The translations under genes and the position numbers were made by a program. From Eubacterium coprostanoligenes (GTDB lineage Bacteria; Bacillota; Clostridia; Oscillospirales; Acutalibacteraceae), in the NCBI RefSeq assembly GCF_900167205.1, contig NZ_FUWW01000004.1, positions 1 through 64,000 on the forward strand: a stretch of DNA of 64,000 nucleotides. Reading direction: 5' to 3'. Of the stretch, positions 1 to 64,000 are shown one piece after another (position 1 is the stretch's first letter; each line of letters begins with the position of its first letter). Below the pieces are notes generated by a model that was given only the letters and a program-made list of their open reading frames with translations, had not been told where the DNA came from and made no database searches.

Positions 1-247
1 TTTTTTAAAAGGTGATTCCCCCGTTAATCGGGGGAAATGTCTGCAACGCAGACAAAAGGGGGCGTCTACGCAGTAAAGGTGGCAACACGAAGTGTTGACG
101 GTGGGGTTTAAAAAATGCTGTAAGTATCGAACTTACAGCATTTTTGGCGTTTTTCGTTTTTTGCTCAGTCGAGGTATTTATATACATCTTCCTTCGCAAG
201 AAAACGAAATTCAGAACCTTTCTCAACAGCCTACAGCGTGTTGAAAA
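1..247 (-). repeat. Dispersed multi-hairpin repeat, copy 1 (may continue upstream of window)
   Basis: Non-coding sequence packed with inverted repeats. Hairpins are visible at 16-38 (TTCCCCCG arms), 38-54 (TGTCTGC/GCAGACA), 84-98 (CAACAC/GTGTTG) and 111-145 (14-bp stem, 7-nt loop). Three blocks recur, reverse-complemented, at 40461-40830: 78-100 equals 40723-40745 (23 of 23), 149-172 equals 40651-40674 (24 of 24), and about 183-245 matches 40481-40540 with only a few mismatches. This copy lacks about 100 bp that copy 2 carries between blocks two and three, and one arm of the terminal hairpin. A 73-codon open frame on the minus strand here is made by the repeat and is not a convincing gene. 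Confidence 0.85.
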
Positions 248-266
248 TAATTATTTAAATACACTC

Positions 267-295
267 AAAGGGACTGATTTTAGTCCCTTTTTCTT
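267..295 (+). terminator. Rho-independent terminator
   Basis: A 9-bp stem AAAGGGACT/AGTCCCTTT (267-275, 282-290) with a 6-nt loop is followed by a T-rich run. It would end transcription coming from upstream of the window. Confidence 0.75.
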
Positions 296-338
296 TTTGC
301 TATTTGCCAAATAATGTTTGAAAAATGATAAATAATTA

Positions 339-367
339 TTGACAAACGATAATTTTCGTGGTATAAC
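339..367 (+). promoter_or_regulatory. Sigma-A type promoter of the DUF2975 cassette
   Basis: TTGACA (339-344) and TATAAC (362-367) are separated by exactly 17 nt. The ribosome binding site ACGGAGG and the ATG at 398 follow at normal distance. Confidence 0.8.
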
Positions 368-397
368 AATGAAAAAGATACCAACGGAGGTAGAATT

Positions 398-877
398 ATG
401 TATAACGATAAAACCACAATAGCGTTAAAAGTGATAATTAAGATTTGTTATTTTGCTTTGGCTGTTGCCGCAATTATTTTGTATATGCTTCAATTTTTAG
501 GAATGCACGGAACAAAAGCCATATATGGAGTAGAGGAAAAATATTTTGTAGTACTTTACACATTTTTGCTTTCGCTTCCGCCGGGATATGTGGCACTCGC
601 ATTTATTGATAAACTTTTGACTGTCGTTAGGAAAAACGAAGTGTTTGAAATTAAAACAACAAAGTATCTCGATAAAATAAGCTATTGCTGTTTGGCGGCA
701 AGTGTTGTCAGCCTTGCGGCAGTTGTTGCGTCAGTTGTTTTGCGTATTGACACTTATGTTGTCTTGTTCGTAATGCTTTTGCTTGCTGAACTTTTTATGG
801 CTTTGCTGTTGAAAGTCGTCAAAAAGATTTTTGCAAAAGCGATTGAACTTAAAGAAGAAAACGATTTGACAATATAG
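398..877 (+). CDS. DUF2975 family membrane protein
   Basis: This 159-aa protein has four hydrophobic segments (about residues 10-30, 48-70, 95-115, 120-140) separated by short charged loops, which fits the DUF2975 family of small integral membrane proteins. Its function is unknown. It starts at an ATG 7 nt after ACGGAGG. The next gene, a small Cro/C1-type regulator, begins 9 nt after its stop; DUF2975 proteins are commonly paired with this kind of mini-regulator (YozG-like) in Firmicutes. The two probably form one transcript with the large membrane protein that follows. Family assignment is by layout and neighbourhood rather than a decisive motif. Confidence 0.75.
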   Translation: MYNDKTTIALKVIIKICYFALAVAAIILYMLQFLGMHGTKAIYGVEEKYFVVLYTFLLSLPPGYVALAFIDKLLTVVRKNEVFEIKTTKYLDKISYCCLAASVVSLAAVVASVVLRIDTYVVLFVMLLLAELFMALLLKVVKKIFAKAIELKEENDLTI

Positions 878-886
878 GAGGGCAAA

Positions 887-1090
887 ATGATTGTAGTTAA
901 TTTGGATGTTATGCTTGCAAAACGCAAGATGTCCTCGCTTGAACTTGCCAACCGTGTGGGCATCACGCAGGCTAATTTGTCAATTCTCAAAACAGGCAAG
1001 GCAAAGGCAATTCGCTTTTCAACGCTCGATGCAATTTGCAAAGAACTCGATTGTCAGCCTGCCGATATTCTTGAATATCAGCCTGATTAA
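887..1090 (+). CDS. Small HTH transcriptional regulator (Cro/C1, YozG-like)
   Basis: The 67-aa protein is almost entirely one helix-turn-helix domain: a first helix around VMLAKRKMSSLELANRVGI, then the recognition region TQANLSILKTGKAKAIRF, and the closing pattern LDAICKELDCQPADILEY, typical of the HTH_26/YozG group. These regulators consist only of the DNA-binding domain and usually sit beside a DUF2975 gene. Spacing is 9 nt to the upstream gene and 25 nt to the downstream one, so the three are probably co-transcribed. It most likely regulates its own cassette; the operator is not identifiable from the sequence. Confidence 0.85.
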   Translation: MIVVNLDVMLAKRKMSSLELANRVGITQANLSILKTGKAKAIRFSTLDAICKELDCQPADILEYQPD

Positions 1091-1115
1091 AACTGATTGT
1101 TTGTGAGGTGTTGTT

Positions 1116-2765
1116 ATGACTGAAAAACAATATTCGCCACTTGATAAAAAGGACAAATTTTTGTTTCCCGTGGCGCTTGCATTGTGCTTTGTGTTTGTTG
1201 ATTTTGTGCTTTTTGCCAAAGCAATAGATTTGGGATTTACACTTGCGTATGTGCTTTCTTTTGCATTTTCAACGGTGTATTTGCTTGGCAAAAATCAAAA
1301 GCCGTCACTGATAGGCGTTGTTTACGGAGTTCTGGGCGTGGCGTCCTCAATTCCCGTAACTCTCTATAACGACAGCATAACGCAGTTTTTGATGCCGATT
1401 TTGGCACTTGGACTTTATGTGCTCTATTGCGTGTCGTATACAGACGAAAAGCAAAAATTCGGCTCGTATAAAATAATGAGCGCTTCGCTCAAAGCCTTAA
1501 CTTGTGGAGTGTTCAGGGCAATGCCCGATGTTGTCGGCTCGGTCAAAGCAGGGGAGAAAAAAGACAAAAAGTCGCTGTCCGCACTTGTCGGAGTGCTGCT
1601 TGCAATTCCTGTTTTGTGTGCCGTTGTTCCGCTTCTTGTAAAGTCGGATGCGGCGTTTGAAGGACTTGTCAGCGGTGTGGTTTCAAAATTTGCTTCATAT
1701 ATGGGCGAACTTGTTGTAACTTTGATTTTGATTCCGCTTTGCTATTCTTATTTGTTTTCTTTAAGACATAAGAATTCTGCGACCGAAAAAGGCAAGCTGA
1801 AAAAGCGTAAGAGTTTGCCGTACACGGTTTTCACTTCGTTTTTGTGCGTGATTTCTGCAACTTATCTTTTGTATCTATTTTCACAGCTTGCGTATTTCTT
1901 CAGTGCGTTTTCCTATATTTTGCCGGAGGGCTACAAAAATACCGCTTCGGAATTTGCCCGCCGTGGATTTTATGAGATGTGCACGGTTTGTGCAATCAAT
2001 TTAGCTATTATCGGCATAATCTTTGCTTTTGTAAAAGGCAAAAACGGCAAATTGCTAAAGGCACTTTGTACCTTTGTGTCCGTATTTTCAGCACTGCTTG
2101 TAATCGTGGCAATGCAAAAAATGGTGATGAATGTCAGTGTTTACGGACTTTCAAAAAATCGCATTTTGGTGTTTGCTTTTATGCTTATGATGCTTGTTGT
2201 GATTGTGATGCTTATTGTCCACATCTTTGCACCGAAAGTGCCGTATATGCAAACGATTATCGTTTTTTGCTCCGCTCTTTTGATAGCGATTTCTTATTCA
2301 AATGTGGATGCAAGAATTGCAGATTACAACATCAAGGCATACAATAATCACACGCTTGAAAATCTTGATGTGGGCAACATTGCCGACCTTTCCGACAGTT
2401 CCGTGCCGTATCTCATCTCCCTTGCAAAAAGCGGAAATGCAGATGCCCAAGAAGAACTTTATAGGGTCGTCGGTAATAATTATCACGATGAACTTGTGCT
2501 TAACTTAAAAACGATAAAAATCAAAAGCAACGGTGACATTAGAAGGTTCAACTACTCTCACACCCTTGCCGCAAATGCAATTTATGATTACTATTTGAAC
2601 CTTGATGAAAACGGTGCAAAAATATTTGCAAATAATTCTGCGATTGCCGATTATGATAAGTATTACTACGCAGACGAAGACACATATTGCAAAATGTCTG
2701 ATGATTCCTGCAACGAAACGACTTACAAACTCAACAAGGCAACCGGTTTATACGAAAAACAGTAA
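1116..2765 (+). CDS. DUF4173/DUF4153-like multispanning membrane protein
   Basis: The 549-aa protein begins with a short charged stretch and has roughly ten to twelve hydrophobic segments through about residue 400. A soluble C-terminal part of about 150 residues follows, rich in Asn, Asp and Tyr. The charged linker before a TM pair (GEKKDKKS then LSALVGVLLAIPVLCAVVPLL) matches what I recall of DUF4173/DUF4153 proteins, which often accompany DUF2975/HTH pairs. Function is unknown. GTGAGGTG lies 5 nt before the ATG. It is the last gene of the cassette and is followed by a terminator at 2771. Confidence 0.65.
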   Translation: MTEKQYSPLDKKDKFLFPVALALCFVFVDFVLFAKAIDLGFTLAYVLSFAFSTVYLLGKNQKPSLIGVVYGVLGVASSIPVTLYNDSITQFLMPILALGLYVLYCVSYTDEKQKFGSYKIMSASLKALTCGVFRAMPDVVGSVKAGEKKDKKSLSALVGVLLAIPVLCAVVPLLVKSDAAFEGLVSGVVSKFASYMGELVVTLILIPLCYSYLFSLRHKNSATEKGKLKKRKSLPYTVFTSFLCVISATYLLYLFSQLAYFFSAFSYILPEGYKNTASEFARRGFYEMCTVCAINLAIIGIIFAFVKGKNGKLLKALCTFVSVFSALLVIVAMQKMVMNVSVYGLSKNRILVFAFMLMMLVVIVMLIVHIFAPKVPYMQTIIVFCSALLIAISYSNVDARIADYNIKAYNNHTLENLDVGNIADLSDSSVPYLISLAKSGNADAQEELYRVVGNNYHDELVLNLKTIKIKSNGDIRRFNYSHTLAANAIYDYYLNLDENGAKIFANNSAIADYDKYYYADEDTYCKMSDDSCNETTYKLNKATGLYEKQ

Positions 2766-2770
2766 ATTTA

Positions 2771-2806
2771 TACAGATAATCCTGTTTAGGGTTATCTGTA
2801 TTTTTA
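2771..2806 (+). terminator. Rho-independent terminator after the DUF4173-like gene
   Basis: Stem TACAGATAA/TTATCTGTA, extended by CC/GG, at 2771-2800, followed by TTTTTATA. It lies 6 nt after the stop codon. Confidence 0.8.
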
Positions 2807-2838
2807 TATATTTATATATAATTAATATAAAATAGTTG

Positions 2839-2867
2839 TTGAAGTGGCAATATAACTGTGCTATAAT
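2839..2867 (+). promoter_or_regulatory. Promoter of aspS-gatCAB
   Basis: TTGAAG (2839-2844), a 17-nt spacer and TATAAT (2862-2867), giving a leader of about 50 nt before aspS. Confidence 0.75.
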
Positions 2868-2926
2868 ATTAGCGTTAATATGGATTTTTATATCTATTCA
2901 GAATTTTCCATGAAAGGAATTATATT

Positions 2927-4684
2927 ATGGCATACAGAACACATAACTGTAACGAGCTTACATTTGATAACCTCAACCAAAGAGTTCAGCTTGCAGGTTG
3001 GGTAGACACAATACGTGACCACGGCGGTGTTGCATTCATTGACCTCAGAGATGAGTACGGTGTAACACAGGTTGTTGTAAATGATGATGACCTTATCAAC
3101 CATCTTCGCAAAGAGAGCGTCATCTCTGTTGAGGGTGTTGTTGTTAAGCGTGATGAAGAAACAATCAATCCAAAAATCGCAACAGGTGAACTTGAAGTAA
3201 AGGTTGACACTCTCAAGGTGCTCAATCCTTGCACAGAGAATTTGCCTTTTGAAATCAGCGAAAGCAGAGAAACCCGTGAGGATGTTCGTCTTTCTTATCG
3301 TTTTCTTGATTTGAGAAACAAAAAGGTTCACGACAACATTATTTTCAGAAGCCAGGTTGTTTCATATCTTCGTCAGAAGATGACCTCTCTCGGCTTTACC
3401 GAAATCACAACTCCAATCTTGACTTGTTCATCACCGGAGGGTGCTCGTGACTACATCATTCCATCTCGTAAGCACGAGGGCAAGTTCTACGCTTTGCCAC
3501 AAGCACCACAGCAGTTTAAGCAACTCCTTATGACTTCGGGATTTGACAGATACTTCCAGATTGCACCTTGCTTCCGTGATGAGGACGCAAGAGCCGACCG
3601 TTCGCCCGGCGAATTCTATCAGCTTGACTTTGAGATGGCTTTTGCAACTCAAGAGGATGTATTTGAGGTTGCCGATGAAGTTCTCTATGATACTTTTGAA
3701 AAGTTTGGCGGAGGAAAGAAAATTTCTCCAAAGCCATTTGTAAAAATTCCTTATGAAGAGGCTATGCTTAAGTACGGTACAGACAAGCCTGACCTCCGTA
3801 ACCCTCTTGAAATTGTTGACCTTACAGAGTTCTTCTCTGACGTAGAATTCAAGGCATTCAAGGGCAGACCTGTTCGTGGTATCAATGTACCGGGTTGTGC
3901 AAAGCAGTCAAAGGGCTGGTTCGAAAAGATGCTCAAGTACGCACTTGAAATCGGTATGAAGGGTCTTGGCTATATTGAAGTTCTTGAGGACGGCTCATAT
4001 AAAGGTCCTATTGATAAGTTCCTTCCTGATGATAAGAAAGAGGAGCTTCGCTCAATCTTCAACTTCAAGACAGACGACACATTGTTCTTCATTTGCGACA
4101 CACCAAAGGTTGTCAATGAACTTGCAGGTATGATCAGAACAGAGCTTGCAAACCGTCTTGACCTTATTGATAAGGACAGATTTGAATTCTGCTACATCAC
4201 AGACTTCCCAATGTTTGAGCGTGACGAAAACGGTCAGCTCATCTTTACACATAACCCATTCTCAATGCCACAGGGCGAGATGGACGCACTTCTCAATGAA
4301 GAGCCAACAAAAATCAAGGCTTATCAGTACGACATTGTTTGTAACGGTGTTGAACTTTCATCGGGTGCTGTTCGTAACCACAGACCTGATGTTATGGTTA
4401 AGGCTTTTGAAATGGCAGGATACAGCGAGGATACTGTTAAGGAGAAGTTCGGCGCTCTTTATAACGCATTCCACTATGGTGCACCGCCTCACGCAGGTAT
4501 GGCACCGGGTGTTGACCGTATGATTATGCTTCTTAAGGATGAAGAAAATATCCGTGAAATCATTGCTTTCCCTATGAACAGCAACGCACAGGATATGCTC
4601 CTCGGTGCACCAAACTATGTAACCGAACTTCAGCTTCGTGAAACTCACATTAAGCTTCGCAGACCGGTTGAAAAGGACAAATAA
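2927..4684 (+). CDS. aspS: Aspartyl-tRNA synthetase, probably non-discriminating
   Basis: The 585-aa protein is a bacterial class II AspRS: OB-fold anticodon domain (about 1-110), catalytic core with motif 2 (FRDEDARADRS), the bacterial GAD insertion, and the motif 3 region APPHAGMAPGVDRM near the C-terminus. It charges tRNA-Asp with aspartate. In the anticodon domain the segment RDHGG carries His at residue 32; His here is described for non-discriminating AspRS, whereas discriminating enzymes usually have Leu. Together with gatCAB 18 nt downstream, this suggests it also makes Asp-tRNA-Asn for amidation. Motif 2 reads RSPGEFYQLD rather than the common RQPEFTQ, one residue longer. The start follows a GAAAGGA site. 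Confidence 0.97.
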   Translation: MAYRTHNCNELTFDNLNQRVQLAGWVDTIRDHGGVAFIDLRDEYGVTQVVVNDDDLINHLRKESVISVEGVVVKRDEETINPKIATGELEVKVDTLKVLNPCTENLPFEISESRETREDVRLSYRFLDLRNKKVHDNIIFRSQVVSYLRQKMTSLGFTEITTPILTCSSPEGARDYIIPSRKHEGKFYALPQAPQQFKQLLMTSGFDRYFQIAPCFRDEDARADRSPGEFYQLDFEMAFATQEDVFEVADEVLYDTFEKFGGGKKISPKPFVKIPYEEAMLKYGTDKPDLRNPLEIVDLTEFFSDVEFKAFKGRPVRGINVPGCAKQSKGWFEKMLKYALEIGMKGLGYIEVLEDGSYKGPIDKFLPDDKKEELRSIFNFKTDDTLFFICDTPKVVNELAGMIRTELANRLDLIDKDRFEFCYITDFPMFERDENGQLIFTHNPFSMPQGEMDALLNEEPTKIKAYQYDIVCNGVELSSGAVRNHRPDVMVKAFEMAGYSEDTVKEKFGALYNAFHYGAPPHAGMAPGVDRMIMLLKDEENIREIIAFPMNSNAQDMLLGAPNYVTELQLRETHIKLRRPVEKDK

Positions 4685-4702
4685 TTTTTGGAGGCAAATA
4701 TA

Positions 4703-4990
4703 ATGCAAATTACTCCTGATTTAATTAAATATCTTGAAAAATTGGCTCGTATCACATTGACGGAAGACGAGGAAAAGAAAGTCGGCAACGAACTTCAAGA
4801 CATTCTCACCTACATTGATATGCTCAACGAGCTTGATACAGACGGCGTTGAGGCTATGAGCCACTGCTTCCCTGTAACAAATGTTATGAGAGAAGACGAG
4901 GTTCAGCCGTCAATGTCGGCAGACGAAATTGTTGCCAATGCTCCTGAAAGTCAGGATGGCTGTTTCGTTGTGCCAAAGACTGTGGACTAA
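4703..4990 (+). CDS. gatC: Asp-tRNA(Asn)/Glu-tRNA(Gln) amidotransferase subunit C
   Basis: The 95-aa protein shows the GatC pattern: N-terminal ITPDLIKYLEKLARITLTEDE, then LQDILTYIDMLNELDTDGVE, then the signature around FPVTNVMREDEVQPSMSADE. GatC stabilises the GatA-GatB complex. I chose the ATG at 4703 because GGAGG ends 8 nt before it; an in-frame TTG at 4688 lies upstream of that ribosome binding site. gatA begins 12 nt after the stop. Confidence 0.95.
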   Translation: MQITPDLIKYLEKLARITLTEDEEKKVGNELQDILTYIDMLNELDTDGVEAMSHCFPVTNVMREDEVQPSMSADEIVANAPESQDGCFVVPKTVD

Positions 4991-5002
4991 GGAGGGAATA
5001 GA

Positions 5003-6463
5003 ATGGAAATTTATGAAATGACTGCCCTTCAGGTTGCAGAAAAAATTAAGAATAAAGAAATAACATCTATGGATGCAGTGGAAAGTGTTGCAAAGGCTAT
5101 TGAACAAAATGACGGCACTTATAACTGCTATGTTTCACTCGATAAAGAGTCTGCTCTACAGAAGGCAGAGCGTGTTCAAAAGAAGATTGATTCGGGCGAA
5201 GCCACATCATTGTTTGCAGGTGTTCCGATTGCAATCAAGGACAATATCTGCGAAAAAGGTAAGCTGACTTCTTGCTCATCAAAAATTCTTTCAAACTTCA
5301 AGCCTCCGTATAACGCAACCGTTATCAACAAGCTCAATGATGCTGATATGGTTCCTTTCGGTAAGGTTAATATGGACGAGTTCGCAATGGGCTCAACAAC
5401 CGAAACATCATTTTACGGTCCAACAAAAAATCCGTGGGATGTAACAAAAGTTCCGGGCGGTTCATCGGGCGGTGCGGCAGCTTCTGTTGCCGCTGACGAA
5501 AGCCTTATTGCTCTCGGTTCGGATACAGGCGGTTCAATTCGTCAGCCTGCATCATTCTGCGGCGTAACAGGTCTTAAGCCGACCTATGGCGCTGTATCCC
5601 GTTACGGTCTTATTGCATACGCATCATCACTTGACCAAATCGGACCTCTTGGCAAAGATGTTCTCGATGTTGCAGGTGTGTTCAATGTAATTAAGGGCAA
5701 GGATGTCAAGGACGGCACTTCAATGGAAAGCGAAGTTTTTGACCTTGCCGATATAAAACTTGATAACCTCAAGGGTAAGAAAATCGGTATTCCGAACGAT
5801 TACTTTGGCGAGGGTATCAGTGCGGAAGTTGCAGCGAGCGTAAAAGCTGCCGCACAAACTCTCAAAGATCTCGGCGCAGATGTTGAAGAGTTTGATATGC
5901 CAATCGTAAAATATGCAATCCCTACCTATTATATTATAGCTTGTGCAGAGGCTTGCTCAAACCTTTCTCGTTTTGACGGCATCAAGTACGGCTATAAGTC
6001 AAAGGACGCTTTCAATCTTACTGATGTATACTTCAAGTCCCGTTCGGAGGGCTTTGGTATGGAAGTTAAAAAGCGTATTATGCTTGGCAACTTCGTGCTT
6101 TCATCAGGCTACTTTGATGCTTATTATAAGAAAGCACTTCAGGCAAAGGGTCTTATTTGTAAGGCGTTCAATGAAGCGTTCCAAAAGTATGATTTTCTCC
6201 TCGGTCCTGTTGCTCCGACAACAGCGCTTAAGATGGGCGAGGGACTTTCTGACCCGCTTGCAATGTACCTTGGCGATATTTACACAGTAATGATTAATAT
6301 TGCAGGCTTGCCGTCACTTGCACTTCCTTGCGGTTTTGATACAAATTCAATGCCAATCGGTATGCAACTTATCGGTAAACCGTTTGACGAAAAAACAATT
6401 CTTTCAGCCGGCTATGCTTATCAAAATGTAACCGAATGGCATAAAAGAAAACCAAATCTTTAA
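5003..6463 (+). CDS. gatA: Asp-tRNA(Asn)/Glu-tRNA(Gln) amidotransferase subunit A (glutaminase)
   Basis: This 486-aa protein is a full-length amidase-signature enzyme. The Ser-cisSer-Lys triad is visible: Lys in PIAIKDNIC, Ser in the glycine-rich segment GGSSGGAAASVAA, and the nucleophile region GSDTGGSIRQPASFCG. GatA releases ammonia from glutamine, which is channelled to GatB to amidate Asp-tRNA-Asn or Glu-tRNA-Gln. GGAGGGAAT precedes the ATG. It lies in one operon with gatC and gatB, downstream of aspS. Confidence 0.97.
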   Translation: MEIYEMTALQVAEKIKNKEITSMDAVESVAKAIEQNDGTYNCYVSLDKESALQKAERVQKKIDSGEATSLFAGVPIAIKDNICEKGKLTSCSSKILSNFKPPYNATVINKLNDADMVPFGKVNMDEFAMGSTTETSFYGPTKNPWDVTKVPGGSSGGAAASVAADESLIALGSDTGGSIRQPASFCGVTGLKPTYGAVSRYGLIAYASSLDQIGPLGKDVLDVAGVFNVIKGKDVKDGTSMESEVFDLADIKLDNLKGKKIGIPNDYFGEGISAEVAASVKAAAQTLKDLGADVEEFDMPIVKYAIPTYYIIACAEACSNLSRFDGIKYGYKSKDAFNLTDVYFKSRSEGFGMEVKKRIMLGNFVLSSGYFDAYYKKALQAKGLICKAFNEAFQKYDFLLGPVAPTTALKMGEGLSDPLAMYLGDIYTVMINIAGLPSLALPCGFDTNSMPIGMQLIGKPFDEKTILSAGYAYQNVTEWHKRKPNL

Positions 6464-6478
6464 TAGGAGGCAGTAAAT

Positions 6479-7912
6479 ATGGATTATATTACCGTTTGTG
6501 GTCTTGAAGTTCATACAGAGCTTGCCACTAAAACAAAGATTTTTTGCAACTGCACAACGGAATTCGGCGGTGAGCCAAACACTCATGTTTGCGAGATTTG
6601 CTCCGGTATGCCGGGAACTCTCCCTGTTGTAAACAAGAGAGTTGTTGAATTTGCGGTTCGCACAGGTCTTGCACTCAATTGCGAGATTACACAGTATAAT
6701 AAGTTTGACAGAAAAAACTATTTCTATCCTGATTTGCCAAAGGCTTATCAGATTTCACAGCTTTATCTTCCAATTTGCAGAAACGGCTGGGTTGAGATTA
6801 ACGATAGCGTAAACGGCGGCAAAAAGAAGGTTAGAATTCATGAAATTCATATGGAAGAGGACGCAGGAAAGCTCGTTCACGATGAGTGGACAGACAGCAC
6901 CCTTGTAAACTACAACCGTTGCGGTGTGCCTCTTTTGGAAATCGTGTCAGAGCCTGATATTGCAAGTGCCGATGAGGCAGTTGAATATGTTGAAAAGCTC
7001 CGTGCAATTCTTCAGTTCTGCGGTGTTTCGGACTGTAAGATGCAGGAAGGCTCGCTCCGTGCCGATGTAAATGTGTCTGTTATGGAAAAGGGCGCAACCG
7101 AATTCGGCACAAGAACAGAGATGAAGAATATCAACTCATTCAGAGGTATTCATAACGCTATCGAGGCTGAAACCGAACGCCAAATCGAGCTTATCGAGGA
7201 CGGTGGCAAGGTTGTGCAGGAAACTCGCAGATGGGACGACAGCAAGGGCGTTTCCACTTCAATGAGAAGCAAGGAAGACGCACAGGACTACAAGTACTTC
7301 CCGGAGCCTGACCTTCCTCCGATTGAACTTTCGGATGAGTATATCGAGGGCATCAGAGCATCGCTCCCTGAACTCCCTGAAGCCAAGAAAGCAAGATATA
7401 TCAGCGAATATTCTCTTACGGAATACGATGCAAACATTCTTTGCTCCGATAAGGCATATGCAAAATTGTTTGATAAAACAGTTGAGATTACAAAGAATCC
7501 AAAGGATTCGGCTCACTGGATTATGGGCGACCTTATGAAACTTATGAATGATACCCAGACTCTTCCTGAAAACATTTCTTTCAGAACAGAGAGCCTCGGT
7601 GAAATTATCAATCTTGTAAATTCAAACAAGGTTTCTCGTGAATCTGCAAAAAAGGTGCTCAAGGCAGTGTTTGATGATGATGTAATTCCTGAGGAATATG
7701 TCAAGGCAAACAATATGGAAATGGTATCCGACACAGGTGCAATTCAGTCTGTTATTGAAGAAATTATTGCAAACAACGAAAAAGCTGTTGCAGAATATAA
7801 AGAGGGCAAGGACAAGTCCTTCAACTTCCTTGTCGGTCAGTCAATGAGAGCACTCAAGGGCAAAGCTCCGTCAAGTGAAGTAACAAGAATTCTTAAAGAA
7901 TTGCTTGGCTGA
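6479..7912 (+). CDS. gatB: Asp-tRNA(Asn)/Glu-tRNA(Gln) amidotransferase subunit B
   Basis: The 477-aa protein has the GatB cradle domain starting with VCGLEVHTELATKTKIFC, the CEICSGMPGTLPVVN stretch, the EDAGKLVHDE segment, and the C-terminal YqeY-like helical tail ending in RILKELLG. It is the kinase/transamidase subunit that activates the misacylated tRNA with ATP and transfers ammonia to it. It is the last gene of the aspS-gatCAB operon; a bidirectional terminator follows 24 nt after the stop. Confidence 0.97.
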   Translation: MDYITVCGLEVHTELATKTKIFCNCTTEFGGEPNTHVCEICSGMPGTLPVVNKRVVEFAVRTGLALNCEITQYNKFDRKNYFYPDLPKAYQISQLYLPICRNGWVEINDSVNGGKKKVRIHEIHMEEDAGKLVHDEWTDSTLVNYNRCGVPLLEIVSEPDIASADEAVEYVEKLRAILQFCGVSDCKMQEGSLRADVNVSVMEKGATEFGTRTEMKNINSFRGIHNAIEAETERQIELIEDGGKVVQETRRWDDSKGVSTSMRSKEDAQDYKYFPEPDLPPIELSDEYIEGIRASLPELPEAKKARYISEYSLTEYDANILCSDKAYAKLFDKTVEITKNPKDSAHWIMGDLMKLMNDTQTLPENISFRTESLGEIINLVNSNKVSRESAKKVLKAVFDDDVIPEEYVKANNMEMVSDTGAIQSVIEEIIANNEKAVAEYKEGKDKSFNFLVGQSMRALKGKAPSSEVTRILKELLG

Positions 7913-7935
7913 TTATAAACCAAATAGAAACAATA

Positions 7936-7966
7936 AAAGCGTATCGAATTTCGATACGCTTTTTGT
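7936..7966. terminator. Bidirectional terminator between gatB and the symporter gene
   Basis: A near-perfect 13-bp stem AAAGCGTATCGAA/TTCGATACGCTTT (7936-7962) with T-rich flank on the plus side and A-rich flank on the other serves the two convergent genes. Confidence 0.85.
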
Positions 7967-7983
7967 TATGCCGTTAAGTGTTA

Positions 7984-9390
7984 TTATTCGTTAGTTTCTG
8001 CTTCGCTTGCACGCTTTGTAACGATGTGGTCGTGCACTTGGTCGGCAAGGTCGCCGTGGAGTTTAAATTTTGCAGTGAACACAATGAGCGAAATCAAGAT
8101 GAGTACAGGAGGAACAGCAAAGCAGATGATGCCGATTCCTGTTTTTGTTGTGTCATTGATTTGCTTTGTTGCAGAGGTGATTTGTTCGTTGTAGTTCATC
8201 GCTGCCAAACCGCCAAACAAAACGAGAGTTTGAATGGTGTATGCCATTTTCTGTAAAAATCCCTTCATAGAAAATGTGATTGATTCGTTTCTTTCTGCGT
8301 TTTTGAACTCGCCGTAGTCAACAATGTCTGCAAGGAATACTGTCTGTCCAACAAACATTGCAGCAATACCTGTTGACGAAATAATGTATGCAATGTCGAG
8401 TGCGATAGTCATCTTGAGAACAGGACCAAAGATGTACATCAAAACGTAACCAACGATTGTGGCAATGAGTGAAATTTGATAGATAACCTTTTTGTTGAAC
8501 CATTTTGAAAGAATCGGAATAACCAAAAGACCGAGAACAGAACCGACTGCACCGATTGTCTGGAACAATGATTGTGCCTTTGGATTTCCGAGTACATCTG
8601 TAAAGTAGTAAACAGCAGTTCCCGATGTCAAATACCAGCCGGCATTTGAAAGCATAGCGAATATCATAAATACAACAAGCTGGTCGTTGCTTTTGATAAC
8701 AGAAAAGATTTTTTTGAATGAGAATTTTGTCTTTTCGCCGTAAACAACATTCTTTTCTTTTGTGTTGAATACGCAGATAGCAGAGAACAATACAAGCATA
8801 ATTGCAAGAATTCCTGCCCATCTTGAAAATCCTGTTGCACTGTAACCCTTGTCGGTCTTAATACCTGTTGAGAGCAAAGGCAAAATGATAGGAGAAGCAA
8901 CTGTTACAATACCTTGACCTAAGCCGGAGAAAGTTCTTGCAACTGTTGAAACAAGGTTTCTGTCTTTAGGGTCAGATGTGAAACTCGGAATCATACTCCA
9001 ATACGGAATATCAGCCATTGTGTTGGTCATACCCCAAAGCACATACATAATACCGATGTAAACATAAAGTGCAGTTCCGCTCAATCCGAATTTTGTGAAC
9101 AATAAGAACAAAACAACTGCGTTAGACATAGCGCCTATCAAAATCCACGGTCTGTATTTGCCGTGTTTTGTGCGGGTGTTGTCAACGATTGTGCCCATCA
9201 TAGGGTCGTTGATACCGTCCCAAATTCTTGCAAGTGGGGTCAGAAGCAACAAGAATCCCTCTTTAAGCCCCAAAACACTTGACAAATAGTAACTTAGGAA
9301 TGAATAAAACATACCGTAGCTTAGATCAAGACCTATTGCACCTACGCCAAAGCCGATTTTTTCACCCCAGGTGGTTTTTCTTTCTTCCAT
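7984..9390 (-). CDS. GPH family sugar:cation symporter (MFS superfamily)
   Basis: The protein is about 468 aa with twelve predicted membrane segments. The N-terminus (KTTWGEKIGFGVGAIGLDLS) and the motif RIWDGINDPMMG, followed by TKHGKYRPWILIG, are hallmarks of the glycoside-pentoside-hexuronide:cation symporters (MelB/XynP/UidB type). These import oligosaccharides or glycosides with Na+ or H+. The substrate cannot be told, because no glycosidase or regulator sits beside it. I prefer the ATG whose first base is 9390, since GGTGAT lies 4 nt before it; an in-frame ATG at 9402 would add four residues. It is monocistronic, with its own promoter and terminator. Confidence 0.92.
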   Translation of the reverse strand: MEERKTTWGEKIGFGVGAIGLDLSYGMFYSFLSYYLSSVLGLKEGFLLLLTPLARIWDGINDPMMGTIVDNTRTKHGKYRPWILIGAMSNAVVLFLLFTKFGLSGTALYVYIGIMYVLWGMTNTMADIPYWSMIPSFTSDPKDRNLVSTVARTFSGLGQGIVTVASPIILPLLSTGIKTDKGYSATGFSRWAGILAIMLVLFSAICVFNTKEKNVVYGEKTKFSFKKIFSVIKSNDQLVVFMIFAMLSNAGWYLTSGTAVYYFTDVLGNPKAQSLFQTIGAVGSVLGLLVIPILSKWFNKKVIYQISLIATIVGYVLMYIFGPVLKMTIALDIAYIISSTGIAAMFVGQTVFLADIVDYGEFKNAERNESITFSMKGFLQKMAYTIQTLVLFGGLAAMNYNEQITSATKQINDTTKTGIGIICFAVPPVLILISLIVFTAKFKLHGDLADQVHDHIVTKRASEAETNE

Positions 9391-9429
9391 ACAAATCACC
9401 ATAGCTTTCTTTAATAGTAGAATAAAAAC

Positions 9430-9458
9430 ATTATAACATATAAAAGATGCTTTGGCAA
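9430..9458 (-). promoter_or_regulatory. Promoter of the GPH symporter gene
   Basis: On the minus strand TTGCCA (plus 9453-9458), a 17-nt spacer and TATAAT (plus 9430-9435) are seen about 40 nt before the start codon. Confidence 0.7.
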
Positions 9459-9559
9459 TTTGAAATATTGTAAAAAACTATTAAATTGTAAAAAAATATC
9501 TGCAAAATTATGGTTATTTTATCAGCAGAAAATAAATTTGGATTTATAGAAAAATACTC

Positions 9560-9588
9560 TTGACTTAGTCGTGAGATATTATTATAAT
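9560..9588 (+). promoter_or_regulatory. Promoter of the dcw cluster (mraZ promoter)
   Basis: TTGACT (9560-9565), a 17-nt spacer and TATAAT (9583-9588) form a near-consensus sigma-A promoter about 110 nt before mraZ. Confidence 0.85.
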
Positions 9589-9594
9589 GTAAAT

Positions 9595-9666
9595 AAAGTG
9601 GGGTGCAACCCCATAAAGTGTATTTTCAAAACACTTTTATCCCTAATTTTAAAGAATTTGTGGGGA
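9595..9666 (+). promoter_or_regulatory. Possible MraZ operator / 5' leader of mraZ
   Basis: Just downstream of the -10 box the leader contains AAAGTGGGG (9595-9603), AAAGTGT (9615-9621) and TTGTGGGGAAC (from 9657). It also holds a small inverted repeat GGGGTGCAACCCC (9600-9612). MraZ autoregulates dcw clusters through direct repeats with a TGGG or AAAGTGG core, so these are candidate sites. The assignment is inferred from core similarity only, and the spacing is not the textbook 10 bp. Confidence 0.35.
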
Positions 9667-9698
9667 ACACAACCGATTTTTCGAGAGGAGGAAGCAAA

Positions 9699-10148
9699 AT
9701 GGATAACTATTTGTATGGCTATCGTGTGCATAAGCTTGATGCAAAAAGCCGTATTGCTATTCCTTCTCATATGCGTTCCCGCCTCGGCGAAGAATTTGTT
9801 GCATCTCTCGGACTCGGTGATTTCATTTCGCTTTATCCGCAAGATCAGTGGGAAGAACTTTTGAACAATGTTCAAAACAGCAAACTCCCGACTGAAAAGA
9901 AGAAAAAGATTTCTATGTATCTTGTATCATCGGCAGATAAGGTGAATCTTGATTCGCAGGGCAGACTTCTCATCAGCGAACGCCTTAAGGACAAGGTTGC
10001 TCTTGCGGGTGAAAAAGAAGCGGTTGTTTTCGGTAACATCAACCATATTGAAATTTGGAACAAAGCCAAATTTGAAGATCAGGTTGCTTCTATCAGCAAG
10101 GAAGAAGTTATCGACATTATGGACGAGCTCAACGGTATAGGTATCTGA
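9699..10148 (+). CDS. mraZ: MraZ transcriptional regulator of the division/cell-wall cluster
   Basis: The 149-aa protein carries two MraZ/SpoVT-AbrB-like repeats. The first has the motif HKLDAKSRIAIPSHMR (about residues 9-24), the second VNLDSQGRLLISERLKDK (about 84-101). The DxxxR pattern in each is the DNA-binding signature. MraZ forms ring oligomers and binds its own operon leader. The ATG at 9699 is chosen because GAGAGGAGGAAG lies just before it and the homology starts there; the frame stays open about 96 nt upstream without a plausible ribosome binding site. rsmH starts 1 nt after its stop. Confidence 0.96.
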   Translation: MDNYLYGYRVHKLDAKSRIAIPSHMRSRLGEEFVASLGLGDFISLYPQDQWEELLNNVQNSKLPTEKKKKISMYLVSSADKVNLDSQGRLLISERLKDKVALAGEKEAVVFGNINHIEIWNKAKFEDQVASISKEEVIDIMDELNGIGI

Positions 10149-10149
10149 T

Positions 10150-11064
10150 ATGGAATTTGTACACAAGAGCGTTTTGTTTGACGAATCTATTGATTCGCTC
10201 AATATTGACAGCACAAAAACAATAGTTGACGGTACGGCAGGCGGTGGCGGACATTCAAAAGCCATTGCACAAAAAGCCGGCAGACTCATTGCGATTGACC
10301 AAGATCCCGATGCGATCAAGGTCCTTCACGAGCGTCTGGATGATTTGGGGAATGTCACTATTGTTCAAAACAACTTTTCTAATGTGGATCAAGTTTTGAA
10401 GGAGCTAAATGTGGCATCTATTGATGGAATGCTGCTTGATTTGGGAGTAAGCTCCTTCCAGCTTGATACAGCAGACAGAGGATTTTCGTATCACAAGGAT
10501 GCACCGCTTGATATGCGTATGAGCAAATCGGGTATGAGTGCCAAGGATGTGGTGAATACCTACGGAGAGGAAGAACTTGCCAACATTCTTTTTAGATACG
10601 GAGAAGAAAAGTTCTCTCGCAGAATCGCAAAAAACATTGTCCTTTTCAGACAGGACAAGCCGATTGAAACAACGGGCGAACTTGTGGATATTATCAAAGC
10701 ATCGTATCCAAAAGCAAAAATGCGTGATTCTCATCCGGCAAGAAAGACATTTCAGGCATTGAGAATTGAGGTTAATGCCGAACTTGATGTCCTCGACAAA
10801 ACGCTTGACAAAGCGCTTGATTGTTTGGCTCCGGGTGGCAGAATTTCGGTTATAACATTCCATTCGCTTGAGGACAGAATAGTTAAAGAAAAATTCAACA
10901 AATGGGTGAATCCTTGTACTTGCCCAAAAGAATTTCCTGTTTGTGTTTGTGGCAATAAACCGCTCGGCAAACTTGTGTTCAAGTCAAAAGCACCGACAGA
11001 GGCAGAACTTGAAGAAAATCCAAGAGCAAGGTCGTCAAGACTTCGTTGCTTTGAAAAGTATTAA
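10150..11064 (+). CDS. rsmH: 16S rRNA m4C1402 methyltransferase RsmH
   Basis: The 304-aa protein has the RsmH/MraW start (FVHKSVLFDESIDSL), the SAM-binding loop DGTAGGGGHSKAIAQ, the segment LDLGVSSFQLDTADRGFSY, and the C-terminal ISFHSLEDR-like motif (VITFHSLEDRIVKEKF). It methylates N4 of C1402 in 16S rRNA. The Cys-rich stretch CTCPKEFPVCVCG near residue 260 is normal for the family. It follows mraZ with a 1-nt gap, the conserved dcw arrangement. Confidence 0.97.
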   Translation: MEFVHKSVLFDESIDSLNIDSTKTIVDGTAGGGGHSKAIAQKAGRLIAIDQDPDAIKVLHERLDDLGNVTIVQNNFSNVDQVLKELNVASIDGMLLDLGVSSFQLDTADRGFSYHKDAPLDMRMSKSGMSAKDVVNTYGEEELANILFRYGEEKFSRRIAKNIVLFRQDKPIETTGELVDIIKASYPKAKMRDSHPARKTFQALRIEVNAELDVLDKTLDKALDCLAPGGRISVITFHSLEDRIVKEKFNKWVNPCTCPKEFPVCVCGNKPLGKLVFKSKAPTEAELEENPRARSSRLRCFEKY

Positions 11065-11106
11065 TTATAATTATTAATTACATTATATATTGTGGAGGTG
11101 AATATA

Positions 11107-11649
11107 GTGACAAATGCAAATGATTTTCGCAGATATTCGTATCAAAATGACACAGCTTATATGATTAGCGGATTCAATCTTTCTCGTTCTTCTACTGCTC
11201 CAAAGCATAGAGAAGAGGATTATCCTGAAGAACAAAGAGGACTTCGAGTTCGTGAAAACGATAGCGTAAAAGCATCAACTCAAATCAAGCACGAACAGGC
11301 TTTGTGCACAAAAAGAGCAATTGCACTTCTTGTTGTTGCTGCTATGATAATCGGCTTTGTTGGCTTAACTATATATTCATTTGCCGTAAAAAATGAATTG
11401 ACACGAGAAATATCGTCTGTTAAAACAAATATTTCAAATGCTCAAAGCGAAAATATCAGCTTGCAGAGCGAACTTGACACTATGGTTTCAATCAGTATGA
11501 TTGATGATTATGCAGTTAACAAACTTCATATGACAAAGATGAAATCCAATCAAATTCAATATATGGATGTAAAACAGTTTAAACAAAACTATATTAAAGA
11601 GATAAATCAAAACAAAACTCTTGCCGAGAGGCAGTTGAGTAATAAATAA
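11107..11649 (+). CDS. ftsL: FtsL-like septum protein
   Basis: The 180-aa protein is recognised mainly by position and architecture. A cytoplasmic N-terminal half rich in charge is followed by one membrane span (about residues 76-98, LLVVAAMIIGFVGLTIYSF) and an extracytoplasmic coiled-coil segment (LTREISSVKTNISNAQSENISLQSELD), ending with the IDDYAVNKLHM pattern seen at the end of FtsL/DivIC coils. FtsL with DivIB and DivIC activates the septal FtsW-PBP pair. The GTG at 11107 has GGAGGTG ideally placed; a GTG at 11092 lies ahead of that site. The N-terminal region is longer than in Bacillus FtsL. Confidence 0.75.
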   Translation: MTNANDFRRYSYQNDTAYMISGFNLSRSSTAPKHREEDYPEEQRGLRVRENDSVKASTQIKHEQALCTKRAIALLVVAAMIIGFVGLTIYSFAVKNELTREISSVKTNISNAQSENISLQSELDTMVSISMIDDYAVNKLHMTKMKSNQIQYMDVKQFKQNYIKEINQNKTLAERQLSNK

Positions 11650-11670
11650 AATTATACAGCGTACTATATA

Positions 11671-11731
11671 AGAGAGTCGGAAATTTTCCTACTCTCTAAA
11701 ATGCTTTTTTATAGGCGTGCAAAAATGCACG
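11671..11731 (+). promoter_or_regulatory. Two tandem hairpins in the ftsL-PBP gap
   Basis: An imperfect stem AGAGAGT/ACTCTCT (11671-11697), extended inward by GGAA/TTCC, is followed 9 nt on by CTTTTTT and then a perfect CGTGCA/TGCACG hairpin (11716-11731). The first resembles a weak terminator, so it could tune read-through into the PBP gene. This is a structural observation only. Confidence 0.4.
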
Positions 11732-11758
11732 AATTTTGATGACAACGAGGTGATGACA

Positions 11759-13972
11759 ATGGCAACCGATTTTAAAAAGCAAGGTTTAAAGCGAATTACA
11801 ATATTGGCTGTTGTTATCGCTTTCCTTTTTTCGCTTGACGCATTCAGGGTGTTTTATATTTCAACCGTTAAAGGTGACGAGTACTCTGCAAAGGCGGAAA
11901 GTCAGCAACTTTCAGACTCCGAAATTCCGGCAAAGCGTGGCTCGATTTATGACAGCGACGGCAATGTTCTTGCTCAATCTGCAACAACTTGGGACATTTT
12001 CCTTGATTCAAAGAACATAACCAATAAAAGCAGAGATAAGGTCGTAAACGGTCTTGCAAAAATCTTGAAACTTGATGATGAGGGCAAGGCGGAACTTTTG
12101 AAAAAAAGCAAAAAAGACACCCATTATGTTATAATTGCCGAGCAAGTTGAAAATGATATAAAGGAAGAAATTACTGCTTTCAAAATCAAAAACAAGTTTT
12201 CGAATATGATAGGCACGGAGCAAAACACAAAACGCTATTATCCGTATGGCGAATTTGCTTCAAATGTTCTTGGCTTTACAGGTGAAGATAATCAGGGGCT
12301 TTATGGATTGGAGTATTATTACGAAGATGAGCTTAGAGGAACAAACGGCAGAATTATTACCGTAAAAGACGCTCAAAAGCACAATCTTCCAACGGATTAC
12401 GAAACTTCAATTGACGCAGTAGACGGCAATTCTCTTGTGCTTACTCTCAACCAAAATGTTCAGTACACACTTGAAAAAAATCTTTCCGCAACAATGAATG
12501 AGTATAAGGCAAAGGGTGCTTACGGTGTTGTTATGAATTGCAAAACAGGCGGTGTGCTTGCTATGGCTTCACTTCCTGATTATGACTGCAACGAGCCGTA
12601 TAAACTTACATATTCAAAAAATATCAAGGCTATTGAAAAAATCACTGATGAAGATGAAAAAATCGCCGCAAAATCAGAGGCTATTCAAAATCAGTGGAAC
12701 AATTTTGTAACATCAAGTACATATGAGCCGGGTTCGGTTTTCAAAACCTTTATTGCCGCAGCGGCACTTGAGGAAAATATAGTTAATCTCAACACAACTT
12801 ATACCTGCACAGGCTCAATCCGTGTAAAGGATTATGTTATGAGATGTCACTATCATCCGGGACACGGCACAGAAACTTTTACTCAAGGACTTGAAAATTC
12901 GTGTAACCCGTTCTTCATCACAGTCGGTCAAAAACTCGGTGTGCACAATTATTTCAAATATTTTGAAGCATTTGGATTCACACAAAAAACAGGAATTGAC
13001 CTTCCGGGTGAAGCCGGTTCACAGTATTATAAAGAAAATCAATACGGACTTGTTGAGCTTTCATCTGCTTCATTTGGTCAGTCAAACAGCTTGACACCTA
13101 TCCAGCTTTGCACAGGTCTTTGTGCAATTGCAAACGGCGGAAAACTTTTGAAGCCGTATGTTGTTGACCATGTTGTTGACGCAAACGGTAATACGGTCAA
13201 GAAAACTCAACCGACCGAAATCAGACGAGTTATCAGCGAGGACACCTCAAAAAAAGTAAGAGGTATGATGAAATCTGTTGTTGACAACGGTACGGGTAAA
13301 AACGGTTATGTTGCCGGCTTTCGTGTCGGAGGCAAAACAGGTACATCAACAAAACTTGCAGAGTCAACAAACGACAAGACAAAGTACATTGTTTCGTTTG
13401 CTGCGATTGCTCCGTCGGACGATCCGCAAGTTGCAATGATTATCATTATGGATGAGCCGAATCAGGACTTGGGCGGTGGTGCTCTTTGTGCTCCGATTGC
13501 AGCACAGGTTGTAGAAACTTGTATGCAGGAGATGAACATTGAGCCTGAATATGACGAAAAGGAAAGCAAAAACCTTTCTGTCTATACACCTAATGTAATC
13601 GGCAAATCGGTTGGCGAAGCAAAGTCTGTACTTGGTTCAAAGAACCTAAAATGCAAGGTTATCGGTGACGGTAAAAAGGTTGTTCGTCAATCACCTGCAT
13701 CATCGTCAACTATTCCGACAAACGGCACGGTTGTTCTTTATACAACAAAGGAAGAAAAGAAAACCGTAACTGTTCCTGATTTCTCGGGACTTACAATTAG
13801 CGAGGCAAACGCTCTTGCAAGTGAAAATAGTTTGAATATTGAAATAAGCGGTATTAACTTGTCGGCATCAAATGTTGTTGCTTATCGTCAATCGACCGAA
13901 AAGGGCGCAACCGTTTCTGCCGGAACAGTAATAACCGTATCGTTTAAGAATACAAATTCAGTTCTCGACTGA
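11759..13972 (+). CDS. ftsI: Septal class B penicillin-binding protein with PASTA domains (FtsI/PBP2x/SpoVD type)
   Basis: The 737-aa protein has one N-terminal membrane anchor, a PBP dimer domain (from about SEIPAKRGSIYDSDG) and a transpeptidase domain. Its catalytic motifs are SVFK (Ser326), SCN (Ser381) and KTGT (Lys526). Two C-terminal PASTA domains begin near YTPNVIGKSV and VTVPDFSGLT. It crosslinks septal peptidoglycan with FtsW as partner. I take the ATG at 11759, with GAGGTGAT ending 4 nt before it; an ATG two codons earlier overlaps that site. Whether it is the vegetative FtsI or the sporulation paralogue SpoVD cannot be settled, but its place in dcw favours the division role. Confidence 0.93.
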   Translation: MATDFKKQGLKRITILAVVIAFLFSLDAFRVFYISTVKGDEYSAKAESQQLSDSEIPAKRGSIYDSDGNVLAQSATTWDIFLDSKNITNKSRDKVVNGLAKILKLDDEGKAELLKKSKKDTHYVIIAEQVENDIKEEITAFKIKNKFSNMIGTEQNTKRYYPYGEFASNVLGFTGEDNQGLYGLEYYYEDELRGTNGRIITVKDAQKHNLPTDYETSIDAVDGNSLVLTLNQNVQYTLEKNLSATMNEYKAKGAYGVVMNCKTGGVLAMASLPDYDCNEPYKLTYSKNIKAIEKITDEDEKIAAKSEAIQNQWNNFVTSSTYEPGSVFKTFIAAAALEENIVNLNTTYTCTGSIRVKDYVMRCHYHPGHGTETFTQGLENSCNPFFITVGQKLGVHNYFKYFEAFGFTQKTGIDLPGEAGSQYYKENQYGLVELSSASFGQSNSLTPIQLCTGLCAIANGGKLLKPYVVDHVVDANGNTVKKTQPTEIRRVISEDTSKKVRGMMKSVVDNGTGKNGYVAGFRVGGKTGTSTKLAESTNDKTKYIVSFAAIAPSDDPQVAMIIIMDEPNQDLGGGALCAPIAAQVVETCMQEMNIEPEYDEKESKNLSVYTPNVIGKSVGEAKSVLGSKNLKCKVIGDGKKVVRQSPASSSTIPTNGTVVLYTTKEEKKTVTVPDFSGLTISEANALASENSLNIEISGINLSASNVVAYRQSTEKGATVSAGTVITVSFKNTNSVLD

Positions 13973-13992
13973 TAATATATAGGAGTGGAAAA

Positions 13993-15432
13993 ATGAAACT
14001 TTCACAGGTTTTAAAAGATGTAAAGGTAAAAAATGAATATAAAGATGTTGAGATTAAGGACATAACAGCCGATTCTCGTCAAGTAGAGGAAGGCTACCTC
14101 TTTGTCTGCATCAAGGGTGCTTCATTTGACGGCCATTCTGTTGCAGAAGAAATGCTCCAAAAGGGTGCGGCTGCCGTTGTGTGCGAGCACGATTTGGGAC
14201 TTGAAAATCAAGTTATTGTTGAAGATACCCGTATGGCATATTCACCGATTTGTGCTGCATTTTTCGGTAATCCTGCCGATAGCCTCAAACTCATTGGTCT
14301 AACAGGCACAAACGGCAAAACCACAACAACATTTTTGATTAAGCAAATTCTTGAAAATGTCGGCAAAAAATGCGGACTTATCGGCACTGTTCAAAATATG
14401 GTCGGCAGTGAAATTTATCCTGCTCATTACACCACACCTGACCCATATGAACTTCAGTCACTTTTCAGAAAAATGGTTGATGCAAGCTGTGAATTTTGCA
14501 TTATGGAAGTTTCGTCACAGGCTCTTGCACAGGGCAGAGTTGAGGGAATACACTTCTATATCGGTGCATTCACCAATCTCACACAAGACCATCTTGATTA
14601 TCACAAAACTTGGGAAAACTATTTTGAAGCAAAGAAGCTTTTGTTCAAGGCTTGCGATATTGCCGTAACAAATGTTGATGATGAGTACGGACTCAAAATC
14701 GTTGACGGTTGCGGTTGCAAGGTTGTAACCTATGGCGTTGACAATATGAAGGCAGACTACACTGCAAGAAATGTTCGTTTTTCATCAGAGGGCGTAAAAT
14801 ATGACCTCATCGGTGAAAAAATCGGCAGAGTAAACTGTCCTATTCCGGGAAGATTCAGTGTGTATAACTCACTTTGTGCAACTTCTGTGGCACTCACACT
14901 CGGAGTTGATTTTACAGATGTGCTTGAAGCAATCAGCAAATCAAACGGAGTAAAGGGCAGAATTGAGGTTGTGCCAACTCCAAATCAGGATTATACTGTT
15001 ATTATTGACTATGCTCATTCTCCCGACGGACTTGAAAATATCATTTCATCCTTAAAGGAAATTGCAAAGGGCAGGGTTGTCACAGTATTTGGCTGTGGCG
15101 GTGACAGAGATAAAACAAAGCGACCAAAGATGGGCAAAATCGCAGCTGATTTGTCTGATTTCTGCGTTGTAACTTCCGATAACCCAAGAAGCGAAAATCC
15201 AAGCGACATTATCAAGGATATTCTTGAGGGAATGAAGGACAGCAAAACTCCTTATAAGGTTGTTGAAAACAGAAAAGAAGCTATTGCGTGGGCAATGAAA
15301 AATGCAAAAAAGGACGATATTATTCTCCTTGCAGGCAAAGGACACGAAACCTATCAAATTCTCCCAACGGGCACAATTCATTTTGATGAGAGAGAAGCTG
15401 TTGCAGAGGTTTTAGAGGAACTTAATAAATAA
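13993..15432 (+). CDS. murE: UDP-MurNAc-tripeptide synthetase, meso-diaminopimelate type
   Basis: The 479-aa Mur ligase has the ATP loop GLTGTNGKTTTTFLI (about residue 105), the carbamoylated-Lys/His region, and the C-terminal substrate motif DNPRSENP. DNPR is the signature of meso-A2pm-adding MurE; Lys-adding enzymes differ here. It adds the third stem-peptide residue to UDP-MurNAc-L-Ala-D-Glu in the cytoplasm. GGAGTGG precedes the ATG. Its stop overlaps the murF start by one base (TAATG), indicating coupled translation. Confidence 0.97.
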   Translation: MKLSQVLKDVKVKNEYKDVEIKDITADSRQVEEGYLFVCIKGASFDGHSVAEEMLQKGAAAVVCEHDLGLENQVIVEDTRMAYSPICAAFFGNPADSLKLIGLTGTNGKTTTTFLIKQILENVGKKCGLIGTVQNMVGSEIYPAHYTTPDPYELQSLFRKMVDASCEFCIMEVSSQALAQGRVEGIHFYIGAFTNLTQDHLDYHKTWENYFEAKKLLFKACDIAVTNVDDEYGLKIVDGCGCKVVTYGVDNMKADYTARNVRFSSEGVKYDLIGEKIGRVNCPIPGRFSVYNSLCATSVALTLGVDFTDVLEAISKSNGVKGRIEVVPTPNQDYTVIIDYAHSPDGLENIISSLKEIAKGRVVTVFGCGGDRDKTKRPKMGKIAADLSDFCVVTSDNPRSENPSDIIKDILEGMKDSKTPYKVVENRKEAIAWAMKNAKKDDIILLAGKGHETYQILPTGTIHFDEREAVAEVLEELNK

Positions 15433-16787
15433 TGGAAAAATTAAAATTATCAGAAATTGCACCGTATTTGGGTGCAACATATAACGAAGATGCCGAGTTT
15501 GATTCGGTTTGCATAGACACAAGAAAAATCACAAAGGGATGCTTGTTCATTTGTATTAAGGGCGAACGCTTTGACGCTCATCAATTCGCAGACGAGGCAC
15601 TTTCACTCGGAGCATCTGCCGTGATGATTCATTCCGACATTGAGCCAAACGGTGCATATATCAAGGTTGACGACACTGCAAAGGCTATGCTTCGTCTTTC
15701 AGGTTATTATCGTTCAAAGTTTGACATTCCTGTAATCGGTCTGACAGGCTCGGTTGGCAAAACAACAACAAAGGAGTTCACTCATCTTGTTGTGTCGGCA
15801 AAGTATAATGCAATCAAGACTCTTGGAAATCTCAATAACGAAATCGGTGTACCTCAAATGTTGTTTCAAATCGACAACAGCACAGAGGCAGCTGTTATTG
15901 AAATGGGTATGAACCACTTTGGCGAAATTTCTCGTCTTGTCAATGAGGTTAAGCCGACAATAGGTCTTATTACAAATATCGGTGTTTCGCATATTGAAAA
16001 TCTCGGTTCTCGTGAGGGAATTCTCAAGGCAAAACTTGAGCTTTGCGAGGGACTTGCAGAGGGTGCGCCACTCATTTTGAACGGCGACAATGATATGCTC
16101 CAAACCGTTAAGGATGAACACCACAAGGTTGTTTTTTACGGAATTGAAAACGGTGAATTTAAGGCAGAAAACATTGTTGAAGCTGATAATTCCACCTCAT
16201 TTGATGTTGCATATTATGGCAAAAAACAGCATATAACTATCCCGACAATCGGCATACACAATGTATACAATGCTCTTGCGGCGTTTGTTGTTGGCTATTT
16301 CTTGCATATTGACCCACAGTTGTCAGCAGATGCACTTGCAGATTATGTGCCTGCCGGTATGCGTCAAAAAGTAGTTGATGTTGACGGTATCACATCAATT
16401 GAGGATTGCTACAACGCTTCGCCTGATTCAATGCGTGCCGCACTTAAAACATTAAGCGACATTAAGGGCAACAAAAAAATTGCTGTTTTGGGCGATATGC
16501 TTGAACTCGGCGATTATGCAAAAACTGCCCACACAGAAGTTGGCAATGCAGTTGCAGAAAACAAAATTGAGTATCTTCTTGCTTACGGCAATGATGCAAA
16601 GTTTTATGTTGACGGCGCAAAGCAAGGCGGAGTGAAAAACGCATTTTTGTTTGATGACAAAGAAAAATTGTCCGAAATGCTTTTGAATATTGCGTCAAAA
16701 GGTGACGCAGTTTTGTTCAAAGGCTCACGAGGTATGAAACTCGAGGATGTTATAAATACTGTATATAAAGGATGGAGAAAACAATGA
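15432..16787 (+). CDS. murF: UDP-MurNAc-tripeptide:D-Ala-D-Ala ligase
   Basis: The 451-aa protein has the Mur ligase layout with the P-loop GLTGSVGKTTTKEF (about residue 100), the EMGMNHFGEISRL segment, and the DCYNASPDSM motif of MurF. It joins D-Ala-D-Ala to the UDP-MurNAc-tripeptide. Its start overlaps the murE stop (TAATG) and its end overlaps the mraY start (ATGA), so murE-murF-mraY are translationally coupled. No separate ribosome binding site is evident, consistent with coupling. Confidence 0.96.
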   Translation: MEKLKLSEIAPYLGATYNEDAEFDSVCIDTRKITKGCLFICIKGERFDAHQFADEALSLGASAVMIHSDIEPNGAYIKVDDTAKAMLRLSGYYRSKFDIPVIGLTGSVGKTTTKEFTHLVVSAKYNAIKTLGNLNNEIGVPQMLFQIDNSTEAAVIEMGMNHFGEISRLVNEVKPTIGLITNIGVSHIENLGSREGILKAKLELCEGLAEGAPLILNGDNDMLQTVKDEHHKVVFYGIENGEFKAENIVEADNSTSFDVAYYGKKQHITIPTIGIHNVYNALAAFVVGYFLHIDPQLSADALADYVPAGMRQKVVDVDGITSIEDCYNASPDSMRAALKTLSDIKGNKKIAVLGDMLELGDYAKTAHTEVGNAVAENKIEYLLAYGNDAKFYVDGAKQGGVKNAFLFDDKEKLSEMLLNIASKGDAVLFKGSRGMKLEDVINTVYKGWRKQ

Positions 16788-17827
16788 GCACTACTGTTGC
16801 ATATATTATAACCGCAGTTATAGCTTTTGGTATCACAGCCGGTCTCGGATTTGTAATTATTCCGTGGCTTCGTAAATTGAAATTCGGTCAAACTATTTTG
16901 GAGATCGGTCCGTCTTGGCACAAGTCAAAGCAGGGCACTCCGAATATGGGTGGCTTGATGTTCATCATTGGTATTATCGTTGCGTTTGTTATTGGCGCTG
17001 TTTCGTTCACCCTTGCAGGCGGAAAACTTGAAAGCGACTATGCTTCTGTTCTTGTCGGCAGAGATAAGGTGCTTATCATTGCAGGTCTTTGCCTTGCATT
17101 CGGCTGTGGCGTTATCGGTTTTACTGATGACTTCATCAAAATTAAGCTCAAAAGAAACGAGGGCTTAACAGCAAAGCAAAAGTCGTTCGGTCAGCTTGTT
17201 ATGGCGCTTGGCTATACAGCAACCCTTTGGCTTTCACACAATACAGTTTGGTATTTGCCTTTTATCGGCAATATAAATTTTGAAAAGAATTATATCACAG
17301 GCGTTGTATTTTGGCTTGTTTCAATTTTCATCATCGTTGGTTGTGTAAACAGCGTAAACCTCACTGACGGTATTGACGGTCTTTGCTCAAGCGTAACTTT
17401 CACAGTTGCAATCACATTTATTATTGCATCTGTAATGCTCAAATTTGCAGGACTTGGCATCCTTTCATCTGCACTTTTGGGTGGCGTGTTAGGCTTTCTT
17501 TGCTGGAACTGGAATCCGGCGAAAACCTTTATGGGCGATACAGGCTCGTTATTCCTCGGCGGTCTTGTAACTGCACTTGGTTTTGCAATCAAATGTCCGC
17601 TTTTGCTTGTACTCATCGGTCTTGTTTATGTTGGCGAAACTATGAGTGACATTATCCAAATCGGATATTTCAAAATGACTCACGGCAAGCGTATTTTCAA
17701 AATGGCACCTATTCATCACCATTTTGAGATGTGCGGATGGAAAGAAAAGAAAATCTGCGTTGTATTTTCAATCGTAAACGCAGTTGGCTGTGCAATCGCA
17801 CTTGTGCTTATGTATTTTGGTCAATAA
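16784..17827 (+). CDS. mraY: Phospho-MurNAc-pentapeptide transferase (lipid I synthase)
   Basis: The 347-aa protein has about ten membrane segments with MraY catalytic loops: the Asp pair in FTDDFIKI, SVNLTDGIDGL, and APIHHHFEMCGWKE near the C-terminus. It transfers phospho-MurNAc-pentapeptide to undecaprenyl phosphate at the membrane. The ATG at 16784 overlaps the murF TGA (ATGA) and has GGAG 6 nt upstream; an in-frame ATG at 16772 lacks a good site. murD, which normally follows mraY, is absent. Confidence 0.97.
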   Translation: MSTTVAYIITAVIAFGITAGLGFVIIPWLRKLKFGQTILEIGPSWHKSKQGTPNMGGLMFIIGIIVAFVIGAVSFTLAGGKLESDYASVLVGRDKVLIIAGLCLAFGCGVIGFTDDFIKIKLKRNEGLTAKQKSFGQLVMALGYTATLWLSHNTVWYLPFIGNINFEKNYITGVVFWLVSIFIIVGCVNSVNLTDGIDGLCSSVTFTVAITFIIASVMLKFAGLGILSSALLGGVLGFLCWNWNPAKTFMGDTGSLFLGGLVTALGFAIKCPLLLVLIGLVYVGETMSDIIQIGYFKMTHGKRIFKMAPIHHHFEMCGWKEKKICVVFSIVNAVGCAIALVLMYFGQ

Positions 17828-17857
17828 TTATTAAAAAATCTACGAAAGGAGTCAGTT

Positions 17858-19114
17858 ATGGCAGGAAGAGATTTAGAGCCTCCACGCCGTTCATCAAGGC
17901 AAAGTGAAGCTTATGAAGAACAGCCAAGGCGAAAGAAATCAAAAAAGCAACCAAAAAATCCTTTTGATAAAAATTCGGGATTGTCATTTTTTGTTGCAAA
18001 CGGCGGTTTTGATTTGCCGTTTTTTGCCACAACACTTGCCCTTGTAACAATCGGACTTGTAATGTTGTTTTCGGCAACTTATCCATATGCACTTCAAAAC
18101 GAAGGCGACTCCTATTATTATTTCAAGCGTCAACTCATTTTCGCTGTTGCAGGCGTAATTGTGATGTTGCTTGTGTCAAAGTTGAATTATAAATTCTTGA
18201 AAGTAATCGAAAGACCGCTTTTCGTAATTTCAATATGTTTGCTGATACTTGTTTTGTTTTATCATGTTGATGTTGTAAGAAACGGCGAGGAATTCAAGCG
18301 TTGGATTCCGTTCGGTCCAATAACGGTTCAGCCGTCAGATATTGCAAAATTTGCACTTATACTTGCGCTTGCCGCATATATCAGCAAAAATTACAGAAAA
18401 ATGAAAAATTTTAAAGAGGGCGTTATTTTCCCGGCTCTCTTAGTTGGAACTTGTTGTGTTCTTATTTATCTTGAAAACCACCTTTCATGCACACTCCTTG
18501 TTTTTATGATCGGTCTTGCATTGATGTTCTGCGGTGGTACTCGATGGGAATACTATGTTGCGGGATTGTGCTTCGTTGCAGTTGTTGCAATTATTGTAAT
18601 AAAAAATCCGGATGTCCTTCCCGGATATCAGGGAAACCGTATCAGAGCGTGGACAGACAAAGCGTTTGAACCTCGTGGCTTGAGATGGCAAACCAACAAT
18701 TCGCTGTATGCTATTGGCTCAGGCGGATTTTGGGGGGTAGGCTTGGGCAATTCAAAGCAGAAGTATCTCTATGTTTCCGAGCCACAAAACGACTTTATTT
18801 TTGCAGTTGTGTGCGAAGAACTTGGCTTCGTTGGTGCAACTTTAATTATCGGACTTTTCGGAATTCTTTTTTGGAGAGGCGTCAAAATTGCTCAGAGATG
18901 CGAAGATAGATTTTCTTCACTTGTTGTAATCGGCATTGTTGCACAGGTTGCAATTCAAACAATTTTCAATATTCTTGTTGTAACCGATACAATTCCAAAC
19001 ACAGGTATTGCACTGCCGTTCTTCTCGTATGGCGGTACATCACTGCTTATGCTTTGCTTCGAAATGGGCGTTGTTTTGTCGATTTCTCGCAAAGTAAATA
19101 CTAAAAATTATTGA
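17858..19114 (+). CDS. ftsW: SEDS-family septal peptidoglycan polymerase FtsW/SpoVE
   Basis: The 418-aa protein has a charged cytoplasmic N-terminal extension of about 55 residues (RRKKSKKQPK) and then ten membrane spans. SEDS signatures are visible: KRWIPFGPITVQPSDIAKFA, the extracellular loop residues around QGNRIRAW, and the C-terminal NTGIALPFFSYGGTSLL. FtsW polymerises lipid II glycan chains together with the class B PBP encoded five genes upstream. AAAGGAG precedes the ATG. The long basic N-terminus is longer than in Bacillus SpoVE. Confidence 0.95.
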   Translation: MAGRDLEPPRRSSRQSEAYEEQPRRKKSKKQPKNPFDKNSGLSFFVANGGFDLPFFATTLALVTIGLVMLFSATYPYALQNEGDSYYYFKRQLIFAVAGVIVMLLVSKLNYKFLKVIERPLFVISICLLILVLFYHVDVVRNGEEFKRWIPFGPITVQPSDIAKFALILALAAYISKNYRKMKNFKEGVIFPALLVGTCCVLIYLENHLSCTLLVFMIGLALMFCGGTRWEYYVAGLCFVAVVAIIVIKNPDVLPGYQGNRIRAWTDKAFEPRGLRWQTNNSLYAIGSGGFWGVGLGNSKQKYLYVSEPQNDFIFAVVCEELGFVGATLIIGLFGILFWRGVKIAQRCEDRFSSLVVIGIVAQVAIQTIFNILVVTDTIPNTGIALPFFSYGGTSLLMLCFEMGVVLSISRKVNTKNY

Positions 19115-19124
19115 GGTAGAAATT

Positions 19125-20258
19125 ATGAAACTTTTATTTGCAACCGGAGGCACTGCAGGTCATATCAATCCTGCACTTGCCGTTGCATCATATATTAAGG
19201 AACAACATCCCGATTACAAAATTATGTTCATCGGCACAGCCGACCATATGGAGTCAAGACTTGTGCCAAACGCAGGTTTCGAGTTTAAAACAATTGATAT
19301 TAACGGCTTTAAGCGTTCATTTTCGCCAAAGGCTATTATCGAAAATGTAAAAACTGTCGGCAAACTAATGAAGTCTGAAAAAGAATCAAAGAACATCATC
19401 AAGGAGTTTCAGCCTGATGTTGTTATCGGTTTTGGCGGTTATGTTTCGGGCCCTGTTCTTGATGAGGCTGCAAAACTTCATATTCCAACTTGCATTCACG
19501 AGCAAAATGCTTATCCGGGAATTACAAACAAACAGCTTGCTAAAAAAGTGGACAAGGTTATGCTCACTGTTGAGGATGCGGCAAATCATATGGAAGCAAA
19601 GTGTGATGTTGTAATCACAGGACTTCCTGTAAGAGGCGAACTGCTCAAAAAATCAAAGTTCAGCGCAAGAATTGAACTTGGTATTGCAGATGACAAACCA
19701 CTTGTTTTGTCATTTGGCGGTTCACTCGGCGCAGCACCGCTTAATGAAGCAATGTTCGATATTATCCTTGAAGACGCAGAAAAGAATGATGTTTATCACA
19801 TTCATTCGGTTGGAACAAACGGCAAGGAATATCTTGAAAAGTTCGAAGCAAACGGCTTTACCAAAAGAGCCGAAAATGTATATTATAAGGGCAACGCAGA
19901 GGTTAGACTTTATATTGACAATATGGACACTTGTATGGCTGCCGCTGATTTGGTAATCGGCAGAGCAGGTGCGTCCTCTTTGTCAGAAATTGAGGCAATG
20001 GGCAAGGCTTCAATCCTTATCCCTTCTCCGTATGTTGCCGAAAATCATCAGTTCCACAATGCTATGGCACTTGTAAATCGTAATGCGGCAAGAATTTTGC
20101 GTGAAAAGGATTTAACAACCGATTCACTCAAGGCTCTTATGAATGAGCTTATCAGTGATAAAGCAGAGCTTGCGAATATTGAAAAGAATGCAAAAGAAAT
20201 GGCAATCCTTGATTCTCGTGAACGAATTGCCGATATAATTCTCTCTCTTGCAAAATAA
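19125..20258 (+). CDS. murG: UDP-GlcNAc:lipid I N-acetylglucosaminyltransferase
   Basis: The 377-aa GT28 enzyme begins with the glycine-rich acceptor loop (FATGGTAGHINPALAVA; Ala replaces the third Gly of the usual GGTGGH). It also has IGFGGYVSGPVL, the HEQNAYPGITN segment, and the UDP-GlcNAc site motif VIGRAGASSLSEIEAMGK. It forms lipid II on the inner membrane face. It starts 11 nt after ftsW with a GAGG site. Length and motifs are typical for Firmicutes MurG. Confidence 0.97.
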   Translation: MKLLFATGGTAGHINPALAVASYIKEQHPDYKIMFIGTADHMESRLVPNAGFEFKTIDINGFKRSFSPKAIIENVKTVGKLMKSEKESKNIIKEFQPDVVIGFGGYVSGPVLDEAAKLHIPTCIHEQNAYPGITNKQLAKKVDKVMLTVEDAANHMEAKCDVVITGLPVRGELLKKSKFSARIELGIADDKPLVLSFGGSLGAAPLNEAMFDIILEDAEKNDVYHIHSVGTNGKEYLEKFEANGFTKRAENVYYKGNAEVRLYIDNMDTCMAAADLVIGRAGASSLSEIEAMGKASILIPSPYVAENHQFHNAMALVNRNAARILREKDLTTDSLKALMNELISDKAELANIEKNAKEMAILDSRERIADIILSLAK

Positions 20259-20303
20259 TTAACACTTTTATTGTATGTTTCATAAACTGCCATAGGTGGT
20301 TTT

Positions 20304-21590
20304 ATGAAGTATTTGCAAATTAACGGTGGCAAAAAATTAGAGGGCAGTATTCGGGTGCACGGTGCAAAAAACGGAGTGCTTCCGCTTCTTTCGGCTTGTG
20401 TGCTTGTTGACGGAATTACTGTGTTACATAATTGCCCTCGTCTTTCAGATGTTGAAGTAACCGTAAATATATTGCGCTATCTCGGTGCAAAGGTCACAAG
20501 AAATGATGACACTTTGATTGTTGATGCGTCAAATATTCATCGCAATAACATCCTTGAGGAATATATGAAAGAGTTGCGCTCGTCAATTATATTTTTGGGC
20601 GCTCTTGCTTCAAGAACAGGCGAAGCGTGTTTGTATCTTCCGGGTGGTTGCGAAATCGGACTTCGTCCAATCGACCTGCATCTTAAAGGCTTGAAAACCC
20701 TGGGTTATCGTGTTTATGCAGACGGTCACAATGTTTGCGCAGTAAAAAATAATGTTAAGGGTGCAGAGATTGTTTTGCCGTTTCCAAGTGTCGGTGCAAC
20801 GGAAAACATAATTCTTGCTTCGGTTTTAGCATCGGGAGTTACAACAATTGTCAATGCAGCAAGAGAACCTGAAATTGCCGATTTGGTTTTGTTTCTCAAC
20901 AAGGCAGGCGCAAAAATTTCGGGAATTTCAACTCCGACGATAGTAATTGAGGGTGTAAAGTCGCTTCACAGCACAGAACACACCGTTATTCCCGACCGAA
21001 TTTTGGCAACAACTCTTATGTCTGCGTGTGCGATTACCGGTGGAAATGTGGAACTTACGGATGTGTGTATTCCTCACATTATGCCAACAATTCCGGCATT
21101 TGAAGAAATGGGTTGCAGAATTAAGGCGGAAGAAAACACGATATTTATTAAAGCTCCGCCTCGACTTAAAAGAGTTAAAAAAATAGAAACTATGGCATAT
21201 CCCGGATTTCCTACCGATTGTCAAGCACCTGTTATGTCTGCACTTTCGGTTGCAAAGGGAACTTCGATTGTCAAAGAAACGATATTTGAAAACAGATATA
21301 AGCACATCGAACAATTGAATTTGTTTGGTACGGATATTTGTGTAAATGATAGAATTGCCGTTGTAAACGGTGTAAAAAATATCCATTCGGCAGATGTAAG
21401 GTGCACTGATTTGCGTGGTGGTGCCGCAGTTGTTATTGCAGGACTTAAAGCAGAGGGAACTTCAAGTGTCAGGGATATTTATCATATTGACAGAGGATAC
21501 GAGAGTATCGAAAATCAGCTTTCAATGCTTGGAGCTGATGTAAAGAGGATTTATGATGAAAAAGAACAGCAAACCAAAAAATCAAAATAA
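20304..21590 (+). CDS. murA: UDP-GlcNAc 1-carboxyvinyltransferase (MurA)
   Basis: The 428-aa EPSP-synthase-fold protein catalyses the first committed step of peptidoglycan synthesis, adding enolpyruvate from PEP to UDP-GlcNAc. The N-terminal GAKNGVLPLLSA motif is present. The catalytic Cys lies in LPGGCEIGLRPIDLH, so it should be sensitive to fosfomycin. MurA encoded inside a dcw cluster, where murB sits in Bacillus, is unusual but seen in Clostridia. Its last 38 nt overlap the divIB frame. TAGGTGG lies upstream of the ATG. Confidence 0.96.
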   Translation: MKYLQINGGKKLEGSIRVHGAKNGVLPLLSACVLVDGITVLHNCPRLSDVEVTVNILRYLGAKVTRNDDTLIVDASNIHRNNILEEYMKELRSSIIFLGALASRTGEACLYLPGGCEIGLRPIDLHLKGLKTLGYRVYADGHNVCAVKNNVKGAEIVLPFPSVGATENIILASVLASGVTTIVNAAREPEIADLVLFLNKAGAKISGISTPTIVIEGVKSLHSTEHTVIPDRILATTLMSACAITGGNVELTDVCIPHIMPTIPAFEEMGCRIKAEENTIFIKAPPRLKRVKKIETMAYPGFPTDCQAPVMSALSVAKGTSIVKETIFENRYKHIEQLNLFGTDICVNDRIAVVNGVKNIHSADVRCTDLRGGAAVVIAGLKAEGTSSVRDIYHIDRGYESIENQLSMLGADVKRIYDEKEQQTKKSK

Positions 21591-22533
21591 TGACGCAATG
21601 AAGCCACTCAATGATGAGCTTGGCTTCTTTGACCTTGAGCCTCCGAAAATTTATCGTGAGGGTCAAACCCGTTCAACTCCGTCAAGACAGCAGTCGCCAC
21701 AGAGCAAGCCGTCAAAAAAACGCAAACAGGCTTCTCCGCAGCGTAGAACTGCTCAAAAGTCGGAGCAGGGTGGCAATGTGAAGAAGAAACGCAGATTAAA
21801 AAAGAAGTTTAGAATTGCATTTACTGCAATAGGTCTTGTGTTGCTTATTGCGATTGTGATAACTATTTTGAGCTTTACTGTCTTTTTCAAAATAGATACC
21901 ATCAAAGTGAACGGAGCAAAGAAATATACTCCACAGCAAATCACGGCTGTTTTGCCGATTGAAAAGGAAAAAAATCTTTTCACAATAGACAAAAATGGTG
22001 CAACGGAAAAACTTGAAGAAAATCTGCCTTATATTTATAGTGTAGAAATCACACGCAAGCTACCGTCAACAATTATAGTGAATGTTACAGAGCCTGAATA
22101 TGTTTATTATGTAAAGAACAGTAACAACACATATACCTATTTTGATAATAATTTTAAAATCCTTGAAGCAAATGTTAAGTCTGCACCAAAAAAGGGGATT
22201 GAAGTAAAAAAGACAGCGTTTGAAAATGCAGTTCCCGGCAAAGTTGCAGAACTGACAAACAAAGAGCTTGTTGATGACCTTCAATCAATTATGCAAACAG
22301 TCAACGATTTGAAGCTCAAAAAGATTACAGCAATATATTCAGAAAGCCTTGTAAGTAATTATATTGTATATGATAATCGTATTACAATTAAATTAGGCGA
22401 AACAAACGGTATAAAAGACAAAATCTTTACTGCTTTAACAGCCATAGAAAAGCTAAATGACAGCAATCCGGATGCCGAAGGTACTTTGACAGCCACAAAT
22501 GACAAGCAAATATACTTTACAGAGAAAAAATAA
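21553..22533 (+). CDS. divIB: Cell division protein DivIB/FtsQ
   Basis: The 326-aa bitopic protein has a cytoplasmic tail of about 90 residues rich in Lys, Ser and Gln, one membrane span (about 95-116, IAFTAIGLVLLIAIVITIL), and a POTRA domain. The POTRA domain opens with FFKIDTIKVNGAKKYTPQQI and contains YIYSVEITRKLPSTIIVNV, followed by the FtsQ beta domain. It scaffolds FtsL/DivIC at the septum. AAAGAGGA lies before ATGATG; the start may be 21553 or the next codon. The gene begins inside the murA coding end. Confidence 0.92.
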   Translation: MMKKNSKPKNQNNDAMKPLNDELGFFDLEPPKIYREGQTRSTPSRQQSPQSKPSKKRKQASPQRRTAQKSEQGGNVKKKRRLKKKFRIAFTAIGLVLLIAIVITILSFTVFFKIDTIKVNGAKKYTPQQITAVLPIEKEKNLFTIDKNGATEKLEENLPYIYSVEITRKLPSTIIVNVTEPEYVYYVKNSNNTYTYFDNNFKILEANVKSAPKKGIEVKKTAFENAVPGKVAELTNKELVDDLQSIMQTVNDLKLKKITAIYSESLVSNYIVYDNRITIKLGETNGIKDKIFTALTAIEKLNDSNPDAEGTLTATNDKQIYFTEKK

Positions 22534-22674
22534 CAAAATTAAATAATTCCTTCTGTAAAGCAAAATTCTTACATCAACACTTACAAATTGTATAATTTAT
22601 GCACTTTGCACAACAAACAGGGGTATAAATTTATAAAGGTTGGAAAAAATATTTAGATTATTTTTTAAAAAGTA

Positions 22675-22703
22675 TTGCAAACCGGTTACAAAACTGTTAC
22701 AAT
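22675..22703 (+). promoter_or_regulatory. Promoter directly upstream of ftsZ
   Basis: TTGCAA (22675-22680), a 17-nt spacer and TACAAT (22698-22703) in the 231-nt gap between divIB and ftsZ give ftsZ its own transcript in addition to read-through. An inverted stretch ACCGGTTACAAAACTGTTACA lies between the boxes. Confidence 0.7.
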
Positions 22704-22764
22704 AGCAATTGTGAAGCACTAAAAAGTGTTGTACCGAAAAAATAAAGATAAGGAGAATAAAAAA

Positions 22765-23862
22765 ATGGGTAGATATGAAATCGATACTGACGACAGCAAA
22801 GTTGTTTCAATAAAAGTAATTGGCGTAGGTGGCGGCGGCGGAAACGCTGTTAACCGTATGGTTAAATGTGGAGTAAAGGATGTAGAGTTCGTTGCAGTAA
22901 ACTCTGATAAGCCTGCTCTTGACCAGTCATCTGCTACACATAAAATTCTTATCGGCGAAAAGGCTACAAAGGGCCGTGGCGCAGGTGCAAGACCGGAAGT
23001 TGGTCTTAAGGCTGCAGAGGAATCAAAGGAAGCATTGACAGATGTTCTTTCAGGCTGTGAAATGGTATTCGTTACAGCCGGCATGGGCGGTGGAACAGGT
23101 ACAGGTGCCGCTCCTGTTGTTGCAAAACTTGCAAAAGAAATGGGCATCCTCACCGTTGGTGTTGTTACAACTCCATTCGGTTTTGAGGGCAAGCGTCGTA
23201 TGCAACAAGCTCAAGAGGGTATCAATGAGCTTGCTTCAAATGTTGACTCTTTGATGGTTATTCCAAACGAAAACCTTAAGCTCGTTTCAAAGGAAAAGAT
23301 TACTCTTCTTAATGCTTTTGAAATTGCCAATGATGTTCTTCGCCAAGGTGTTCAGAGTATTTCAGACCTCGTAAATGCAACAGGTCTTGTAAACTGTGAC
23401 TTTGCCGATGTAACAGAAATTATGAAGGATGCCGGCTATGCTCATATGGGCGTTGGTCACGGCAAGGGCAAGGACAAGGCAGAGATGGCTGCACAGCAAG
23501 CTATTTCTTCACCACTTCTTCAGACATCTATCGATGGTGCTCGTGGCGTTCTTCTTAACATCACATGTTCAACTGATATCGGACTTGAAGAAATTGATGC
23601 GGCATCTAATGTTGTTATGGAAGCAGTTCATCCTGATTGCGAAATCATCTGGGGTGCTAACTTCGATGAGGATCTTGAGGACGAAATGATTATCACTGTT
23701 ATCGCTACTCGCTTCGGTGAGGACGGTCCCGGTGCTCCAATCAAGTCAACAACAGCTTCAAAGCCTGTTGCTCCTCCAACAGAAATTCCTGCTGCTCCTG
23801 CAAGCTTCACTTCAAATGACGACGATTCATTCAACGACATCGTTTCATTCTTTAAGAAGTAA
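22765..23862 (+). CDS. ftsZ: Cell division GTPase FtsZ
   Basis: The 365-aa tubulin homologue has IGVGGGGGNAVNRM, the GTP signature GMGGGTGTGAAPVVA (about residue 107), the T7-loop region with NCDFADVTEIM, and a short linker. FtsZ polymerises into the Z-ring. The C-terminal tip reads DDSFNDIVSFFKK instead of the usual DIPxFLR-type peptide that binds FtsA, SepF or ZapA-class partners, and no ftsA lies upstream. Start: ATG at 22765, after AAGGAG; the frame is open further upstream but lacks a ribosome binding site. A terminator follows 15 nt after the stop. Confidence 0.98.
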   Translation: MGRYEIDTDDSKVVSIKVIGVGGGGGNAVNRMVKCGVKDVEFVAVNSDKPALDQSSATHKILIGEKATKGRGAGARPEVGLKAAEESKEALTDVLSGCEMVFVTAGMGGGTGTGAAPVVAKLAKEMGILTVGVVTTPFGFEGKRRMQQAQEGINELASNVDSLMVIPNENLKLVSKEKITLLNAFEIANDVLRQGVQSISDLVNATGLVNCDFADVTEIMKDAGYAHMGVGHGKGKDKAEMAAQQAISSPLLQTSIDGARGVLLNITCSTDIGLEEIDAASNVVMEAVHPDCEIIWGANFDEDLEDEMIITVIATRFGEDGPGAPIKSTTASKPVAPPTEIPAAPASFTSNDDDSFNDIVSFFKK

Positions 23863-23876
23863 TTATTGAAATTAAT

Positions 23877-23911
23877 AAAGGACTGTTCTTCGTTGAACGG
23901 TCCTTTTTTCT
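23877..23911 (+). terminator. Terminator of ftsZ
   Basis: Stem AAAGGAC.GTTC/GAAC.GTCCTTT (23877-23906) with a short TTCGTT loop and a following T run; one central T-G pair. Confidence 0.88.
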
Positions 23912-24018
23912 TGTGTAAAGTTTTTTTCTTTTAAATTTCATTTATTGAAAAGGGGATATTACTTTTTGAACAATTTGAAAATTTGAACTGTAAAAGTTAA
24001 AACTTTACGATTTTAACA

Positions 24019-24094
24019 CTTTCCACCCACTTTTCCACATTTAAAAGGTGCTATAAACCGTTGTTTTAACTTTATTTCCACATAATTTTCCACA
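24019..24094. promoter_or_regulatory. Cluster of TTTTCCACA-like boxes in the ftsZ-tetR gap
   Basis: The 344-nt gene-free gap holds two exact TTTTCCACA (24031-24039, 24086-24094), one ATTTCCACA (24074-24082) and one CTTTCCACC (24019-24027), all in the same orientation within 76 bp. They differ by one or two bases from the DnaA box TTATCCACA. Apart from these and the two flanking terminators I see no other structure in this gap. Confidence 0.4.
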
Positions 24095-24153
24095 TTTTCG
24101 CTAATATAATAGCATTTTGTAAAGCAAATTACATTACAAAGATAATAAAATAA

Positions 24154-24196
24154 AAAGCCGTCAAATAATGATTTTCTTTCATTACCTGACGGCTTT
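24154..24196 (-). terminator. Terminator of the tetR-family gene
   Basis: Outer stem AAAGCCGTCA/TGACGGCTTT (24154-24163, 24187-24196) with an inner TAATGA/TCATTA pair. On the minus strand it ends in TTTTTATTTT, 10 nt after the regulator's stop. Confidence 0.85.
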
Positions 24197-24206
24197 ACAT
24201 TTGTAG

Positions 24207-24773
24207 TTATTTCTTTGAAACGATAATTCTGATTTGTTCGACAAACGACTTAACCTTGTTTGCCTTTTCTTGCGGAGTTTCTTTCATACCTTTATCAACC
24301 CAGCTGATGATTACTCCGCCTAATCCAAATCCAAAGAATTCTGCAATGGCTGATTGGTCATCACTGATTGGACTGAGATAATTTTTCTTGATGACTTCCT
24401 TAATGATTTTTTCAAACTGATTTATTGCGACTTTTGAAAGATATGAATAGACATCACCCATATTTATTTTTACCGCATTTTGATAGAACTTTTTGTCGTT
24501 GTACATTGTGTTGAACAGTGTCAAAAAGTTTTCTTCCATTGTTTCGTATGAAAAGTTCTCAACAAGTTTGCTGATGATTTCGTTGTATAGCAACCAGTCA
24601 AGAAGCTCATATCTGTCTTGGAAGTGATAGTAAAATGTTTGTCTGTGCATTTCACACTTGTTTGAAATGTCTGAAACAGTGATTTTTTCAAACGGTGTGG
24701 TTTGCATTAATTCTTTCAACGCAGCCGCAATCTTACGCTTGGTAATTTCACTGCATGATAATTGGTCTTTCAT
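24207..24773 (-). CDS. TetR/AcrR family transcriptional regulator (DhaS-like C-terminal domain)
   Basis: The 188-aa protein has an N-terminal TetR HTH (KITVSDISNKCEMHRQTFYYHFQDRYELLDW, about residues 28-58). The all-helical C-terminal domain has the FGLGGVIISWVDKGM pattern of the TetR_C_8/DhaS-like group. It probably represses its own transcription: a perfect inverted repeat, TATACA-AG-TGTATA, overlaps the -35 box of its promoter (24831-24844). No divergent transporter or enzyme gene sits beside it, so the regulated target is unclear. The ATG at 24773 is preceded by GAGG. Confidence 0.88.
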   Translation of the reverse strand: MKDQLSCSEITKRKIAAALKELMQTTPFEKITVSDISNKCEMHRQTFYYHFQDRYELLDWLLYNEIISKLVENFSYETMEENFLTLFNTMYNDKKFYQNAVKINMGDVYSYLSKVAINQFEKIIKEVIKKNYLSPISDDQSAIAEFFGFGLGGVIISWVDKGMKETPQEKANKVKSFVEQIRIIVSKK

Positions 24774-24809
24774 ACCGTAAACCTCTTGTACAAATATTTT
24801 AGTATGTAT

Positions 24810-24844
24810 ATTATATCACATTTTCAATTTTATACAAGTGTATA
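24810..24844 (-). promoter_or_regulatory. tetR promoter with overlapping palindromic operator
   Basis: On the minus strand, -35 TTGTAT (plus 24832-24837), 16-nt spacer, -10 TATAAT (plus 24810-24815). A perfect inverted repeat TATACA-AG-TGTATA at 24831-24844 covers the -35, and a second palindrome TTGTACAA lies at 24786-24793 in the leader. Both share the TTGTA/TACAA half-site. Confidence 0.6.
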
Positions 24845-24867
24845 TTTAAAAATTAACATTTGTATAA

Positions 24868-25329
24868 TTAAATTTTTGCATTATACATCAAAATTCCGCT
24901 TGGCTCAATGTCAACAATTCCGTAATTTCCGTCACGGGCAGAGCCGGGGTTCATATAATGTATAGAGTCGATTGTTTCGACATATGGAATATGAGTGTGA
25001 CCGAATAAAACTATGTCAGCACTGATTGATTTTGCCTCACTGCAAAGCATTTGATATCCATATTTCACATTGTATGGATGACCGTGAGTGAAAAGTATTT
25101 TTTTGCCGCCAAATTCAATTACCTTGCTTGCAGGGAGGTCGGACATAAAATCACAGTTTCCGCTCACCCTGTCAATTTTTATATCGGGATGAAGTTGCAA
25201 CGCTGTGTCAAGGTCCTTGTTGCCGTCACCTAAAAACAAAAATAAATCCGCATTGTCCTTGTGTCGTTCAATAATGTCAAGAAGTGCCGACACCATCATA
25301 TGACTGTCTGACATAACTACTATTCTCAT
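24868..25329 (-). CDS. YfcE/MJ0936-family metallophosphodiesterase
   Basis: The 153-aa calcineurin-like phosphoesterase shows all metal-binding motifs in order: SDSH (residue 8 region), GDGNKD, GNCD, THGHPYNVKYG and GHTHIPY. Family members are Mn-dependent phosphodiesterases acting on small substrates in the cytosol; the physiological substrate is not known. In Clostridia it is often found beside rdgB/rph, which are not in this window. It is upstream of the tetR gene on the same strand, with 94 nt between them containing the tetR promoter. Confidence 0.92.
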   Translation of the reverse strand: MRIVVMSDSHMMVSALLDIIERHKDNADLFLFLGDGNKDLDTALQLHPDIKIDRVSGNCDFMSDLPASKVIEFGGKKILFTHGHPYNVKYGYQMLCSEAKSISADIVLFGHTHIPYVETIDSIHYMNPGSARDGNYGIVDIEPSGILMYNAKI

Positions 25330-25393
25330 TCATATCCCACCTTAATTAATCATATCTTTAAGTAGATTATACTATGAAAGGGCGAGTGTTTCA

Positions 25394-25585
25394 ATGAAAA
25401 ATATTGATGTTGACGAATTGAAAAAAGCTGTTCAAAGCGGAAATGTTGACGGCTATATGAGCAAAAATCTGCCTCCCGATGCACAGCGAAAAATAAAACA
25501 GGTTTTGTCAGATAAAAATGCCACCGAAAAAATCCTAAACACACCCGAAGCAAAAGCACTTATGCAGAAATTTATGAAAAAATAG
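25394..25585 (+). CDS. Small unknown protein, first gene of a three-gene cassette
   Basis: The 63-aa protein is highly charged and predicted mostly helical, with segments DVDELKKAVQSGNVDGYM, PPDAQRKIKQVLSDKNATE and PEAKALMQKFMKK. It has no signal peptide or membrane span. I do not recognise the family. It lies 8 nt before the next gene and is divergent from yfcE. AAAGGG lies about 11 nt before the ATG, somewhat far. A weak -10 TATACT lies at 25368. Confidence 0.7.
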   Translation: MKNIDVDELKKAVQSGNVDGYMSKNLPPDAQRKIKQVLSDKNATEKILNTPEAKALMQKFMKK

Positions 25586-25593
25586 GTATAGAA

Positions 25594-25944
25594 ATGGACA
25601 ACATAAATGATATTATTTCCTCTCTCTCCGAAAATGATATAGAAATGCTCAAAGGTGTTGCCTCGTCAATTTTAGGCGACGGCAATGCCGATGAACAAAA
25701 ATCAGCAAAAAGTGATAAAAATTCTGTTCTTGCAAACGGCTTAAATCTTTCGCAAAGCGATCTCAATATGATGCTTAAGGCAAAAACGATTTTTGACAAA
25801 ATGAACAACACTTCATCAAAAGATGCGGATTTGATTATTGCGCTGAAACCGCATTTGTCGGAGGAATCTCAACTAAAAGCCGATAAAGCAATCCGTATTT
25901 TGAAATTGTTTGATATTCTTCCCTACATAAAGGAATTGTTTTAA
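25594..25944 (+). CDS. Small unknown protein with conserved-looking helical C-terminus
   Basis: The 116-aa protein has an acidic N-terminal part (NDIISSLSENDIEMLKGVA), a Ser/Lys/Asp-rich linker, and a C-terminal block KDADLIIALKPHLSEESQLK followed by ADKAIRILKLFDILPYIKEL. I recall similar 'LxxLKPyLSeeRq..iDeAiriLKL' proteins in other Clostridia annotated as hypothetical, but cannot name the family. The following gene starts immediately after the stop (0-nt gap), so the two are translationally coupled. Confidence 0.75.
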   Translation: MDNINDIISSLSENDIEMLKGVASSILGDGNADEQKSAKSDKNSVLANGLNLSQSDLNMMLKAKTIFDKMNNTSSKDADLIIALKPHLSEESQLKADKAIRILKLFDILPYIKELF

Positions 25945-26238
25945 ATGAACGAATTTAATTCAAATGATATAAATGACGCAAAGCGCCGTGTTGAAGAAAT
26001 GCGAAAAAAAGCAAATAATTATGTTGATTCAAAGCCTTGCAGCGATAACCAAGATAAGACGGAAAAAGAAAACAAAAATGAGTCGCCGCTTTCTTTTTTG
26101 GGGGATATAACAGGTTCTCTTTTTTCTTCATCGCTCAAGGACAGCTCAGCCGGATTGGTTCTTGCATTGATTTTAATTTTGTCAAAAGAGGGCGCTGACA
26201 ACAAATTAATTTTGGCACTTTTATATATTTTGTTGTGA
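25945..26238 (+). CDS. Small unknown protein with C-terminal hydrophobic segment
   Basis: The 97-aa protein has a charged N-terminal half (DINDAKRRVEEMRKKANN then a Lys/Glu/Asn linker). The hydrophobic C-terminal segment (SSAGLVLALILILSKEG, then LILALLYILL) could span or associate with the membrane. It starts directly after the stop of the previous gene. Together with its two neighbours it forms a compact operon immediately upstream of lgt. Function unknown; a membrane-anchored partner of the two soluble small proteins is a possibility suggested only by layout. Confidence 0.72.
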   Translation: MNEFNSNDINDAKRRVEEMRKKANNYVDSKPCSDNQDKTEKENKNESPLSFLGDITGSLFSSSLKDSSAGLVLALILILSKEGADNKLILALLYILL

Positions 26239-26303
26239 TACTATGGAATTTTTATAAAATATGTGTTATATTATATCAGTAATAAATCTTTAGGAGGATA
26301 AAG

Positions 26304-27317
26304 ATGTCTAATATAACACATGTATATTTTGACGGCTTGGGAATTGATTTTGACTTGCCGTCCGTTGCCTTTTCAGTGTTTGGATACGACATTCATTGGT
26401 ATGGCATAATCATTGCTTTCGGCTTTTCACTTGCGGTTTTGTACGGAGGTCGTAAGGCGTACAAATGGAAAATGAGTCTTGACGGAATGACCGATGTTCT
26501 CATTTGGGGCACATTGCTTGGCATTGTTTGCGCAAGACTGTATTATGTTGCGTTTGAGTGGGAATATTATTCTCAACATCTCAATGAAATTCCTGCAATA
26601 TGGAATGGCGGTATTGCAATTTATGGCGGTATCATTGGCGCTCTCATCGGTGCGGCAATTGGTTGTAAAATTGGCAAAATTGATTTTCTCAATCTTCTTG
26701 ATTTAGGTTCTCTCGGTTTGTTGATTGGACAAGGTATTGGCAGATGGGGCAACTTCTTCAATCAGGAAGCGTTTGGCACTAACACCGACACGGCGCTGTT
26801 TAGAATGTGGTCGCCTAAAATTCACGACACTTTGGAAAATTCGGCGGCACTCCTTGCACAAAAGGGTATAACAGTTGATCCAAACACAGCGGTGCACCCA
26901 ACTTTTTTGTACGAAAGCGTATGGTGTCTTTTGAGCTTCGTTGTGCTTCATATTGTTGTAACTTATTTCAGAAAATTCAAGGGCGAAATCTTCATGCTCT
27001 ATGGTATACTTTATGGCGCAGAGCGTATGATTGTTGAGGGAATGAGAACGGATTCGCTGTATATCGGGTCAACAACCATCCGTGTTTCACAGCTTTTGTC
27101 GGCAATTATCGTGGTTGTTGCTCTTGTATTTTTCATTTATTTTATGACAAAATACAAGAAGGGCAAATTGCCAAAAGCACTTCAACTTGATGACTTGGAT
27201 GCTTTAGAAGAAGCAAATAAAAAAGCAAAGGCAGAGCAAAAGGCTGAACTTGAAGAGAAGAAAAGACAAAAGGCTCTCAAAAAGCAGGAAAAGAAAGATA
27301 AGAGGAATAAAAAATGA
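26304..27317 (+). CDS. lgt: Prolipoprotein diacylglyceryl transferase with charged C-terminal tail
   Basis: The 337-aa protein has seven membrane segments and the Lgt signature [13 protein letters not shown] (about residue 145), plus the HPTFLYES motif. It transfers diacylglycerol to the lipobox Cys of preprolipoproteins. The last 50 or so residues are a Lys/Glu/Ala-rich tail ([20 protein letters not shown]) that extends beyond the usual length of about 260-290 residues. Strong AGGAGG before the ATG. Its stop overlaps the folD start (ATGA). Confidence 0.95.
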
Positions 27318-28165
27318 ATATTATTGACGGAAAAGCAGTGTCAAAAAAAGTAAAAGAGGATGTTAAGGCAGAGTGCGAACAACTCAAAGCAAAGGGAATT
27401 ATACCGGGTCTTGCAGTAATTATTGTTGGAGACGACCCTGCTTCACAGGTTTATGTTCACAACAAAGAGGTTGCGTGCGAGGCTTGCGGATTTTACAGCG
27501 TAAAATATGCACTTCCGGCAGAAACCACACAGGACGAGCTTAATGCACTTGTTGACAAACTCAATAAGGATGACAAAATCAATGGTATTCTTTGTCAGCT
27601 TCCGTTGCCGTCACATCTTGATGATAAGGAGGTTATCAATCGTATTGACCCGCTCAAGGATGTTGATGCGTTCCACCCTGTAAATGTCGGTGCAATTATG
27701 ATTGGTGATTACAATTATTTGCCTTGCACTCCTGCCGGTGTTATGGAACTTATCCATTCAACAGGGATTGATGTTTCGGGCAAAAAGGCTGTTGTAATCG
27801 GTCGTTCAAATATTGTCGGCAAGCCTATGGCAATGCTTCTTCTTCACGAAAATGCAACTGTCGAAATCACTCATTCAAGAACTCAAAATTTGGCAGATAT
27901 TACCAAGGAAGCCGATATTCTTGTTGCTGCAATCGGCAAGGCAAAATTTGTCAAGGCTGATATGGTCAAGGACGGCGCAGTTGTGATTGATGTCGGTATG
28001 AACAGAGATGGAAACGGCAAACTCTGCGGTGATGTGGATTTTGAGGATGTAAAGGATAAGTGTAGCTTCATCACTCCTGTTCCTGGCGGTGTCGGTCCGA
28101 TGACTATCGCTATGCTTATGAAAAACACATTGACAGCGGCAAAAATCCAAAACGGTATTGAGTAA
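27314..28165 (+). CDS. folD: Bifunctional methylenetetrahydrofolate dehydrogenase/cyclohydrolase
   Basis: The 283-aa protein shows FolD features: the catalytic Lys/Tyr motif [35 protein letters not shown], the Rossmann motif [17 protein letters not shown], and the C-terminal [13 protein letters not shown]. It interconverts methylene- and formyl-THF for purine and one-carbon metabolism. ATGA overlap with lgt, and a 1-nt gap to pncC, indicate one operon. Confidence 0.97.
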
Positions 28166-28166
28166 T

Positions 28167-28640
28167 ATGACTATTGAAGAACAGGTTGTAAACAAATTAA
28201 TTGACAGAGGCTTCCACATTTCCTTTGCCGAATCATGCACAGGAGGCCTTTGTTGCGGCACGCTCGTAAATGTGTCAAATGCTTCAAAGGTGCTTGATAT
28301 GTCGTTTGTGACCTATGCAAACGAAGCAAAGGTTGAACTTATAAATGTAAACCCCGAGACTATCAAAAGCTACGGTGTAGTCAGCGAACAGGTTGCAGGG
28401 GAGATGTGCAAAGGTGTTGCCGAAAAAGCTCATAGCGAGGTCGGAGTAGGAATCACAGGAGTTGCCGGTCCAACGGGAGGCACCGCCAAAAAACCGGTCG
28501 GTATGGTTTGTTTTGGCTTTTATGTCCTGGGAAATGTGACAACTCGCACAATGCAGTTTGGCAATATCGGCAGAAACGAAGTTAGGGCAAAATCGGTTGA
28601 TTTTGTTTTCAACACTTTGGCGGAATTGCTTGAAAAATAA
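28167..28640 (+). CDS. pncC: Nicotinamide-nucleotide amidohydrolase (CinA C-terminal domain protein)
   Basis: This 157-aa stand-alone CinA C-terminal domain has the N-terminal SFAESCTGGLCC motif and the central GVGITGVAGPTGGTAKKPVGMV. Enzymes of this type deamidate NMN to nicotinate mononucleotide to recycle the pyridine ring. The ATG at 28167 follows the folD stop by 1 nt; a TTG nine bases earlier would overlap folD and is less likely. The N-terminal CinA molybdopterin-like domain is not present. Confidence 0.92.
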   Translation: MTIEEQVVNKLIDRGFHISFAESCTGGLCCGTLVNVSNASKVLDMSFVTYANEAKVELINVNPETIKSYGVVSEQVAGEMCKGVAEKAHSEVGVGITGVAGPTGGTAKKPVGMVCFGFYVLGNVTTRTMQFGNIGRNEVRAKSVDFVFNTLAELLEK

Positions 28641-28658
28641 TTTTGAGTGTGCTATAAT
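28630..28658 (+). promoter_or_regulatory. Promoter of the tRNA-Thr gene
   Basis: TTGAAA (28630-28635), 17-nt spacer, TATAAT (28653-28658). The -35 box overlaps the last codons of pncC. Confidence 0.85.
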
Positions 28659-28686
28659 ACACCCGTTCCAAAAAATAAAAACAAAA

Positions 28687-28707
28687 GGCACATCCACCAG
28701 ATGTGCC
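28687..28707 (+). promoter_or_regulatory. Hairpin in the tRNA-Thr leader
   Basis: A perfect 8-bp stem GGCACATC/GATGTGCC with a 5-nt loop sits 6 nt before the mature tRNA 5' end. On the minus strand the same hairpin is followed by a T-rich run (TTTTGTTTTTATTTTTT), so it could also act as a minus-strand terminator, although no minus-strand gene is close. Confidence 0.5.
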
Positions 28708-28713
28708 CGATAT

Positions 28714-28789
28714 GCTGATATGGCTCAGTTGGTAGAGCAGCTCATTCGTAATGAGCAGGCCGTCGGTTCGAGTCCGACTATCAGCTCCA
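28714..28789 (+). tRNA. tRNA-Thr (anticodon CGT)
   Basis: The 76-nt sequence folds as a tRNA: acceptor GCTGATA/TATCAGC, D-stem GCTC/GAGC, anticodon stem GCTCA/TGAGC with loop TTCGTAA (anticodon CGT, reading ACG Thr), variable loop AGGCC, T-stem GTCGG/CCGAC with loop TTCGAGT, discriminator T and an encoded CCA. It has its own promoter and terminator. Confidence 0.97.
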
Positions 28790-28793
28790 AAAA

Positions 28794-28873
28794 AGGACTA
28801 ATGGAATTTTTTCATTAGTCCTCAGACTGCTGATAAAGTTCAATTCGAGAGGATTGGGCTTTGTTTTTTTCTT
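28794..28873 (+). terminator. Hairpin and terminator downstream of tRNA-Thr
   Basis: Two structures follow the tRNA. The first is a perfect 10-bp stem AGGACTAATG/CATTAGTCCT (28794-28822) without a T tail, perhaps a processing element. The second is a G-U-containing stem AGTTCAAT/ATTGGGCT (28837-28860) followed by TTTGTTTTTTTC, which is the likely terminator. Confidence 0.6.
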
Positions 28874-28917
28874 TACAAAAGGTGAGGAAAATGGTATAAT
28901 ATAAGCAGAAAAGGGTG

Positions 28918-29180
28918 ATGAAAATATTAAAGGAATCAAACGGAAATCAGTTAAAATATGAGTTTGTAACGATAGAAATTTAGTACCTGAAAATCATTTA
29001 CTGAGGAAAATAGATAAGGTAATAGATTTCAGCTTTATCAATGAAATATGCAAGCCGTATTACTGTTTGAATAATGGGCGACCTGCAATAGAGACGGAAA
29101 CCCTTTTCAAAATGCTTTTCATCGGATACCTATACGGAATACGAAGCGAAAGAAGATTAGTTGAAGAAGTAAAAGTCAAT
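28918..29180 (+). pseudogene. Remnant of an IS1182-family transposase (N-terminal part, frameshifted)
   Basis: Starting at an ATG after AAGGGTG and a TATAAT-like box (28893), the frame reads MKILKESNGNQ through FVTIE. It then loses one base at about 28975 and continues in another frame as LVPENHLLRKIDKVIDFSFI, GRPAIETETLFKMLFIGYLYG and IRSERRLVEEVKVNV. This is the N-terminal DUF772 region of IS1182-type transposases. Homology stops at about 29180, where an araC fragment begins. The catalytic part and the inverted repeats are missing, so it is not mobile by itself. Confidence 0.85.
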
Positions 29181-29181
29181 G

Positions 29182-29274
29182 TATCTTGGCTTTTGCTCGG
29201 AGAGCTATTTTATATCTTGCTTCAAAAAAGAATTCGGTAAAACTCCAAAACAATTTAGAAATCAAATATTATAG
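29182..29274 (+). pseudogene. C-terminal fragment of an AraC-family regulator
   Basis: Codons from 29182 read YLGFCSESYFISCFKKEF and then GKTPKQFRNQIL to a stop at 29274. This is nearly identical to the last 30 residues of the intact AraC gene at 33749-34477, where the corresponding text is YLGFCSESYFISCFKKEF GKTPKKFRNQL. The DNA is about 80 percent identical but in the opposite orientation. Only the end of the second HTH remains, joined directly to transposase sequence. It must come from a diverged second copy of the araC gene. Confidence 0.9.
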
Positions 29275-29502
29275 TAAAAAAGAGCGCTTCTAACTTTAAA
29301 AGAAATGGCTGTTTTTCTTTATATCAGCTTCATTAATACTTAAAATTAGACAAAAAAATCGGTAAAAATTGGTTTCTTTTCTGTCAAAATTCACATTGAA
29401 TTATATAAATAATTATGATATATTTTTTTTAAATTTATTAATAGTTTTGTTATATTAATAATTAGTTTTATTTTATATATAAATGCTTTAAAGAAAGGTG
29501 TA
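29275..29502 (+). promoter_or_regulatory. AT-rich leader of the large secreted protein gene
   Basis: This gap holds a degraded terminator-like stretch (AGAAATGGCTGTTTTT, 29301-29316) that resembles the terminator at 33682-33720. It also holds a possible promoter TTGAAT (29396-29401), 17 nt, TATATT (29419-29424). The region is so AT-rich that the promoter call is weak. AAGAAAGG lies before the ATG at 29503. Confidence 0.35.
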
Positions 29503-32500
29503 ATGAAAGTGAACATAACAAAAAGAATTTTATCTTTAATACTGTCATTTGCATTGGTTTTTTCAACATTTGGGTTGATGGAGGTAAATGCAGCTACTGA
29601 CGATACAAAATATTCTGTTAAGCATATCAAAAACGGCGGATTTGAAGAAAATGTAGAAAACTATAAGTTTAAGGATAATTACACACAGCCTAATAAAACT
29701 ACTGTACCATATTGGGATACCACAGCCTACGAGGGCAAGTTTGAGTTTTTTAAGGGCACAAGTGCTCATTTTACTGTAACGAAGAAAAAGTATCCGAGTA
29801 ATGCAGAATATCTTAAAGTTGCAGATGGCGATGTTGCCGCAGAGCTTAATGCCGATGAGGAAAGCTCAATTTATCAAAGAATTAATACCGTTTCCGGCTC
29901 TACATACACTTGGGGACTTGACCACAGAGGCAGAGACAGAACCGATCGTATGGTGCTTATTATAGGACCTGAACAATCTGTTGACCCGTCAAAGCCATCA
30001 AAAAAAGGTCAGGACCAGTTTGTAAGAATTACTAATTGGCTAAAAACTCAGTATGGAGTTGACTATCCTGAAATCGGTTGCTCAAAGAAATATACTGTTT
30101 TTTCAAAGCCATTCGCAGCATCGGGAAAATTTGTTGACGAGTCTGCAGACGAGGATGCTAATATTTCCTTGGTAGAAACCGAGGAAATAAATCAGGAATG
30201 GAGCGTATGGGTTATCTCATCTCCATATTGTAACACAAGTGCCGAAAAAACAGTAAACGGCTGGTCAAAATACGGAACAAATGCAACAGACGACTTTAAT
30301 GACATTATGAAGGGTGCGAGCTCTTCTCTCGGATATGACTGCACCTATACCGTTCCAAAGGGACAAACAAACACTTTATTTGCTTTTTGCTCATATTCAT
30401 CAGGAAGAGAAACTTCTGACGATATAACATACGGAAATCTTTTAGACTCAATTAATTTTGACCTTTATCAGCCTATGTCAACATCAAGCACGGCAGGCGG
30501 TATCGGTAGTATAGTCGTAAAGGATCCCGATCTGTCAGATGTAACTATAAAAAATGATATTACAAGCGGTGACGCCCTACATTCAGTTGTTCTTGATGGA
30601 CAGTATTGTACGGTTTACACCTCCGTTTATAATGATGAAGTGCTTAAGGATTGCACATTTGCAGGTGCTTATGTAACAATAAATAATCCTGACGGTACAT
30701 CTGTTACACAATTCGTTGAGCTTTATAAAGGCGACTTAACAGGTCTTACCGATGATGATATAAATGAGCTTGCAAAGAAATATTTTATAGAAAAACCCGT
30801 AAGTGATCCGTCCGGAGGAAGTACACAGTGGCAGTATTTTTACAGATTTCTTGTTACTGCTCCCGTATCTATCAGCTTGATTTATACGAAGGCTCCGTAC
30901 GTACTATATGATTCTAACGGAGGTCAGGAATATTATTTCTCTCCTGATAATGTTGACGGTGGTAACTTGGTAGGATTTGACAATTACTTCCAAAAGGTGT
31001 TCGATAAGGAGGTTGACGGCGTACCGACATATATTGATACATCTGCATATTATTACAATTATTCTACCACAGTTGATGAATTAGGTAATGAAATCACAAT
31101 ACCGGGAAAATATATTTCTCACGCCGCGTTGCCTAACGAGAATTGGGAAACAGAGGCAGACGGCACAAGTCCGCACAAATTCTGTGGCTGGAGTGTTATG
31201 GGCGGAGACGGAAAGCAGGTTATTCTTGACGGAGTTCATACCATTAAATATAATCCAAATGTCGGGGACGGAGGTATGATTTCAATTTCCGACTCCGAGA
31301 GTGTAATTGATGATTTGCTTTTAGACGCATCTCACGGTGTGACAATGACTGCTCTTTGGAAGTTCGTTCACAGAGCACAGGCTCAGACCTATAACGAGGA
31401 TACGCAGGTATTTGAGAATTCTGCTGTCGGCGGAGTGGTTGAGGAAACCTTAATTGCCGATCAATTAAGAGACAGCGATGTTAAGGAATACTATCAGGAC
31501 GTCAACGGCGAGAGCAGAGTTGAATGTGTTGATGCTGCCGGAAATGCCGGTGACAAAATTATGTTTAGAGCATATCCTGATTATAATAATCAGTATATGT
31601 TCTTAGGTTGGTATTACAAAGAAAAGCAGGAGAACGGAACATATAAAGAGGTCTTGAAAAGCACATCAAGCTCAATAGCAGTTACTATTGAGGAGGGAAA
31701 GCTAAATACCTATTATGCCCGTTTTCAAAAGATAACTGCACCTGTTGTTTTTAATTACTCTCCAACAGGCAATCCTGATGATTACAGCTATTATGAGTCA
31801 TCAGCCGAAAACCGTTACGGAAAGTATTATCAAGAGGTTGCAGTAGGAAGAAAGGCAGTCAAGCCGACAGGCGACACAATGTCTGTTACTACATGGTACA
31901 CCTCTCCGACCGAGAGAGGCGCCGAGTATGTCTTTGATTTTGATAATGACAGAATTTATGATGTAACGGAGCTTTATGCAGGACCTGCCTTTGCGTTTAA
32001 TTATTTCAATAACTTTAGGTTCAAGGAACCGTGGAAAATTTATACTTATTCAACGTTGAAGTTTAACGGTAATTATATAGACTTAAAGGATAATACCGAT
32101 ATCAGCGATTATAATATCTATATTCTAAAGGGTACCTTGGGCGAAAGCGCTCCGACAGCTGCAAGCATAAAATCAAACAGTAAAACAATAAAGGTCGGGA
32201 AATCAGTAAATAGCTCAAACGCACTGTACAATAAAATAACTGCAACCGGTCAGGTGTTCAATAGAGTTGGCACAGTCTATGACGATTTCTATATATTTAA
32301 TATGAAAACACCTATTTGGGTTGTTTTTGACTATACATATAAGGGCATAAAATACACCAGCACAGTCAAAGACAGAAGCCTATATAATTGTATAGAAACA
32401 TATATGAGCAATGCAGGTAATTTATACACAACATATCCGCCAGATACTCAGGTAGCGCTTCGCAGTGCCCAGAATGAATTGTTGAACAGCATAAAGAATA

Positions 32501-33084
32501 TGTATGCTGCCACTTCGTCATTAGGCATTACCGAGTCAACTAAGTATGCACAAGCGAGTGCTGTTGAGGGATTGACCTATAATTCTGTAAATGACGGTGT
32601 ATATCAGTTTTCGACAACAACAGCCATAAGAAATATTGAGCCATGGGGACTTAAATATACATTTACGGTTGACAATAATGCTGTAACGGATTTTGTTGAT
32701 TACGGCGCAGTTGTATTAACCGATAAGGACTCGGCTGTTGACGAAAGCAATGTCAGCGTTGACGATTTGCTCAATAACGAGAATTCACTAATGTACTCAT
32801 ATTCAAAAAATAATGTATATCTCAGCGATGAAAATGCTGTTGAAATATATTATGTCGAAAATATGATAGCGCTTGATTTTGATAAAAATACTTATGTCGC
32901 ATTTTATGTAAAGGACAGTGACGGAAACGTTTATTTTTCAAATGTAGTTTCTAACAGCTATAACTCAATAGCCTCTGCCGATACATCTGAAAATGCCAAT
33001 TTAAGCCAATCGATTTCAAATTATTCTAATGCTTTGATATCTTATAATTCCTTAATTGAGGAAGCAGAAAATAATAACGAATAA
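29503..33084 (+). CDS. Large secreted protein of unknown function with InlB-repeat-like segments
   Basis: The 1193-aa protein has a clear signal peptide (KRILSLILSFALVFSTFGLM, cleavage near VNA-A at residue 29). It then has a domain opening with NGGFEENVENYKF that resembles N-terminal carbohydrate-binding-like modules of Clostridial surface proteins. Two segments end with FCGWSVMGGDG and FLGWYYKEKQ followed by YARF or TALW, the pattern of InlB B-repeat / Flg_new beta modules (about 470-620 and 620-745). The C-terminal third has no motif I recognise. There is no LPXTG, SLH or dockerin, so it may be released or held by a partner. It is followed after 27 nt by a 36-codon gene and then a lipoprotein gene. 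Confidence 0.85.
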   Translation: MKVNITKRILSLILSFALVFSTFGLMEVNAATDDTKYSVKHIKNGGFEENVENYKFKDNYTQPNKTTVPYWDTTAYEGKFEFFKGTSAHFTVTKKKYPSNAEYLKVADGDVAAELNADEESSIYQRINTVSGSTYTWGLDHRGRDRTDRMVLIIGPEQSVDPSKPSKKGQDQFVRITNWLKTQYGVDYPEIGCSKKYTVFSKPFAASGKFVDESADEDANISLVETEEINQEWSVWVISSPYCNTSAEKTVNGWSKYGTNATDDFNDIMKGASSSLGYDCTYTVPKGQTNTLFAFCSYSSGRETSDDITYGNLLDSINFDLYQPMSTSSTAGGIGSIVVKDPDLSDVTIKNDITSGDALHSVVLDGQYCTVYTSVYNDEVLKDCTFAGAYVTINNPDGTSVTQFVELYKGDLTGLTDDDINELAKKYFIEKPVSDPSGGSTQWQYFYRFLVTAPVSISLIYTKAPYVLYDSNGGQEYYFSPDNVDGGNLVGFDNYFQKVFDKEVDGVPTYIDTSAYYYNYSTTVDELGNEITIPGKYISHAALPNENWETEADGTSPHKFCGWSVMGGDGKQVILDGVHTIKYNPNVGDGGMISISDSESVIDDLLLDASHGVTMTALWKFVHRAQAQTYNEDTQVFENSAVGGVVEETLIADQLRDSDVKEYYQDVNGESRVECVDAAGNAGDKIMFRAYPDYNNQYMFLGWYYKEKQENGTYKEVLKSTSSSIAVTIEEGKLNTYYARFQKITAPVVFNYSPTGNPDDYSYYESSAENRYGKYYQEVAVGRKAVKPTGDTMSVTTWYTSPTERGAEYVFDFDNDRIYDVTELYAGPAFAFNYFNNFRFKEPWKIYTYSTLKFNGNYIDLKDNTDISDYNIYILKGTLGESAPTAASIKSNSKTIKVGKSVNSSNALYNKITATGQVFNRVGTVYDDFYIFNMKTPIWVVFDYTYKGIKYTSTVKDRSLYNCIETYMSNAGNLYTTYPPDTQVALRSAQNELLNSIKNMYAATSSLGITESTKYAQASAVEGLTYNSVNDGVYQFSTTTAIRNIEPWGLKYTFTVDNNAVTDFVDYGAVVLTDKDSAVDESNVSVDDLLNNENSLMYSYSKNNVYLSDENAVEIYYVENMIALDFDKNTYVAFYVKDSDGNVYFSNVVSNSYNSIASADTSENANLSQSISNYSNALISYNSLIEEAENNNE

Positions 33085-33111
33085 TTTATATTTGCGAAAG
33101 GAGGATGAAAT

Positions 33112-33222
33112 ATGAAAAAAGAATATAAATCACCGGAAATTGATATTGAGACCTTCGATATTTCATCTGCTATTATTACAACAAGCGGTTTTTCTTTTGA
33201 AGAGGATGATAACACATATTAA
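33112..33222 (+). CDS. 36-aa peptide gene (possible peptide precursor or surface-associated peptide)
   Basis: An ATG at 33112 follows a perfect AAAGGAGG at ideal distance and opens 36 codons. The product begins KKEYKSPEIDIETFDIS, continues SAIITTSGFSF and ends in the acidic EEDDNTY. It has no signal peptide and no Cys. The layout (basic start, Y-x-x-P-x-I-x-x-x-x-F, then an aliphatic pair, TTSG, acidic tail) recalls short unannotated peptides in gut Clostridia. A leader/core organisation as in ribosomally made peptides is possible but unproven; no modifying enzyme lies nearby. Its last 17 nt overlap the lipoprotein gene in another frame. Confidence 0.7.
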   Translation: MKKEYKSPEIDIETFDISSAIITTSGFSFEEDDNTY

Positions 33223-33625
33223 AAAGTCAATCATCATTATCTCGACAATAATAGTATTATTCGGTGCCGTTTTGTTAGGCTGCAAAAATGATAATAACAA
33301 CGGCAGTACCTCGAATAACACTACCTCACATATACCTGTCTCCGAAGAGAATACAGCTGAAGGCTATGGGCTTGAGGAGGACGAGGACGATAATAGCTAT
33401 GAGTCAGACTATAATTCATCAAAAAATAATTCCGGTGATAATAAAAATAATTTAAAAAGCAGTGATTTATACAATACCGAAAACACAGATAAGGCTTTAG
33501 ATACAACAAAAAAGCCACAAACTACCATATCCTACAGCTCTAATCAAAATACAACTGAAAAAAGCAATTTGCCTCCAAAGGCAAGTGAGCAATACGGCGA
33601 ATGGGGAACACCTGTGAAAAATTAA
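33206..33625 (+). CDS. Small Asn/Ser/Asp-rich lipoprotein
   Basis: The 139-aa protein has a lipoprotein signal: basic start MITHIKKS, a hydrophobic core, and the lipobox VLLGC with Cys at residue 26. The mature part is low-complexity and polar (Asn, Ser, Thr, Asp, Glu), like a spacer that holds something away from the membrane. The ATG at 33206 lies inside the 36-aa peptide gene, with AGAGG directly adjacent and no normal spacing, so translation is probably coupled to that gene. Processing would require Lgt, encoded at 26304. Confidence 0.75.
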   Translation: MITHIKKSIIIISTIIVLFGAVLLGCKNDNNNGSTSNNTTSHIPVSEENTAEGYGLEEDEDDNSYESDYNSSKNNSGDNKNNLKSSDLYNTENTDKALDTTKKPQTTISYSSNQNTTEKSNLPPKASEQYGEWGTPVKN

Positions 33626-33681
33626 TGCAATAAAGCAATTACTCCTTTTCAAAATATAAATATTGGTACAGCTATATAACA

Positions 33682-33722
33682 AAGCAGTCATTTCTAACGA
33701 TAAAAGAAATGGCTGTTTTTTG
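33682..33722 (+). terminator. Terminator of the secreted protein cassette
   Basis: A 14-bp stem with two G-U pairs (33682-33695 with 33705-33718) and a 9-nt loop runs into GTTTTTTGTTGG. It ends the 29503-33625 operon and faces the araC gene end. Confidence 0.8.
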
Positions 33723-33748
33723 TTGGTTTGCTTCAAATTTTAATATTG

Positions 33749-34477
33749 TTATAATTGATTTCGGAATTTTTTGGGAGTTTTGCCAAATTCTTTTTTGAAG
33801 CATGATATAAAATAACTTTCGGAACAAAAGCCTAAATAATATGCAATGTCGGATATTGTATAATTACCTTTGAGCATTTCTTTTGAGGCTTGAAGTCGTT
33901 GGCTTCTTATGTATTTTGAAAGATTTACTCCCAAATTCTTTTTGAACAGAAAAGAAAGATAATCGTCGGATAATCCGCATTCGCTTGCAAGTGTTGAAAT
34001 GTCTAATTTTTCGTGCAAATTAGTGTTGATGTAGTGCAGGCACTTTCTTATTGGCTGTGGATACACGCTGTTTTCTCTGCTTTCTGCAACCATATCAGTA
34101 AGTTTTATGCTGCTTTGAATTATAAAACTTACAATTTCATCTGTTTTTGTAAATTTGTCAATAGTCATAATACAGTTGTCGGAATAATTGTAAGCAGTCG
34201 TTTCGTCCAACCCGCCTTCAATAGCTGCTCTTGTCATCAAAGTAAATACCGCAACTGCCCAATATTGCATTTGTCTTATGTCGTCAGCAGACATCTTGCC
34301 AATGTTTATGCCGTTTTTTTCTATATCGTTTATTAAATTTTTGACATCTGTGCGACTGCCTTTTTTCACAGCGGATAAGAATTCAATTTCGGTCTTATAC
34401 GGACTATGTGTTATTCCGTTTTCACGTTCTTCAAAAATATGGCTTTCGTCCAATATGTTGATTTTATATTTGCTCAT
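33749..34477 (-). CDS. AraC-family transcriptional regulator
   Basis: The 242-aa protein has a helical N-terminal region of about 140 residues without a recognised ligand domain. A C-terminal AraC DNA-binding domain with two HTHs follows (KLDISTLASECGLSDDYLS... and YTISDIAYYLGFCSESYF, ending GKTPKKFRNQL). The ATG at 34477 has GGTGAT 4 nt upstream; a GTG at 34486 is part of that site. It is convergent with the secreted protein operon and may regulate it or the divergent APH-like gene; the sequence does not decide this. A diverged fragment of the same gene end lies inverted at 29182. Confidence 0.9.
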   Translation of the reverse strand: MSKYKINILDESHIFEERENGITHSPYKTEIEFLSAVKKGSRTDVKNLINDIEKNGINIGKMSADDIRQMQYWAVAVFTLMTRAAIEGGLDETTAYNYSDNCIMTIDKFTKTDEIVSFIIQSSIKLTDMVAESRENSVYPQPIRKCLHYINTNLHEKLDISTLASECGLSDDYLSFLFKKNLGVNLSKYIRSQRLQASKEMLKGNYTISDIAYYLGFCSESYFISCFKKEFGKTPKKFRNQL

Positions 34478-34607
34478 TTTAATCACCGATTATACATTAT
34501 CATACAATTTTTAAATATTCAAGGAATTATTATATAAATATCGGAATATTTATATTAAAGTGCTGTGACGGACGATAACATAGAGTTATACACGAGGAGG
34601 TGTTCGT

Positions 34608-35597
34608 ATGATCAGCAGGACAAAACCTGATGTTTCGGCAGAGCAAATTCAAATAATGTTTGATAATGCTTGCTTGGGCAAAGTGAAAAGCTACAGTAAG
34701 TTGGGTGACGGTGAATATAATGCTGTTTTTGATGTTGTTACCGATATGGGAAAATATGTGTTGAAAGTTTCTCCGCTTGATAAAACAGGAATACTCACAT
34801 ATGAACAGGATATGATGAGAGGTGAAGTGTTTTGGTACGCACAAGTCAGAACACATACCGATGTTAAAGTTCCGTATGTTTATTACAAAGATTTTTCGCA
34901 CACTGCTTTTCCGTCGGATTATTTTATAATGGAAAGAATGGACGGCGAACAGTTAAATAACGCCAAGTTGTCAGCAGAAGAACAGCGTTGGTGTAACGAA
35001 GAAATAGCGAGAATAACGGCAAAATTCCATAAGGTGTCAAATGATAAATTCGGCTATTTGCAAAATGGATTATATGATAATTGGTATCTTGCGTTGAAAA
35101 GTATGATAGAAAATTTAATTAAAGATATAGAAAGAACAGGCAGGCATACAAAGCGAGGTAAGAAGTTGTTGTTTTACGTAGAAAAATATAAGGATATATT
35201 AAAAAATGTTCCTGCGTCTATGGTGAATTTCGATTTATGGTACGGTAATATTTTATGCGTGAAAAACGAAGACAGCTTAAAGTTAATTATTATTGACCCC
35301 GAAAGAACTTTTTGGGGTGATTGTATCTTTGACTTTGCAAATTTAGAATTCGATAAAATGTTAGATAAAAAAGAAACGACTTTATCTGCCTATAATAAAA
35401 TTGCAAAAAGCACGGTGAACTGTTCAAAAGAAGAAATGATTCGCTTTGCATTTGGCATTGGATATTTGGCTTTAGTGCAGGAAGCAGAAAAGTATTATAG
35501 ATACACACCGCATCATTTTGGTTGGTGGAGAAATGTTTTTTCTTGCTTGTTTTTGTATAAAAATTCTTTCAAAATTTTGAACCGAGGACTAAAATGA
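34608..35597 (+). CDS. Aminoglycoside-phosphotransferase-fold kinase
   Basis: The 329-aa protein has the APH/choline kinase fold: an N-lobe with LGDGEYNAVFDVV and YVLKVSP (ATP-binding Lys), the hinge IMERMDGEQL, a catalytic loop VNFDLWYGNIL, and a metal motif IIDPERTFWGD. The usual His of the catalytic HxDxxxxN is replaced by Asn (NFD). It could phosphorylate a small-molecule hydroxyl; the substrate is not predictable, and calling it a resistance gene would be unsupported. Strong GAGGAGGTG before the ATG. Its stop overlaps the start of a decayed hydrolase gene (ATGA), so they were one operon. Confidence 0.82.
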   Translation: MISRTKPDVSAEQIQIMFDNACLGKVKSYSKLGDGEYNAVFDVVTDMGKYVLKVSPLDKTGILTYEQDMMRGEVFWYAQVRTHTDVKVPYVYYKDFSHTAFPSDYFIMERMDGEQLNNAKLSAEEQRWCNEEIARITAKFHKVSNDKFGYLQNGLYDNWYLALKSMIENLIKDIERTGRHTKRGKKLLFYVEKYKDILKNVPASMVNFDLWYGNILCVKNEDSLKLIIIDPERTFWGDCIFDFANLEFDKMLDKKETTLSAYNKIAKSTVNCSKEEMIRFAFGIGYLALVQEAEKYYRYTPHHFGWWRNVFSCLFLYKNSFKILNRGLK

Positions 35598-36510
35598 AAC
35601 AATCGTTAACATCAAAGATTGTAACAAGTGTTTTGTGCTTTGTTTGTCATTCAAAATATGAAAAAAGTGCAACACGCTCCAACACTCTTGCAAATAAAAC
35701 GAATAATAAAAAATCATATTTTCATCCGATTGGGTTCAAAACAGAAAGGATAAAATGCGGAGAATGTTATCTTGAAAAAATATCACCGAATAAAAATGTG
35801 TCAAAAAAGCGATTTTTCATATTCACGGCGGTAGTTTTAAGGTGAAACTTACGGATTTTTATCGTAGATAATCCGTTTATTACAGTAGGTTATTCAATAA
35901 TGCAACCGTCTATAATGTTGATTACAGAGTGTATCCCGATGTTAGATTTCCGATACCGCTTGATGATGTTTATAATTGTTATTTGAGCGTTATTAAAAAT
36001 GAAAATGCAAATAATATTGTTGTAATAGGTGATAGTTGTGGCGCAAATATGGCAGTGTCGCTTTGTATGAAGTTACGGGATAATGCAAAGCCTTTGCCAG
36101 GTGCTGTTATTCTCTTTTCATTTTGGGGTGATATGTCAAACTCGGGTTCGTCATATAAAGAAAATTGCCATCGTGATCCGTTTTACGGTATTCCAAAAAG
36201 AATTTCGTATGAAGATGCGAAAGATAAGATTCATAGGATAACGCTTTATGCACAGGGCGAAGATTTATACAATCCTTATTTGTCACCTTGCTTTGGAAGT
36301 TTTGCCGATTTTCCAAAAACGATATTGGTTTGCGGTTCTGCCGATTTAGGACAAAGCGACAGCTTTACAGCATATGAAAAACTTAAATCCGAGGGCGTAG
36401 AAACTTATCTTTTGGATTACGAAAATATGTTCCATGATTTTCAAATGTTAAAATTTTTGCCCGAATCAAGAAATGTGTTCAAACGAATAAAAGATATAAT
36501 TCAGCCTTGA
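35594..36510 (+). pseudogene. Decayed alpha/beta hydrolase (HSL/acetyl esterase type)
   Basis: The first frame (35594-35845) reads MKQSLTSKIVTSVLCF to SPNKNVSKK. A one-base loss in the A-run at 35803-35808 then shifts the frame, and the homologous frame continues as AIFHIHGGSFKVKLTDFYRR. That frame meets a TAA at 35869, and goes on as LFNNATVYNVDYRVYPDV to the end at 36510. The oxyanion motif HGGSF, nucleophile elbow GDSCGANM, Asp region (GSADLGQSDS) and His (MFHDFQ) are all present but split. One frameshift plus one nonsense codon make it non-functional unless recoded. A GTG at 35929 could give a headless product. Confidence 0.85.
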
Positions 36511-36572
36511 CAAATCTACTGCTTGGATTGTATGATGTAACAGTAGAATAAATAATCATTCGGAGGATAAAA

Positions 36573-37616
36573 ATGGCAAAGCGAAAAAAATCCGCACTCC
36601 CGGCAATACTTGCAATTGCTCTTATTTTAATAATTTTGGCTACGGCTGTATTTTATTTTTACACCAAAATTACCGATGATATAAACGGCAAAAATCAAAG
36701 CAACGACACCTACACTCTTGTTATTCAAAAGTCAGATTTTGAGTATGAGGTTGGTCAAAAATTGGCAAACAACAAGATGGTTTGTTCCGATATTGTGTGG
36801 ACAAATTGGATGAGCAATCATTATCCGGATTTTGAATATATCAACGGCGAGTATAATATGACAGCTTCAATGAGTTATGAGGAAATTGCCGAAAAATTGC
36901 AAAATCCCGATATTTCTCACAAGGCTGTTAAGGTTTGTATTCCGGAGGGAACAAACGCTATGCAGATTGCCGACATTCTTGAAAAGAACGGAATTTGCAA
37001 GGCTTCCGACTTCCTTGAAGTGTGCAAATCAACAGAGGGATTTGATTATGATTTCCTTAAAACCGTTCCCGATTCCGACCTGATTGCATACAAATTGGAG
37101 GGCTTTTTATTCCCCGCAACCTACGATTTTGCTATGAATAGCGAGCCGAGGGACATTGCCGAGCAAATGCTTGATGCGTTTGATTATCGCATAACCGATG
37201 ATATGGAAAAGTTCTGCACGGAAAACGATATGTCCATGTTTGAACTCATCACTCTTGTATCTGTTGTGCAGGAGGAAGCACTCGGTCAAAACTCCGCAAA
37301 GAACATTGCGTCTGTCTTTATGAACAGACTCAAAAAAGGTTCAAAACTCCAATCAGATGTAACATATTTCTATGCCCGTGACTTGCGTGATGACTACGGA
37401 TTTTCGCAAAAAGTATACGATGCGTATTATACCTATCGTTGCCCGGGACTCCCGGCAGGACCTATTTCAAACAGCGGTTCGGACATTGTTGATGCGGTTG
37501 TTAATTATCCGCAAACCGATTACCTTTATTTCTTCTCCGATTTGCAAAAAGAATTTCATTTTGCCAAGGACTACAACGAATTTGTTCAACTCCAAAAGAA
37601 ATATCCTTGGAAATAA
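36573..37616 (+). CDS. mltG: Endolytic murein transglycosylase MltG (YceG-like)
   Basis: The 347-aa protein has an N-terminal membrane anchor (about residues 9-30) and a YceG domain with a LysM-like start (VKVCIPEGTNAMQIADIL). The conserved segments are KLEGFLFPATYDF, the active-site block VSVVQEEALGQNSAKNIASVFMNRL, LQSDVTYFYA and GLPAGPISNSG. MltG cleaves nascent glycan strands and helps set their length. In most homologues the active-site block reads (A)SIVExE; here the first Glu is Gln (Gln233) while the next two residues are Glu. CGGAGGA precedes the ATG; a terminator follows. Confidence 0.93.
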   Translation: MAKRKKSALPAILAIALILIILATAVFYFYTKITDDINGKNQSNDTYTLVIQKSDFEYEVGQKLANNKMVCSDIVWTNWMSNHYPDFEYINGEYNMTASMSYEEIAEKLQNPDISHKAVKVCIPEGTNAMQIADILEKNGICKASDFLEVCKSTEGFDYDFLKTVPDSDLIAYKLEGFLFPATYDFAMNSEPRDIAEQMLDAFDYRITDDMEKFCTENDMSMFELITLVSVVQEEALGQNSAKNIASVFMNRLKKGSKLQSDVTYFYARDLRDDYGFSQKVYDAYYTYRCPGLPAGPISNSGSDIVDAVVNYPQTDYLYFFSDLQKEFHFAKDYNEFVQLQKKYPWK

Positions 37617-37630
37617 CACTATATATTTTT

Positions 37631-37662
37631 GGCTATCTGCACAAAGCGGATAGCCTTTTTTT
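37631..37662 (+). terminator. Terminator of mltG
   Basis: A 10-bp stem GGCTATCTGC/GCGGATAGCC (37631-37655) with ACAAA loop, followed by TTTTTTT. Confidence 0.9.
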
Positions 37663-37743
37663 GTTGAATATTGTCCCTACAAAGAATTGAAATTTTGTGA
37701 TAAAATAAATATGTATAAGTTTGTATAAAGATTGGTGATTTAT

Positions 37744-40428
37744 ATGAGAAAAAACGGAAAGAGGATATTTTCGCTGATACTTTCGGTAGTACTTTGTCTT
37801 ACAACTTTTCTTTCGGTAATGCCCGTTGGCGCAAAAACCGAAAAAGAACCCGGTTCAAGATTGACTCATTCATTTGATAAATCAACAGGAGTTCTTACTA
37901 TTTCAGGCACAGGCGAAATGTTTGATTTTGGCGATGGCTCTATTACAAGTAAGCAACCGCCTTGGCTGGATTATAAGCCTGATATAAAAAAAGTTGTTAT
38001 TGAAAACGGCGTAACATCTGTCGGAAAATATGCTTTTTATAATTGTGAAAATCTTACTTCTGTTTCGTTGCCTGAATCAGTCACAACTATTAATGGCGGT
38101 GGTGTAACAGGCGGTGCTGCCGGAACAAACGGCTTATCATTTGGTGCGTTTCGTGATTGTAAAAAACTTACGGAAATCAATTTCCCAAGCAAATTGCAAA
38201 GCATCGGTATTGCTGCATTCCGTGGCTGTACTTCGCTTAAAAAGGTTGTTCTGCCGGACAGCGTTACCTCATTGGGGGCAGGTGCTTTTGTCGGATGTGA
38301 GGGATTAACCGAAGTTACTATCGGCGCCGGATTGACGGAACTTTCGATAGAGTGTTTTTATAATTGCACAAAACTTGCAAAAGTTGATTGGGGTCCAAGT
38401 TTAAAGAAGGTCAGCGAATGGTCTTTCTTCAATACCTATTTCAAAGAAATCTCTTTCCCGGAACAAATAACAGAAATCGGAGCTCGTGCTTTTGCAAACT
38501 GTTATTTCTTGACCAACGCATATTTCTACAACAGAAATTGTAAAATTTCAGAAGTTCTTAGTTTAGGTGTTACGGGAACTGTGGGCAATCCTTTTGATAA
38601 TGCGGGAATCAAGGGCAATCAAAAGTTCACCGTTCATGGCTATCCTGGCTCAACTGCCGAAACTTTTGCCAATGAAAAGAAGTACGAGTTTGCTTCTCTT
38701 GACACTTGCAAACACGAGCATACACACATCAATGTTAAAAAGCCTGCAACTTGCACGGAAGCAGGATTGCAGGATGTGTATTGCGATGATTGCAATACTG
38801 TTATCAACCCTGATGTTGCAATTCCTGCAACGGGTCATGATTTTGAGATAATTTCAACAAGTGATGACACTGCTGTTGACGGTCATATTCGTCAGTATGA
38901 AAAGTGCAGAACCTGTAATTATGAGGATGTAAAACTCACTCATGTTGAGGCAGAGGACAGTGGAACAATCAAAAAATATATTTGGGTGGATGGAAAGTAC
39001 ACCTACACCAATACCGCAACCTGCACTGTTCCCGGTGTGGAAACTTATACTTGTACGGTTGACGGATGTGGCGTTGTTCAAAGAAATGCTGTTAAAAAAG
39101 CCGGTCACAAAGTTGAAAATTGGACTGTTACAAAAGAGCCAAACTGCGTAGAAGAGGGCTCAAGAACAGGACATTGCTCTGTTTGTGACAAGGATGTAAC
39201 CGAAGCTATTGCAAAAACCGGTCACACATTAGATACACAAAATCCTGTAAAGGTTGAGGATAAAACCGAAACAGACGGTCATATTTATTCAACATATGCT
39301 TGCTCTGTTTGCGGTGAGCAGGTCGTTCAAACAAATCATACTGCTTGGGTTGAGGGTCAATATACACCTAATGTTTTGGCAAAACCAACTTGCACAACAG
39401 ACGGTTACAGGCGTGACAAATGCGATATTTGTGGCGAAACAAGAACAATTACACTTCCTTCAAACGGCGGACACACTTGGGAAGTGACCGAACAGGTTGA
39501 ACCAACTTGCACAACAAAGGGTCAAACTAACTATAAGTGTTCAGTGTGCGATGCTACAAAGAAAGATTCCGAAGTGCCTGCATTAGGTCATAGTTATGTC
39601 GTCCAAAAAGAATTAACTGTTAATCCGACATGTACCGAAGCCGGTTCGCAAACTTTCAAATGCTCTCGTTGCTCGGCATCAAAAACCGATGTTCTTCCTG
39701 CAACAGGACATTCGCCTGATATTATGAATAATGAGATTATCAAGAATGCGGATTGCGAAAATGCAGGAGCCGGACACACAACTTGCTTTGTTTGCGGTGT
39801 GGAATATGATTATGTAATAGAGCCTCTCGGTCATAAATTTGAAAATATCGAAGCACCAATTGCCGATAAGCCGGGTCATGTGCTTTCAACTCCGACTTGT
39901 ACTCGTTGCGGTCAAAAACAAACTGCTTCAGTTGTTCATAAAGAATGGGTAAAAGGCTATTATAATCATCGTGTTATTTCGGAAGCTACCTGCCTTGTGG
40001 GCGAAATTTTTGTTGATACTTGCACAATTTGTAACCAAACAACAGGCAACACTCAAGGTGCTCCGTTAGGTCACGAATTTCAACTTGTTCGTTTGTATGA
40101 AGAACCTACTGAATTGGCGGTTAACGACAAATTAAAGGTTGAGCCTTTCAGTGCGATTTATTCCTGCAAGCACTGCCGTATGATGGAAGCGAAGAACGGA
40201 AAAGCGTTGTTCGAAATGTGGGATAGGGGATACTATAATACTGCTCCGTCTGAAAGAACAGCGGTTGATTATTCAACCTATCTTGATGTAAACAACGATG
40301 GAATCATCAATGCAAAAGACTATGCAATTATGTATTTCTTAAGCAAAGACTATGAGCAATACAAAGCTGAACAGGCTCAAAATCCTGAACAAACAGACCA
40401 AAACGCAGGTGATTCAACAAATAATTAA
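37744..40428 (+). CDS. Secreted LRR (BspA-like) protein with Cys-rich repeats and dockerin-like loop
   Basis: The 894-aa protein has a signal peptide (RIFSLILSVVLCLTTFLSVM, cleavage near VGA-K). BspA-type leucine-rich repeats follow to about residue 300 (KYAFYNCENLTSVSLPESV, AFRGCTSLKKVVLPDSV). About eight Cys-rich units come next, with the pattern P-x-CT-x-x-G-x-x-x-x-x-C-x-x-C followed by PATGH or similar. Near the C-terminus one dockerin-type calcium loop (LDVNNDGIINAKDYAIMYFL) is visible, then an acidic/Gln tail. Only one loop is clear, whereas a type I dockerin has two. It is probably a cell-surface or cellulosome-like adhesion protein. The ATG at 37744 follows GGTGAT; a GTG at 37732 is inside that site. 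Confidence 0.87.
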   Translation: MRKNGKRIFSLILSVVLCLTTFLSVMPVGAKTEKEPGSRLTHSFDKSTGVLTISGTGEMFDFGDGSITSKQPPWLDYKPDIKKVVIENGVTSVGKYAFYNCENLTSVSLPESVTTINGGGVTGGAAGTNGLSFGAFRDCKKLTEINFPSKLQSIGIAAFRGCTSLKKVVLPDSVTSLGAGAFVGCEGLTEVTIGAGLTELSIECFYNCTKLAKVDWGPSLKKVSEWSFFNTYFKEISFPEQITEIGARAFANCYFLTNAYFYNRNCKISEVLSLGVTGTVGNPFDNAGIKGNQKFTVHGYPGSTAETFANEKKYEFASLDTCKHEHTHINVKKPATCTEAGLQDVYCDDCNTVINPDVAIPATGHDFEIISTSDDTAVDGHIRQYEKCRTCNYEDVKLTHVEAEDSGTIKKYIWVDGKYTYTNTATCTVPGVETYTCTVDGCGVVQRNAVKKAGHKVENWTVTKEPNCVEEGSRTGHCSVCDKDVTEAIAKTGHTLDTQNPVKVEDKTETDGHIYSTYACSVCGEQVVQTNHTAWVEGQYTPNVLAKPTCTTDGYRRDKCDICGETRTITLPSNGGHTWEVTEQVEPTCTTKGQTNYKCSVCDATKKDSEVPALGHSYVVQKELTVNPTCTEAGSQTFKCSRCSASKTDVLPATGHSPDIMNNEIIKNADCENAGAGHTTCFVCGVEYDYVIEPLGHKFENIEAPIADKPGHVLSTPTCTRCGQKQTASVVHKEWVKGYYNHRVISEATCLVGEIFVDTCTICNQTTGNTQGAPLGHEFQLVRLYEEPTELAVNDKLKVEPFSAIYSCKHCRMMEAKNGKALFEMWDRGYYNTAPSERTAVDYSTYLDVNNDGIINAKDYAIMYFLSKDYEQYKAEQAQNPEQTDQNAGDSTNN

Positions 40429-40432
40429 ATTC

Positions 40433-40460
40433 AAAAGGAGCTGTTTTCACAGCTCCTTTT
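40433..40460 (+). terminator. Terminator of the LRR/dockerin-like gene
   Basis: A perfect 12-bp stem AAAAGGAGCTGT/ACAGCTCCTTTT with a 4-nt loop begins 5 nt after the stop codon. Confidence 0.88.
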
Positions 40461-40830
40461 AGCGTGTCGAAAAAGTGCTTTCGACACGCTGTAGGCTGTT
40501 GAGAAAGGTTCTGAATTTCGTTTTCTTGCAAAGGAAGATGTACCTCGTCAAAACATATTCCGTATAGAACAAAACATAGTTTTGTAAGTATACTACATAT
40601 GTTTTTCCTCTTTCCAAAAAATCCACGGATTTTTTGGAAGCCTTTTTCTTTCGACTGAGCAAAAAACGAAAAACACCAAAAGTGCCGCAAATTCGATGTT
40701 TGCGGCACTTTTACAATCCCTTCGTCAACACTTCGTGTTGCCACCGTCTCACCTGCCGGTTCGGTCGGTGCTTCTGCATTAAAATGCAGAGGTCTCCACA
40801 GGAGACCCACACTCTTTACACAAGGGAGGC
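40461..40830 (+). repeat. Dispersed multi-hairpin repeat, copy 2 (inverted relative to copy 1)
   Basis: Hairpins in order: 12-bp AGCGTGTCGAAA/TTTCGACACGCT (40461-40490), CCAAAAAATCC/GGATTTTTTGG-type (40616-40637), 14-bp AAAAGTGCCGCAAA/TTTGCGGCACTTTT (40678-40712), CAACAC/GTGTTG (40727-40741), TCTGCATT/AATGCAGA (40773-40791) and GGTCTCC/GGAGACC (40791-40807). It shares three near-identical blocks with 1-247 in reverse complement. The outer end ACACAAGGGAGGC resembles ends of dispersed repeats I recall from gut Clostridia. Open frames on both strands here are by-products of the repeat; the element is treated as non-coding. Confidence 0.85.
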
Positions 40831-40884
40831 AATAAGCGGTTAGTTTATTTTATTGGTGTGCTTCAGGAGCTTTATCGACAGTCT

Positions 40885-40915
40885 AAAAGAAGCTGTTTTT
40901 ACGGCTTCTTTTTGT
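40885..40915 (+). terminator. Terminator-like hairpin between repeat copy 2 and pyrH
   Basis: A 12-bp stem AAAAGAAGCTGT/ACGGCTTCTTTT (one T-G pair) with TTTT loop and T run. No gene lies between it and the previous terminator, so it isolates pyrH from the repeat. The remaining 100 nt before pyrH are very AT-rich and must hold its promoter, which I could not place with confidence. Confidence 0.75.
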
Positions 40916-41016
40916 TGTTACAGATTTGTAATTATAAAATTTTATTTATATCTCTTTACTTTAAGAGTAATTTATATTATTATATATAAGAAAATATACA
41001 ACGGAGGATTTTTTAT

Positions 41017-41730
41017 ATGGGTATAGCATATAAAAGAATTTTGTTAAAGCTCAGCGGTGAGGTTCTTGCAGGCGCCGCAGGAAAGGGTATTGATAACGAT
41101 ACCGTATTGAGCATTTGCAAGGCAGTAAAAAAAGTGGCAGACGAGGGAGTTGAGGTTGGCATTGTTGTCGGCGGAGGCAACTTCTGGAGAGGCAGAACAA
41201 GCGAACATATGGATCGTGCAAGAGCAGACCATATCGGAATGCTTGCAACTGCTATGAATTCACTTGCACTTTGTGATGCACTTGAACAACTCGGTGCTGA
41301 TGTAAGAGTTCAAACAGCAATTGAGATGCGTCAAATCGCAGAGCCATATATTCGCAACAAGGCTATTCGTCACTTCGAAAAAGGCAGAATCGTGATTTTT
41401 GGTTGTGGCACAGGCTCACCGTTTTTCTCAACAGACACAGCCGCAGCACTTCGCAGTGTCGAAATCAACGCTGATGCTTTGCTCAAGGCAACAAATGTTG
41501 ACGGTGTTTACGATAAAGACCCTAACAAGTTTGATGATGCGGTTAAGTTTGACAATATAACATTCCAAGAGGTAATCACTCGTGACCTTAAGGTTATGGA
41601 TTCAACTGCATTTTCACTTTGCAAGGACAACGATATGCCAATTATCGTTTTCAATCTTAACGACCCTGACAATATTATGCGTGTTGTATCCGGTGAAAAA
41701 ATCGGCACAACAGTCAGCAACAATCAATAA
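41017..41730 (+). CDS. pyrH: UMP kinase
   Basis: The 237-aa amino-acid-kinase-fold protein starts [14 protein letters not shown], has [14 protein letters not shown], the UMP-site region around [16 protein letters not shown], and [14 protein letters not shown]. It phosphorylates UMP to UDP and is the first gene of the conserved pyrH-frr-uppS-cdsA-dxr-rseP-ispG-polC run. ACGGAGGA precedes the ATG. rpsB-tsf, the usual upstream neighbours, are not in this window. Confidence 0.97.
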
Positions 41731-41760
41731 TTATTATTCACATAAGAGAGGTATTTAACT

Positions 41761-42315
41761 ATGGATACAATTTTTGCAAAAACAACAGAGAGAATGGAAA
41801 AATGTCTTGACTCTCTTGACAGAGATTTTTCAACAATCAGAGCAGGCAGAGCCAATCCAAATGTTCTCAATAATGTTATGGTAGATTACTATGGCACTCC
41901 GACAAAGGTTGACCAAATGGCAGCTGTTTCCGTTCCTGAACCAAGAATGCTTGTAATTCAACCATGGGACGCTTCAATGCTTAAAGAAATCGAAAAGGCA
42001 ATCAATGTTGCTGAAATCGGCATCAATCCTCAAAATGACGGCAAGGTTATCCGTCTTACTTTCCCTCAGCTCACAGAGGAACACAGAAAGACTCTTGTAA
42101 AGGATGTATCAAAGCGTGGCGAGGAAGCAAAGGTTGCTATCCGTAATGTTCGCCGTGATTCAATGGACGATGTAAAGAAACTCAAGAAAGCAAACGAAAT
42201 CACCGAGGATGAGCAAAAAGACGGTGAAAAGAAACTTCAGGATCTTACAGATAAGTACATCAAAAATGTTGAAGAAATGACAAAGAAGAAAGAGGAAGAA
42301 ATCCTTTCTATCTAA
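41761..42315 (+). CDS. frr: Ribosome recycling factor
   Basis: The 184-aa protein has the RRF three-helix bundle pattern: LDSLDRDFSTIRAGRANPNVL near the start and KDVSKRGEEAKVAIRNVRRD in the second half. It separates post-termination ribosomes with EF-G. It begins 30 nt after pyrH with AGAGAGG upstream. Length and sequence are typical. Confidence 0.98.
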   Translation: MDTIFAKTTERMEKCLDSLDRDFSTIRAGRANPNVLNNVMVDYYGTPTKVDQMAAVSVPEPRMLVIQPWDASMLKEIEKAINVAEIGINPQNDGKVIRLTFPQLTEEHRKTLVKDVSKRGEEAKVAIRNVRRDSMDDVKKLKKANEITEDEQKDGEKKLQDLTDKYIKNVEEMTKKKEEEILSI

Positions 42316-42336
42316 TTTTGAATTATCATTATGTGT

Positions 42337-42358
42337 GGGCGATGCGTTTGCTTCGCCC
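42337..42358 (+). terminator. Hairpin between frr and uppS
   Basis: GGGCGA/TCGCCC stem with an internal mismatch and GC/GC extension in the 71-nt frr-uppS gap, followed 11 nt later by ACTTTTTT. It may be a weak or processing terminator inside the operon. Confidence 0.4.
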
Positions 42359-42386
42359 TATAACACTTTTTTAAGGAGACAAAAAT

Positions 42387-43115
42387 ATGGCTCTTTTTTC
42401 AAAAAAAGAAAACAGTACCACTCTTGAAAGACCGCATTTTGATGTTCTTCCCGAGCATGTCGGCATCATTATGGACGGCAACGGCAGATGGGCAAAAAAG
42501 CGTGGACTTCCTCGCACGGCAGGTCATAAAGAAGGTGCCGAAACATTCCGCACAATATCAAAGGAATGTGGCAGACTTGGTATAAAATCAGCCACTTTTT
42601 ATGCTTTTTCAACAGAAAATTGGAAAAGACCTAAAGAAGAAGTAGACGCAATTATGTGCCTGTTCAAGCAGTATCTTCTTGAGGCAAAAGACGATATAAC
42701 CGCTGCCGAAAATAACAGACTTCGCTTTATCGGTGTCAGAGAGGGCGTTTCTGATGAACTGCTTACTCTTATGGACGAGGCTGAAGAAGAAACAAAGAAT
42801 AATACAGGCTGCGAGATTATTCTTGCCGTTAATTACGGCGGCAGAGAAGAAATTGTCAGTGCGGTTAATAAACTTATTGCAGAAGGTAAAACAAAAATTA
42901 CCGAGGATGATATAAGTAATAATGTCTACACTGCACCTGATTGTGATTTGATTATTCGCCCGTCAGGTGAACAAAGACTTTCAAACTTCTTGCTTTGGCA
43001 GGCTGCATACAGCGAGTTTTGGTACAGTGATGTTTTGTGGCCTGATTTCACTGTGAACGATTTGTATAAGGCACTTACCGATTTCCAAAACAGAAATCGC
43101 AGATTCGGAGGTTAA
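42387..43115 (+). CDS. uppS: Undecaprenyl diphosphate synthase
   Basis: The 242-aa cis-prenyltransferase has the catalytic block GIIMDGNGRWAKKRGLPRTAGHK, ATFYAFSTENWKRPKEEV, LAVNYGGREEIV and the C-terminal RPSGEQRLSNFLLWQAAYSE. It makes the C55 lipid carrier used by MraY and MurG, encoded in the dcw cluster of this window. AAGGAG precedes the ATG; cdsA starts 4 nt after its stop. Confidence 0.97.
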   Translation: MALFSKKENSTTLERPHFDVLPEHVGIIMDGNGRWAKKRGLPRTAGHKEGAETFRTISKECGRLGIKSATFYAFSTENWKRPKEEVDAIMCLFKQYLLEAKDDITAAENNRLRFIGVREGVSDELLTLMDEAEEETKNNTGCEIILAVNYGGREEIVSAVNKLIAEGKTKITEDDISNNVYTAPDCDLIIRPSGEQRLSNFLLWQAAYSEFWYSDVLWPDFTVNDLYKALTDFQNRNRRFGG

Positions 43116-43119
43116 CAAA

Positions 43120-43998
43120 ATGAAGCAAAGACTTATTACAGCAGGCGTGCTATTGGCACTTCTTGCAGTTGTTGTTTGGCAAATATATACACCGCTGTTC
43201 ATTATTGTAATTGCATTTTTGTCAGCAGTTGCATCCAATGAAATTATGAAATGTGCAAAGGTTTCAAACAAATTTATTGTTATTTTTGGCACGGCAGTCG
43301 GTGCAATCATCCCGTTTACATCAAGCGACAGCATTATGTCTCCTTGGATAAGCGAGGAAAAGTGGGGCAGTTTTATTTCAACAGTCCCGTCTCTTGCGTT
43401 CATCTTTTTGATTATTATTGCGTTTTTCCTTGCAATGATTTTTGATTATGAACACACAAAGTTTGAGGATGTTGCAATCAGCATTGTTGCTTCAATTGCC
43501 GTTCCGTACGGTTTTTCGATGTTTGCTATGCTTCGTGATATGTATGGCTACAGAGCACAGCTTGGTGTTTATCTCATTTTCTACGGTCTTATTGCCGCTC
43601 TTGGAACAGATACAGGCGCACAGCTCGGCGGTATGGCATTCGGCAAGCACAAAATGGCACCTCACATCTCTCCAAAAAAGACAAAAGAGGGTGCTCTTTG
43701 CGGAATTTGCACATCGTTTGTGCTCAACATCTTTGCAATGCTTTTGTTCAATAAACTTGCTTATTCTCCGCTCAACAAAAATTTGGTTACAACACTTCTT
43801 ATTGCAGAGCCGTTTGTTGCATTTTTGAGCATGATGGGCGACCTCTCGGCGTCTGTGCTTAAGCGTAACTTTGATGTTAAGGACTTTGGCAAAATCTTCC
43901 CGGGTCACGGCGGTGTAATGGATAGATTTGACTCGTCACTTTTCTCAATTCCGCTTACATATTGTGTGGTTGAGATTTTCAACAATGCCGTAAGATAA
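43120..43998 (+). CDS. cdsA: Phosphatidate cytidylyltransferase
   Basis: The 292-aa protein has about eight membrane spans and the CTP transferase signature near the C-terminus (SASVLKRNFDVKDFGKIFPG then HGGVMDRFDS). It forms CDP-diacylglycerol from phosphatidate and CTP for phospholipid synthesis. It is closely spaced between uppS and dxr. Its ATG has GGAGG, which overlaps the end of uppS. Confidence 0.95.
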   Translation: MKQRLITAGVLLALLAVVVWQIYTPLFIIVIAFLSAVASNEIMKCAKVSNKFIVIFGTAVGAIIPFTSSDSIMSPWISEEKWGSFISTVPSLAFIFLIIIAFFLAMIFDYEHTKFEDVAISIVASIAVPYGFSMFAMLRDMYGYRAQLGVYLIFYGLIAALGTDTGAQLGGMAFGKHKMAPHISPKKTKEGALCGICTSFVLNIFAMLLFNKLAYSPLNKNLVTTLLIAEPFVAFLSMMGDLSASVLKRNFDVKDFGKIFPGHGGVMDRFDSSLFSIPLTYCVVEIFNNAVR

Positions 43999-44020
43999 AC
44001 AAATTTAGCAGGTAATTGAT

Positions 44021-45169
44021 ATGACAAAAAATATTTCACTTTTGGGTTCAACCGGTTCAATCGGTACTCAGTCACTTGATGTTGCAAGACTTCAAGGATA
44101 TAACATAAAATGCCTAACAGCCAACTCTCGTGTTGATGTTATCGAACAGCAAATCAGAGAGTTTAAGCCTGAACTTGTTTGTATGATGAACGAGGACTCG
44201 GCAAAGGAACTTAAATCAAAAATCGCAGACACCGACACAAAGGTTGTTTGCGGTATGGACGGTCTTATTGAATGTGCAACATATGACGGTGCGGATACCG
44301 TGCTTAATTCCGTTGTCGGTATGGTTGGACTTCAACCGACTTTGGAGGCTATCAAGGCAAAGAAAACCATTGCTCTTGCAAATAAAGAAACACTTGTTGC
44401 CGGCGGTCATTTGGTGACAAATCTTGCAAAGAAAAACGGTGTTTCAATCCTTCCTGTTGACAGCGAGCATTCAGCGATTTTTCAGGCTATGCAAGGCTCA
44501 CCGAACAAGGAGGCAATAAAAAAGATTATACTCACGGCATCGGGCGGACCGTTTTTCGGCAAGACTTTAAGCGAACTTGAAAATGTCACTCCTGCCGATG
44601 CACTCAAACACCCTAATTGGGATATGGGCGCAAAAATCACCATCGACAGTGCTACAATGATGAACAAAGGTCTTGAATTTATCGAGGCAAAGTGGCTGTT
44701 TGATATGCCAAATGACGATATAGAAATCGTTGTGCACAGAGAGTCGGTTGTTCACTCGGCTATTGTTTATCGTGACAATTCGATGATTGCACAACTCGGC
44801 GTGCCTGATATGCGTATTCCTATTCAGTACGCACTCACATATCCCGAAAGAGTGGAAAGTCCTGTTGGCGAACTTTCACTTGCGGATTATGGCAAACTCA
44901 CATTCTTTGAGCCTGATTATGACACTTTCAAGTGCATCAATGTTTGCAAGGACGCAATCGAAAAGGGCGGACTTCATCCTGCTGCAGCAAACGGTGCAAA
45001 CGAGGAAAGCGTAAAACTCTTCCTTGCAGGCAAAATTAAATTTACGGATATTGCATATCTTAATAATGAGGCTATGCTCCGAGCAGACAGCAAATCTGAT
45101 TTTACTCTTGATGATGTGCTTGAAGCTGACCGTAAAGCAAGAGATTATGTATTGGAGTGCGTTGATTAA
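44021..45169 (+). CDS. dxr: 1-deoxy-D-xylulose 5-phosphate reductoisomerase
   Basis: The 382-aa protein starts with the NADPH loop SLLGSTGSIGTQSLDV. It contains IALANKETLVAGG, the metal/substrate motif PVDSEHSAIFQAMQG, and TASGGPFFGKTLSEL. It catalyses the second step of the MEP isoprenoid pathway, and IspG of the same pathway is two genes downstream. Its stop overlaps the rseP start (TAATG). Confidence 0.97.
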   Translation: MTKNISLLGSTGSIGTQSLDVARLQGYNIKCLTANSRVDVIEQQIREFKPELVCMMNEDSAKELKSKIADTDTKVVCGMDGLIECATYDGADTVLNSVVGMVGLQPTLEAIKAKKTIALANKETLVAGGHLVTNLAKKNGVSILPVDSEHSAIFQAMQGSPNKEAIKKIILTASGGPFFGKTLSELENVTPADALKHPNWDMGAKITIDSATMMNKGLEFIEAKWLFDMPNDDIEIVVHRESVVHSAIVYRDNSMIAQLGVPDMRIPIQYALTYPERVESPVGELSLADYGKLTFFEPDYDTFKCINVCKDAIEKGGLHPAAANGANEESVKLFLAGKIKFTDIAYLNNEAMLRADSKSDFTLDDVLEADRKARDYVLECVD

Positions 45170-46200
45170 TGTCACACATTTGGCAAACCGTTTATCCTAT
45201 ATTGATAGCAATTCTTTTCTTTGAACTCATCATTTTGGTGCACGAGGGAGGACATTTCTTTGCTGCCAAGATGATGAAAGTTAAGGTTAATGAGTTTTCA
45301 ATCGGTATGGGTCCAAAACTTTTTCAATTTCAAAAAGGCGACACCAAGTTTACTCTCCGCCTTATTCTCTTTGGTGGCTATTGTGCCATGGAGGGCGAGG
45401 ACAGCGAGAGTGATGACAAAAATTCTTTTGCCAACAAAAAGGTGATTCAGCGAGTGTTTGTTGTGGTTGCCGGTGCTGTAATGAATTTAATTTTAGGTGT
45501 GCTTATCATTTTAGGTATGGTGTGTTCGCAGGAACTTGTGGGCACTCCTGTTGTTGCCGATTTTGACAAAGACGCTGTGTCGAATGCTTATTTGGAGCAG
45601 AATGACAGAATTTTAGCCATTGACGGTATGCGTGTTTACACAACAACCGACATCACAACAGGTTTTTCAAGAAGTGCTGACGGTGAGGTTGAGTTTTTGA
45701 TTAAGCGTGACGGCAAAACAAAGACCGTTAATGCAAAATTCAACACACAAAAGATTGACGGTAAAAACTATATTGATATGGATTTTTACCTTTATGGTGT
45801 TGAAAAAACAGTGCCAAATGTTTTGAGGGAAACAGGCAGACAGTTTATGTCATTTTGCAGAATGATTTTTCTCTCCCTTCATGATTTGATTACAGGAAAA
45901 TACGGTTTGTCGGATATGAGCGGACCTGTCGGCACTGTGTCTGTTGTGTCGGGTGCAGTAAAAATGAGCCTGACTTCAACATTTAGGATTATGGCTTTTC
46001 TCACAATAAATATCGGACTTTTCAATCTGTTTCCGTTCCCGGCGCTTGACGGATGGAAATTATTTATCCTTCTTTATGAGGGAATATTCAAGAAAAAGCT
46101 TCCACAAAAATTTGAGTGGATGATAAACGCAGTCGGTCTTGCTGTTTTGCTTGGATTGATGTGCTTGGTTACATTTTCGGATATAACAAAATTGTTTTAG
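45169..46200 (+). CDS. rseP: Site-2 intramembrane zinc metalloprotease RseP/RasP
   Basis: The 343-aa membrane protease has the zinc motif LVHEGGHFFAAK in the first helix, one PDZ domain (about 130-210, EQNDRILAIDGMRV), and the second catalytic motif FPALDGWKL near the C-terminus. It cuts membrane-embedded anti-sigma factors and leftover signal peptides. Start and dxr stop overlap (TAATG), indicating coupling. One PDZ domain is standard for Gram-positive RasP. Confidence 0.95.
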   Translation: MSHIWQTVYPILIAILFFELIILVHEGGHFFAAKMMKVKVNEFSIGMGPKLFQFQKGDTKFTLRLILFGGYCAMEGEDSESDDKNSFANKKVIQRVFVVVAGAVMNLILGVLIILGMVCSQELVGTPVVADFDKDAVSNAYLEQNDRILAIDGMRVYTTTDITTGFSRSADGEVEFLIKRDGKTKTVNAKFNTQKIDGKNYIDMDFYLYGVEKTVPNVLRETGRQFMSFCRMIFLSLHDLITGKYGLSDMSGPVGTVSVVSGAVKMSLTSTFRIMAFLTINIGLFNLFPFPALDGWKLFILLYEGIFKKKLPQKFEWMINAVGLAVLLGLMCLVTFSDITKLF

Positions 46201-46217
46201 ATATTAGGGAGTAGATT

Positions 46218-47261
46218 ATGAGAACTTCTAAAAAAATAAAAGTAGGCAATACATTTCTTGGTGGCGACAGCCCTGTATTGGTGCAAAGTATGCTTAATGT
46301 TCCGTCAACAGATATTGACGGCTCTGTAAAGCAGGCAGTTGAACTTGAAAAGGCAGGATGTCAAATTATCCGCTTTGCTATTCCAAACGAGGAGGCTTTG
46401 GCACTTGTTGAGCCTATCAAAAAAGCAACTACAGTTCCGCTTGTTGCAGATATTCATTTCGATTACAGACTTGCTATCGGTGCTGCCGAAAGAGGAATAG
46501 ACAAGATTCGTATCAATCCGGGAAATATCGGCTCGGAAGACAGAGTAAAGGCAGTTGCCGATATATGCAAACAAAAGGAACTTCCGATCAGAATCGGTGT
46601 AAACAGCGGTTCACTTGAAAAGCATATTCTTGAAAAATACGGCTCGCCGACTCCCGAAGCTATGGTGGAGTCTGCGCTTTATCACGCTTCACTTCTTGAA
46701 AAATTTGATTTTGATGACATTGTGATTTCAATCAAGTCATCAAATGTAAACACTATGATTAAGGCTTATGAACTTGCCGCAGAAAAATGCAATTATCCTC
46801 TCCACCTCGGCGTAACAGAGGCGGGCACAGAGCGTATGGGCATCATCAAATCAGCTGTTGGCATCGGCTCGCTTCTTACTCATGGAATAGGTGACACCAT
46901 CCGTGTAAGCCTCACCGATGACCCTGTGAAAGAGGTTTATGCCGCACAGGATATATTAAAGGCAATAGGTCTTAAAACCGATTGTCCGTACCTTGTTTCT
47001 TGCCCGACCTGCGGAAGAACAAGAATTGACCTTGTAGGTCTTGCAAAGCAGGTTGAAGAGCGACTTCGTGATTGCAAAAAGCCGATTACCGTTGCTGTTA
47101 TGGGCTGTATTGTTAACGGTCCGGGCGAAGCAAAAGAGGCAGACATCGGAGTTGCAGGCGGTGACGGTTGCGGACTTATTTTCAAAAAAGGCGAAATTCT
47201 CCGCAAAGTTCCCGAAAATGAATTATTAGACGAATTGATGAAAGAGATAGACAAACTATAA
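46218..47261 (+). CDS. ispG: 4-hydroxy-3-methylbut-2-enyl diphosphate synthase (flavodoxin)
   Basis: The 347-aa TIM-barrel/[4Fe-4S] enzyme contains PSTDIDGSVKQAVELEKAGC in the barrel. The Fe-S ligands are in PYLVSCPTCGRTRIDL and AVMGCIVNGPGEAKEADIG. It catalyses the penultimate MEP pathway step. TTAGGGAGT precedes the ATG, and its stop overlaps the polC start (TAATG). Confidence 0.97.
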   Translation: MRTSKKIKVGNTFLGGDSPVLVQSMLNVPSTDIDGSVKQAVELEKAGCQIIRFAIPNEEALALVEPIKKATTVPLVADIHFDYRLAIGAAERGIDKIRINPGNIGSEDRVKAVADICKQKELPIRIGVNSGSLEKHILEKYGSPTPEAMVESALYHASLLEKFDFDDIVISIKSSNVNTMIKAYELAAEKCNYPLHLGVTEAGTERMGIIKSAVGIGSLLTHGIGDTIRVSLTDDPVKEVYAAQDILKAIGLKTDCPYLVSCPTCGRTRIDLVGLAKQVEERLRDCKKPITVAVMGCIVNGPGEAKEADIGVAGGDGCGLIFKKGEILRKVPENELLDELMKEIDKL

Positions 47262-50200
47262 TGGCGAAAATATACGATTACTTTTCTCAATATATTGACG
47301 GTGACGATTTGGCGATTGTCGGCAGTGGCGAAATAACTCGCTTTGCCGTTTATCGTGAAGCACGCAGGCTTGAACTCGGCGTGCTCCTTGATAAAACCGT
47401 TGATTATTCCGTTATTGAGCGTATTCAAAAATCACTTGTAAAAAATTTACAGCTTGAAAATGCTGAACTTAATATAAAATATCCGAGCAGTCTTTTCAGT
47501 ACGGAAACTGTTCCTGTTGTGCTTTCAAAAATCGGTGCACTCAATCCCGTTGTCAATGGATTTTTTGATAATGCGGATGCCGAAATTGAGGATAATATTC
47601 TCACCATTTGCCTCAAAAACGGCGGAAAAGAATTGCTTGAGGCACAGGAAGTAAACAAGGACATTATTCGTGCCGTATATGATATGTTTGGTGTTGACCT
47701 TGATGATGTCTCATTTTTAGAGGTTGAAACATTTGATATGGAGTCGGCTGTTCGCAAGGCGGCAGAAGCAAAGGCGGCAGAAAAGGCAAAAGAGGAAGCC
47801 GAAAAAGAAAAATATGTTCCACATGTTCAGCTTGGAGATTTGCCGCTTTATGCCGACACACGCAAGCAGATTATGGGCAGACCGATTAAGGATTTGCCAA
47901 AACCTATTAAAGAAATCCGACCTGATGACGGCTTCGTTACCGTTTGGGGCGATATATTCAACCTTGATGTTCGTGATACAAAGCGTGGCGACTCCCGTAT
48001 TTTAACTTTCTGCATCACAGACCAAACTTCTTCAGTGTCGGTTAAAATCTTTGAAAAAAGAAATATAATTGACCCGATTATCAAAAATCTTGAAGCGGCG
48101 GGAACAATTCTTATAAGCGGTCTTTACAAACTCGATACATATTTAAATGAGTATATTATTATGCCGAATCATATCGAGTCAATCAAGAAGATTGAAAAGC
48201 AGGATACTGCCGAGGAAAAAAGAGTTGAACTCCATATGCACAGCTCTATGTCTGAAATGGATGGTATGACTCCTGTTTCAAAACTCGTTGAGCGTGCGGC
48301 AAAGTGGGGTCACAGAGCCGTTGCCATCACAGACCACGGCGTTGTTCAGGCTTTGCCGGAAGCATACGCAACCGCAAAATCAAAGGGCATAAAACTTATT
48401 CTCGGTATGGAGGGATATTTGGTTGACGACACCCTTTATCCTGATTTTATGAATATGAAGTCGAGGGATTTCCAACGCCATCATATAATTCTTCTTGTCA
48501 AGGCAGACAATTCTATGCCTATGCGACTTGATGAAAATTGGCGACCTGTTATGGACGAGCCGGAGGACGGAATCATCCACCGAGGCAGAAAGAATTTGTA
48601 CGAACTTATTTCAAGTTCAAATGTAAAGACCTTTAAAAATCGTCCGCTTATTCCAAAAACCATGCTTGCTAAAAAGCGAGAGGATATTTTGATTGGTTCT
48701 GCTTGTGAACAGGGCGAGATTATTCAGGCTATCCTCAGAGGAAAGTCTGATGACGAACTCTTGAAATTGGCAGAATTCTATGATTATTTGGAAATTCAGC
48801 CAAACGGTAACAATGAATTTATGCTCCACACAAGCGATCAAGAATATATCACGACAAAAAGAGGCGAGCAGAAATACAATCCTTATTGGAGGGTAAATAC
48901 CGAAGAAGACCTAATAAATATAAATAAAAAAGTTGTTGAACTTGCGGACAAGCTCGGAAAACTTGTTGTTGCAACGGGAGATGTTCATTTTCTCGACCCT
49001 GAAGATTCAAAGCTTCGTGCCATTGTTATGGCATCAAAGGGATTTGATGACGCCGACAATCAAGCACCTCTTTACTTTAAAACAACTGATGAAATGCTTG
49101 AGGACTTTGCTTGGGCAGGCGACAGAGCAAAGGAATTTGTTGTTGACAATCCAAACAAGATTGCCGATATGATTCAGGACAAACTTCCGCCTATCCCACC
49201 GGGAACTTATCAGCCTTACATTGAGGGTGCTGATGACGAACTTACCGAAAAGTGCTGGGCGACTGCAAAAGAACTATACGGTGACCCTGTTCCCGAATAT
49301 GTTGCATCCCGTCTTGAAAGAGAACTTAATTCGATTATTTCTCACGGATACGGCGTGCTTTATGTAATTGCCAAGCGTCTTGTTGAGGAAAGCGAAAGAC
49401 GAGGTTATTTGGTTGGTTCAAGAGGTTCTGTAGGCTCTTCTCTTGCCGCTCACTTTGGCGGTATATCGGAGGTTAACCCTCTTGCGCCTCACTATTATTG
49501 CAAAAAATGTAAGCACAGCGAATTTTTCCTCAACGGTGAATACGGTTCAGGTTTTGACTTGCCTAAAAAGGATTGTCCTGTTTGTGGCGAACCGATGAAG
49601 CGGGACGGCCACGAAATTCCGTTTGAAACATTCCTTGGCTTTGACGGTGATAAAGAGCCTGATATCGACCTTAACTTCTCGGGTGAGGTACAAGGTCAAA
49701 TCCATAGATTTACCGAAACTTTGTTTGGTAAGGAATATGTGTTCAAAGCAGGCACAATGTCCACTATTGCAGAAAAAACCGCATACGGATATGTTCTCAA
49801 TTATTTCCGTGAGCGTGACAAATATACAGGCGAGCGTGTTGAAAAGGCAAAAGAAAATCTTGCCGAAAGCAACAGTATGCTCTCAACAATTCCAAGAGCC
49901 GAGGTTGAGCGACTTGCAACCCTCATTGACAAGGGCAAGATTACAAGAACAACAGGTCAGCACCCGGGCGGAATGGTTGTTGTGCCGGACAAGTACACGG
50001 TTGAGGACTTCACACCTATTCAGTATCCGTCAAATGATGAGAAAAAGGGTACATACACAACTCACTTCGACTTTAAGAATTCACTTCACGACACACTTTT
50101 AAAGCTTGATGAACTCGGACACGATAATCCGACACTGTATAAATACCTTGAGGACTCCACAGGCATTCCTGTTATGGATGTTGATTTGAGCGACCCAAAG

Positions 50201-51199
50201 TTGTATGAACTTATAACCTCTTGTGCTCCGCTTGGTGTTTCACCTGAGGATATTGATAACCCTACCGGTACGCTTGCAATTCCCGAAATGGGCACACCGT
50301 TTGTTGTTGGAATGCTCACAGAGGCACAGCCAAAAACATTTGCCGACTTGCTCCAAATTTCCGGCTTGTCACACGGCACGGATGTTTGGCTCGGCAATGC
50401 GCAGGAACTTATTGACAACGGCACTTGCACCATTTCAGAGGTTATCGGATGTCGTGACGATATTATGACTTATCTCATCCATAAACTTGAAGCGTACGAA
50501 AGAAAAACAGGCAAAAAAGCCCCTCTTACAAAAAAGGATTGCTTCAAAATTATGGAATACACCCGTAAGGGTAAAGCACCAAAGGAGCTTCCGCCTTATG
50601 AGGAGGGTATGAAAACCATCGGCGTTGAGCAGTGGTATATTGATTCCTGCTATAAAATTAAATATATGTTCCCTAAAGCTCACGCTGCAGCTTATGTTAT
50701 TGCCGCACTTCGTATTGCGTGGTATAAAATTTATTATCCGGTTCAGTTTTACAGTGCGTTCTTCACCGTTCGTGGCGGTGCAATTGATGCCGTTGCGGCT
50801 GTTCAAGGCAAGGAAGCCGTTAAACGCAAGATGAACGAAATCAAGCTAAAGGGCAATGAGGCAACTGCCAAAGAAGAATCTCAATATGTCGTTTTGCAGA
50901 TTGTAATTGAGATGCTTGCCCGTGGCTATGAATTCTTGCCGGTTGACCTCAATAAATCCGATTGGCGAATTTATAAAATCGAGGACGGAAAAATTCGACT
51001 TCCGTTTTCTGCTATTGACGGTATCGGCGAAACTGCGGCACAGGCTATTGCCGACGCTGTTCAACGAAATCCTGACGGATTCGTTGCGTCCGATGACCTT
51101 GCAAACGAGCCGGGTGTCGGCAAATCGGTTGTTGATGCATTGCGTGCGGCAGGTGCTCTCGGTGATTTGCCGGAAACAACACAAATTTCTTTGTTCTGA
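47261..51199 (+). CDS. polC: DNA polymerase III alpha subunit PolC, lacking the exonuclease domain
   Basis: The 1312-aa protein is Gram-positive type PolC: N-terminal domains, OB fold (about 225-315), PHP start VELHMHSSMSEMDG (322) and ITDHG, zinc-finger CKKC...CPVC, catalytic motif PDIDLNF (Asp801/Asp803) after GSRGSVGSSLAAHFGG, palm/fingers, and C-terminal HhH region. In Bacillus-type PolC a DEDDh exonuclease of about 165-170 residues is inserted in the PHP domain after GLEAxIVDD. Here GMEGYLVDD (about 378-386) is followed by only about 55 residues before GRKNLYELISS, and no FDVETTG-type motif exists anywhere. The catalytic Asp pair lies about 164 residues earlier than in B. subtilis (965/967), the size of the missing domain. 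It is the replicative polymerase, so proofreading must come from another protein or be absent. Confidence 0.96.
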   Translation: MAKIYDYFSQYIDGDDLAIVGSGEITRFAVYREARRLELGVLLDKTVDYSVIERIQKSLVKNLQLENAELNIKYPSSLFSTETVPVVLSKIGALNPVVNGFFDNADAEIEDNILTICLKNGGKELLEAQEVNKDIIRAVYDMFGVDLDDVSFLEVETFDMESAVRKAAEAKAAEKAKEEAEKEKYVPHVQLGDLPLYADTRKQIMGRPIKDLPKPIKEIRPDDGFVTVWGDIFNLDVRDTKRGDSRILTFCITDQTSSVSVKIFEKRNIIDPIIKNLEAAGTILISGLYKLDTYLNEYIIMPNHIESIKKIEKQDTAEEKRVELHMHSSMSEMDGMTPVSKLVERAAKWGHRAVAITDHGVVQALPEAYATAKSKGIKLILGMEGYLVDDTLYPDFMNMKSRDFQRHHIILLVKADNSMPMRLDENWRPVMDEPEDGIIHRGRKNLYELISSSNVKTFKNRPLIPKTMLAKKREDILIGSACEQGEIIQAILRGKSDDELLKLAEFYDYLEIQPNGNNEFMLHTSDQEYITTKRGEQKYNPYWRVNTEEDLININKKVVELADKLGKLVVATGDVHFLDPEDSKLRAIVMASKGFDDADNQAPLYFKTTDEMLEDFAWAGDRAKEFVVDNPNKIADMIQDKLPPIPPGTYQPYIEGADDELTEKCWATAKELYGDPVPEYVASRLERELNSIISHGYGVLYVIAKRLVEESERRGYLVGSRGSVGSSLAAHFGGISEVNPLAPHYYCKKCKHSEFFLNGEYGSGFDLPKKDCPVCGEPMKRDGHEIPFETFLGFDGDKEPDIDLNFSGEVQGQIHRFTETLFGKEYVFKAGTMSTIAEKTAYGYVLNYFRERDKYTGERVEKAKENLAESNSMLSTIPRAEVERLATLIDKGKITRTTGQHPGGMVVVPDKYTVEDFTPIQYPSNDEKKGTYTTHFDFKNSLHDTLLKLDELGHDNPTLYKYLEDSTGIPVMDVDLSDPKLYELITSCAPLGVSPEDIDNPTGTLAIPEMGTPFVVGMLTEAQPKTFADLLQISGLSHGTDVWLGNAQELIDNGTCTISEVIGCRDDIMTYLIHKLEAYERKTGKKAPLTKKDCFKIMEYTRKGKAPKELPPYEEGMKTIGVEQWYIDSCYKIKYMFPKAHAAAYVIAALRIAWYKIYYPVQFYSAFFTVRGGAIDAVAAVQGKEAVKRKMNEIKLKGNEATAKEESQYVVLQIVIEMLARGYEFLPVDLNKSDWRIYKIEDGKIRLPFSAIDGIGETAAQAIADAVQRNPDGFVASDDLANEPGVGKSVVDALRAAGALGDLPETTQISLF

Positions 51200-51206
51200 T
51201 TTTTAC

Positions 51207-51235
51207 TTGACAAGCCTGCTTTATTATGTTAGCAT
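51207..51235 (+). promoter_or_regulatory. Promoter of the histidine operon
   Basis: TTGACA (51207-51212), 17-nt spacer, TAGCAT (51230-51235), immediately after polC. This gives a leader of roughly 58 nt before the hisZG start. Confidence 0.65.
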
Positions 51236-51270
51236 ATTAGCGTACTAAAGTGAACTATAGGAAAGGACGG

Positions 51271-51286
51271 TATTTCCACGGAAATA
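51271..51286 (+). promoter_or_regulatory. Palindrome in the his operon leader
   Basis: TATTTCC-AC-GGAAATA is a perfect 7+7 inverted repeat. It lies between the only Shine-Dalgarno-like sequence (GGAAAGGA, 51260-51267) and the ATG at 51299, and no ribosome binding site is seen within 12 nt of the start. It may be a repressor site, or an RNA hairpin that brings the SD closer to the start codon. Confidence 0.5.
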
Positions 51287-51298
51287 TCACACATTATT

Positions 51299-52912
51299 AT
51301 GAAAAGATATTCAAAGATTACTCCGCAGGGCAGCAGAGATTATCTGTTTGAGGAGTGCGATGACAGAAGACGGGTTGAACACGAACTTTCTGTTTTGTTC
51401 AAGGAAAATAATTACAGAAAGGTAATCACTCCTGCTATTGAATACTTTGATGTTTTCAAAAGCGACAATGTCGGTATTGAATCGGAGATGATGTTCAAGA
51501 TGTCTGATTCAAAGGGCAGAACAACCGTTCTTCGCCCCGACAACACTATGCCTATTGCCCGTATGGTTGCAACACGATTGCACGATGAGGAACTTCCTGT
51601 CAGATTGTATTACAGCCAGCCTGTATTTGTCAGGGCAAAGGATTTGGCGGGCAGACCGAGTGAGATTGCTCAAAGTGGTGTTGAACTTATTGGTGACGGC
51701 TCTTTTGATGCGGATATAGAGATTGTCAAAATGGCGGTTGAAAGCCTGAAAAAAAGCAACCTCAATTCATTTAAACTTGAACTCGGCAATGCGGCATTTT
51801 TCAATGTTGTTCTTGGAAAAATGAACATTTCGCCAAATGACAGGGCAGATGTTGTCAACTATATCGAGTCAAAGAACTATGCGGCTCTCGGTGATTTGCT
51901 CGATAAAATCGGTGACACTGCCGAAACAAGAGTAATCCGCAGATTGCCTCGTCTTTTTGGCGATGCGTCTGTTATTGATGAAGCAAAAAAACTATATTCC
52001 GATTCTGCATTTCAACAGGCTTTGTTATATCTTCAAACTGTTTACAACAGGCTTTGTGACGAGGGATTGAAAGATTATATCATTCTCGACCTCGGTCTTG
52101 TGAATCGTTCAAATTATTACACAGGAATTATATTCCACGGCTATGCCGAAGGTTCGGGCATTTCTGTTCTTTCCGGCGGTAGATATGACAATCTCCTCGG
52201 CGAATTCGGTATGCCCGCTCCGGCTATCGGCTTTGCTGTTGAGGTGACTGCTTTGTGCGAGGCTATGCACGAGGTTATCAATGTTGAACGACCTATCCGC
52301 ATTGCTCTCACAAAAGGCAGATTGGAGCGAAAAACCGTTGAATTGTTCAAGACTATGGGGCTTGACACAAAGGAACTTGAAAACAAGGGAAGAAGGCTCA
52401 TTCTCCCCGTTGATAAATACGAAACCGTGCTGTCAAAAGCACCCGATGTAATTACTTATGTTGAGCACGGCGTGTGCGACATCGGCATTGTCGGCAAGGA
52501 CACAATCGTTGAGCACGGCTCATCTTTTTATGAGGTTATTGATTTGAACATCGGCAAATGCAAATTTGCCCTTGCTTGCCCAAAGGGAACAGATTTCTTT
52601 TCGGGTTATAAGCGAAAAACAGTTGCATCAAAATATCCAAAGGTTGCAAAGGAATTTTTTGAATCAAAGGGTATGGATGTTGAGGTTATCAAGATTGAGG
52701 GCAGTGTGGAGCTTGCTCCGCTTTTGGGGCTTGCAGACGGCATTATTGATATTGTTGAAACAGGCTCAACTTTGAAAGAAAACGGTCTTGAGGTTGTTGA
52801 GGACATCTTCCCGATTTCCGCAAGAGTGATAGTGAATATGGCTTCAATGAAACTTCGCAAGGCTGAAATAGAAGAATTTTTGAACGATTTGGAACTTGCG
52901 TCCCGTGTTTGA
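51299..52912 (+). CDS. hisZG: HisZ-HisG fusion: ATP phosphoribosyltransferase regulatory plus catalytic subunits
   Basis: A single 537-codon frame encodes two proteins that are normally separate. Residues 1 to about 325 are HisZ, a HisRS paralogue (KRYSKITPQGSRDYLFEECD, TVLRPDNTMPIARM, SVLSGGRYDNLLGEFG). Residues 331-537 are a complete short-form HisG (RPIRIALTKGRLERKTVELF, the PRPP loop EGSVELAPLLGLADGIIDIV, SARVIVNMASMK). Short HisG needs HisZ for activity and histidine feedback, so fusion fixes the stoichiometry. It starts the first step of histidine synthesis. The start agrees with HisZ homology although the SD is distant. A sequencing error joining two genes is unlikely, because the frame is clean across the linker. 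Confidence 0.95.
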   Translation: MKRYSKITPQGSRDYLFEECDDRRRVEHELSVLFKENNYRKVITPAIEYFDVFKSDNVGIESEMMFKMSDSKGRTTVLRPDNTMPIARMVATRLHDEELPVRLYYSQPVFVRAKDLAGRPSEIAQSGVELIGDGSFDADIEIVKMAVESLKKSNLNSFKLELGNAAFFNVVLGKMNISPNDRADVVNYIESKNYAALGDLLDKIGDTAETRVIRRLPRLFGDASVIDEAKKLYSDSAFQQALLYLQTVYNRLCDEGLKDYIILDLGLVNRSNYYTGIIFHGYAEGSGISVLSGGRYDNLLGEFGMPAPAIGFAVEVTALCEAMHEVINVERPIRIALTKGRLERKTVELFKTMGLDTKELENKGRRLILPVDKYETVLSKAPDVITYVEHGVCDIGIVGKDTIVEHGSSFYEVIDLNIGKCKFALACPKGTDFFSGYKRKTVASKYPKVAKEFFESKGMDVEVIKIEGSVELAPLLGLADGIIDIVETGSTLKENGLEVVEDIFPISARVIVNMASMKLRKAEIEEFLNDLELASRV

Positions 52913-52921
52913 TAGGAGGAA

Positions 52922-54208
52922 ATGATGAAAATTACAAAGGCAAACGGCAAAGCAGAATATGCCGTTATGGAAAATCTGAAAAAAAGAATTGACGAAACTG
53001 ACGAAAAAATCGTTGCTATTGTTTCAAATATTATAAATGAGGTTAAGGAAAACGGTGATGACGCTGTTCGTGAATTCACTGTTCGTTTTGACGGCGGCGT
53101 GCCTAAAAAGACTGTTATCGAAAAAGACGAACTTCAGGAATACCTCAATATGGTAGATGATGATTTCAAGTCTGCCATTATCAAAGCAAAGAATAATATC
53201 TATGATTTCCATCTCCGTCAGGCTCAACAGTCTTGGATGACCACCAAGGAAAGCGGAGTTATTATGGGACAGAGAGTTCGTGGACTTCACAGAGTCGGCA
53301 TCTATGTTCCGGGTGGCACAGCAGCTTATCCGTCATCTGTTTTGATGAACGCAGTGCCTGCCAAAATCGCAGGAGTAAAGGAAATTATTATGGTAACTCC
53401 TCCTGCAACCGATGGAAATCCCGACCCTAATATTATGGCTGCCGCTGCTGTTGCAGGGGTAGACAGAGTGTTCCTTGTCGGCGGTGCACAGGCTGTTGCC
53501 GCTCTTGCATATGGAACAGAAAAAATACCAAAGGTAGACAAGATTGTCGGTCCGGGCAATATTTTTGTTGCAACTGCAAAAAAACTCCTTTACGGTGTGG
53601 TTGACATTGATATGGTAGCAGGACCGAGCGAAATTCTTATCGTTGCAGATAAAACAGCAGATCCCGCATTTTTGGCTGCCGACCTTATGTCGCAGGCAGA
53701 ACACGACAAAATGGCTTCTGCAATTTTGCTCACCACTTCAATTGATTTGGCAAGAGCAACCGTGCACGAGATTGAAAAGCAGGTCAAAGACCTTGAGCGT
53801 CAGGAAATCATCCGTGAAAGCCTTGAGAATTATGGCGAAATCATTGTTTGTGATGATGTTATGCAGGCAATCGACTTTGCAAACGAACTTGCTCCCGAAC
53901 ATCTTGAACTTTGCGTAACCGAACCGCTTAAATATATCGGCAAGGTTGACAATGCCGGTTCGGTGTTCCTAGGCAATTTCTCACCTGAACCGCTCGGTGA
54001 TTATTTTGCCGGACCAAACCATGTTTTGCCAACTTCAGGCACTGCAAGATTTTTCTCGCCTTTGGGTGTAGACAGCTTTGTAAAGAAGTCGTCATTCATC
54101 TATTACACCCCTGCCGAGCTTCACGAGGCAAAGGATGATATTATCAAATTGGCAGAAACAGAGGGCCTTGCGGCTCACGCAAATTCAATCAAAGTTCGAT
54201 TTGAATAA
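52922..54208 (+). CDS. hisD: Histidinol dehydrogenase
   Basis: The 428-aa Zn-dependent enzyme carries YVPGGTAAYPSSVLMNAVPA, VGPGNIFVATAKK, DMVAGPSEILIVAD, LMSQAEHD and GPNHVLPTSGTARFFSPLG, all typical of HisD. It catalyses the last two steps, histidinol to histidine. GATAGGAGGA lies before ATGATG; the start may be 52922 or 52925. The gene follows hisZG by 9 nt. Confidence 0.97.
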   Translation: MMKITKANGKAEYAVMENLKKRIDETDEKIVAIVSNIINEVKENGDDAVREFTVRFDGGVPKKTVIEKDELQEYLNMVDDDFKSAIIKAKNNIYDFHLRQAQQSWMTTKESGVIMGQRVRGLHRVGIYVPGGTAAYPSSVLMNAVPAKIAGVKEIIMVTPPATDGNPDPNIMAAAAVAGVDRVFLVGGAQAVAALAYGTEKIPKVDKIVGPGNIFVATAKKLLYGVVDIDMVAGPSEILIVADKTADPAFLAADLMSQAEHDKMASAILLTTSIDLARATVHEIEKQVKDLERQEIIRESLENYGEIIVCDDVMQAIDFANELAPEHLELCVTEPLKYIGKVDNAGSVFLGNFSPEPLGDYFAGPNHVLPTSGTARFFSPLGVDSFVKKSSFIYYTPAELHEAKDDIIKLAETEGLAAHANSIKVRFE

Positions 54209-54258
54209 GTAACAACTTTGTACATAAACGATTTTTCAAATAATAAAAGGATAAAATT

Positions 54259-54837
54259 ATGCGCACAGCATCAGTAGAAAGAAACACAAAAGAAACACAG
54301 ATTAAAGCGGAACTTAACCTTGACGGCGGAGAGGTTTGCATCTCAACAGGTATCGGCTTCTTTGACCATATGCTAACAGCCTTTGCTGTTCACGGCGGCT
54401 TCGGATTGAAACTCACTGTGAACGGTGACCTTGATGTAGACACTCACCACACTGTTGAGGATACGGGCATTGTGCTTGGTAATGCGTTCAAGCAGGCACT
54501 CGGCGATATGAGCGGAATTGAACGCTACGGCTCGTTCTTTATTCCTATGGACGAAAGTCTTGCACAGGTGTCGCTTGACATTTCAAACCGTCCGTTTTTG
54601 GTGTTCAATGCAGATTTCAAGCAAGAGCGTTGCGGTGATTATGAAACCTGCGTAACAGAAGAATTCTGGCGTGCTTTTGCCGTAAACGGCGGTATCACAC
54701 TTCACATCAATGTGCTTTACGGCTCAAATGCTCACCACGAGATTGAAGCAATTTTCAAGGCAGTTGCTCACGCAATGAAAATCGCTGTTTCAAAAAATGT
54801 TGATGGCTCTGTTTTGTCAACAAAAGGAGTACTTTAA
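54259..54837 (+). CDS. hisB: Imidazoleglycerol-phosphate dehydratase
   Basis: The 192-aa monofunctional IGPD has the metal-binding motifs GIGFFDHMLTAFAVHGG, DTHHTVEDTGI and NAHHEIEAIFKAVAHAMK. There is no histidinol-phosphatase domain, as usual for Firmicutes. Its stop overlaps the hisA start (TAATG). A 50-nt gap separates it from hisD, with AAAAGGA before the ATG. Confidence 0.97.
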   Translation: MRTASVERNTKETQIKAELNLDGGEVCISTGIGFFDHMLTAFAVHGGFGLKLTVNGDLDVDTHHTVEDTGIVLGNAFKQALGDMSGIERYGSFFIPMDESLAQVSLDISNRPFLVFNADFKQERCGDYETCVTEEFWRAFAVNGGITLHINVLYGSNAHHEIEAIFKAVAHAMKIAVSKNVDGSVLSTKGVL

Positions 54838-55550
54838 TGATTATTTTTCCCGCTATTGATATTATAGACAGCAAGCCTGTAAGACTGTTCAAGGGTGATT
54901 TTGCAACAGCCGAGCAGGTTGCGGATGATGTGCTCGAAACTGCAAACGGCTTTGTTCAGGCAGGTGCAGAATGGGTGCATATGGTTGACCTTGACGGCTC
55001 ACTTAAAAAAGAGAGAGTCAACTCTCAAACCTTTGTTGATGTTGCCGCTCAAACTCCGCTCAAGGTAGAAATCGGCGGTGGAATTCGCACAATGGCAGAC
55101 ATTGATTTTTATGCAAACAACGGCATTTCAAGAGTGATTTTAGGCTCTGTTGCCCTCAAAAATCCCGCTTTGGTGGAACAGGCAGTCAAGGAATTCGGCG
55201 AGCTTATCGCAGTCGGAATTGATGCAAAAAACGGCTTTGTTGCAACAGAGGGTTGGACAGAAGGCTCCGACACTCATTACATCGACCTTGCAAAGCAGAT
55301 GGAAGCAATGGGCGTTAAGACCATTATTTATACCGACATTTCAAAAGACGGTACGCTCAGCGGACCGAATGTTGAACAGCTTACAGCACTCAACGAAGCT
55401 GTTTCTTGCGATATAACAGCTTCAGGCGGTGTCACAAATATTGATGACATTGTGGCTTTGAAAGATAAAAATCTCTATGGCGCGATTTGCGGAAAATCAA
55501 TTTATAAAGGCACTTTGGATTTAAGACAGGCTGTGGAGGTTTGCAAATAA
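54837..55550 (+). CDS. hisA: ProFAR isomerase
   Basis: The 237-aa TIM barrel has the start [19 protein letters not shown], the phosphate loops [13 protein letters not shown] and [11 protein letters not shown], and [16 protein letters not shown]. It isomerises ProFAR to PRFAR. HisF, its paralogue, should follow but is not here; the Asp/Asp catalytic pattern and the ID(I/S)K start mark this as HisA rather than HisF. Stop and hisI start overlap (TAATG). Confidence 0.94.
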
Positions 55551-55879
55551 TGGATTTGGACAAGTATTTTAAAAAGAGCGAGCTTATTCCTGCGATTGTT
55601 CAAGAACAGTCAACAGGCGAGGTGCTTATGTTGGCTTATATGAACAAGGAGTCTTTGCAAAAAACTCTTGAAACAGGCTACACTTGGTTTTGGTCAAGAA
55701 GCAGACAGGAACTTTGGAACAAGGGCGCAACTTCGGGACATTTGCAAAAAATCACCGATATAAAGGGTGATTGCGATGACGATGCTTTGCTCATCAAAGT
55801 TGTGCAAACAGGTGCTGCTTGCCACACGGGAAATCACTCGTGCTTTTTCAACAATATAGATTTTAACAAAGCGGATTGA
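55550..55879 (+). CDS. hisI: Phosphoribosyl-AMP cyclohydrolase
   Basis: The 109-aa stand-alone HisI domain has [39 protein letters not shown], the metal site DCDDDALL and the Zn Cys motif [13 protein letters not shown]. The ATG at 55550 overlaps the hisA stop; an ATG at 55541 lies inside hisA. It opens the adenine ring of PR-AMP. Confidence 0.96.
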
Positions 55880-55890
55880 CAGGAGAAAAT

Positions 55891-56214
55891 ATGGACTATA
55901 TCAGAAACGATTACGAAACAATCCTTGCAAGAAAAAATGCAAAAGAGGAAGGCTCTTACACTTGCTATCTTTTTGAACAGGGACTTGATAAGATATTGAA
56001 AAAAGTCGGCGAGGAAAGCACAGAAATGGTTATTGCCGCAAAAAACGGAGTTAAGGAAGAAACAGTCGGTGAGATTTGCGACCTTATTTATCACACACTT
56101 GTTATGATGGTGAATGAAGGTATCAGCGTTGAAGATGTTGAGGCTGTTCTCCAAAAGCGTGCAGAAAAAGCAGGCAATTTAAAGAAATTTCATAAGGTAG
56201 ACAAAAATTCATAA
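55891..56214 (+). CDS. hisE: Phosphoribosyl-ATP pyrophosphatase
   Basis: The 107-aa MazG-like all-alpha protein has KKVGEESTEMVIAAKNG (the metal-binding ExxE motif) and EICDLIYHTLVMM. HisE hydrolyses PR-ATP to PR-AMP, the step before HisI. The ATG at 55891 follows AGGAGA; an in-frame TTG at 55876 overlaps hisI and is less likely. Its stop overlaps the recJ start (TAATG). Confidence 0.95.
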   Translation: MDYIRNDYETILARKNAKEEGSYTCYLFEQGLDKILKKVGEESTEMVIAAKNGVKEETVGEICDLIYHTLVMMVNEGISVEDVEAVLQKRAEKAGNLKKFHKVDKNS

Positions 56215-58238
56215 TGGCGATTAAAAGATGGGTAATAAGGCAGGCTGACAAGGAGCGTGCGTCCCAAATCAGCGAAAAATTTAATATTGACCCATTTGTT
56301 GCATTTTTGATGGTATCAAGGGGAATCGTTGACGACTTGGATGTTGTCAATTTTATGGCAGATGAATTTATGCTGTCATCTCCGTTTGATATGGTAGATA
56401 TGGATGAGGCTGTTTTCACCGTGAGCGAAACGATAGAAAACGGCGACAAAATCTGTGTTTACGGCGACTACGATTGCGACGGTGTTACATCCACAACTTT
56501 GCTTGTGGATTTTCTGCGTAATAAAGGGGCAGATGTTTGCTATTATATTCCGAGCCGTGACAAAGAGGGTTACGGTCTGAATATGTCTGCAATTGACACA
56601 ATCGCTTCTTGGGGCGTAAACTTGATTATAACAGTTGACAACGGCATCAGTGCATTTGACGAGGCGGAGCATATTTACGAACTCGGTATGTCGCTTGTGA
56701 TAACCGACCACCATCAGCTTTCGGACGGCAGGCTTCCTGTTGCGGAGGCTGTTGTCAATCCTCACAGAGAGGAAAACACGATGGATTTCCGTGATTTTTG
56801 CGGAGTCGGTGTTGCGTTCAAACTTGCTGTTGCGATGGACGAGGATAATATTGAACAGATTGTTGAAAACTATATTGACCTTGTTGCAATCGGCACAATA
56901 GCTGATGTTATGCCTTTGAAGGAGGAGAACAGAGCGTTTGTCCGCAGAGGAATTCAAAAGCTGAACACCAATCCTCGCAAGTCGCTTGCACCGCTTATCG
57001 GCAGAAATTCAAATGCTCTCACTTCGCAGGACATAGCGTTTCAGATTTGCCCGAGAATTAACGCAATGGGCAGAATAGGCGACGCAAAAAGAGCGGTTGA
57101 TTTTCTTCTTTGCGATAACGCACAGGAGGCTGTTTCTGCTTGCAATAGCCTTGATGAAGAAAATGCGAACCGACAAAAAATCGAGCAGGAAATAATTGAT
57201 GATGTAAAATTGCAGATTAAAAAGAATCCTCGCCTTGTGTCATCTCCCGTTATAGTTGTGGCAGGAAAAGGCTATCATCACGGTGTAATCGGCATTGTGG
57301 CTGCTCACATTTTGGAGCAATACGGCAAGCCGACATTCATTGTCGGTATTGATGAAAACGGCGTTGCACGAGGCTCTGCAAGAAGTGTTGAGGGCTTCAA
57401 TATTTTTGAGGCTTTGTCTTCTTGCAGTGATGATTTGATTCAGTTCGGCGGTCATCCTATGGCGGCAGGTATCACTCTCAATGAGGATATGATAGAAAAG
57501 TTCTCGGCTGATATAAACGAGTTTGCAATAAAAAATTATCCTGTTATGCCACAGGGCGAGCTTACTCTGGATTTCAAACTTGCACCGTCATATCTCAATG
57601 TTGACCTTGTTGATTCTCTGTCGGTGCTTGAACCATATGGAGCAGGCAATCCGCAGGCAGTTTTTGGAATATATAAATTGAAACTTTTGGGCGTCACTCC
57701 GCTCAGCGAAGGCAAACATATTCGCCTTGATTTGCAGAAGAAAGATACAAAAATCCGTGTTGTCAAGTTTTCAACACCGTATAATGAATTTCCGTACAAA
57801 TCTGGTGATGAACTGAATTTGGCTGTCAAGGTGAGCAAAAATGCTTATAACGGCAAAATGTATTTGTCTGTGCAGGCGGTTGACATTCGTCTTTCGTCAT
57901 TTGACGAGGAAAAGTATTTTGCCGAAAAGTCATTGTATGATTTGTACAGATACACGGGCAGGGTTGACAAATCTCTTTATCCGACAAGAGAAGAATGTGC
58001 CCTTGTCTATAAATATTTGAAGAAAAACAACGGCTACCCTTATTCGCTTGAAAGTCTGTATTTCAGGCTTCAGGACAAGTTGACTTATGGCAAACTTATG
58101 TTTGCAATCAAGGCATTTTCGCAGGGTGGTTTGATAAATTATAAAAAAGGAATAACCCTTAATATTGTTAAAGAAAAAGTAAATCTTGAAGAAACTCCGA
58201 TTCTTAAGGCTTTGAAGGGAAGATTGAACATTGAGTGA
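56214..58238 (+). CDS. recJ: Single-stranded-DNA-specific exonuclease RecJ
   Basis: The 674-aa protein has the DHH phosphoesterase motifs VYGDYDCDGVTSTTLL (about residue 80), VDNGISAFDE and VITDHHQLSDG. A DHHA1 domain (VVAGKGYHHGVIGIVAAHI, QFGGHPMAAGI) and a C-terminal OB region follow. It degrades 5' ends of ssDNA in recombination and mismatch repair. It is translationally coupled to hisE by overlap and its end overlaps relA. apt, often found between recJ and relA in Clostridia, is absent. Confidence 0.94.
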   Translation: MAIKRWVIRQADKERASQISEKFNIDPFVAFLMVSRGIVDDLDVVNFMADEFMLSSPFDMVDMDEAVFTVSETIENGDKICVYGDYDCDGVTSTTLLVDFLRNKGADVCYYIPSRDKEGYGLNMSAIDTIASWGVNLIITVDNGISAFDEAEHIYELGMSLVITDHHQLSDGRLPVAEAVVNPHREENTMDFRDFCGVGVAFKLAVAMDEDNIEQIVENYIDLVAIGTIADVMPLKEENRAFVRRGIQKLNTNPRKSLAPLIGRNSNALTSQDIAFQICPRINAMGRIGDAKRAVDFLLCDNAQEAVSACNSLDEENANRQKIEQEIIDDVKLQIKKNPRLVSSPVIVVAGKGYHHGVIGIVAAHILEQYGKPTFIVGIDENGVARGSARSVEGFNIFEALSSCSDDLIQFGGHPMAAGITLNEDMIEKFSADINEFAIKNYPVMPQGELTLDFKLAPSYLNVDLVDSLSVLEPYGAGNPQAVFGIYKLKLLGVTPLSEGKHIRLDLQKKDTKIRVVKFSTPYNEFPYKSGDELNLAVKVSKNAYNGKMYLSVQAVDIRLSSFDEEKYFAEKSLYDLYRYTGRVDKSLYPTREECALVYKYLKKNNGYPYSLESLYFRLQDKLTYGKLMFAIKAFSQGGLINYKKGITLNIVKEKVNLEETPILKALKGRLNIE

Positions 58239-60468
58239 AGAAGTAAAGACAACACAAGAGAAAAAAGAAGAAATAAAATTAGAGGATTATGACGATAAGT
58301 TTGATGAGTTCTTTGATGAAGTAAAAAAGAACCCGAATTATAACAGCGAGCTTATCTTAAAGGCATACAAATTGGCATATGAGGCGCATAAAAATCAGCG
58401 TCGCCGTTCGGGTGAACCGTATATTATGCACCCTGTTGCCGTTGCAAAAATTCTCTTTGATTACGGAATGGACAACGAGTGTATCATCGGTGCGCTTCTT
58501 CATGATGTTGTTGAGGATACAACATACGACCTTAATTTTATTCGTGAGCATTTCGGCGAAGAAGTTGCCGTGCTTGTTGACGGTGTAACAAAACTCGGCA
58601 AAATTCCGCTTTCAACAAAGGAGGAAGTGCAGGCAGAGAATATCCGCAAGATGTTCATTGCGATGAATCAGGATGTTCGAGTTATCATCATCAAACTTGC
58701 CGACCGACTTCATAATATGCGCACTCTTCAGCATATGCCTCCGTATAAGCAAAGAGAAAAATCACTTGAAACTCTCGAGATTTATGCTCCGATTGCTCAC
58801 CGTCTCGGTATCCGTGCAGTTAAGGAAGAACTCGAGGATTTGGCAATTCGCTACCTCGACCCTTATGCTTACAAGGAAATTGAAAACTCTCTTTCTATGA
58901 AACAGAACGAGGGCAAGGAATTCCTTGAGGAAATCAAGGCTCAAATCAAGAAGAAAATTGAACCTATTATGCCGGGTGCTCAAATCACATCAAGAGTGAA
59001 ATCTGTTCACGGTATTTTCCGTAAGCTATACATCAAGGGCAAAACTTTTGATGAAATTTACGACATCTATGCTGTTCGTATTATCGTTGATTCTATGATT
59101 GATTGCTATAATGCTCTCGGTATAGTTCACGATATGTTCACTCCGCTTCCGGGTAGATTTAAGGATTATATCTCCACACCGAAGCCCAATATGTATCAGT
59201 CGCTTCATACCACTGTCCTCAGCAAAAAAGGTATTCCGTTCGAAATTCAAATTCGAACTTGGGAAATGCACCGCACCGCTGAATACGGTATTGCAGCTCA
59301 CTGGAAGTACAAAATCGGCAAGGGCGGAGAAGATAATTTTGACACATCACTTCAGTGGATTCATCAGATGCTCGAAAACGGCGACTCTGCCGATAATGCC
59401 GAAGATATGGTTATGTCCATCAAAGGCGACCTTTCTATTGATGAAATATATGTTTTTACCCCAAGAGGTGATGTAAAGTCGCTTCCGAAAGGCTCAACTG
59501 TCATCGACTTTGCGTATGCAATTCACTCGGCAGTCGGCAACAAAATGGTCGGCGCAAAGGTTGACGGCAGAATTGTACCGCTTGATACCAAAGTTCGCAC
59601 GGGTCAAATTGTTGAGATTATTACATCAAAGCAACCGGGCAAAGGTCCGTCAAGAGATTGGCTCAAGATTGTTAAAACAGGTGAGGCACGCTCAAAAATC
59701 CGTGCTTGGTTTAAAAAAGAAAAGCGTGATGAAAACATTGTTCAGGGTAAACAGGATTTAGACCACGAATTCAAAAAGAATTATATTCGTTTTGAGGGCG
59801 ACAAGTACGAGGAATTTGTTAAGAAAATTTCGGAGCGTCAGCATTTTGACAGCGTAGAGGATTTCTATGCCGCAATCGGTTACGGCGGTGTGCAGATTAC
59901 CCGTCTTATGCCCGGTATTAAGGATGAATATAACCGTAATTGGAAAGAAAAAGCTCCTGCTCCTGCACAAACAACCAATACAGTATCAAAGGTTAATCGT
60001 GAGCCGAAGTCATCGGGCGGTGTAGTTGTTGAGGGAATTGACAACTGCCTTATCAATATGGCAAAGTGTTGCAATCCGCTTCCGGGTGAAGAGATTATCG
60101 GATTTATAACAAGAGGTCACGGCTTGACAATCCATTGCAGAAACTGCAAAAATGTACCTGTCGATTTGGAAAACTGTGCCGAGCCTGAACGCTGGATAAA
60201 GGCTCATTGGGACAGCAACATCAAGGTTGAGGCTCGTAGTTCTCTCAACATTTATGCCATTGACCGTGACGGTATGGTGCTTGATATTACAACCACAATA
60301 GCGAGTGCTCATGTCAAGATGAACGCAATCAATGCCCGTCCGATTAATGACGGCAATTGCCTGACTTCAATCACTATAACAGTTAACAACAAAGAGCATC
60401 TTGACGCAGTTATCAGGCTTCTTAATAAGATAGACGGTGTTTATCTTATCGAGAGAAGCGACCAGTAA
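58231..60468 (+). CDS. relA: Bifunctional (p)ppGpp synthetase/hydrolase RelA/SpoT (Rel)
   Basis: The 745-aa long RSH protein has an HD hydrolase domain (MHPVAVAKILF...GALLHDVVEDT, about 70-110), a synthetase domain (SRVKSVHGIFRKLYIKGKTF, DIYAVRIIVDS), a TGS domain (YVFTPRGDVKSLPKGSTVID), a conserved-Cys region (INMAKCCNPLPGEEIIGF), and a C-terminal ACT domain. Both catalytic domains look intact, so it should be bifunctional and ribosome-regulated. The start is a TTG at 58231 that overlaps the recJ stop; no in-frame ATG occurs before the HD core, so the TTG is the only reasonable choice. Confidence 0.95.
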   Translation: MSEEVKTTQEKKEEIKLEDYDDKFDEFFDEVKKNPNYNSELILKAYKLAYEAHKNQRRRSGEPYIMHPVAVAKILFDYGMDNECIIGALLHDVVEDTTYDLNFIREHFGEEVAVLVDGVTKLGKIPLSTKEEVQAENIRKMFIAMNQDVRVIIIKLADRLHNMRTLQHMPPYKQREKSLETLEIYAPIAHRLGIRAVKEELEDLAIRYLDPYAYKEIENSLSMKQNEGKEFLEEIKAQIKKKIEPIMPGAQITSRVKSVHGIFRKLYIKGKTFDEIYDIYAVRIIVDSMIDCYNALGIVHDMFTPLPGRFKDYISTPKPNMYQSLHTTVLSKKGIPFEIQIRTWEMHRTAEYGIAAHWKYKIGKGGEDNFDTSLQWIHQMLENGDSADNAEDMVMSIKGDLSIDEIYVFTPRGDVKSLPKGSTVIDFAYAIHSAVGNKMVGAKVDGRIVPLDTKVRTGQIVEIITSKQPGKGPSRDWLKIVKTGEARSKIRAWFKKEKRDENIVQGKQDLDHEFKKNYIRFEGDKYEEFVKKISERQHFDSVEDFYAAIGYGGVQITRLMPGIKDEYNRNWKEKAPAPAQTTNTVSKVNREPKSSGGVVVEGIDNCLINMAKCCNPLPGEEIIGFITRGHGLTIHCRNCKNVPVDLENCAEPERWIKAHWDSNIKVEARSSLNIYAIDRDGMVLDITTTIASAHVKMNAINARPINDGNCLTSITITVNNKEHLDAVIRLLNKIDGVYLIERSDQ

Positions 60469-60489
60469 AATATAATTTCGGAGAAAATT

Positions 60490-60942
60490 ATGAAAGCAGT
60501 AATTCAACGAGTAAAATATGCAAGTGTAAAAATTGACGTAGAAATTGTCGGTGCGTGCAACCAAGGCTTTATGATTTTGTTGGGCGTACAGCAGGGCGAC
60601 ACAGAGGAAGATGCAGACAAACTCCTCAAAAAAGTGCCTGTGCTCCGTATTTTTGAAGATGAAAACGGCAAAATGAACAAAAGCCTCCTTGATGTAAACG
60701 GCGAGGCACTTGTTGTGTCGCAGTTCACGCTTCTTGCCGATTGTTCACACGGCAGACGCCCGTCTTTTATCAATTCCGCACCGCCTGATATTGCAAATGC
60801 TCTGTACGAATATTTTGTTCAGGGAATGAAAGATGCAGGCGTTTCAAGGGTGGAAACAGGTGAGTTTGGCGCAGATATGGCAGTTGAGCTTCTCAACGAC
60901 GGACCTGTAACCATTCTTCTTGATTCAAAGGAGCTTCATTAA
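60490..60942 (+). CDS. dtd: D-aminoacyl-tRNA deacylase
   Basis: The 150-aa protein begins KAVIQRVKYASVKID and has the active-site motifs VSQFTLLADCSHGRRPSF and NDGPVTILLDS (the NxGPVT cis-Pro motif family). It hydrolyses D-amino acids and glycine mischarged on tRNA. It lies 21 nt after relA, the conserved order. Its stop overlaps the start of the next gene (TAATG). Confidence 0.96.
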   Translation: MKAVIQRVKYASVKIDVEIVGACNQGFMILLGVQQGDTEEDADKLLKKVPVLRIFEDENGKMNKSLLDVNGEALVVSQFTLLADCSHGRRPSFINSAPPDIANALYEYFVQGMKDAGVSRVETGEFGADMAVELLNDGPVTILLDSKELH

Positions 60943-61553
60943 TGAAAGTTATCAGCGAAAAATTCGGCTCAATGGATAATAATTGCAGCCTGATTATTGA
61001 TGAAAAAACAAATCAAAGCGCACTTGTCGATTGCAACGAGTTCAGTCAAAAAATGATTGATATGATCGGTGATACCGACCTTAAATATATACTTTTGACC
61101 CATGGTCACTTTGACCATATAATAGGTGCAAGGGACACAAAAGCGAAGTACGGCGCAAAGGTTGTCATCAGCAGTGAAGACAAGCCTATGCTCTCATCTT
61201 CAAAACTTTCTCTTGCGGCATTTTGCAATGCTCCTCAAAATGATGTTGAGGCAGATGTTGTTGTCGCTGACGGTGACGAAATAACCCTTGGTGACACCGT
61301 AATAAAAGTTATGTCAACTCCGGGTCACACCTTGGGCAGTGTTTGCTATATTGCAGAAAACTGCATTTTTTCGGGAGACACTTTGTTTTATTGTTCTTGC
61401 GGAAGAACAGACTTTCCGTCAGGCTCGCCTGAACAAATGATGTCATCGCTCCAAAAACTAAAGGCTCTTGACGGCGACTATAAGGTGTACACAGGTCACA
61501 ATAATCTCACCACACTTGATTTTGAACGAAAAAACAATCCGTATATGAAATGA
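60942..61553 (+). CDS. Metallo-beta-lactamase-fold hydrolase (glyoxalase II-like)
   Basis: The 203-aa protein contains the HxHxDH motif in LLTHGHFDHIIGARD, the later ligands in STPGHTLGSVC and FSGDTLF, and YTGHNN. This matches the short YcbL/glyoxalase II-like hydrolases often encoded between dtd and hemZ in Clostridia. Probable thioester or related hydrolase; the substrate is unknown. Coupled to dtd by one-base overlap. Confidence 0.9.
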   Translation: MKVISEKFGSMDNNCSLIIDEKTNQSALVDCNEFSQKMIDMIGDTDLKYILLTHGHFDHIIGARDTKAKYGAKVVISSEDKPMLSSSKLSLAAFCNAPQNDVEADVVVADGDEITLGDTVIKVMSTPGHTLGSVCYIAENCIFSGDTLFYCSCGRTDFPSGSPEQMMSSLQKLKALDGDYKVYTGHNNLTTLDFERKNNPYMK

Positions 61554-61557
61554 TTTT

Positions 61558-62982
61558 ATGATAATTAAGAATATAAACCACGACGCATCCTATCACACAG
61601 AAAAAATCGCAGTTATGTTTTTTCCTCTGGAAAAACTGAAATTTGACGGTGACGACAATGTTGTGATAGAAACTAAAAAAGAAAATAATCTCCTTTCGGT
61701 AAGAGTAAAGGCTTATTCCCGATTGCTCGAAAAAATATATGAACTCAAAGAAAATGACGATGTAACTCATTCGTTGTCAATCCTGCTCTATGATACTTTG
61801 AGCGAACTCACAGGCTACACGCTTCCGTGGGGAATACTTTACGGAGTCCGCCCTGCAAGACTTATGCACTCAACTGTTGAAAAAATGGGAGTTGACAATG
61901 CGGTTAAAAAGTTCCTGTCTGATAAAGTGGAACAGAAAAAAATCGACCTCGCTCTGTCTGTTATGGAACGGGAAAATAAGATAATTGCACTTTCTCGTGA
62001 CAATTCGTTTTCGCTTTATGTGTCAATCCCGTTTTGCCCGAGTAGATGTTCCTATTGTTCATTTGTGTCGCACAGCATTGCAAATGCAAAGGACTTAATT
62101 GCTCCTTATGTTGAACTGCTGTGCAAGGAACTTGTGCATATCGGCAAAATTGCAAACGACCTCGGATTGAGGCTTGAGTCAATTTATTTTGGTGGCGGCA
62201 CTCCCACAACACTTTCTGCCGAGCAACTCGATATTCTTCTTTCAACTATTGAGGGCAATTTTGATTTGTCAACTTTGAGGGAATACACTGTTGAGGCAGG
62301 CAGACCCGATACCGTGACAGAGGCAAAACTCAATGCTCTTATGTCGTATAATGTGTCAAGAATAAGCATAAATCCGCAAACTTTTAATGATGATGTGCTC
62401 AATGCGATCGGCAGACGGCACACTTCTGCCCAAACGATTGATGCCTATGAACTTGCACGCAAGGTTGGGTTTGACAATATCAATATGGATTTTATCGCTG
62501 GGCTTAATACCGACACTCCGGAGAGCTTTAAGCAAAGCATAGACACCGCTGTGTCGCTTGCTCCCGAAAGTATCACGGTGCATAATTTGGCGCTGAAATC
62601 TGCAGCTTTCCTATGTACTGAAAATGAATTCTTCGATTTGACCGAGCGTAGCAATGCTTCAAAAATGGTGGATTATTCATATAAGGCTATGATTGAAAAC
62701 GGCTATAATCCGTACTATATGTATCGTCAAAGCAAATCCCTCGGTAATCTTGAAAATGTCGGATATGCAAAAGACGGTTTTGATTGTCTCTATAATGTCT
62801 TTATGATGGACGAAACACACACGGTGCTTGCCGCCGGTGCAGGAGCAGTCACAAAACTCAAAAATCCACAGACCGCTCATATTGAAAGAATATATAATTA
62901 TAAGTATCCTTATGAGTATCTCAACAATTTTGATGAGGTTTTATCACGCAAGAAAGGTATAATTGATTTCTATAGTGAATAA
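61558..62982 (+). CDS. hemZ: HemZ: radical SAM coproporphyrinogen dehydrogenase-like protein
   Basis: The 474-aa protein has an N-terminal HemZ-specific region with LPWGILYGVRPARLMH. The radical SAM cluster motif is SIPFCPSRCSYCSF (Cys-x3-Cys-x2-Cys), with YFGGGTPTTLSAEQL, RISINPQTFNDDVLNAIGR and NMDFIAGL following. It belongs to the HemZ branch of the HemN family, implicated in oxygen-independent coproporphyrinogen III oxidation, although some HemN-like proteins handle heme instead. It is the last gene of the his-recJ-relA run, starting 4 nt after the MBL gene. Confidence 0.93.
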   Translation: MIIKNINHDASYHTEKIAVMFFPLEKLKFDGDDNVVIETKKENNLLSVRVKAYSRLLEKIYELKENDDVTHSLSILLYDTLSELTGYTLPWGILYGVRPARLMHSTVEKMGVDNAVKKFLSDKVEQKKIDLALSVMERENKIIALSRDNSFSLYVSIPFCPSRCSYCSFVSHSIANAKDLIAPYVELLCKELVHIGKIANDLGLRLESIYFGGGTPTTLSAEQLDILLSTIEGNFDLSTLREYTVEAGRPDTVTEAKLNALMSYNVSRISINPQTFNDDVLNAIGRRHTSAQTIDAYELARKVGFDNINMDFIAGLNTDTPESFKQSIDTAVSLAPESITVHNLALKSAAFLCTENEFFDLTERSNASKMVDYSYKAMIENGYNPYYMYRQSKSLGNLENVGYAKDGFDCLYNVFMMDETHTVLAAGAGAVTKLKNPQTAHIERIYNYKYPYEYLNNFDEVLSRKKGIIDFYSE

Positions 62983-63020
62983 ATTTGTATAAATACACTT
63001 ATGACAGTATGTACAAATTT
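62981..63020. repeat. Inverted repeat after hemZ
   Basis: AAATTTGTA (62981-62989) and TACAAATTT (63012-63020) form a 9-bp inverted repeat with a 22-nt spacer, overlapping the hemZ stop. There is no T tail, so it is not an obvious terminator. It could be a regulatory site for the downstream promoter. Confidence 0.4.
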
Positions 63021-63041
63021 CACTAATAATCACATTTGGTA

Positions 63042-63070
63042 TTGCATTAAATTACATATTGTAATATAAT
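63042..63070 (+). promoter_or_regulatory. Promoter of the 142-aa unknown gene
   Basis: TTGCAT (63042-63047), 17-nt spacer and perfect TATAAT (63065-63070), with a short leader and AAAGAGGTG before the ATG at 63091. Confidence 0.8.
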
Positions 63071-63090
63071 GATATCAAAGAGGTGTAATT

Positions 63091-63519
63091 ATGCGAAATT
63101 TTAACGATGTATTGAATTCTGTTGACGAGGCTATCAATAACGCAAAAAAGAATGGCTCTATTGATGAAGTTATCAATAAAACCAAGGAATATGCCAAAAA
63201 GAGTGCCCAGGCAATAGAAATTTCCCGTAAAAGAATAGAACTTCTTGATACAAAAACCAAGCTTGCCAAAGCATACGAAAAATATGGCAAACTTCAGTTT
63301 AACATTTATGACGGCGGTGAGGTTAGTCAAGATGAGCTTGAAGCAACTTGTGAAGAGATCATTATGCTCAAAAGTCAGTCCGAATTTTTAGAGGCAGAAA
63401 TTGAAGCATTCAAGGAAGCAGTTGCAGCTCAGGTTGATGCCAAGGTCAATCCAAAAAAGGACGAAGATGTTGTTGTTAACGACATTGATGTAGAAGTTGT
63501 TGATTCTGAGTCGGAATAA
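63091..63519 (+). CDS. Unknown small acidic, predicted coiled-coil cytoplasmic protein
   Basis: The 142-aa protein is almost all predicted helix: NFNDVLNSVDEAINNAKK, a Lys-rich stretch (AKKSAQAIEISRKRIELLDT), then EEIIMLKSQSEFLEAEIEAF, and a strongly acidic tail (NDIDVEVVDSESE). No signal peptide or membrane span is seen. I do not recognise a family with certainty. It is monocistronic, with its own strong promoter and a good terminator, suggesting substantial expression. Confidence 0.8.
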   Translation: MRNFNDVLNSVDEAINNAKKNGSIDEVINKTKEYAKKSAQAIEISRKRIELLDTKTKLAKAYEKYGKLQFNIYDGGEVSQDELEATCEEIIMLKSQSEFLEAEIEAFKEAVAAQVDAKVNPKKDEDVVVNDIDVEVVDSESE

Positions 63520-63537
63520 TATACAAATAATTTTTTT

Positions 63538-63567
63538 AGACGGTGTATTTGCACCGTCTTTTTTTGT
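63538..63567 (+). terminator. Terminator of the 142-aa unknown gene
   Basis: Stem AGACGGTG/CACCGTCT with a 6-nt loop and TTTTTTT after it. It lies 18 nt after the stop. Confidence 0.9.
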
Positions 63568-63577
63568 TGGTGATTTT

Positions 63578-64000
63578 GTGTCCTTAAAGAGTAAATATCT
63601 TTCATCTGCCTTTGTTTTGCTTGTGTCCACTGTGATTGTTAAGGTCATCGGAGCTGTGTATAAAATTCCGTTGACCGCATATATCGGCGGTGTGGGCAGG
63701 GGATATTTTGCCTATGCCTATAATCTTTGCTTGCCTGTTCATGCAATCACTATGGGGGCTTTCCCAATTGCGTTGTCAAAACTTGTCAGTACTTATAATT
63801 CAAAGGGCGACACTCAAATGGTGCTGTCGCTGAAAAAAGGCTCACTCGGATTGTTTACTGTAGTCGGTGCTGTCGGTATGTTTGTTTTGATTTGTGTTGC
63901 AAAGCCGTATTCCGATTTGATTGCCCATTCACCTAAGGCGCTTTATACTGCTCTTGTGCTTGCTCCGTCTGTGCTGTTTTCTTGTATGGGTGCGTCTTAT
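63578..64000 (+). CDS. SpoVB/MurJ-like polysaccharide flippase, N-terminal part (cut by window end)
   Basis: A GTG at 63578 follows GGTGAT and opens a frame that stays open to the window end (141 codons). It reads SLKSKYLSSAFVLLVSTVIV, KVIGAVYKIPLTAYIGG, GRGYFAYAYNLCLP and GAFPIALSKLVSTYN. This is the N-terminal start of MOP-family flippases of the SpoVB/MurJ type in Firmicutes (PST/MATE-like fold, about 14 membrane spans). Such proteins move lipid-linked wall or spore-cortex precursors across the membrane. Whether it is SpoVB or a MurJ/Amj-type paralogue needs the missing C-terminus. Confidence 0.85.
   Translation, partial: MSLKSKYLSSAFVLLVSTVIVKVIGAVYKIPLTAYIGGVGRGYFAYAYNLCLPVHAITMGAFPIALSKLVSTYNSKGDTQMVLSLKKGSLGLFTVVGAVGMFVLICVAKPYSDLIAHSPKALYTALVLAPSVLFSCMGASY

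Follow-up and report, generated by a model that had tools for sequence, protein, structure and literature searches.

Gene Content of the Locus

The window, i.e., the whole analyzed stretch of 64,000 nucleotides of the Eubacterium coprostanoligenes genome, encoded PolC at 47261–51199 on the forward strand. As the first-pass annotation had it, the open frame was unbroken (1312 codons plus stop). Its product exceeded the cut-offs of two PolC equivalog models, NF001688 (1335.5 bits, cut-off 873) and TIGR01405 (1200.4 bits, cut-off 1043), the main stretch of these matches beginning at residue 441. A contiguous PHP domain (residues 323–507), DNA_pol3_alpha, the finger domain and HHH_6 were identified with Pfam. 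The domain order was NTD-OB-PHP-Pol3-HhH with an N-terminal OB domain; the NTD was recognized weakly, below cut-offs.

All parts of the gene lie on the forward strand. The NI/NII region (residues 22–184; 47324–47812) was divergent, with PF14480 at E 0.00076 and PF11490 at E 0.012, both below cut-offs. It is followed by the OB domain (about residues 218–310; 47912–48190), placed by alignment to 3f2b and by strands in the predicted model and named after PMC3919608. The first part of PHP (residues 321–390; 48221–48430), delimited by Pfam and alignment, contained metal ligands H325, H327, D334, H359, and E384. Alignment placed behind it a 51-residue junction (391–441; 48431–48583), which is the exonuclease site of other PolCs and includes the PHP strand HHIILLVK with ligand H408, and then the second part of PHP (residues 442–580; 48584–49000) with ligands C482, D574, and H576. 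The polymerase core (PF07733; 49238–50119) contained D801, D803, and D950, presumably the catalytic aspartates; the first two belong to the PDIDL motif and were found where they had been reported. A helix-hairpin-helix domain (PF14579, residues 1222–1304; 50924–51172) preceded the C-terminal sequence QISLF (51182–51196), a putative motif whose form we take to be of the sliding-clamp-binding type. Clamp-binding motifs are known for PolC in general (PMC3919608). The AlphaFold model of residues 210–662, built with 28 relatives, had a mean pLDDT of 86.5, and its top PDB match was PolC of G. kaustophilus (3f2b; E 2e-37, 36% identity, TM 0.72 on the query).

The cluster frr-uppS-cdsA-dxr-rseP-ispG (41761–47261, forward strand) was located immediately upstream according to family matches (cdsA below its curated cut-off), the last base of the ispG frame being the first base of polC. 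A HisZ-HisG protein and then hisD were encoded downstream. The former, adjoining the 3' side of polC (51299–52912, forward strand), is a single protein of 537 residues fusing HisZ (13–324) with HisG (333–512); hisZ-hisG fusions were previously mentioned in PMC9413887. The 898-residue product of 37732–40428 (forward strand) weakly resembled a leucine-rich repeat adhesin model, with a score far below the cut-off.

Absence of the Exonuclease Domain

The PolC of the window lacks the DEDDh exonuclease domain (Exo), and the first-pass description of it holds in its essentials. The distance from the PHP anchor D390 to the GRKNL anchor G442 was 51 residues by alignment, close to the approximately 55 estimated earlier, versus 201–227 residues in Exo-bearing relatives. 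The Pfam search of the protein revealed no exonuclease domain, and a profile built from 54 PolC Exo domains detected none either in it or in the other aligned Exo-less PolCs (best E 1.4, which fails the inclusion threshold). This profile was a trimmed one; the initial version still included the PHP strand and produced weak matches in Exo-less junctions. Relocation of Exo to another part of the protein was ruled out by the same searches. In the alignment of 180 PolC rows, anchor-to-anchor lengths formed two separate groups: 125 rows had 14–61 residues, and 54 had 201–227 residues that included a DxET-like motif, the one remaining row having 150. Twelve of the 193 loci had been dropped from the alignment for having no PolC or fewer than 1000 residues, including L113 and L159 (for which the wrong side of the gene was fetched), and L003 and L004 were omitted as copies, being the window protein itself.

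Two unusual junctions were observed. The PolC of locus L174 (genome G125) has 150 residues at the Exo site with neither a DxE motif nor a match to the Exo profile; this stretch is either a degenerate Exo or a different domain that has replaced it. The Exo-less PolC of L260 (G406) has an 88-residue junction with a start rich in Ala, Pro, and Asp.

A loss of about 500 bp near 48420–48590 during assembly was ruled out by Exo-less frames throughout the genus and in loci from named public records. In 30 of the 37 genomes of the genus, a single complete open frame of Exo-less length (1264–1325 residues) was found; the other seven (G004, G009, G011, G019, G025, G028, and G030) contained fragments, split frames, or, in G028, an impossible frame of 24238 residues. 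Exo status in genome-wide listings was judged by open-frame length, and fetched rows were read individually. Of 103 confirmed named loci, the best 80 were used, of which 72 were alignable and 8 were too short; 71 of the 72 were Exo-less, the exception being L130. Most were labeled as assemblies of uncultured Eubacterium, Oscillospiraceae, Ruminococcaceae, or Clostridia; several came from gut or rumen, and some from the same genomes as the other genus set (156 of 181 PolC sequences were distinct). Two genomes, G034 (contigs C2 and C8) and G020 (C3 and C48), encoded two PolC copies of Exo-less length each, the second copy of G020 having an internal TAG.

The domain had been described as cleanly lost. 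The strand HHIILLVK indeed runs uninterrupted through the junction; the junction itself, at 51 residues compared with 40 in most members of the genus and 27 in some, is up to 24 residues longer, and in this respect "cleanly" is too strong.

PolC without Exo was published in 2013 (Timinskas et al., PMC3919608): it made up 6% of PolC sequences, 16% in the PolC+DnaE1 class, and was restricted to Clostridia and Negativicutes with one exception. The window protein departs from the typical architecture with DEDDh inside PHP and belongs with these published forms, having OB, PHP, Pol3, and HhH without Exo beside a DnaE; no difference in domain make-up from their description in PMC3919608 was found. 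Its best sequence and fold matches were PolCs of the Bacillus type (3f2b of Geobacillus kaustophilus and 9qpc), which, unlike it, carry Exo and, in 3f2b and 9qpc, have Asn at the D574 position. Exo is missing from the 3f2b structure according to a figure legend of PMC3919608.

Losses of Exo among Relatives

Eight genomes from other genera of the same family were compared. PolC frames of seven were 1451–1493 residues long and that of G231 was 1293; six of these seven Exo-length genomes were read, and all carried Exo at the same place, while G231, also read, had none. Because other genera of the family carry Exo, it was lost in the lineage of the window, in agreement with the domain loss proposed earlier. 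The whole lineage shares this loss, which is one among many in our sample. In a polymerase-core tree of 134 PolC rows, the Exo state changed 16 times, at least 11 of them on starred branches, and in a tree of 94 rows, 11 times, at least 7 of them on starred branches; both trees, built without Exo and PHP columns, were quick ones, the larger lacking a mixture model, and stars of such trees are less trustworthy. Rows were selected to represent both states (the later set consisting of 20 short and 20 long frames), so proportions among them should not be read as frequencies, and the tally of changes varies with the selection. The genus was thinned to 12 rows. L174 was counted as Exo-less in the trees and in the sets of 62 PolCs and 26 genomes described below, and L260 in the trees and among the 62.

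All 92 Exo inserts read were located between the same two anchors. Pairwise Exo distances correlated with core distances at r 0.60 (0 of 999 permutations as high), and distances of the PHP N-part did so at r 0.55. Judging by these sequence distances, Exo and the polymerase core share a history. Because the inserts share their anchors and Exo distances track those of the core, the changes were most probably losses and not gains. The opposite direction, in which Exo was never present in the lineage of the window and was gained many times elsewhere, would fit the abundance of Exo-less lengths in the phylum: many listed PolC frames were shorter than 1300 residues, and among fetched frames 20 of 20 short ones and 2 of 20 picked as long were Exo-less. 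However, the common insertion site, the parallel distances, and the position of the window genus, nested among Exo-bearing genera in the core tree, leave this direction with hardly any credibility.

PHP Metal Site

Nine metal-ligand positions of PHP were considered as defined in PMC12926913 and PMC5636811. In the window PolC, they were HHDHEHCDH, i.e., 9 of 9 intact, and the same nine ligands were intact in the DnaE of this genome. PHP as a route to fidelity, one of the options of the first-pass annotation, is accordingly the favored one as far as the ligands go; the activity itself would follow from them by sequence comparison. Ligands were also intact in each of the 62 Exo-less PolCs compared and, leaving aside the class of genome G469, in each of 70 Exo-bearing ones. 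Since the latter retain them too, the ligands are no marker of loss, and within Clostridia, where all were intact, there was no contrast by which PHP could serve as one.

The class of G469 (151 genomes) differed: PHP was intact in 6 of 22 PolCs, which keep both PHP and Exo, whereas 15 had Asn at the equivalent of D574 and one was changed at other ligands. PolC frames of Exo length (1427–1585 residues) accounted for 149 of the 150 listed in this class, the other being a fragment of 551 residues. We take the class to be Bacilli-like from the shared Asn and other traits. As it is a single branch, shared ancestry explains its association of broken PHP with retained Exo equally well. The overall pattern of ligands fits a role of PHP as a back-up that may make Exo dispensable.

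The sixth ligand was searched for by pattern, which failed in seven rows. In three of them (the window protein, L005, and L099) the ligand was present in the alignment; L274, L282, and L285 had His in their tails and were counted as changed for Asn, and L289 was counted as changed because other ligands were altered too. In an earlier alignment, the pattern likewise missed this ligand in four Exo-bearing rows whose tails show His.

According to PMC5636811, the PolC of G. kaustophilus, with one of nine ligands changed, has no PHP exonuclease activity, the substitution D226N kills the M. tuberculosis enzyme, and DEDD exonucleases have taken the place of PHP at least three times. D226 of M. tuberculosis DnaE1 probably corresponds to D574 of the window PolC. 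Both of these proteins are replicases with a nine-ligand PHP site that carry no DEDD exonuclease; they differ in that the mycobacterial enzyme is a DnaE1 with experimentally demonstrated PHP activity (PMC5636811), while activity of the window PolC is presumed.

Stand-Alone Exonucleases and Repair Proteins

The window genome (99% complete) encoded one PF00929 protein of 290 residues, with KapD as its best family, below the cut-off (82 of 169 bits). No match to PF01612 was found in this genome; as such matches occurred in at most 8 of 14 controls (they were missing from 6 and from B. subtilis), this is not unusual. With PF00929 and PF01612, the two DEDD-type families searched, no replacement of PolC or DnaQ type was recognized in the window genome, so the separate DnaQ/epsilon-like protein suggested earlier received no support there. 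The KapD-like protein was read in 22 of the 37 genomes of the genus, with 48–60% identity in 19 of them. It has kin in Exo-bearing genomes G213 (35% identity over 272 residues) and G263 and thus does not track the loss of Exo. Four of the 37 genomes gave no PF00929 match (G035, 92% complete, and three that are 62–73% complete). Other DnaQ-like proteins were encoded in 13 of the 37, belonging in eight to a kind of 180–199 residues with a relative in Exo-bearing G320 (the others being G001, G005, G007, G014, and G022); the window genome had none of them.

Outside the genus, the PF00929 search covered 26 Exo-less genomes, 22 later-fetched ones lying outside it. No match at E 0.001 was obtained in 12 (G059 and G125 among them being 86% and 89% complete), a KapD-like protein only in two (G231 and G206), and a weak partial match in two (G082 and G142), the labels of G206, G082, and G142 deriving from length and score and that of G231 from reading. 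A DnaQ-like stand-alone protein was encoded in the other ten, comprising all four genomes of group f2, all three of f19/g19, G065, G070, and G107. Exo-bearing G042 encodes a relative of the f2 proteins; in three Exo-bearing f19 genomes the search returned PolC only, plus a weak match of 298–311 residues in two. The stand-alone proteins of f19/g19 and f2 did not group with the Exo of their sisters' PolCs, and a recent split of Exo from PolC into a gene of its own was accordingly rejected for these groups; as the tree had few columns (172) and its long branches met, an old split could have taken place. Some Exo-less lineages may therefore have moved to a separate exonuclease; the window genome bears no sign of such a move.

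The window genome encoded two C-family polymerases, PolC and DnaE, and two proteins matching MutS_V, with frames of 888 and 806 residues. The second polymerase exceeded the cut-offs of the DnaE equivalogs NF005298 and NF004226, models that do not split DnaE1 from DnaE3. Its intact PHP site is a feature described for DnaE1 in the literature.

Proposed Proofreading without the Exonuclease Domain

We propose, with a probability of roughly 60%, that the DEDDh exonuclease within PHP disappeared in an ancestor of the window PolC, a chromosomal enzyme, and that this was tolerable because PolC and its partner DnaE had both retained an intact PHP metal site as remaining proofreaders; with both sites intact, one of several proofreaders would be redundant. 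By analogy with M. tuberculosis DnaE1, the PHP site would remove mismatched primer ends in the cell, and the PHP sites of both polymerases, along with mismatch repair, would cover proofreading. The DnaQ-like stand-alone proteins of 10 of the 26 other Exo-less genomes and of 13 of the 37 genomes of the genus, the window genome not among them, count against PHP as the back-up.

Three other explanations were weighed in addition to the repeated gain of Exo considered above; all four and the preferred one are not mutually exclusive, and the probabilities that we assign total slightly more than one. A division of labor in which most copying falls to DnaE, proofread by its own PHP domain, and no longer to PolC, so that PolC could lose its exonuclease, is unlikely but the best placed of them. 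PMC3919608 wonders whether DnaE1 normally does the copying in bacteria with Exo-less PolC, raising the idea for clostridia, some of which have a single DnaE1; moreover, we failed to find a PolC match in nine listed f10 genomes or four f30 genomes, and a DnaE-like PF07733 match was present in all 12 of them looked at. Against this, the window PolC retains D801, D803, and D950 and a clamp-type end, which was seen in 57 of 62 Exo-less and 89 of 92 Exo-bearing PolCs. A separate DEDDh exonuclease acting in trans as an epsilon subunit, e.g., the KapD-like protein, is less probable still. Its retention across the genus and the short DnaQ-like protein in every genome read of f2 and f19/g19, set beside three Exo-bearing f19 genomes searched without it, speak for such an arrangement; the sub-threshold KapD match, the kin in Exo-bearing G213 and G263, the four genomes of the genus with no PF00929 match, and the restriction of the 180–199 residue kind to 8 of 37 genomes, this kind and that of f2 both having relatives in Exo-bearing genomes, weigh more heavily against it. 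We consider it very improbable that the lineage simply copies with lower fidelity and leans on mismatch repair: MutS-family proteins are present and the PF00929 and PF01612 searches recognized no DEDD proofreader, but PHP ligands undecayed in 62 of 62 Exo-less PolCs argue for continued use of the site, although this use may be structural.

The 13 genomes with no PolC match were G045, G222, G241, G257, G271, G284, G297, G311, and G325 (f10) and G064, G102, G157, and G180 (f30); the DnaE-like check covered all but G325, and G222 and G284 gave a weaker second match of unassigned kind. Loci L167, L168, and L173 (f39 and f76) encode Exo-less PolCs with no clamp-type motif in the last 14 residues, and their genomes gave no PF00929 match.

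The loss of Exo backed up by intact PHP sites could be extended to clostridial PolC as a whole, a step that we take tentatively and with slightly less than even confidence: PHP would be the working proofreader and DEDDh a redundant second one that has dropped out on at least 11 occasions, none of them observed in the class whose PHP is mostly broken. For the genus and for lineages with no PF00929 match, PHP would then be the sole proofreader of the replicase—the reverse of the replacement of PHP by DEDD that PMC5636811 describes for firmicutes. While Exo-less PolC itself was already published (PMC3919608), the count of losses, the missing substitute, and the PHP pattern are new here; our literature search, with subscription journals mostly outside it, returned no biochemical study of Exo-less PolC and no tally of independent losses.

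Among these lineages, a domain for replicative proofreading has been removed naturally and independently many times, in several cases beside a sister that still carries Exo; this makes the exonuclease role of PHP in PolC, and the question of which polymerase proofreads in PolC+DnaE1 bacteria, directly testable. Candidate separate proofreaders in Exo-less genomes are the short DnaQ-like exonucleases (open frames of 165–207 residues) of L195, L209, and L210 in f19/g19 and of L194, L211, L212, and L214 in f2.
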